Below are positions 1 through 20,085 of a stretch of DNA of 20,085 bases, piece by piece. The translations under genes were made by a program, and so were the position numbers. The DNA lies in IMG/VR virus record IMGVR_UViG_3300037325_000041, positions 1 to 20,085 of that record. One strand, given 5' to 3'. The notes beneath the pieces were generated by a model that was not told the DNA's origin, ran no database searches, and saw only the letters and a program-made list of their open reading frames with translations. How positions within the stretch are numbered: position 1 is the first letter of the stretch; each line of letters begins with the position of its first letter. This DNA is from a virus.

Positions 1-495
1 GAATCAGCACAAACCAAAACACACGTAAAAGGAACTGCTAACGGTTCTTATGTTACTAACGGTACTTTTGCGGTTGGTGCGACCACAATTGCAGTTGATA
101 CTGGCGCCGGAACCATTTTAGCCGGTGATGTGATAACCTTTGCTGGTGATACTAACAAATACGTCGTTGATACAGCACTAGCATCAGGTTCGCTTGTTAT
201 TGGACTACCTGGCTTACGTCAACCATTGGCCGACGGTGTGTCCGTTACAATTGGTGCAGCTTACTCAGCAAATGCCGCGTTCAGCCGTTCAGCTATTGTT
301 TTAGCTAACCGATTGCCTGCAAGACCCGAAGAAGGCGACCAAGCCGAAGATGTTATGTCAGTTGTTGATCCTCGCTCTGGTATAACTTTTGAAGTGGCAT
401 TGTATAAGCAATACCGCCAAGTTCAATATGAAATATCAGCGGCTTGGGGTGTAAAGAACTTTAAAACAGAACACACCGCAACATTGCTAGGTTAA
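1..495 (+). CDS. Major capsid protein, P22 gp5-like, C-terminal part
   Basis: The reading frame is open from the first base, so the start lies outside the window and 164 residues are visible. The C-terminus (SGITFEVALYKQYRQVQYEI, then AAWGVKNFKTEHTATLLG) is the ending I recognise from P22 coat-protein (gp5) family major capsid proteins of siphovirus-like phages. The upstream part, rich in G, T and V, looks like a beta-rich insertion of the I-domain sort. The protein forms the icosahedral shell by HK97-type folding (family knowledge). A terminator follows the stop codon directly, which suits a highly expressed structural gene, and connector genes come next. The family call is from remembered sequence style; I could not align it. 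Confidence 0.82.
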   Translation, partial: ESAQTKTHVKGTANGSYVTNGTFAVGATTIAVDTGAGTILAGDVITFAGDTNKYVVDTALASGSLVIGLPGLRQPLADGVSVTIGAAYSANAAFSRSAIVLANRLPARPEEGDQAEDVMSVVDPRSGITFEVALYKQYRQVQYEISAAWGVKNFKTEHTATLLG

Positions 496-517
496 TAAAG
501 CCTAATAAACGCTAATC

Positions 518-545
518 AAAAGCCGCCAATATCGGCGGTTTTTTT
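518..545 (+). terminator. Rho-independent terminator after capsid gene
   Basis: CCGCC (523-527) pairs with GGCGG (534-538) around a 6-nt loop. The stem is extended by a G-T pair and by A residues pairing with the start of the T run (539-545). It lies 23 nt after the capsid stop codon. It probably attenuates transcription rather than stopping it, because the connector genes on the same strand have no convincing promoter of their own. Confidence 0.8.
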
Positions 546-563
546 ATTAAAGGTTTAAAGCAA

Positions 564-725
564 ATGTCTGATATATTAAAAACTGTTAAAATAAAAACTG
601 AAACCAAACGAGGTTTTGCAATTATTAATCAAAGCGATTTTAAGGCAGCAGAACATGAATTATATGAAGAAAAAGCCAAAGCCAAAACCACAAAAGCCAA
701 AACCGCAAAAGCCGCGGTAAAGTAA
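564..725 (+). CDS. Small lysine-rich phage protein of unknown function
   Basis: This is a 53-codon frame, ATG at 564 and TAA at 723-725. The product begins MSDILKTVKIKTETKRGFAI and ends in a low-complexity tail of KAKAKTTKAKTAKAAVK type, strongly basic and alanine-rich. Small proteins with a 'GF(A/V)IIN.SDF..A.HELYEE' core occur between capsid and connector genes in related phages; I recognise this from memory of the family pattern. Its role is unknown; an accessory head or connector function is possible from position alone. The gene lies between the capsid terminator and the DnaT-like adaptor gene. The Shine-Dalgarno is weak (AAAGG-like at 549-553). Confidence 0.6.
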   Translation: MSDILKTVKIKTETKRGFAIINQSDFKAAEHELYEEKAKAKTTKAKTAKAAVK

Positions 726-758
726 AAAATTAGTGCTTTATAATTTAGGTGAGAGCTA

Positions 759-1250
759 ATGACAATCATAGTAGAAAACGGAACAATCGTAACAGACGCA
801 AACAGTTATGTTAGTGATGCCGAATACGTCGCATATGCTTCACAGAGAAGTTATTCAATTGGAACTGATGCAGATACACGCGAAAACGAGTTAATCAAGG
901 CTATGGACTATTTAGAGCAGTATCGCTTTAGATTTAAAGGTCTAAAGGTTAGCGGCGGTCAATCTTTGCAATGGCCTCGTTATGGTGTTTATTTAGATAG
1001 CTTTCAGTTAGACAGCAGCTTAATCCCGAAAGAATTAAAGCGCTCACAAATGGAGCTGGCTATTTTGTCTATCTCCTCAGACCTAGCACCGAGCGGCAAC
1101 TTGGAAAACGTCTCAAGTCAATCGCTTGGTGAATTATCAATAAGCTACTACAGCGGCGGCACTTATAAAAGTTTGCAGCATGACAATGTTGATCAATACC
1201 TAGATTGCTTGTTAATTAATAACGGCAACGTAATGTCGGTCAGGGTTTAA
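759..1250 (+). CDS. DnaT-like domain protein, putative head-tail adaptor
   Basis: The 163-residue product begins MTIIVENGTIVTDANSYVSD and contains 'DYLEQYRFRFKGLKV' and 'LQWPRYGVYLD' followed by 'IPKELKRSQMELAILS'. This pattern is the hallmark of the phage family annotated as DnaT-like ssDNA-binding protein (DnaT_2). The DnaT label is historical. In phages these genes always sit at the first connector position after the capsid, so a head-tail adaptor role (helical bundle on the portal ring) is more likely. A good Shine-Dalgarno AGGTGAG at 748-754 fixes the ATG. The next gene starts 1 nt after the stop codon, consistent with a translationally coupled connector operon. Confidence 0.78.
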   Translation: MTIIVENGTIVTDANSYVSDAEYVAYASQRSYSIGTDADTRENELIKAMDYLEQYRFRFKGLKVSGGQSLQWPRYGVYLDSFQLDSSLIPKELKRSQMELAILSISSDLAPSGNLENVSSQSLGELSISYYSGGTYKSLQHDNVDQYLDCLLINNGNVMSVRV

Positions 1251-1251
1251 C

Positions 1252-1626
1252 ATGGCAGTTACCCGCGCAGTATTCAAAACATTAGCAAAAAACTTTACTG
1301 ATAATGTATTTGCAGATTTTACAAAAGAATTTACGATACAAAATTATGCGGCTCTTCCAGATGGACAAGGAGGCCAAAAGCTAACTTGGTTAACGTTTGC
1401 AATTGTTAGAGGTTTTGTAAAAGATACTGATGGAATGCAACGTACAAAAGACGGCTATATTAAGAGCGAATACAAAACAAAGTTTAGTTTTGAATATGTC
1501 GACGGAGTAACTAATAAAATGCGAATATTATATAAGGACAATATATATAATATTGATAGCAACATACCTATACTTGAAGCCGATGTATTTATTAATATAA
1601 TGGCAAAAGAAGAGGTGGCAACGTAA
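1252..1626 (+). CDS. Putative head closure / head-tail joining protein
   Basis: The product is 124 residues, the usual size for phage head closure proteins (SPP1 gp16 / Phage_H_T_join type). The pattern fits a short beta-barrel: 'FTKEFTIQNYAALPDGQGGQ' followed by 'TWLTFAIVRGFVKD', then 'YIKSEYKTKFSFEYV' and 'RILYKDNIYNIDSNIPI'. The 'Y.I....' plus 'ILY....Y.I' strands match the joining-protein barrel. It starts 1 nt after the DnaT-like gene and overlaps the next gene as TAATG. No catalytic motif is expected. The assignment rests on size, position (second after capsid adaptor) and strand pattern, so it is moderate. Confidence 0.6.
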   Translation: MAVTRAVFKTLAKNFTDNVFADFTKEFTIQNYAALPDGQGGQKLTWLTFAIVRGFVKDTDGMQRTKDGYIKSEYKTKFSFEYVDGVTNKMRILYKDNIYNIDSNIPILEADVFINIMAKEEVAT

Positions 1627-2051
1627 TGGCTAGTGTAAAAATACAAGGCTTGAAGCAAGTCTTAAGAGATATTAGCGACGACGTTAAAGGTTATAACCAA
1701 GCGGTTGATATTGGCGTGTTGGTCACAGCTAATGAAATAAAACGGCATGCTATATTGAGCATTAATGATCAATCAAACGGTGAGCCTCGAAACGCTAGCA
1801 AAAGAGACAATCATATAATAAGCAAAAAAGGCCAAGCACCTAACACTGATTTAAGTGGTTTAGTTGGCAGCATTAAAGTTTCACACATAACAGGTAGCGA
1901 CGAGGCAATAGTGTTTAGTAATTTAGATTATGCCGCCTACCTTGAATTTATACTTGATCGGCCTTGGTTAGAACCCGCTATGATAGCAAAAGCCGATCAA
2001 TTAAAACCTAACATTGAATCGCAAATGCTAAAAATACGAGGTCTTAAATGA
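1626..2051 (+). CDS. HK97 gp10-like tail completion / neck protein
   Basis: The 141-residue product has the HK97-gp10 layout. The N-terminus 'SVKIQGLKQVLRDISDDVKG' is followed by a helix 'AVDIGVLVTANEIKRHA', then 'KKGQAPNTDLSGLVGSIKV', then 'YAAYLEFILDRPWLEPAMIA'. The 'APNTDT..L..SI' and 'YA.YLEFG....RP.L.PA' motifs define the family. The usual glycine-rich stretch after LEF (LEFGT....AARPF) is shortened here to LEFILDRPWLEP, a small deletion compared with most members. Members join the tail to the connector. It overlaps both neighbours (TAATG before, ATGA after), consistent with coupled translation in stoichiometric amounts. Confidence 0.75.
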   Translation: MASVKIQGLKQVLRDISDDVKGYNQAVDIGVLVTANEIKRHAILSINDQSNGEPRNASKRDNHIISKKGQAPNTDLSGLVGSIKVSHITGSDEAIVFSNLDYAAYLEFILDRPWLEPAMIAKADQLKPNIESQMLKIRGLK

Positions 2052-2437
2052 ATGATGTGTTTTTGCAAATATTCAATCGTTTAACCATCGATTTAAACCC
2101 GGTGCTGGTATATGACTACATACCACAAGACCTAAAAGACGATGATTACCCGTACACACAAATTGGATCAATTGACACTGTAAACGACGACACAGAGAGC
2201 GAAACAGGTTTTGAAGCATCGGTTCAGGTTACGAGCTATTCGAGATACAGAGGTTTAAAAGAAATTAATCAGTTATCAGGTTTTATTTATCAGTCTTTAA
2301 ACCACTGGCGTATATTGAACACTGCAACACATTCAATTGGTGACATTACACAAATTAGTCAAACGACTATAGTGGCACCCGATGGATTAACACGTATTAG
2401 TGTACAATCATTTAGATTGTATTTTGAACCATTGTAA
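2048..2437 (+). CDS. Tail terminator protein, DUF3168-like
   Basis: The 129-residue product has an N-terminal helix 'DVFLQIFNRLTID', then 'YPYTQIGSIDTVNDDTES', 'VTSYSRYRGLKEINQLSGFI' and a C-terminal 'PDGLTRISVQSFRLYFEPL'. This succession (YPY..IG, SRYRG.KE, DGLTR....FR) is typical of DUF3168 proteins, which cap the tail tube and join it to the head (SPP1 gp17 / lambda gpU role). It follows the gp10-like gene with an ATGA overlap and precedes the tail tube gene, the canonical order. A 37-nt AT-rich spacer separates it from the tube gene, and that gene has its own strong Shine-Dalgarno. Confidence 0.75.
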   Translation: MNDVFLQIFNRLTIDLNPVLVYDYIPQDLKDDDYPYTQIGSIDTVNDDTESETGFEASVQVTSYSRYRGLKEINQLSGFIYQSLNHWRILNTATHSIGDITQISQTTIVAPDGLTRISVQSFRLYFEPL

Positions 2438-2474
2438 GCAATAATTAATTTAATATTAAAATGAGGGTTATACC

Positions 2475-2882
2475 ATGAGTGCAGGCAGAGGTTTATTAAA
2501 TCGCGATGTGACAATGACAGTCGGATCGGTGACGCTGTTGGGCGTCGTGACTAAAGACGTTTCAATTACAAACAGTGCAGTTGAAGTTACAGACGACCAA
2601 AGCGGCGGTTTTCGAGAGCTATTAGCAAAAGGCGGTGTAAAAGCGCTTGATTTGTCTATTGGTGGTGACGTCAAAAACTATGAGCTATGCAAGACCATGT
2701 TTGCCACAACGCAAATGGTCGAGTGTGTAATTGATTTAGGCGACGGCGCAAGCACAGAAAGTACTCTAACTTTTGATGCTTTATTGTCAGAGTTTAGTTT
2801 TGGCGGTTCAGCAAACGAGAAAAACGAATACAGTGCTTCGCTAATGTCTAGCGGTGCAATAGTGTTCTCGGCAGGTACTTAA
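2475..2882 (+). CDS. Major tail (tube) protein, Phage_tail_2-like
   Basis: The 135-residue product starts MSAGRGLLNRDVTMTVGSVT and has 'GVVTKDVSITNSAVEVTDDQ', 'GGFRELLAKGGVKALDLSIG' and 'LTFDALLSEFSFGGSANEKN'. This is the pattern of the TP901-1-type major tail protein family, which stacks into the hexameric tube. A strong Shine-Dalgarno GAGGGT (2463-2468) lies before the ATG, as expected for an abundant structural protein. It follows the tail terminator and precedes the frameshifting chaperone genes, the standard order in siphoviruses. Residues such as 'ECVIDLGDGASTESTLTFDA' near the middle fit a beta-rich domain. Confidence 0.8.
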   Translation: MSAGRGLLNRDVTMTVGSVTLLGVVTKDVSITNSAVEVTDDQSGGFRELLAKGGVKALDLSIGGDVKNYELCKTMFATTQMVECVIDLGDGASTESTLTFDALLSEFSFGGSANEKNEYSASLMSSGAIVFSAGT

Positions 2883-2885
2883 TTT

Positions 2886-3254
2886 ATGTATGGCGGCAGA
2901 ATTAGAACGACATTAGCTTTACAATATGAGGACGAGATCCGTGATCTTAAAGTTACCTTTGACTTGATAGATCGGGTTCGTTCAAAAGTTCCTTGGGAAA
3001 AGTTAGCAATCGATTTATCGAAAGATGAACCGGAGCCTAACTTCTCAATGCTTGCTAAGTTTATTTATTACAACTTAGAGGCCGCCGGTTTTAAGCCTGA
3101 AATAGATGTTATTTACGATGAAATTATGGAAGGCGTCGAGAACCAGGCTGGATTTATTGCGGTAGCTTCGCAGATCATAATTGCATATCAGCCGCAGGGT
3201 CGCGTTAAAAAAAAGCCAGAAAAAGCGATAACGAAAGCGACGAAACCGACTTAG
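2886..3254 (+). CDS. Tail assembly chaperone G (zero-frame product)
   Basis: The zero-frame product is 122 residues, starting MYGGRIRTTLALQYEDEIRD. The first part is a small beta sheet of the GTA-gp10 / Phage_TAC_11 style, followed by 'FSMLAKFIYYNLEAAGFKPE' and a helical region. It then ends in a Lys-rich tail (KKKPEKAITKATKPT) that is produced only when no frameshift occurs. It sits between tail tube and tape measure genes, exactly where gpG/gpGT-type chaperones are found. The protein keeps the tape measure soluble during tail assembly (family knowledge). It starts 3 nt after the tube gene; the ATG has only a weak Shine-Dalgarno. Confidence 0.78.
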   Translation: MYGGRIRTTLALQYEDEIRDLKVTFDLIDRVRSKVPWEKLAIDLSKDEPEPNFSMLAKFIYYNLEAAGFKPEIDVIYDEIMEGVENQAGFIAVASQIIIAYQPQGRVKKKPEKAITKATKPT

Positions 3255-3472
3255 TCGAAATATTTTACGTTGCTTTAGTGGTTCGTTTAAAAGCGGTTAG
3301 TGTCGCTGATTTTTGGAATCTATCGCCCGGAGAGGCGGCCTTAATTCTTGACGATGCTATGACGACACAAATCGAGCAGGAAAAACAACGCGGTGGCATG
3401 AATGACGATATTCGCGACAGATTAGATAGCCGTCGCGCTAAATTACGCGCCAAAGGGATAGACGTCCAATGA
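2886..3472 (+). CDS. Tail assembly chaperone GT, -1 frameshift fusion
   Basis: A -1 shift at 3209-3215 joins the first 110 codons of the G gene to the -1 frame. That frame has no stop from the slip site to TGA at 3470-3472, giving about 195 residues. The added part begins ARKSDNESDETDLVEIFYVA and contains 'VSVADFWNLSPGEAALILDD', close in style to the TAC_6 chaperone domain of gene transfer agents ('FW.LTP.E'). A start at GTG 3278 within this frame has no visible Shine-Dalgarno, so independent translation is unlikely. The T domain of such fusions recruits the tail tube protein to the tape measure. The stop overlaps the tape measure ATG. Confidence 0.78.
3209..3215 (+). promoter_or_regulatory. 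Programmed -1 ribosomal frameshift slippery site A AAA AAG
   Basis: In the zero frame the codons are AAA (3210-3212) and AAG (3213-3215), preceded by A at 3209. This gives the canonical X XXY YYZ heptamer A AAA AAG, the most efficient E. coli -1 slip sequence and the one used by dnaX. It sits in an eight-A run (3207-3214). An AGGG at 3196-3199, 9 nt upstream, could act as the internal Shine-Dalgarno stimulator, as in dnaX. A small hairpin CGAC-TTA-GTCG (3247-3257) covers the zero-frame stop codon. Confidence 0.85.
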
Positions 3473-5892
3473 GTACTAAAGGCAAAATTTCTGTAACAGT
3501 CACAGCAAACGCGGTCAAGTTTAACCGCACGATGAAAGACGTTAGGAAAGATTTAAAAACCACAGGCGCAAGCATCAAAGCGTTTGGTGGTCAAATTGCC
3601 GCTGTGTCGAAAGGTATTGCGGGTTTTGCATTAGCAGGCGCTGCGTTTGCCGCTGGCGGTGCTGTGATAGTCAAGTCAAGCCTAAGCGCTATCAAAGAAT
3701 TAAAAACCTTATCAACCGCCGCAGGTTTAACCGTAGCAGAATTACAGCGCGGTGCTTTTGCTGCTAGGCAAGCAGGTATTGAGCAAGATAAATACGCGGA
3801 TATTTTAAAAGACGTAAACGATAAGGTCGGGGATTTTTTAGTTACTGGCGCTGGTCCTATGGTTGATTTTTTTGAAAAGATAGCCCCAAAAGTAGGCATT
3901 ACAGCCGATGCATTTAAAGGTTTAAACTCACAAGAAGCGTTAGGATTATATGTAAAATCCTTAGAAGAAGCCAACGTAAACCAACAAGAAATGACTTTCT
4001 TTATGGAAGCCATCGCGAGCGACTCTACTCTATTACTTCCATTGCTTACAGAAAACGGTAAAGCGATGAAAGAATATGCGGCACAGGCCGAGGCGTTAGG
4101 CATTGGCCTATCTGAGATTGATGTAGCCAAAGCAATCGAGGCAGAGGAAAAACTAGCAACGTTAGGAACGGTAATTAGTGGAAAAGTTAACGTGGCGGTT
4201 GCTGAGTTATCGCCTTTAATTGTAGCCGCAATGGAATCAATGATTAACTTTGTCGCAGAATCAGGCGGCATACGTGCTGTAATTATCCCGTCCTTACGTA
4301 GTTTAATTGTCGGGCTAGGGCATGTTGCCGATGTGTTTAATGGTTTAAAAGTAGTATTTCAAATTGTAAAAGTTTCCGCGTTAGGTTTTATTGCGTTAGT
4401 GACAACAGCATTTGAAGGTTTTTTCACGGGCGCCGTAACAGGTTTAAACGCCTTTACGTCACAGTTTGCAAAAGAGTTTAGGATCATAGGTGATCTAATT
4501 AGGCCGTTAAGCGATGAAGCTGCAAATATGTTTGACGGCATGGCTAAGTCTATCGAATCCGCACAGTTAAAAGTACCTAAATTAATACAGGATATAGGGG
4601 CCAGTCAGCGCGAGGCGTTAGCGGGTGCAAAAGTTGAGCTATCAGAAATGGCATTAGCCGCGACACCGTTGCAACGCTATACAGAGGCATTTGACGCCAT
4701 AGTCGCAAAGAGTAACGAAGCAACAGCTAAAATGAAAGAAAACATTGAAGCCGAGCGCATAGCCCGAGAAAAGGCGGGTGATGTCACAAGTAAACCCGAA
4801 GAAGTAGATCTTTCTGATTTTGACATCAACGACTTTAGAAAAAATACAGATCTTATGATAGCCAGCTTTGAAGGTCGCTATCATCTAATCGAAGAGAAGG
4901 ATCTGGAACACGTCAAGAAAATGCAGGATCAGTTAGTTGCTGCGAAAGATGCTGGGCTTGTAACAACACAACAATTTAATAAAACGTTTGAGGATTTAAG
5001 CAAGCCGAGAAAGTTAGCAAACTTTGATTTTGATGCGTTCAGAGAAGAAACGGCAACTATTATTTCATCAGTAAACGGTCGGTATGACTTATTGACAGAA
5101 GCTCAGCTAATAAAGCTAAGAGAGCAGCAGGAATTATTAGCGGCGGCAAAGACTCAGGAATTGGTTACAGACGACCAAGCGACTACGGCTGACAGTGAAT
5201 TGGACACAGCAATAGGGGGCAGTGATTTAATTAAGTATCAAGAAGAATCAATTGGGTTGATTGAAGCAATGGGTTTGCGTCTACAGTCACAGGAAGAAAT
5301 GCAAATTGCAGCAGACGCTAGAGAGTTAGCACAACTTAATACCCAGCTAGAAAATAAAAAAATATCGGTTGCTGATTATGAAGAAAAAACCGCCGAGATT
5401 GAACGTCGAAGTAATGAAGCGAAAAGACAAAACACAAAGCAGAATTTAGAAATGGGCTTTCAATTATTAGCACAAAACAGTTCCAAGGTTGGAAAGCTAA
5501 TGGAAGGAATCGCAATATACCAAGCGGTCATAAAAGGGAAGCAAGCGGCGGTTGATGCGTGGCAAGCTGGTATGAGTACTGGTGGTGTATTTGCGCCAGT
5601 TGTTGCGGCGGCATATGCAGCAGCTAGTATCGCGCGAACGGGTGCTATGATAAACAGTATTAAGTCAGGAGCTAAAAGCGCTGGCGGTGGTGGTAGCACA
5701 CCAAGCACACCAGCCGGTGGTAGTGGTGGCAATACTGGCGGCGGTCAAATGCAAGCGCAACAACCAAGTCGTGTTTTTAATGTGGATTTTGCCGGCGGTT
5801 CGTCGACAAGTACCGAACAAACTAGAAACCTGTTAGAATTAATTAATGAGCAAGCCGGCGACAACGTCGAGATAAATTTGAGGGGTGCATAA
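3469..5892 (+). CDS. Tail tape measure protein
   Basis: The product is 807 residues. It starts with a basic, beta-then-helix segment (STKGKISVTVTANAVKFNRT) followed by a hydrophobic Ala/Gly segment at about 40-68, the standard tape-measure opening. A long helical, coiled-coil-rich body follows, with a hydrophobic stretch at about 295-323. Residues about 450-510 and 518-578 are two diverged copies of a 68-residue-spaced unit (DFDINDF... and NFDFDAF...). The C-terminal part has a helix-rich 'KLMEGIAIYQAVIKGKQAAV' segment, an Ala-rich membrane-like stretch at about 705-730 and a Gly/Ser/Pro linker. At roughly 0.15 nm per residue the tail would be near 120 nm. Its ATGA overlaps the chaperone stop. 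Confidence 0.93.
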   Translation: MSTKGKISVTVTANAVKFNRTMKDVRKDLKTTGASIKAFGGQIAAVSKGIAGFALAGAAFAAGGAVIVKSSLSAIKELKTLSTAAGLTVAELQRGAFAARQAGIEQDKYADILKDVNDKVGDFLVTGAGPMVDFFEKIAPKVGITADAFKGLNSQEALGLYVKSLEEANVNQQEMTFFMEAIASDSTLLLPLLTENGKAMKEYAAQAEALGIGLSEIDVAKAIEAEEKLATLGTVISGKVNVAVAELSPLIVAAMESMINFVAESGGIRAVIIPSLRSLIVGLGHVADVFNGLKVVFQIVKVSALGFIALVTTAFEGFFTGAVTGLNAFTSQFAKEFRIIGDLIRPLSDEAANMFDGMAKSIESAQLKVPKLIQDIGASQREALAGAKVELSEMALAATPLQRYTEAFDAIVAKSNEATAKMKENIEAERIAREKAGDVTSKPEEVDLSDFDINDFRKNTDLMIASFEGRYHLIEEKDLEHVKKMQDQLVAAKDAGLVTTQQFNKTFEDLSKPRKLANFDFDAFREETATIISSVNGRYDLLTEAQLIKLREQQELLAAAKTQELVTDDQATTADSELDTAIGGSDLIKYQEESIGLIEAMGLRLQSQEEMQIAADARELAQLNTQLENKKISVADYEEKTAEIERRSNEAKRQNTKQNLEMGFQLLAQNSSKVGKLMEGIAIYQAVIKGKQAAVDAWQAGMSTGGVFAPVVAAAYAAASIARTGAMINSIKSGAKSAGGGGSTPSTPAGGSGGNTGGGQMQAQQPSRVFNVDFAGGSSTSTEQTRNLLELINEQAGDNVEINLRGA
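4816..5202 (+). repeat. Internal two-copy repeat in tape measure gene
   Basis: Residues from 450 (DFDINDFRKNTDLMIASFEG) and from 518 (NFDFDAFREETATIISSVNG) align with a constant 68-residue offset, each followed by RY.L...L.....M/Q. The two units are diverged at DNA level, so the duplication is old. This is a length-altering unit within the coiled-coil body. Confidence 0.6.
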
Positions 5893-5894
5893 TA

Positions 5895-8021
5895 ATGACC
5901 AATAAGATTGACCAAGTAACGCCAACAGAACCTAAAAACCTCGACGAGTTAGCCGACGCCGGACCGATAGCGCCGATAAATTTAACCGGAGAGACTGCGG
6001 TTAAGCCAGGCAATCCAGTTGACTTAACCGAAGAAACCGAGGTCACGCCGGGCAACCCTGTTAATTTGACAGAAGAGGCTATTTCAGAGCCTATCGCACC
6101 AAGAACAACAACGGGAGAGGCAGCACTATCGCCGGGCAACCCTGTTAACTTGACAGAAGAGTCAATATCAGAACCGATTGCACCTAGAACTATAACAGGG
6201 GAGTCTGCTTTAGCGCCCGGCAACCCTGTAAATATAACCGCGGAAGCTTTATCCAAGCCGATAGCACCTGTTACAATGACGAGAGTTGATGCGGTTCCAC
6301 CAGCAAGAACAGGCGGTGATGTTGTTAATTTAGATTTTTGTAACGAATCCTACAATGTTGATTTTGATTACAGCCGCGTTAGTTCAGGTAGTTATATTGG
6401 ACGTAATTTAAATCAGTTTAACCAATATGATTATGTGTTAAAAAATGATTTTGTTGGTAATGTTGAAAACTTATTTTTATATAGCGAACAGTTTAATAAT
6501 GCCGCGTGGGTTAAATTAAATACAACAGTTATAGCTAATACAGAAAATAGCCCAATAGATAATAAAACAGCAGATTCAATTTTTGGTTCTACAACAGACG
6601 GGTTTCATAATTTAAAGCAAGTGGTTTCTGTTACCGATGATGTAATTTATACAATGTCAGTTTTTGCTAAATTTAAAAACCCGCTAGTAACACAAATTAG
6701 CTTAACTACATCAAGCTCAAATAGTGCCTTTACCGGAATTAGAGCAACCTTTAACTTAAAAACCGGCGCAATTGTCGATAATAGCGATAAAATTGCAAGT
6801 TCTCAGTATGTCGGTAACGGCTGGTTTAGATTTTCGTTAACAAATACAGCAACAGCAACAGCAAGCGCAAATCTTGAGGTTGAATTAAACGCCGGGACTT
6901 ATATTGGAACAGGTGATGATTCCTTATTCTTGTGGGGATTTCAGTTAAATACAGGCGATAAGGCGTTACCATACGTTAAAACATTAAGCACAGCAGTAAC
7001 ACAGGCATTTACGGCAAGTCCGCGTATTGAATATGATTATGTAACAGGTGAGTGCTTAGGTTATTTAGCAGAAGGCGCCAGCACTAATTTATTTGTTAGG
7101 AGTGAAGAGTTAGATAATGCATCGTGGAGTAAAATACCTTCTGGTAACGGGACGGCTCCAATAGTAACCGCTAATTTTGGAATTGCCCCAGATGGTACGT
7201 TATCAGCGGATAAGGTCGTTTTTGAAATTGCGGCTGATGTAGCTGGTGATAGAAGCATATTAAGACAAGCAACTACGGCTGGCGCTGAATTTAATCAAAG
7301 CTTTTGGATTAAATCGTTAAATGGTAACGTACAAATAAGTATAGCGGCCGTTGGTGCTGGTATCCTAGATATTAATATAACTAGTGAATGGCAGCGTTTT
7401 GATGCTACAAATTCAACAACAATTAGCTCCAACAATGGGTTGCAATTACAGGGAGACAGAGGCACAGGTGATCTAATAGCAAACGTTCTAGTATGGGGCG
7501 CACAATGCGAAGCTCTACCATTTACAACTAGCTATATAAGAACAGAAGGCTCAACAGTTACGAGAGCGGTTGATTCATTAGAGCCTACATTATTTTCAAA
7601 TATAGGCACCGTTTTTGTAAATGCAAACTTTTTAGGCGGGGCGGATAAGAATCCAGCTAACAGATATCCGTTTTCTTTAAAAGACTCAGGGAATACTAAT
7701 TCTATAGTGGCTTACAATAACCTTGGCAGAAATGTCAATATATTTACACGCGCAAACGGCGCAGCGCAAACGGCGTTAAATGGGGTTGCAGATTCAGTTG
7801 GCGCGTTTAATAAGGTGACGGTTGTTATTAGTGACGTTTCAGATAGTTCGTTATATACAAACGGTGTTTTAACTTCATCAATATCAAATATAAAACCAAA
7901 AGGGTTGACATTAGCAGCAATAGGAAGTGATTCTGGGAGTAGTAATAGTTTATACGGCCACGTTAAAAAAGTCACCTTTTACAATTACGAAATGACAGCA
8001 GACGAGGTGAAAGCACTATGA
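5895..8021 (+). CDS. Tail fibre / receptor-binding protein with lectin-like domains
   Basis: The product is 708 residues. Residues about 21-146 are a tandem array of 14-residue units. Residues about 192-355 and 398-560 are two copies of a beta-sandwich module opening with 'NLFLYSEQFNNAAWVK' and 'NLFVRSEELDNASWSK', a phage fibre/head-spike domain that binds carbohydrate-like ligands in related proteins. The stretch 'YDYVTGECLGYLAEGASTNL' at about 377-398 links them. Residues about 565-708 resemble a LamG / ConA-like jelly roll ('LYTNGVLTS', 'GHVKKVTFYNYEMTADEVKAL'). It lies between tape measure and tail tip genes and ends in an ATGATG overlap. Host-surface recognition is inferred from domains and position. 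Confidence 0.7.
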   Translation: MTNKIDQVTPTEPKNLDELADAGPIAPINLTGETAVKPGNPVDLTEETEVTPGNPVNLTEEAISEPIAPRTTTGEAALSPGNPVNLTEESISEPIAPRTITGESALAPGNPVNITAEALSKPIAPVTMTRVDAVPPARTGGDVVNLDFCNESYNVDFDYSRVSSGSYIGRNLNQFNQYDYVLKNDFVGNVENLFLYSEQFNNAAWVKLNTTVIANTENSPIDNKTADSIFGSTTDGFHNLKQVVSVTDDVIYTMSVFAKFKNPLVTQISLTTSSSNSAFTGIRATFNLKTGAIVDNSDKIASSQYVGNGWFRFSLTNTATATASANLEVELNAGTYIGTGDDSLFLWGFQLNTGDKALPYVKTLSTAVTQAFTASPRIEYDYVTGECLGYLAEGASTNLFVRSEELDNASWSKIPSGNGTAPIVTANFGIAPDGTLSADKVVFEIAADVAGDRSILRQATTAGAEFNQSFWIKSLNGNVQISIAAVGAGILDINITSEWQRFDATNSTTISSNNGLQLQGDRGTGDLIANVLVWGAQCEALPFTTSYIRTEGSTVTRAVDSLEPTLFSNIGTVFVNANFLGGADKNPANRYPFSLKDSGNTNSIVAYNNLGRNVNIFTRANGAAQTALNGVADSVGAFNKVTVVISDVSDSSLYTNGVLTSSISNIKPKGLTLAAIGSDSGSSNSLYGHVKKVTFYNYEMTADEVKAL
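5955..6332 (+). repeat. 14-codon tandem repeat array in fibre gene
   Basis: About nine 14-residue units run in register, alternating 'ISEPIAPRTTTGEA' and 'ALSPGNPVNLTEES' forms, so the higher-order period is 28 residues (84 nt). At DNA level, GGCAACCCTG starts at 6051, 6135 and 6219, exactly 84 nt apart. Units are well conserved at protein level and partly diverged at DNA level. Confidence 0.9.
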
Positions 8022-8425
8022 TGTTTATAATCGCAATACCAGAAGGTACAGAGTTTGAAGCTATGCCGGAAGCCTTGCAAAAAACAATTGCAAAATATAA
8101 AGGCGTGTTTGCTGATGGTCGACTAGTTGACACGGGTGTTTATCTTGGTAAAGAATTACGTTTGATAAATGCTGACATTGACGCAACAACATTAAAGGCA
8201 GTAACCAACAATGATTTATTTGACGAGGACGGAAACCAATACGGGTTTGATTTAGATTGGGATGTTTTAGCAGTTGAAAATAAAACCGTTGACCAGCCTG
8301 TATTGTTAAATTACTGGCCAGACAAACCAGTAATTGACGATGAAGGTGATATTATAGGCACTGAGCCTGTGAGTGATTTAACAGGCAAGATCCAAACTTG
8401 GGCCGGGAAGTCATGGGTTTATTAA
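8018..8425 (+). CDS. Conserved phage protein of unknown function after fibre gene
   Basis: The product is 135 residues and begins MMFIIAIPEGTEFEAMPEAL. It is acidic and Asp-rich, with 'DEDGNQYGFDLDWDVL' and the C-terminus 'LTGKIQTWAGKSWVY'. I recognise no catalytic or membrane feature. Small genes of this kind sit after fibre or adhesin genes in related phages and may act as assembly helpers, but nothing in the sequence proves that. The ATGATG start overlaps the fibre stop (TGA 8019-8021), and its end overlaps the start of the distal tail gene by 13 nt, so it is translationally embedded in the tail tip operon. Confidence 0.55.
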   Translation: MMFIIAIPEGTEFEAMPEALQKTIAKYKGVFADGRLVDTGVYLGKELRLINADIDATTLKAVTNNDLFDEDGNQYGFDLDWDVLAVENKTVDQPVLLNYWPDKPVIDDEGDIIGTEPVSDLTGKIQTWAGKSWVY

Positions 8426-9186
8426 ATCAAACAGGTAGAGTCTCAAACGACGCTAGTTTTGCGCGTATAGGTTACAAGCAAACATTAGTTTCATCTAACG
8501 TTGAGGCGGCTGAGGGTGTATTGATACCTAACACGTGGGAGCGATGGGTTGACGCGTCTGGCACTATGCAGGCAAGCTTTAGACCTTCTGGTAGTGTAGC
8601 AGTTAACTACATAGCAATAGGCGCTCACAATTTAGGTAGCAAAGGGTCAACTGTTACAATTGAGACAGCGCCAACGGTTGCTGGCACGTTCACTGTTAGA
8701 GGTGCAGCAACACCTATTGATAATACGCCTTTGTTTTTTCAGTTTGATGAAGTCGCAGATGTTGAAGATGTTCGTATAACAATAACCGGGGGCACAGATA
8801 GAGAAGTCGGTGTGATTTATGCCGGTGAAGTTATGATCATGCAGCAAGCAATTTATGGCGGTCATTCTCCTGTAACATTATCAAGCGTTACAGAATATCG
8901 AAATGCAACGAGTGACACAGGGCAATTTTTAGGTCGTAAAATTAGACGAAAGGGACAGCAAACCGCATTTAGCTGGCAGAACCTAACAGACGATTGGTAT
9001 CGATCCACTTTTCACCCGTTTGTTGTTCAAGCTAAAACTAGGCCTTTTTTTATACAATGGCGTCCCGATTATTTTACTAACGAAATAGCCTTCGGATTTT
9101 CAACAGGTGATATAACGCCGACAAATCAATCAGGCACGACTAGGTTAATGTCGGTTGATATGCAAATGCGAGCGCATGACGAATGA
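8413..9186 (+). CDS. Putative distal tail protein (tail tip)
   Basis: From the ATG at 8413 the product is 257 residues, starting MGLLNQTGRVSNDASFARIG. The ATG has GGGAAG just upstream (8405-8410). A TTG at 8398 is in frame but less likely. The N-terminal half looks beta-sandwich ('VNYIAIGAHNLGSKGSTVTI'). The C-terminal half has 'RRKGQQTAFSWQNLTDDWYR' then 'HPFVVQAKTRPFFIQWRPDY' and 'GTTRLMSVDMQM'. I recognise these as the core of a phage tail tip family lying next to the cysteine-rich hub gene. A Dit-like role linking tube to hub is inferred from position. It overlaps the hub gene with ATGA at 9183. Confidence 0.6.
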   Translation: MGLLNQTGRVSNDASFARIGYKQTLVSSNVEAAEGVLIPNTWERWVDASGTMQASFRPSGSVAVNYIAIGAHNLGSKGSTVTIETAPTVAGTFTVRGAATPIDNTPLFFQFDEVADVEDVRITITGGTDREVGVIYAGEVMIMQQAIYGGHSPVTLSSVTEYRNATSDTGQFLGRKIRRKGQQTAFSWQNLTDDWYRSTFHPFVVQAKTRPFFIQWRPDYFTNEIAFGFSTGDITPTNQSGTTRLMSVDMQMRAHDE

Positions 9187-11696
9187 GCCGCGACACAATT
9201 AAATCACAGTTTAGCAAAGAGCCAATATACGTAGTAGAAATTGACGTGCCGCGATGTATTTTAGTGCATGGTTCTTCACCTTGCACCGCAACAGAAACCG
9301 GCGATGATAAGTGTTACAACACACGCTCAACCTGTAATGATTTAGAAAACTATAATGACGATATATCAAGCGGCTCAATAAGCATTGCCGTTACAGCGTC
9401 AAGCCGTCGTTTCACTCGTAGCTCAGGCAACTTTATTACTGATGGTTTTATTATTGGCTCAATTATCACGACAACAGGATTTTTTAACGCTGGTAATAAT
9501 TCAAGCTTTAAAGTAACAGCAGTTACAGCGACTATAATAACCGTTCAGTTTGGGTACGGTTTAGTAGACGAGTCAAGTGGTTCAGGCCGCACAATAAAAG
9601 CGCGAAATATTTACACTTATAAGCAGTGCAGTAACCGCGCACCGCACCCGCAAAATATGAACAATTACGCGCCTTGTGTAGAGTCAGTTAGCACCTCGCC
9701 TGCCGTTATAAATGCAAAAGGTGGCATTGGCGCCAGAGCATCAGCAACAGTTAGCTTTTCAGACTTTCCAAGTTCAGACCGTTACGATATTGATCCGTAT
9801 TTATCTGATAGAACATACGACCCTTTCGATGTAGGTCTTTATTGGACCAAGTGGAGGGCGCGTAATGCAAATTATGAAAATTATGTAACCCGGGTATTAT
9901 CTGGCTACATAGTTAACAATAAGTTTACAGCTAATAATTTTCAAACTAGAAATTATGTTTTGGCTAGTATGACGGCAACCGGCGCAAAAGCTGGTATACG
10001 CTTAAAAGACCCTATGCAATTAATTAGTAATAAAAAAGCGTTAGCCCCAAAGCCATCAAGCGGATTGCTAGTGGCAGCTATTACTAACACAGCAACAAGC
10101 GCAACATTAAAGCCAGCAGGCGTAGGCAATTTGGAATATGATGCAAGTGGATTTGTAAAAATACGTGATGAAGTTATTGCTTTTACCCGTTCAGGCGATG
10201 TATTAACACTAACAAGAGCCGAATTTAATACAGCAGCAAGCGCACATGATGAAGGTGACACAGTTCAGCTTTGCTTAAACTATCCAGGAGATAAACCAGC
10301 AAACGAAGTACAACGCGATCTAATTGTTACTTATGGCGGGTTGCCAGCTTACTTTATAAATGGTTCTGCATGGGAAGCAGAGGTTGACACTTATTTGTCG
10401 TCTAACCCTAATCGCTTAATTACAGACCCAACTTTAGTTGATGTTTTAATTGCAGAACTATGTGAACAATGGCCCCATAAATTATTTTGGAATGAAATAT
10501 TAGATATTATTGAGCTATCAGCATTAAAGCCGCCACCAACTGGGGGGCTAAATGAGCTAACTGGTAATAATAATATTATGGAATTATCAACAGGTGATAA
10601 GTCAGACATGCAATTATCAACTGTGTTTGTTAATTATGGTCAGTTTGATCCAACTAAAAAAACTGATGAAAAAGACAATTATCAAATTACTTATGCTCGG
10701 GTAAACAATGATGCAATAGCAAGATACGATTCTAACAATACAAAGGTTGTTTTTGCGCCTTGGATTAGCGCCAACAATGGGGCAGCAGCAAGGAAACTTG
10801 CTCAATTACATGGTCGTCGGTTTGGTATTACGCCGCGTCAAATTAATTTTACGTTAGATGATAAAGATTCAAGTTATTGGATTGGTGATTTTGTTAATAT
10901 TAATTTTTTTGGTATTTGTGATCGTAATGGCAATTCTTTATCAACTGCTTTTGAAATACTAAGTGCATCAGAGGGTAGTGATTACAAATATTCAGCTTTG
11001 GAATATAGCTACGATGGTGAATTAAGTAATGATGATGATTTACAAACTGAGACAGTAGATCTAGCAGTAGACGAGACAAATGTTAATTTAAGAACAAAAT
11101 ACAATTCTGTGTTTGGCACGCCCGATTCTAGTACTGATGTTAAATTTATTGTGTACAGTGGTGTTGTTATTGGTTCAACTTCAAATAGCACTTTCTCATT
11201 AGATACTGGGTCATGGCCTGCTGGTGCAACGATAACACTACAAAACAATTCAGGTGGAATTATTGCTGGTAAGGGTGGTGACGGTGCTGATGCAGAGAGT
11301 TCGCCAAGTAATGGCGGCGATGCAATTAATTTAAGTTATGATTTAACATTAATTAACAATGGAATAATTGGTGGTGGCGGCGGCGGCGGCGCTGCAAATC
11401 AATCGGGTTCGGTTACTGCTGGAGGTGGTGGCGGTGCTGGTTATCTTGGTGGCGTTGGAGGTATAGGCATTGGAGGTAGAGTACTTGAGCAATCTCAAAA
11501 CGGAACAAACTTGCTGGGTGGCGCAGGTGAAGAAAGAGAAGATCCCGAAGATTTTGAACAGGCAACAGGACAAAGCGGCGGCGATTTAGGTCAAAATGGC
11601 GGTGCTAGTGGAGGTGCAGCAGGAAAAGCTGTAGACTTAAACTCAAATACATTAACTCAAACCGTATCCGGTGATATTAGAGGTGCTATTTCATGA
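9183..11696 (+). CDS. Tail hub / tip protein with Cys-rich N-terminus and Gly-rich C-terminus
   Basis: The product is 837 residues. The N-terminus shows the Cys pattern of a recognised phage tail tip family: C25, C34, C44, C51, C149 and C165 ('VPRCILVHGSSPC', 'KCYNTRSTCND', 'YTYKQCSNRAP'). In homologues the third and fourth Cys are close to the fifth; here about 85 residues (60-142) are inserted, resembling a beta domain ('FTRSSGNFITDGFIIGSIIT'). Next come 'ASATVSFSDFPSSDRYDIDP' and 'DRTYDPFDVGLYWTKWRARN', typical of the family. A second beta insert around 295-365 carries 'IRDEVIAFTRSGDVLTLTRA'. The C-terminal ~150 residues (about 690-837) are Gly-rich, resembling polyglycine-type receptor-binding tips. 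Overlaps ATGA on both sides. Confidence 0.75.
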   Translation: MSRDTIKSQFSKEPIYVVEIDVPRCILVHGSSPCTATETGDDKCYNTRSTCNDLENYNDDISSGSISIAVTASSRRFTRSSGNFITDGFIIGSIITTTGFFNAGNNSSFKVTAVTATIITVQFGYGLVDESSGSGRTIKARNIYTYKQCSNRAPHPQNMNNYAPCVESVSTSPAVINAKGGIGARASATVSFSDFPSSDRYDIDPYLSDRTYDPFDVGLYWTKWRARNANYENYVTRVLSGYIVNNKFTANNFQTRNYVLASMTATGAKAGIRLKDPMQLISNKKALAPKPSSGLLVAAITNTATSATLKPAGVGNLEYDASGFVKIRDEVIAFTRSGDVLTLTRAEFNTAASAHDEGDTVQLCLNYPGDKPANEVQRDLIVTYGGLPAYFINGSAWEAEVDTYLSSNPNRLITDPTLVDVLIAELCEQWPHKLFWNEILDIIELSALKPPPTGGLNELTGNNNIMELSTGDKSDMQLSTVFVNYGQFDPTKKTDEKDNYQITYARVNNDAIARYDSNNTKVVFAPWISANNGAAARKLAQLHGRRFGITPRQINFTLDDKDSSYWIGDFVNINFFGICDRNGNSLSTAFEILSASEGSDYKYSALEYSYDGELSNDDDLQTETVDLAVDETNVNLRTKYNSVFGTPDSSTDVKFIVYSGVVIGSTSNSTFSLDTGSWPAGATITLQNNSGGIIAGKGGDGADAESSPSNGGDAINLSYDLTLINNGIIGGGGGGGAANQSGSVTAGGGGGAGYLGGVGGIGIGGRVLEQSQNGTNLLGGAGEEREDPEDFEQATGQSGGDLGQNGGASGGAAGKAVDLNSNTLTQTVSGDIRGAIS
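11251..11640 (+). repeat. Glycine-rich low-complexity region in hub gene
   Basis: This covers hub residues about 690-819. Runs of Gly are broken by loops: 'IIAGKGGDGADAES', 'IIGGGGGGGAANQSGSVTAG', 'GGGGAGYLGGVGGIGIGG', 'GGDLGQNGGASGGAAG'. The DNA includes a GGC trinucleotide run at 11371-11391 that could expand or contract in frame. Confidence 0.85.
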
Positions 11697-12298
11697 ATAC
11701 AACTACACCACTTAAAGACTTTGCAACACTAGCAGATGCAAGAAATCACACTGAGCCTCATGAACGTATGTTAAGCCCCGACATGGTTATTAACTTTCTT
11801 ACTGTATACAATTCGCTTGATATATTGCTTGCAAGTACTGACGAGAAAGCTAAGGGTTTAGTGTTTGCATTACAGTCGGGCGTTACTGAATTTAATCTTA
11901 TGAGTTCTCATCCAGTGGGACAGTTGCAGCAGCAGTTAATAGGATACTTAGTACAAATTAACGCCATAACAGTTGAGTGCTTTAATGCTTGTGTGGGTTA
12001 TGCTAATACTACTCGTAAGCCTTATGCCAATGAAACTAAGCAGAATTTCGATATCGCCAAAGGTGCAATTGAACGCAAATCTGTAACCGTTGAAAAAGGA
12101 TTCTGTACAATAACAACAACAGCCGATTGCGAGAAACACAATCCACAGGTTTACCGCAAAGTTACTTTTAATGATGGGTCTTTTGAGTATGTCAGAGTTG
12201 CAGGGTTTCGTGATGTAGAACTAGCAAAGACTTATCGCATTCAATGTCCTAGCTTTCCTGAATTGTATGTTGATAATGCGTATGGTGTGGTGAGCTAA
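11693..12298 (+). CDS. Conserved phage protein of unknown function downstream of hub
   Basis: The product is 201 residues, starting MNTTTPLKDFATLADARNHT. The N-terminal half is helical (about 30-115, including 'FLTVYNSLDILLASTDEKAK' and 'GQLQQQLIGYLVQINAITVE'). The C-terminal half (about 130-201) is beta-rich: 'FNDGSFEYVRVAGFRDVELA', then 'YRIQCPSFPELYVDNAYGVV'. The 'AGF..V..A..YR..CP....LYVDNAYGV' ending is one I recognise as recurring in tail tip operons, without a known function. It overlaps the hub with ATGA and ends just before the ConA-like gene. A tail fibre connector or chaperone role is possible but not shown. Confidence 0.5.
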   Translation: MNTTTPLKDFATLADARNHTEPHERMLSPDMVINFLTVYNSLDILLASTDEKAKGLVFALQSGVTEFNLMSSHPVGQLQQQLIGYLVQINAITVECFNACVGYANTTRKPYANETKQNFDIAKGAIERKSVTVEKGFCTITTTADCEKHNPQVYRKVTFNDGSFEYVRVAGFRDVELAKTYRIQCPSFPELYVDNAYGVVS

Positions 12299-12300
12299 GA

Positions 12301-12894
12301 ATGGCTTATAGATTAAAATTTAGTAACGGAACTGAAACCGTTGCATTAGCATCTGATATTACGTTAGCATCCGATTTTGATGTTGAATTTAAAGTTATAA
12401 CTCCACCCGGAAATCAAAACACTAAAATGCTAGTAACTTCTAGTTTTTGGACAGGTACATGGAATCAAGGGCAAAAATTTTTAGCTTCATGGGGGGGGTC
12501 TGTTAATGCTTCCACACAGTCTTATCAGCTAAATACGATACAAACTGTGAAAATAGTAAGAACAAGCGGTTCGGTTGACCTTATTATTGATGGATCACTT
12601 GATAGCACATTTACCAATACTGCTGATTTGGTATTAGAAGGTATCGGAGACGCAAACGGTAACTGGCAACTAGAATATCTATCAATAATAGATAGCGGAA
12701 CTCTAATTCATTATTATGACCCAAGCGCAACAGGTGGCACAGGAACCGTATTAGAAGATACAGCAGGCTCGAATGACGGCGACCTTCAGAGTTTTAATGG
12801 CACAACAAATAGCTGGTGGGTGTTTTACGATGATGGGGGCGGTGTCTCAATACCTGTTATAATGAATCATTTACAAAACCAAGGAATAGCATAA
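12301..12894 (+). CDS. ConA/LamG-like adhesin-type tail protein
   Basis: The product is 197 residues. It opens MAYRLKFSNGTETVALASDI and is beta-rich throughout, with 'QTVKIVRTSGSVDLIIDGSL' and 'WQLEYLSIIDSGTLIHYYDP', then 'LEDTAGSNDGDLQSFNGTTN'. The pattern 'G.GT.L.DTAGSNDG.L......WVFY' is typical of phage jelly-roll (LamG / ConA-like) proteins. The C-terminus 'SIPVIMNHLQNQGIA' is also standard. A G8 homopolymer at 12491-12498 encodes part of 'SWGGSVN'. It lies between the hub-linked gene and the stalk fibre and overlaps the latter as TAATG. Carbohydrate binding is inferred from the fold, not from visible ligand residues. Confidence 0.65.
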   Translation: MAYRLKFSNGTETVALASDITLASDFDVEFKVITPPGNQNTKMLVTSSFWTGTWNQGQKFLASWGGSVNASTQSYQLNTIQTVKIVRTSGSVDLIIDGSLDSTFTNTADLVLEGIGDANGNWQLEYLSIIDSGTLIHYYDPSATGGTGTVLEDTAGSNDGDLQSFNGTTNSWWVFYDDGGGVSIPVIMNHLQNQGIA

Positions 12895-14333
12895 TGTTTT
12901 TACGACAATCAACAGCAAGCCAAGAAGTAAGCTTGGGCTATTTTTTGGACTCAACAGACGGTAACAGCGCCGAGAATGGATTAACAATTGCTAACACTGA
13001 TATTAAGATCAGAAAAGGCGGCGGCACTACTCTGACAAATAAAAATTCAGGCGGCGCAACAAATATCAGCGACGGTATTTATTCCGCTGTACTTGATGCA
13101 ACAGACACAAACACGTTAGGCGATTTAGTTATTTATTGTCACCCAACGGGGGCGCTTGCAACAAAAATTGAATACACCGTTTTACCTGCTGCAAGCTACG
13201 ATGCCTTAATAACAAATGGCTTAAACGATTTATCAGCAGCACAAGTTAACGCTGAGGTCGATACCGCATTAAGCGACTATGACGGCCCGACTAACGCAGA
13301 AATGGAAGCACGAACAGTTACTAGTTCAACATATGCAACAGCGGCAAACTTAGCAGTAGTTGACGATGTAGTCGATGCCATACTAGTTGACACTGACGAT
13401 CTGCAATCCAATCAAGGTAATTTTGCAACAGCGACCGGATTTGCTACAGTATCACAAATCGCGGACGTTCCAACAGTCGCAGAATTTAATGCCAGAACTA
13501 TTGTAAGCGCTAATTATGCAACGGCTTCAAACCTAGCTGCGGTTGATACAGTTGTCGATGCTATCTTAGTGGACACAGGCACAACATTACCGGCTACGCT
13601 AACTGATATGTCAGGATCTGGATTTTCAACCAGTACAGATTCACTTGAAGCATTACGCAACAGGGGTGATTCTGATTGGGTTACAGGCGGCGGCGGTTCA
13701 GCTCCAACAGTAGCGCAAATTCGTACCGAAATGGATGATAATTCAACTAAGCTTGCATCAATATTAACTGACACCGGCACAACTATTCCAGCAACATTAA
13801 CTGACATGTCAGGGCCTACATTCTCAACTTCAACTGACTCACTTGAAGCTATTAGAAACAGGGGTGATTCATCCTGGACTACTGGCGCGGGTGGATCATC
13901 GCCAACAGTTGAACAAATACGAGCAGAGCTAGACGACAATTCAACTAAATTGGCCGCGATACTTTTAGATACAGCAGAAATTGCAAACGTGCCAACTGTA
14001 ACGCAGTTTAACGCCAGAACATTACTTGCAGCAGATTACTTTGACCCTGCGTCTGATGCAGTTGCAAACGTAACCCTAGTAGACACCACAACAACCAACA
14101 CAGACATGTTGAGCGCTTCTGATGTACTAACCACACAAATGACAGAAAGCTACGCAGCGGACGGCACAGCACCAACACTTGCAGAAGCTATATTCTTATC
14201 AATGCAAAACTTGCAAGACTTTAGCTTTTCAGGAACTACGCAAACCGTTAAGAAAATTGACGGAAGCACAACAGCAGCAACTTACACGCTAGACGATGCA
14301 TCGGCACCAACTAGCAAGACACGAGCAAGTTAA
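12894..14333 (+). CDS. Tail stalk fibre protein with repeats
   Basis: The product is 479 residues. Residues 1-105 form an N-terminal beta domain ('MFLRQSTASQEVSLGYFLDS', 'TIANTDIKIRKGGG', 'YSAVLDATDTNTLGDLVIYC') that recurs in many phage fibres, probably as the attachment end. After it comes a stalk with 'TYATAANLAVVDDVVDAILV'-type units and two 66-residue tandem copies (about 227-292 and 293-358), 'TGTTLPATLTDMSG' and 'TGTTIPATLTDMSG'. Short heptad-like segments suggest a trimeric coiled stalk. The C-terminal part carries 'LAEAIFLSMQNLQDFSFSGT' and 'KKIDGSTTAATYTLDD', a typical fibre ending. It overlaps the previous and following genes (TAATG). Confidence 0.72.
   Translation: MFLRQSTASQEVSLGYFLDSTDGNSAENGLTIANTDIKIRKGGGTTLTNKNSGGATNISDGIYSAVLDATDTNTLGDLVIYCHPTGALATKIEYTVLPAASYDALITNGLNDLSAAQVNAEVDTALSDYDGPTNAEMEARTVTSSTYATAANLAVVDDVVDAILVDTDDLQSNQGNFATATGFATVSQIADVPTVAEFNARTIVSANYATASNLAAVDTVVDAILVDTGTTLPATLTDMSGSGFSTSTDSLEALRNRGDSDWVTGGGGSAPTVAQIRTEMDDNSTKLASILTDTGTTIPATLTDMSGPTFSTSTDSLEAIRNRGDSSWTTGAGGSSPTVEQIRAELDDNSTKLAAILLDTAEIANVPTVTQFNARTLLAADYFDPASDAVANVTLVDTTTTNTDMLSASDVLTTQMTESYAADGTAPTLAEAIFLSMQNLQDFSFSGTTQTVKKIDGSTTAATYTLDDASAPTSKTRAS
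13572..13967 (+). repeat. 66-codon tandem duplication in stalk fibre gene
   Basis: Unit 1 is 13572-13769 and unit 2 is 13770-13967, each 198 nt and in register with the reading frame. Each encodes 'DTGTT.PATLTDMSG', 'FSTSTDSLEA', 'RNRGDS' and 'DDNSTKLA'. They are similar but not identical at DNA level. Confidence 0.88.
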
Positions 14334-14551
14334 TGAGTATTTTACTACTAGTCACTAGAGGTTTTGGTAATGGCACTTTTGCGGGTTCTATTGCTAAAAT
14401 GGCAACAGTAGGTTTTACGGCATCATCGTTTATTTCATTTCACGCTGAAACAATTAATTTACGAGTGACGCGAAGAACAATTACATTGGATCAATATCCT
14501 AGCAGTGTTAGTTTAAGACAAACGCCAGCAGCTATAAAATTAGAGGTTTAA
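14333..14551 (+). CDS. Small phage tail-associated protein, unknown function
   Basis: The product is 72 residues, starting MSILLLVTRGFGNGTFAGSI. The 'TRGFGNGTF.GSI' opening occurs in small proteins between fibre and lysis genes of related phages. The C-terminal half is basic and Ser/Thr-rich ('INLRVTRRTITLDQYPSSVS'). The start overlaps the fibre stop as TAATG, so it is translated with the fibre. Function unknown; fibre accessory is a guess from position. Confidence 0.5.
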   Translation: MSILLLVTRGFGNGTFAGSIAKMATVGFTASSFISFHAETINLRVTRRTITLDQYPSSVSLRQTPAAIKLEV

Positions 14552-14552
14552 A

Positions 14553-14825
14553 ATGAAAATCCTGTACAGGACTTTAAAGGTAGGCAAAAAGCTCAATATA
14601 AAAATAGACCTAACTAATAATCTAGGTGCTGCAATTGTTAGTGCAACGGTTACATCTAGTAATAGCAATGTAACTATTGGATCTTTAACAATAAACGCTA
14701 ATGATATAATTGCGCCACTCACCGGCGCGGTAGCTGGTGAATCAAGTATCACAGTTAATTACGCAAGCGCTGCGAATGATGAAACCGATTGTCAATCTTT
14801 TACCGTTAATGTTGAGGACTGCTAA
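14553..14825 (+). CDS. Small Ig-like beta protein, tail accessory
   Basis: The product is 90 residues, starting MKILYRTLKVGKKLNIKIDL. The composition (alternating hydrophobic/polar, 'AIVSATVTSSNSNVTIGSL' and 'ESSITVNYASAANDETDCQS') predicts an immunoglobulin-like beta sandwich of the sort used as decorations on tails and fibres. It has two Cys near the end (QSFTVNVEDC and DETDC). GAGG (14542-14545) precedes the ATG at 14553. It overlaps the next gene as TAATG. The family is not identified; a tail decoration or fibre-linked domain is the likely role. Confidence 0.5.
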   Translation: MKILYRTLKVGKKLNIKIDLTNNLGAAIVSATVTSSNSNVTIGSLTINANDIIAPLTGAVAGESSITVNYASAANDETDCQSFTVNVEDC

Positions 14826-15109
14826 TGTCTGATGTATCACGTTTTGATCGACTTGAAGTAAAGCTCGATAAATTAGCAGATGCAATTGCGGCTATTGCTC
14901 GCGTTGAGGAAAAAATAATTTCTTCAAACGACCAGTTAGCAAAAGCGGAAAAGCGGATTGAAAAAACGCAAACTGATGTAGATAATCTTTATGAGATAGT
15001 TCGCAAAAATTCTATGATTGTAAAATTTATTGATAAAATATTTTGGTTAATTATAACGCCTATAATTGCAGGTTGTGCAGGCTTGTTATTTTGGTATTAC
15101 AAAAAATAA
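14825..15109 (+). CDS. XhlA-like coiled-coil membrane protein, lysis-associated
   Basis: The product is 94 residues. Residues about 5-65 form a coiled coil ('FDRLEVKLDKLADAIAAIAR', 'QLAKAEKRIEKTQTDVDNLY'). Residues about 67-91 are one membrane segment ('FIDKIFWLIITPIIAGCAGL') followed by a basic end (FWYYKK). This layout matches haemolysin XhlA-type proteins that accompany phage holin and endolysin. The gene opens the lysis region and overlaps the Ig-like gene as TAATG. It could be a holin accessory or an independent membrane-lesion protein; the dedicated 3TM holin is further downstream. Confidence 0.62.
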   Translation: MSDVSRFDRLEVKLDKLADAIAAIARVEEKIISSNDQLAKAEKRIEKTQTDVDNLYEIVRKNSMIVKFIDKIFWLIITPIIAGCAGLLFWYYKK

Positions 15110-15117
15110 GGGATAAA

Positions 15118-15756
15118 ATGAGATTTTTAATTCGAATATTATTAGCGCTTATTGGTTTGCCATTGTTGATTATTCCTACGTTATGGGCTACCTACAAAAA
15201 TCTAAACGAATTACCGTGGGGATTTAATAAAGTTTGGGGTAATGAGGAGGACGGGTGGAACGGCAACGGAACGCAAAGGCATTTTTGGCTTCTAAATGGA
15301 AATGTTAGCATTGCTAATGGGGTGCAAGGGTGGTGGCCAGACTACTTACGTCAACAGGGTATTATATGGCGTAGCCTTTCATTCACAAGACGCTGGTGGT
15401 ATTCATACAAGTGGTGCGCAATTAGAAACCCAGCTTGGAACACGCGAAACATTGCTTACATATCAACTAGCGTTGACGCTCAAGATGTAATGTTTTATCA
15501 AAATTCTGGTAATTGCAGAGCAGTAAATAAAAAAAGTAAGGTAGATTTGTTTTATAATTTTAAATTCGCAAATGAAGATGGTGAATTTCAAGGAAAATAC
15601 AGGCACACTAGGTTGTTTAATAATTATTTTTTGCATAGGCGATGGGGTTGGAAAGTTTACCCTGAATTATTTGATTTAGTAATAACGCCGAGATTCAAGC
15701 GGCGTTCGGTTTATATTTTTCAGCTTGAACTTGTGAACATAAAAAAGGAGTCTTAA
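15118..15756 (+). CDS. DUF7338-like phage membrane protein near lysis genes
   Basis: From ATG 15118 (Shine-Dalgarno AGGG at 15109-15112) the product is 212 residues. An upstream in-frame ATG (15043) would overlap the XhlA-like gene and is rejected. The first about 27 residues are a membrane segment ('LIRILLALIGLPLLIIPTLW'). Then come 'LNELPWGFNKVWGNEEDGWN', 'NVSIANGVQGWWPDYL', 'RRWWYSYKWCAIRNPAWNTR' and a basic C-terminal half with 'FNNYFLHRRWGWKVYPELFD'. The W-rich 'Y.W...RNPA.N' pattern is that of DUF7338 proteins adjacent to phage lysis genes. Function unknown; possibly a membrane or envelope accessory. Confidence 0.55.
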   Translation: MRFLIRILLALIGLPLLIIPTLWATYKNLNELPWGFNKVWGNEEDGWNGNGTQRHFWLLNGNVSIANGVQGWWPDYLRQQGIIWRSLSFTRRWWYSYKWCAIRNPAWNTRNIAYISTSVDAQDVMFYQNSGNCRAVNKKSKVDLFYNFKFANEDGEFQGKYRHTRLFNNYFLHRRWGWKVYPELFDLVITPRFKRRSVYIFQLELVNIKKES

Positions 15757-15758
15757 TC

Positions 15759-16145
15759 ATGGCTTTTAAACTAGGCACAAACAGCAAAAATAACTTAAAG
15801 GGCGTTGATGCCATTCTTTATAAAATTGTAGAGCGCGGATTGCAGATAAGTAAGTATGATTTTGGCATACCTGGCGATGGTGGTATACGAACTGCACAGC
15901 GTCAGAATGAGCTTTTTAAGCAAGGGTCAACACAATTAGATGGATACAAAAAAGAAAGTTACCACCAGACTGGTAGAGCCTTTGATGTGTTTGGATATGT
16001 AGACGGAAAAGCAAACTATGAACATATTGTAATGACGCATATCGCAGCCGCTTTGCTACAGGCTGCAAGCGAGTTCGGCGTTGCTTTACAATGGGGCGGT
16101 TTTTGGACAAGCTTTGTAGACATGCCGCATTATCAACTAGGATAA
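15759..16145 (+). CDS. Endolysin, M15 family D-Ala-D-Ala/L-Ala-D-Glu peptidase
   Basis: The product is 128 residues. Zinc-peptidase motif 'SYHQTGRAFDVFGYV' carries H69 and D76, and 'DMPHYQL' carries H124 with D121 nearby: these are the SxHxxGxAxD and PHxQ features of VanY/M15-type peptidoglycan peptidases, with two His and one Asp as the zinc ligands. 'GGIRTAQRQNELFKQGSTQLDG' upstream is also typical. It cleaves peptide stems in the host wall at lysis. The length matches single-domain phage M15 endolysins; no wall-binding domain or signal peptide is visible, so release through a holin is needed. A good Shine-Dalgarno AAGGAG (15745-15750) precedes the ATG. Confidence 0.9.
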   Translation: MAFKLGTNSKNNLKGVDAILYKIVERGLQISKYDFGIPGDGGIRTAQRQNELFKQGSTQLDGYKKESYHQTGRAFDVFGYVDGKANYEHIVMTHIAAALLQAASEFGVALQWGGFWTSFVDMPHYQLG

Positions 16146-16149
16146 ATTT

Positions 16150-16644
16150 ATGAATTGGTCAGATATATCACAATTGGTTGGCAAAGCTGCGCCCTTAATG
16201 GGGACTATTTTAGGTGGACCAGGCGGCGGCGCGGTTGGTTCAATGTTAGCAAGTGTTTTAGGTGTTGAAAACGACCCTAAAGCGGTGTCCGAAGCAATAA
16301 AAAACGATCCCGACGCTTATGTTAAAATAAAAAAGTTTGAGTACGACAACGAACAACAGATCCGCGAAATGGTATTTAAGACACTTGACGCTGAATTAAA
16401 AGACAAACAGAACGCAAGAGACTCACACAAGCACAACCCAATGCCGATGATTATCTGTATATCGTTAACGCTAATGACTAGCGCGGGGGCGTATGGATTA
16501 TTTCAATTACAGATACCACCGGAAAATCAAAATATAGCCAACTTACTTTTTGGTACTTTGCTGGCTAAATGGGGTGATTCAATAGCTTATTGGGTCGGAA
16601 CTACTCGCGCAAGCGCAGATAAAACAAACATGATCAGGAAATAA
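16150..16644 (+). CDS. Holin of the 3TM superfamily
   Basis: The product is 164 residues. A Gly/Ala-rich membrane-like segment at about 11-38 ('VGKAAPLMGTILGGPGGGAV') precedes 'ASVLGVENDPKAVSEAIKND', then a charged helix, then two membrane helices at about 97-119 ('MPMIICISLTLMTSAGAYGL') and 128-150 ('LLFGTLLAKWGDSIAYWVGT'). This is the Holin_3TMs pattern ('LGGP.G..VGS..A..LG', 'W..S..YW.G...S...K'). It makes the membrane lesion that lets the endolysin reach the wall. It starts 4 nt after the endolysin, and a terminator follows, closing the late transcription unit. Confidence 0.88.
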   Translation: MNWSDISQLVGKAAPLMGTILGGPGGGAVGSMLASVLGVENDPKAVSEAIKNDPDAYVKIKKFEYDNEQQIREMVFKTLDAELKDKQNARDSHKHNPMPMIICISLTLMTSAGAYGLFQLQIPPENQNIANLLFGTLLAKWGDSIAYWVGTTRASADKTNMIRK

Positions 16645-16718
16645 AAATAAGTTTGTAAGTTTGCGGAAGTTGCTATATATTAATTAAGTTAGTTTTTCAT
16701 ATTGTTTCAGCCTCCGTT

Positions 16719-16752
16719 TAAAGCGACTTGCTCAATCAGGTCGCTTTTTTTT
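16719..16752 (+). terminator. Strong Rho-independent terminator ending the late operon
   Basis: AAAGCGAC (16720-16727) pairs with GTCGCTTT (16740-16747). The stem continues with a T-G pair, T-A and G-C, leaving a 6-nt loop CTCAAT (16731-16736), then runs into T8 (16745-16752). It sits 75 nt after the holin stop codon. Confidence 0.9.
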
Positions 16753-16781
16753 GCCTAAATTAAATAAATAATAAAATAAGG

Positions 16782-16810
16782 TTTACATTATATAATAGAA
16801 TGTGTATTAT
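16782..16810 (+). promoter_or_regulatory. Putative sigma70 promoter for the AcrIF11-like gene
   Basis: TTTACA (16782-16787) and TATTAT (16805-16810) are separated by 17 nt, in an AT-rich region right after the late terminator and 32 nt before the start codon. A 10-nt palindrome ATTATATAAT (16787-16796) and an inverted pair ACATT / AATGT (16785-16789 and 16799-16803) lie in the spacer and could be a repressor site. Confidence 0.65.
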
Positions 16811-16842
16811 GTACGTATTGAAACAAACTAATTAGATAAATA

Positions 16843-17265
16843 ATGAAAATATTTCACACAAGCCCAAATAAAATAACAGAAATTAACAAATCTGGAATAT
16901 TTGGTGATGTTTTATTTTTTGCTAACGAAGCTTATTTTATGACTCAAACGCCAAACCCAGTTACATATGCAATGGAAATAAGTGAAGAAAGCATAATTAA
17001 TGTTTTAGAGCTTTATACTGAATCAACAATAGCGCGCATATCTGAATATTTAGAAATAGATGAGTCTGACGCAGAGCGTGTATTAGATGGAAGAGATACA
17101 GCATGGGATCACAATGGCGATGCTGATGCAGACTGGTATGTTCAGCAACTACAAGCTGAATGTGCAGTTGAAATGGGTTATCCGGTCTGTAGATCAACGG
17201 ATGAGCAAGGAGTTGTTTATATGATTTGTATGTCAGATAAACTTAACCAATTAGTTGAAGTATAA
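16843..17265 (+). CDS. AcrIF11-like anti-CRISPR, ADP-ribosyltransferase-type (putative)
   Basis: The product is 140 residues. It matches, by my memory of the sequence, AcrIF11 (132 aa): 'IFHTSPNKITEINKSGIFGD' against 'LFHGSYEEISEIRDSGVFGG', and 'DWYVQQLQAECAVEMGYPVC' then 'DEQGVVYMICM' against 'GWELQRLRGVLAVRLGYTSV' then 'DEHGTTWLCL'. AcrIF11 is reported to ADP-ribosylate Cas8f (Csy1) of type I-F CRISPR and block PAM recognition; its D115 corresponds here to D120, and the FHxS motif (F4-H5-x-S7) fits the NAD-binding start. It has its own promoter at the late/early junction but no clear Shine-Dalgarno. No Aca-type HTH gene is visible nearby. Function is inferred by homology. Confidence 0.78.
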   Translation: MKIFHTSPNKITEINKSGIFGDVLFFANEAYFMTQTPNPVTYAMEISEESIINVLELYTESTIARISEYLEIDESDAERVLDGRDTAWDHNGDADADWYVQQLQAECAVEMGYPVCRSTDEQGVVYMICMSDKLNQLVEV

Positions 17266-17298
17266 AATCACAACATCAAAAAACATGAGGGTTGAATA

Positions 17299-17502
17299 AT
17301 GCCACGATCAACGGACGTAGACAGAAGTAAGGAAGTTATACTAGTTTTATTGCTGACTATATTATTCGGCTTTGCACTTAGTCTAGCTGGCGAAATGGAA
17401 AAAACAGATGAAGAACGAGAGCTTGAGCATTACTGCGAAATGGTAAACAGTGGAGCTTGGGGAAATTACAAAAGTATTAACTTAAAGAAGTATTGCGATT
17501 AG
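17299..17502 (+). CDS. Small single-pass membrane protein downstream of acr-like gene
   Basis: The product is 67 residues. One membrane segment lies at about 13-30 ('VILVLLLTILFGFALSLAGE'), preceded by a short polar N-terminus and followed by a charged C-terminal part with 'ELEHYCEMVNSGAWGNYKSI' and a final YCD. Small phage proteins ending in a 'YC.MV..W....G...Y..YC' pattern are common; their function is unknown. A clear Shine-Dalgarno GAGGG (17287-17291) precedes the ATG. It lies 33 nt after the AcrIF11-like gene, probably in the same transcript, so it may belong to an accessory or anti-defence cassette. Confidence 0.65.
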   Translation: MPRSTDVDRSKEVILVLLLTILFGFALSLAGEMEKTDEERELEHYCEMVNSGAWGNYKSINLKKYCD

Positions 17503-17547
17503 TAATAAATTATCTAAATTTTTACAATAACTAGAAGGTAAAGACTA

Positions 17548-17685
17548 ATGATTATAGGCACACTATTAATCATAATCATATTAATTATGATCGGAAGCAT
17601 TAAAATAACAACGGGTCGGGTAATCTTGGCTGCTTTGTTTTTTGGTTCTATTTACATTTACGCAAGTACTTACACAACATTATAA
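17548..17685 (+). CDS. Tiny two-TM membrane protein (45 aa)
   Basis: ATG 17548 to TAA 17683-17685 encodes 45 residues, MIIGTLLIIIILIMIGSIKI first, then TTGRVILAALFFGSIYIYAS. Two membrane helices (about 1-18 and 24-43) are joined by a short polar turn (KITTGR). Shine-Dalgarno GAAGGT (17534-17539) lies 8 nt upstream of the ATG, which supports translation. No family is recognised. It sits between the single-pass protein and the next promoter. Its small size makes chance possible, but the Shine-Dalgarno and fit in the operon favour a gene. Confidence 0.5.
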   Translation: MIIGTLLIIIILIMIGSIKITTGRVILAALFFGSIYIYASTYTTL

Positions 17686-17715
17686 AACTATTCACCAGTT
17701 CAGTATAAAAAACGG

Positions 17716-17744
17716 TTTACAGTAGGGTTTTATTTTGTTACTTT
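17716..17744 (+). promoter_or_regulatory. Putative promoter for the recombination operon
   Basis: TTTACA (17716-17721), 17-nt spacer, then TACTTT (17739-17744) with the TG of an extended -10 at 17736-17737. It is 28 nt before the 105-aa gene. The -35 context GGTTTACA is identical to that of the AcrIF11-like promoter (16780-16787). Confidence 0.5.
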
Positions 17745-17772
17745 AGGTGGACTTAAACAAGAGGGCAAGAAT

Positions 17773-18090
17773 ATGAAACAAGTTACAATACTTAGTCATA
17801 AATGTGATTTTATTAGAGACGTACATCCATGTGCAGTTGATAATGATGGAAGATTAACGTATGAATCTGATGATTACATGACCCTTAAATATACACAAAA
17901 AGGTTCTGTTTTTTTAAAAAATACAACCGGAATTTTTGACATTAAAATTATTCTATCAAAAAAAGAAAATGGCAAAACAGTCTTAACTGGGGGTTATATT
18001 CAAGCTAATTTTTTATTTTCTTCAGCATGTTTGGAGAGTGGAGATATGGAGTTTTGGTCAGCAGGTAAAATAGATTTTGTTAATTCATAA
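17773..18090 (+). CDS. Unknown 105-aa early gene
   Basis: The product is 105 residues, starting MKQVTILSHKCDFIRDVHPC. It has 'DGRLTYESDDYMTLKYTQKG', 'FDIKIILSKKENGKTVLTGG' and 'FSSACLESGDMEFWSAGKID', suggesting alternating beta strands, with three Cys (C11, C20 and one near 86). No family is recognised. A GAGGG Shine-Dalgarno (17761-17765) precedes the ATG. It is the first gene of the operon with Rad52 and the coiled-coil protein, 16 nt before the Rad52 ATG. It could be a recombination accessory or another early counter-defence gene; nothing proves either. Confidence 0.6.
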   Translation: MKQVTILSHKCDFIRDVHPCAVDNDGRLTYESDDYMTLKYTQKGSVFLKNTTGIFDIKIILSKKENGKTVLTGGYIQANFLFSSACLESGDMEFWSAGKIDFVNS

Positions 18091-18102
18091 ACAACAGGGC
18101 GA
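18089..18102 (+). repeat. 14-nt direct repeat, copy 1, ribosome-binding region of the annealing gene
   Basis: AAACAACAGGGCGA lies just before ATG 18107 and carries the Shine-Dalgarno CAGGG. The second exact copy is at 19025-19038. Confidence 0.7.
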
Positions 18103-18106
18103 AAAC

Positions 18107-19045
18107 ATGAACATTGAAAAACTAGCAGCAAAATTTGACGAACGCGACATTGAATGGCGCGTACAGCAACAAGGCAAAAGCGGCAATAACTTATGGGCTA
18201 GGGTTTTTTGCTACATAACAAACCGCGCAATAATGGCAAGGCTTGACGCAGTTTGCGGAGCGCATGGTTGGAAAAACGAGTTTAAAGCAACGCCGTGTGG
18301 CAAAGGTTATCAATGCGGTATCTCAATTAAAATTGGAGATGAATGGGTTACACGTTGGGATGGCGCCGAAATAAGCGGGGGCGGTAGCATTGACGCAGTT
18401 AAGTCGACTATGTCCAACAGCATGAAACGTGCCGGTGTTCAATGGGGGATTGGTCGATACCTTTACAGGCTTGAGACTGTTTTTACTGATTGCGTTCTAT
18501 GTGATAACCAGCGCGACGTGCCAGCGGGTTACAATTACCAGTATCACAAAGGCAAGGGCAACGATTCAAGCTACGGAACAGCATGGAGAACACCCGACCT
18601 ACCATCTTGGGCTTTGCCTACAACAAAACTTCAAATACAAAATCACTTCAAAGACATTGCAAACGCTGAAACAATGGAGGAATTAAAAACCGCGTTTAAA
18701 TATGCGTTTAATACTGCTGAAACTCAAGACACAGCGCAAGAGTCAGAAGTATTATTATCTGAGTTCACAGAAGCCAAGGACGTAGCCAAGCAGAAATTAA
18801 TTGACTATGCCGCACAAGTTGCCATTGAAGAGTCAAAAGCCGCTGAGGATGCTATACAAGAATCAATTAGTGTAATCATGGCATCCAGCAACGAGTCGGT
18901 TTTAAATGGTCAAACTAAACTGGCATTAAAGAAAGCGGAAAAAATACAAAATCTTGACACTCAGCGCGAATGTATTGTTAATATCAACAAAGCTAGAAAA
19001 ATCCGTTTAACTAAACTTAATGAAAAACAACAGGGCGAGAAATAA
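18107..19045 (+). CDS. Rad52/Rad22-type single-strand annealing protein
   Basis: From ATG 18107 (Shine-Dalgarno CAGGG at 18095-18099) the product is 312 residues. The first about 125 residues are the Rad52/Rad22 annealing domain: 'DIEWRVQQQGKSGNNLWARV', 'TNRAIMARLDAVCGAHGWKN', 'CGISIKIGDEWVTRWDGAE' (GDEW at 77-80) and 'MKRAGVQWGIGRYLYRLE' (M106 on). It promotes annealing of complementary ssDNA in phage recombination and replication (family knowledge). The C-terminal about 110 residues are helical and charged, probably for oligomerisation or partner binding. An earlier TTG at 18077 is in frame but would overlap the previous gene. It overlaps the next gene as TAATG. Confidence 0.88.
   Translation: MNIEKLAAKFDERDIEWRVQQQGKSGNNLWARVFCYITNRAIMARLDAVCGAHGWKNEFKATPCGKGYQCGISIKIGDEWVTRWDGAEISGGGSIDAVKSTMSNSMKRAGVQWGIGRYLYRLETVFTDCVLCDNQRDVPAGYNYQYHKGKGNDSSYGTAWRTPDLPSWALPTTKLQIQNHFKDIANAETMEELKTAFKYAFNTAETQDTAQESEVLLSEFTEAKDVAKQKLIDYAAQVAIEESKAAEDAIQESISVIMASSNESVLNGQTKLALKKAEKIQNLDTQRECIVNINKARKIRLTKLNEKQQGEK
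19025..19038 (+). repeat. 14-nt direct repeat, copy 2, ribosome-binding region of the coiled-coil gene
   Basis: AAACAACAGGGCGA again, in the last codons of the annealing gene and just before the ATG of the coiled-coil gene (19045). Here it encodes part of the C-terminal KQQGEK. Confidence 0.7.
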
Positions 19046-20085
19046 TGGAAACTATAAACATCACAAAAGCAATGCAAGTAGAATTGAGCTTAACAGAGCA
19101 AGACCTGATTGCACTTGAAGAAAGAAAGTCAAACTTGGTTTTAGATGTAACCTCAGAAGCCGGTTATAAAGCTGCTAGAAAAGAACGCACCGAGCGCAAC
19201 GGAATAACCAAAGGCATTGCAAACCTTGCGATTGCAGGTAAGAAAGCAATTGACGAAGTTCGCCACCAACTAATTGACAGGGTTGAATCTTCATACACTG
19301 ATATAATTATGCCGCTTGAAGTTGAAGAGGTAAAACGCAAGGCAGAAGCGGATCTAAAAAAGCAAAAAGAAGCCGAGCGCATAGCCGCAATTCAAAGAAG
19401 CATTGATGTACTATTTGAAATGAAAGCACAAGCTGTTGACATGGATAGCGAAGGCATAGCCGGTATAATTGAAGCAGTTGATCTAATCGATTGTTCAGAG
19501 GGCTTTGACGAGCTTACACAGGAAGCTTTGCAGGCTCAGAAGTTGGTACTTTCTGATTTAAGTATTATGCTTAACCAAGCTATAAGCCAAGAACAGTTAT
19601 CAGCAGAGCGTAAAGCAATGCAGCGTCAACAAAAAGAATTAGCAGAACAAGCAGCAGCGCAAGAATTAATTGATAAAGCACAAGACCGGCTAAACAATTT
19701 AAAGATGATCCCCGCGGGTATGTTCGGAAAGTTTAGCCAAGAAATTAGAGCCAAGTACAACCAGGTTGGTAACTTTGAAATAACAGAAGCAGAGTTTGGA
19801 TCATTAGCTGTACAAGCAAAACAAGAGCAGGATCAAGTTTTAGGTTTTTTAAATAACATGGCTAATCAACAAGAAATGGTTGAACAAGCAGAAGCAAACC
19901 GCAAAGCCGCGATTGCAGCACCGCCAGCAGTAGCAGAACAACCCGCAGTTGAACTTAACCCTGAAATTGATAACAATATAGGGGATAAGAAAGAAAGCAC
20001 GGCACAAACTGACTACAGTCAAGTTTATACTTTCTTAAAAGGCGCTGAGTTAAGCCCGTTAAAAGTTCAATTGTTGCACTCTGCT
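19045..20085 (+). CDS. Coiled-coil recombination-associated protein, DUF1351-like (partial)
   Basis: The frame is open from ATG 19045 to the window end (347 residues seen, no stop). The first part, 'ALEERKSNLVLDVTSEAGYK' then 'GIANLAIAGKKAIDEVRHQL', followed by a charged long helix 'EVEEVKRKAEADLKKQKEAE', resembles DUF1351 and similar proteins that sit next to phage RecT/Rad52. The middle is coiled coil ('AERKAMQRQQKELAEQAAAQ'); 'FEITEAEFGSLAVQ' and a Pro/Ala linker (PPAVAEQPAVEL) precede the visible end. A nuclease or ssDNA-related role in recombination is suggested by position only. It is translationally coupled to the annealing gene (TAATG at 19043-19047), with CAGGG at 19032-19035 as Shine-Dalgarno. 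Confidence 0.7.
   Translation, partial: METINITKAMQVELSLTEQDLIALEERKSNLVLDVTSEAGYKAARKERTERNGITKGIANLAIAGKKAIDEVRHQLIDRVESSYTDIIMPLEVEEVKRKAEADLKKQKEAERIAAIQRSIDVLFEMKAQAVDMDSEGIAGIIEAVDLIDCSEGFDELTQEALQAQKLVLSDLSIMLNQAISQEQLSAERKAMQRQQKELAEQAAAQELIDKAQDRLNNLKMIPAGMFGKFSQEIRAKYNQVGNFEITEAEFGSLAVQAKQEQDQVLGFLNNMANQQEMVEQAEANRKAAIAAPPAVAEQPAVELNPEIDNNIGDKKESTAQTDYSQVYTFLKGAELSPLKVQLLHSA

Follow-up and report, generated by a model that had tools for sequence, protein, structure and literature searches.

Frameshifting in the synthesis of tail assembly chaperones is used by most long-tailed phages. The model case is the G/GT pair of lambda, in which two overlapping ORFs lie between the tail tube and the tape measure genes, and the -1 slippery heptamer G_GGA_AAG is located near the end of the first ORF. 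This mode of expression has long been known and is described as widely conserved (Xu, Hendrix and Duda, 2004, as cited in PMC5009743), and 2397 cases are annotated (PMC10885494). A second known example is Escherichia coli dnaX, which combines A_AAA_AAG with a downstream stem and, about 9-10 nt upstream, a Shine-Dalgarno-like element. In gene transfer agents (GTAs), tail chaperones 1 and 2 are encoded by g10 and g10.5 of RcGTA (PMC11409702), which are of the Phage_TAC_11 and Phage_TAC_6 type, respectively. In these agents, the second chaperone starts from a codon of its own, which in most cases overlaps the stop of the first gene, and there is no conserved slippery heptamer.

The locus analyzed here lies in a 20,085-nucleotide stretch of viral DNA (the window) from a marine-type phage and comprises the following features:

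2475-2882, + strand: tail tube protein gene (Phage_tail_2), upstream of ORF1
2886-3254, + strand: ORF1, in the zero frame, a tail assembly chaperone of 122 aa that resembles lambda gpG in position and is weakly TAC_11-like
3196-3199, + strand: AGGG, Shine-Dalgarno-like, a possible 5' stimulator
3209-3215, + strand: slippery heptamer A_AAA_AAG, followed by CC
3209-3472, + strand: ORF2, -1 frame, 87 codons and then TGA (3470-3472), lambda T-like C-terminal part, probably TAC_6-related
3223-3288, + strand: larger predicted stem-loop, beginning 7 nt past the heptamer, candidate 3' stimulator, within which GTG 3278 would lie
3247-3257, + strand: small hairpin (CGAC-TTA-GTCG) that forms the inside of the larger stem and spans TAG 3252-3254
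3469-5892, + strand: tape measure protein gene, downstream of ORF2

The two chaperone ORFs are thus flanked by the tail tube and tape measure genes in the canonical lambda G/GT order, which is also the order of the GTA genes. Direct reading places eight A residues at 3207-3214, followed by G3215, and the ORF1 codons at 3204-3215 are GTT AAA AAA AAG, so that A_AAA_AAG lies in the zero frame, as the initial annotation had stated. ORF1 contains no other in-frame X_XXY_YYZ motif and terminates, again by direct reading, at TAG 3252-3254. In the -1 frame, the stop TAA 3206-3208 stands right before the heptamer, after which the frame stays open to the ORF2 stop, whose TGA shares an ATGA (3469-3472) with the ATG of the tape measure gene. 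A -1 shift at the heptamer would generate a fusion of 195 aa with the junction ...VKKKAR.... In the predicted structure of ORF1, a confident beta-hairpin and helices extend to about residue 101 and a low-confidence or disordered tail begins at about residue 102; the shift site would therefore be located in a probable linker. The kinship to lambda G/T is drawn from this layout, and the heptamers differ (G_GGA_AAG in lambda, A_AAA_AAG in the window). In both systems, the fusion is expected in low copy; its absence from the virion is a further mark of the lambda type.

AAAAAAG, GGGAAAG and CCCAAAG are highly shift-prone heptamers in E. coli, and a 3' CC is the most shift-prone context reported for A_AAA_AAG (PMC5009743). 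The heptamer by itself is not strong evidence, as the lysine-rich tail of ORF1 could yield one by chance: AAAAAAG appears within the last 35 ORF1 codons in 21% of synonymous recodings and in 2% of codon permutations, and the in-frame XXXYYYZ rate in the ORFs of the window is 0.0083 per codon. What lifts the frameshift above chance is the conservation of the in-phase site in homologous loci. Via homologues of the tape measure protein, 64 ORF1/ORF2 pairs were located in viral contigs and phages and reduced, together with the window, to 50 non-redundant clusters. An in-phase XXXAAAN heptamer is present in the overlap of 40 of these clusters, compared with 19/50 and 12/50 in the two control phases, which supports the earlier proposal of a -1 frameshift joining two tail assembly chaperone ORFs. 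The in-phase heptamers are AAAAAAG/A/C, GGGAAAG/C and CCCAAAG. When only GGG/CCC-AAA-N sites are counted, which homopolymer runs cannot inflate, 12, 2 and 0 sites fall into the three phases (binomial p about 1e-4). No in-phase heptamer was found in 10/50 clusters, some of which are probably mis-chosen ORF pairs.

Isolated phages are among these relatives. Pseudoalteromonas phages PHS3, PHS21 and AL carry CCCAAAG at the equivalent place, Oceanospirillum phage vB_OliS_GJ44 carries AAAAAAG and Paracoccus phage Pben1 carries GGGAAAG; all share with the window a homologous tape measure protein, a related ORF2 and a -1 overlap with a slippery heptamer, which in some of them is not that of the window. 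AAAAAAG is also present in the nearest divergent relative, L019, whose ORF2 is 42% identical (E 2e-20). To judge from this comparison, recoding is the normal way of joining the two ORFs in related phages and no peculiarity of the window. In the deposited records of the isolates, ORF2 appears as a short hypothetical protein and there is no joined frameshift feature, so that the chaperone fusion is missing from them as well. In PHS3 (L007 3879-4004), GJ44 (L008 3832-4008) and Pben1 (L011 2169-2390), ORF2 was annotated from an internal start and the frameshift was missed.

Taken at the level of sequence, the locus adds a further case, with an ordinary heptamer, to the known lambda G/GT class, and the long chaperone is very probably made by a programmed -1 ribosomal frameshift. 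Most ribosomes would read ORF1 through to its TAG and release the short chaperone. A minority would slip back by one base, with tRNA-Lys re-pairing on the tandem lysine codons of A_AAA_AAG (3209-3215), and would read on in the -1 frame until the stop at 3470, yielding the 195-aa long chaperone (...GRVKKKARKSDNE...). The frameshift of the window thus leads to the longer product, in contrast to E. coli dnaX, where it leads to the shorter one. By analogy with the assembly roles of the lambda short and long chaperones (PMC5009743), the role of the short form would be to coat the tape measure protein, and tail tube subunits would be brought in through the TAC_6-like extension that the long form carries. 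The gene in the window is hence a tail chaperone that standard gene calling cuts into two, an annotation that is now fixed.

The same fusion could be encoded without any ribosomal slip if RNA polymerase added or dropped A residues on the A8 run and thereby altered the mRNA. At 3207-3215, the window has one of its two longest A/T runs (A8, then G), and in-phase AAAAAAA runs occur in many relatives too. However, some of the isolated relatives have CCCAAAG or GGGAAAG at the equivalent site and no long run, and transcriptional slippage does not need the X_XXY_YYZ phase, yet the GGG/CCC sites keep it in 12/14 cases. Transcriptional slippage is accordingly considered a very unlikely source of the long product.

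Translation of ORF2 as a separate gene, possibly coupled to the ORF1 stop, would have to begin at GTG 3278. Direct reading confirmed the previous claim that this codon is the first conventional start in the ORF2 frame and that it has no Shine-Dalgarno sequence; it is also located inside the predicted stem. In the sister contig L001, the codon is GTA and ORF2 is otherwise intact, and ORF2 of at least one homologue (L032) lacks a start that would leave 30 or more codons. Within this phage group, ORF2 is therefore unlikely to be initiated independently, and the second ORF has no usable start of its own, as in the lambda G/GT type.

A precedent for a separate ORF2 gene is provided by the GTAs, whose homologous second chaperone is independently started. 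In Rhodobacteraceae genomes, 38 GTA-type loci (L179-L186, L191-L220) were found through PF11836; they were classed as GTAs from high PF11836 scores, the gene order and a short gene that follows. Many Rhodobacterales tape-measure matches (L138, L148, L153 and L177) have a different tail cassette that is not GTA-like and were discarded. Of the 38 GTA-type loci, 37 provide the second chaperone with a start of its own, 24 of the 37 by an ATGA or GTGA overlap, and in only two does an in-frame X_XXY_YYZ of any kind occur at 90 nt or less from the stop of the first gene. Of the earlier statement that GTA chaperones are either separate or fused, the first half agrees with this sample, but no fused pair was seen among the 38 loci. 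The window group differs from this arrangement: a dedicated start for the second chaperone at the end of the first is absent from it. Given that GTG 3278 reads GTA in L001 and that ORF2 of L032 lacks a usable start, the chance that ORF2 is an independent gene appears extremely small. The TAC_11/TAC_6-type pair would then be joined by frameshifting in phages and separately started in GTAs, a small difference, open to testing, that sets phages apart from their domesticated relatives. Finally, the split of a single ancestral gene by an unprogrammed frameshift, be it a mutation or an error of the assembly, has next to no probability: indel errors often fall on homopolymer runs, but three contigs read identically at the shift site and divergent homologues retain the two-frame layout with different heptamers, which already contradicts such an origin.

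The TAC_11-like and TAC_6-like labels initially given to ORF1 and ORF2 fared unequally. In a direct HMM search, the ORFs of the window matched no Pfam model, neither TAC_11 nor TAC_6. Among 11 aligned members of the group, with matches counted at E up to 1, Phage_TAC_6 (PF09550) was recovered for 10 of the ORF2s and Phage_TAC_11 (PF11836) for five of the ORF1s. The ORF2 profile matches the profile of the second GTA chaperone with E 3e-10, and both proteins have the FWxLTPxE domain in common, which reads DFWNLSPGE in ORF2. The matches of the relatives and the profile comparison argue with good confidence for a TAC_6-related ORF2. The ORF1 profile reaches a probability of 49% against the GTA protein profile, and ORF1 is plausibly TAC_11-related. 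A fold search with ORF1 retrieved nothing significant from the PDB; against viral models, it gave six matches at E up to 0.001, all unnamed, and named tail assembly chaperones scored weaker. A tblastn search of ORF2 against phage records returned no match, and the sole weak match of ORF1 (Arthrobacter phage Shoya, E 0.8) falls on the second half of Shoya's frameshifted chaperone gene and was taken as chance.

The initial annotation had further described the site as a dnaX-like cassette with an upstream Shine-Dalgarno element and a small downstream hairpin. The heptamer is shared with E. coli dnaX, and the AGGG at 3196-3199 is indeed present with a comparable spacer of 9 nt, but it is missing in most of the nearest relatives of the window. 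In the wider homologue set, Shine-Dalgarno-like motifs precede 15/40 sites versus 23/200 control positions (p 2e-4), an enrichment to which composition may contribute, since the controls were drawn from the ordered part of ORF1. The small hairpin covers the zero-frame stop as described; unlike the dnaX stem, it is too far away, starting 31 nt downstream of the heptamer, and it is broken in L001, so that it was rejected as a stimulator. The larger stem (3223-3288), whose distance of 7 nt from the heptamer possibly matches that of the dnaX stem, is the better candidate. It has a predicted stability of -18.5 kcal/mol, attained by 6/200 shuffles (z -2.4 in a restricted fold window), versus an unexceptional z of -0.3 in the wider window 3190-3290, and the outer helices of the stem are retained in L001. 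Across the homologous sites, downstream structure is slightly enriched in general (mean z -0.99 vs -0.55 in controls).

Several relatives share with the window the ATGA in which the ORF2 stop and the tape measure start overlap; counted from the first base of the ORF2 stop codon, the tape measure gene starts at most 2 nt further on in 22/40 loci. Since the tape measure start also has little Shine-Dalgarno sequence of its own, frameshifted ribosomes may go on to start the tape measure gene. If so, the frequency of frameshifting would govern the amount of tape measure protein as well as that of the long chaperone, and ordinary start-stop coupling would have been swapped in by GTAs during their domestication; this extension is speculative, and we regard it as rather unlikely.

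Elsewhere in the tail region of the window, tandem repeats of 42/84 bases (5982-6229) lie inside a predicted protein with a Laminin_G_3 domain, and repeats of 198 bases (13572-13948) lie inside another predicted tail-region protein. Further downstream, the window encodes an M15 peptidase (15759-16145), which is probably the lysis enzyme, and a Rad52-family annealing protein (18077-19045).
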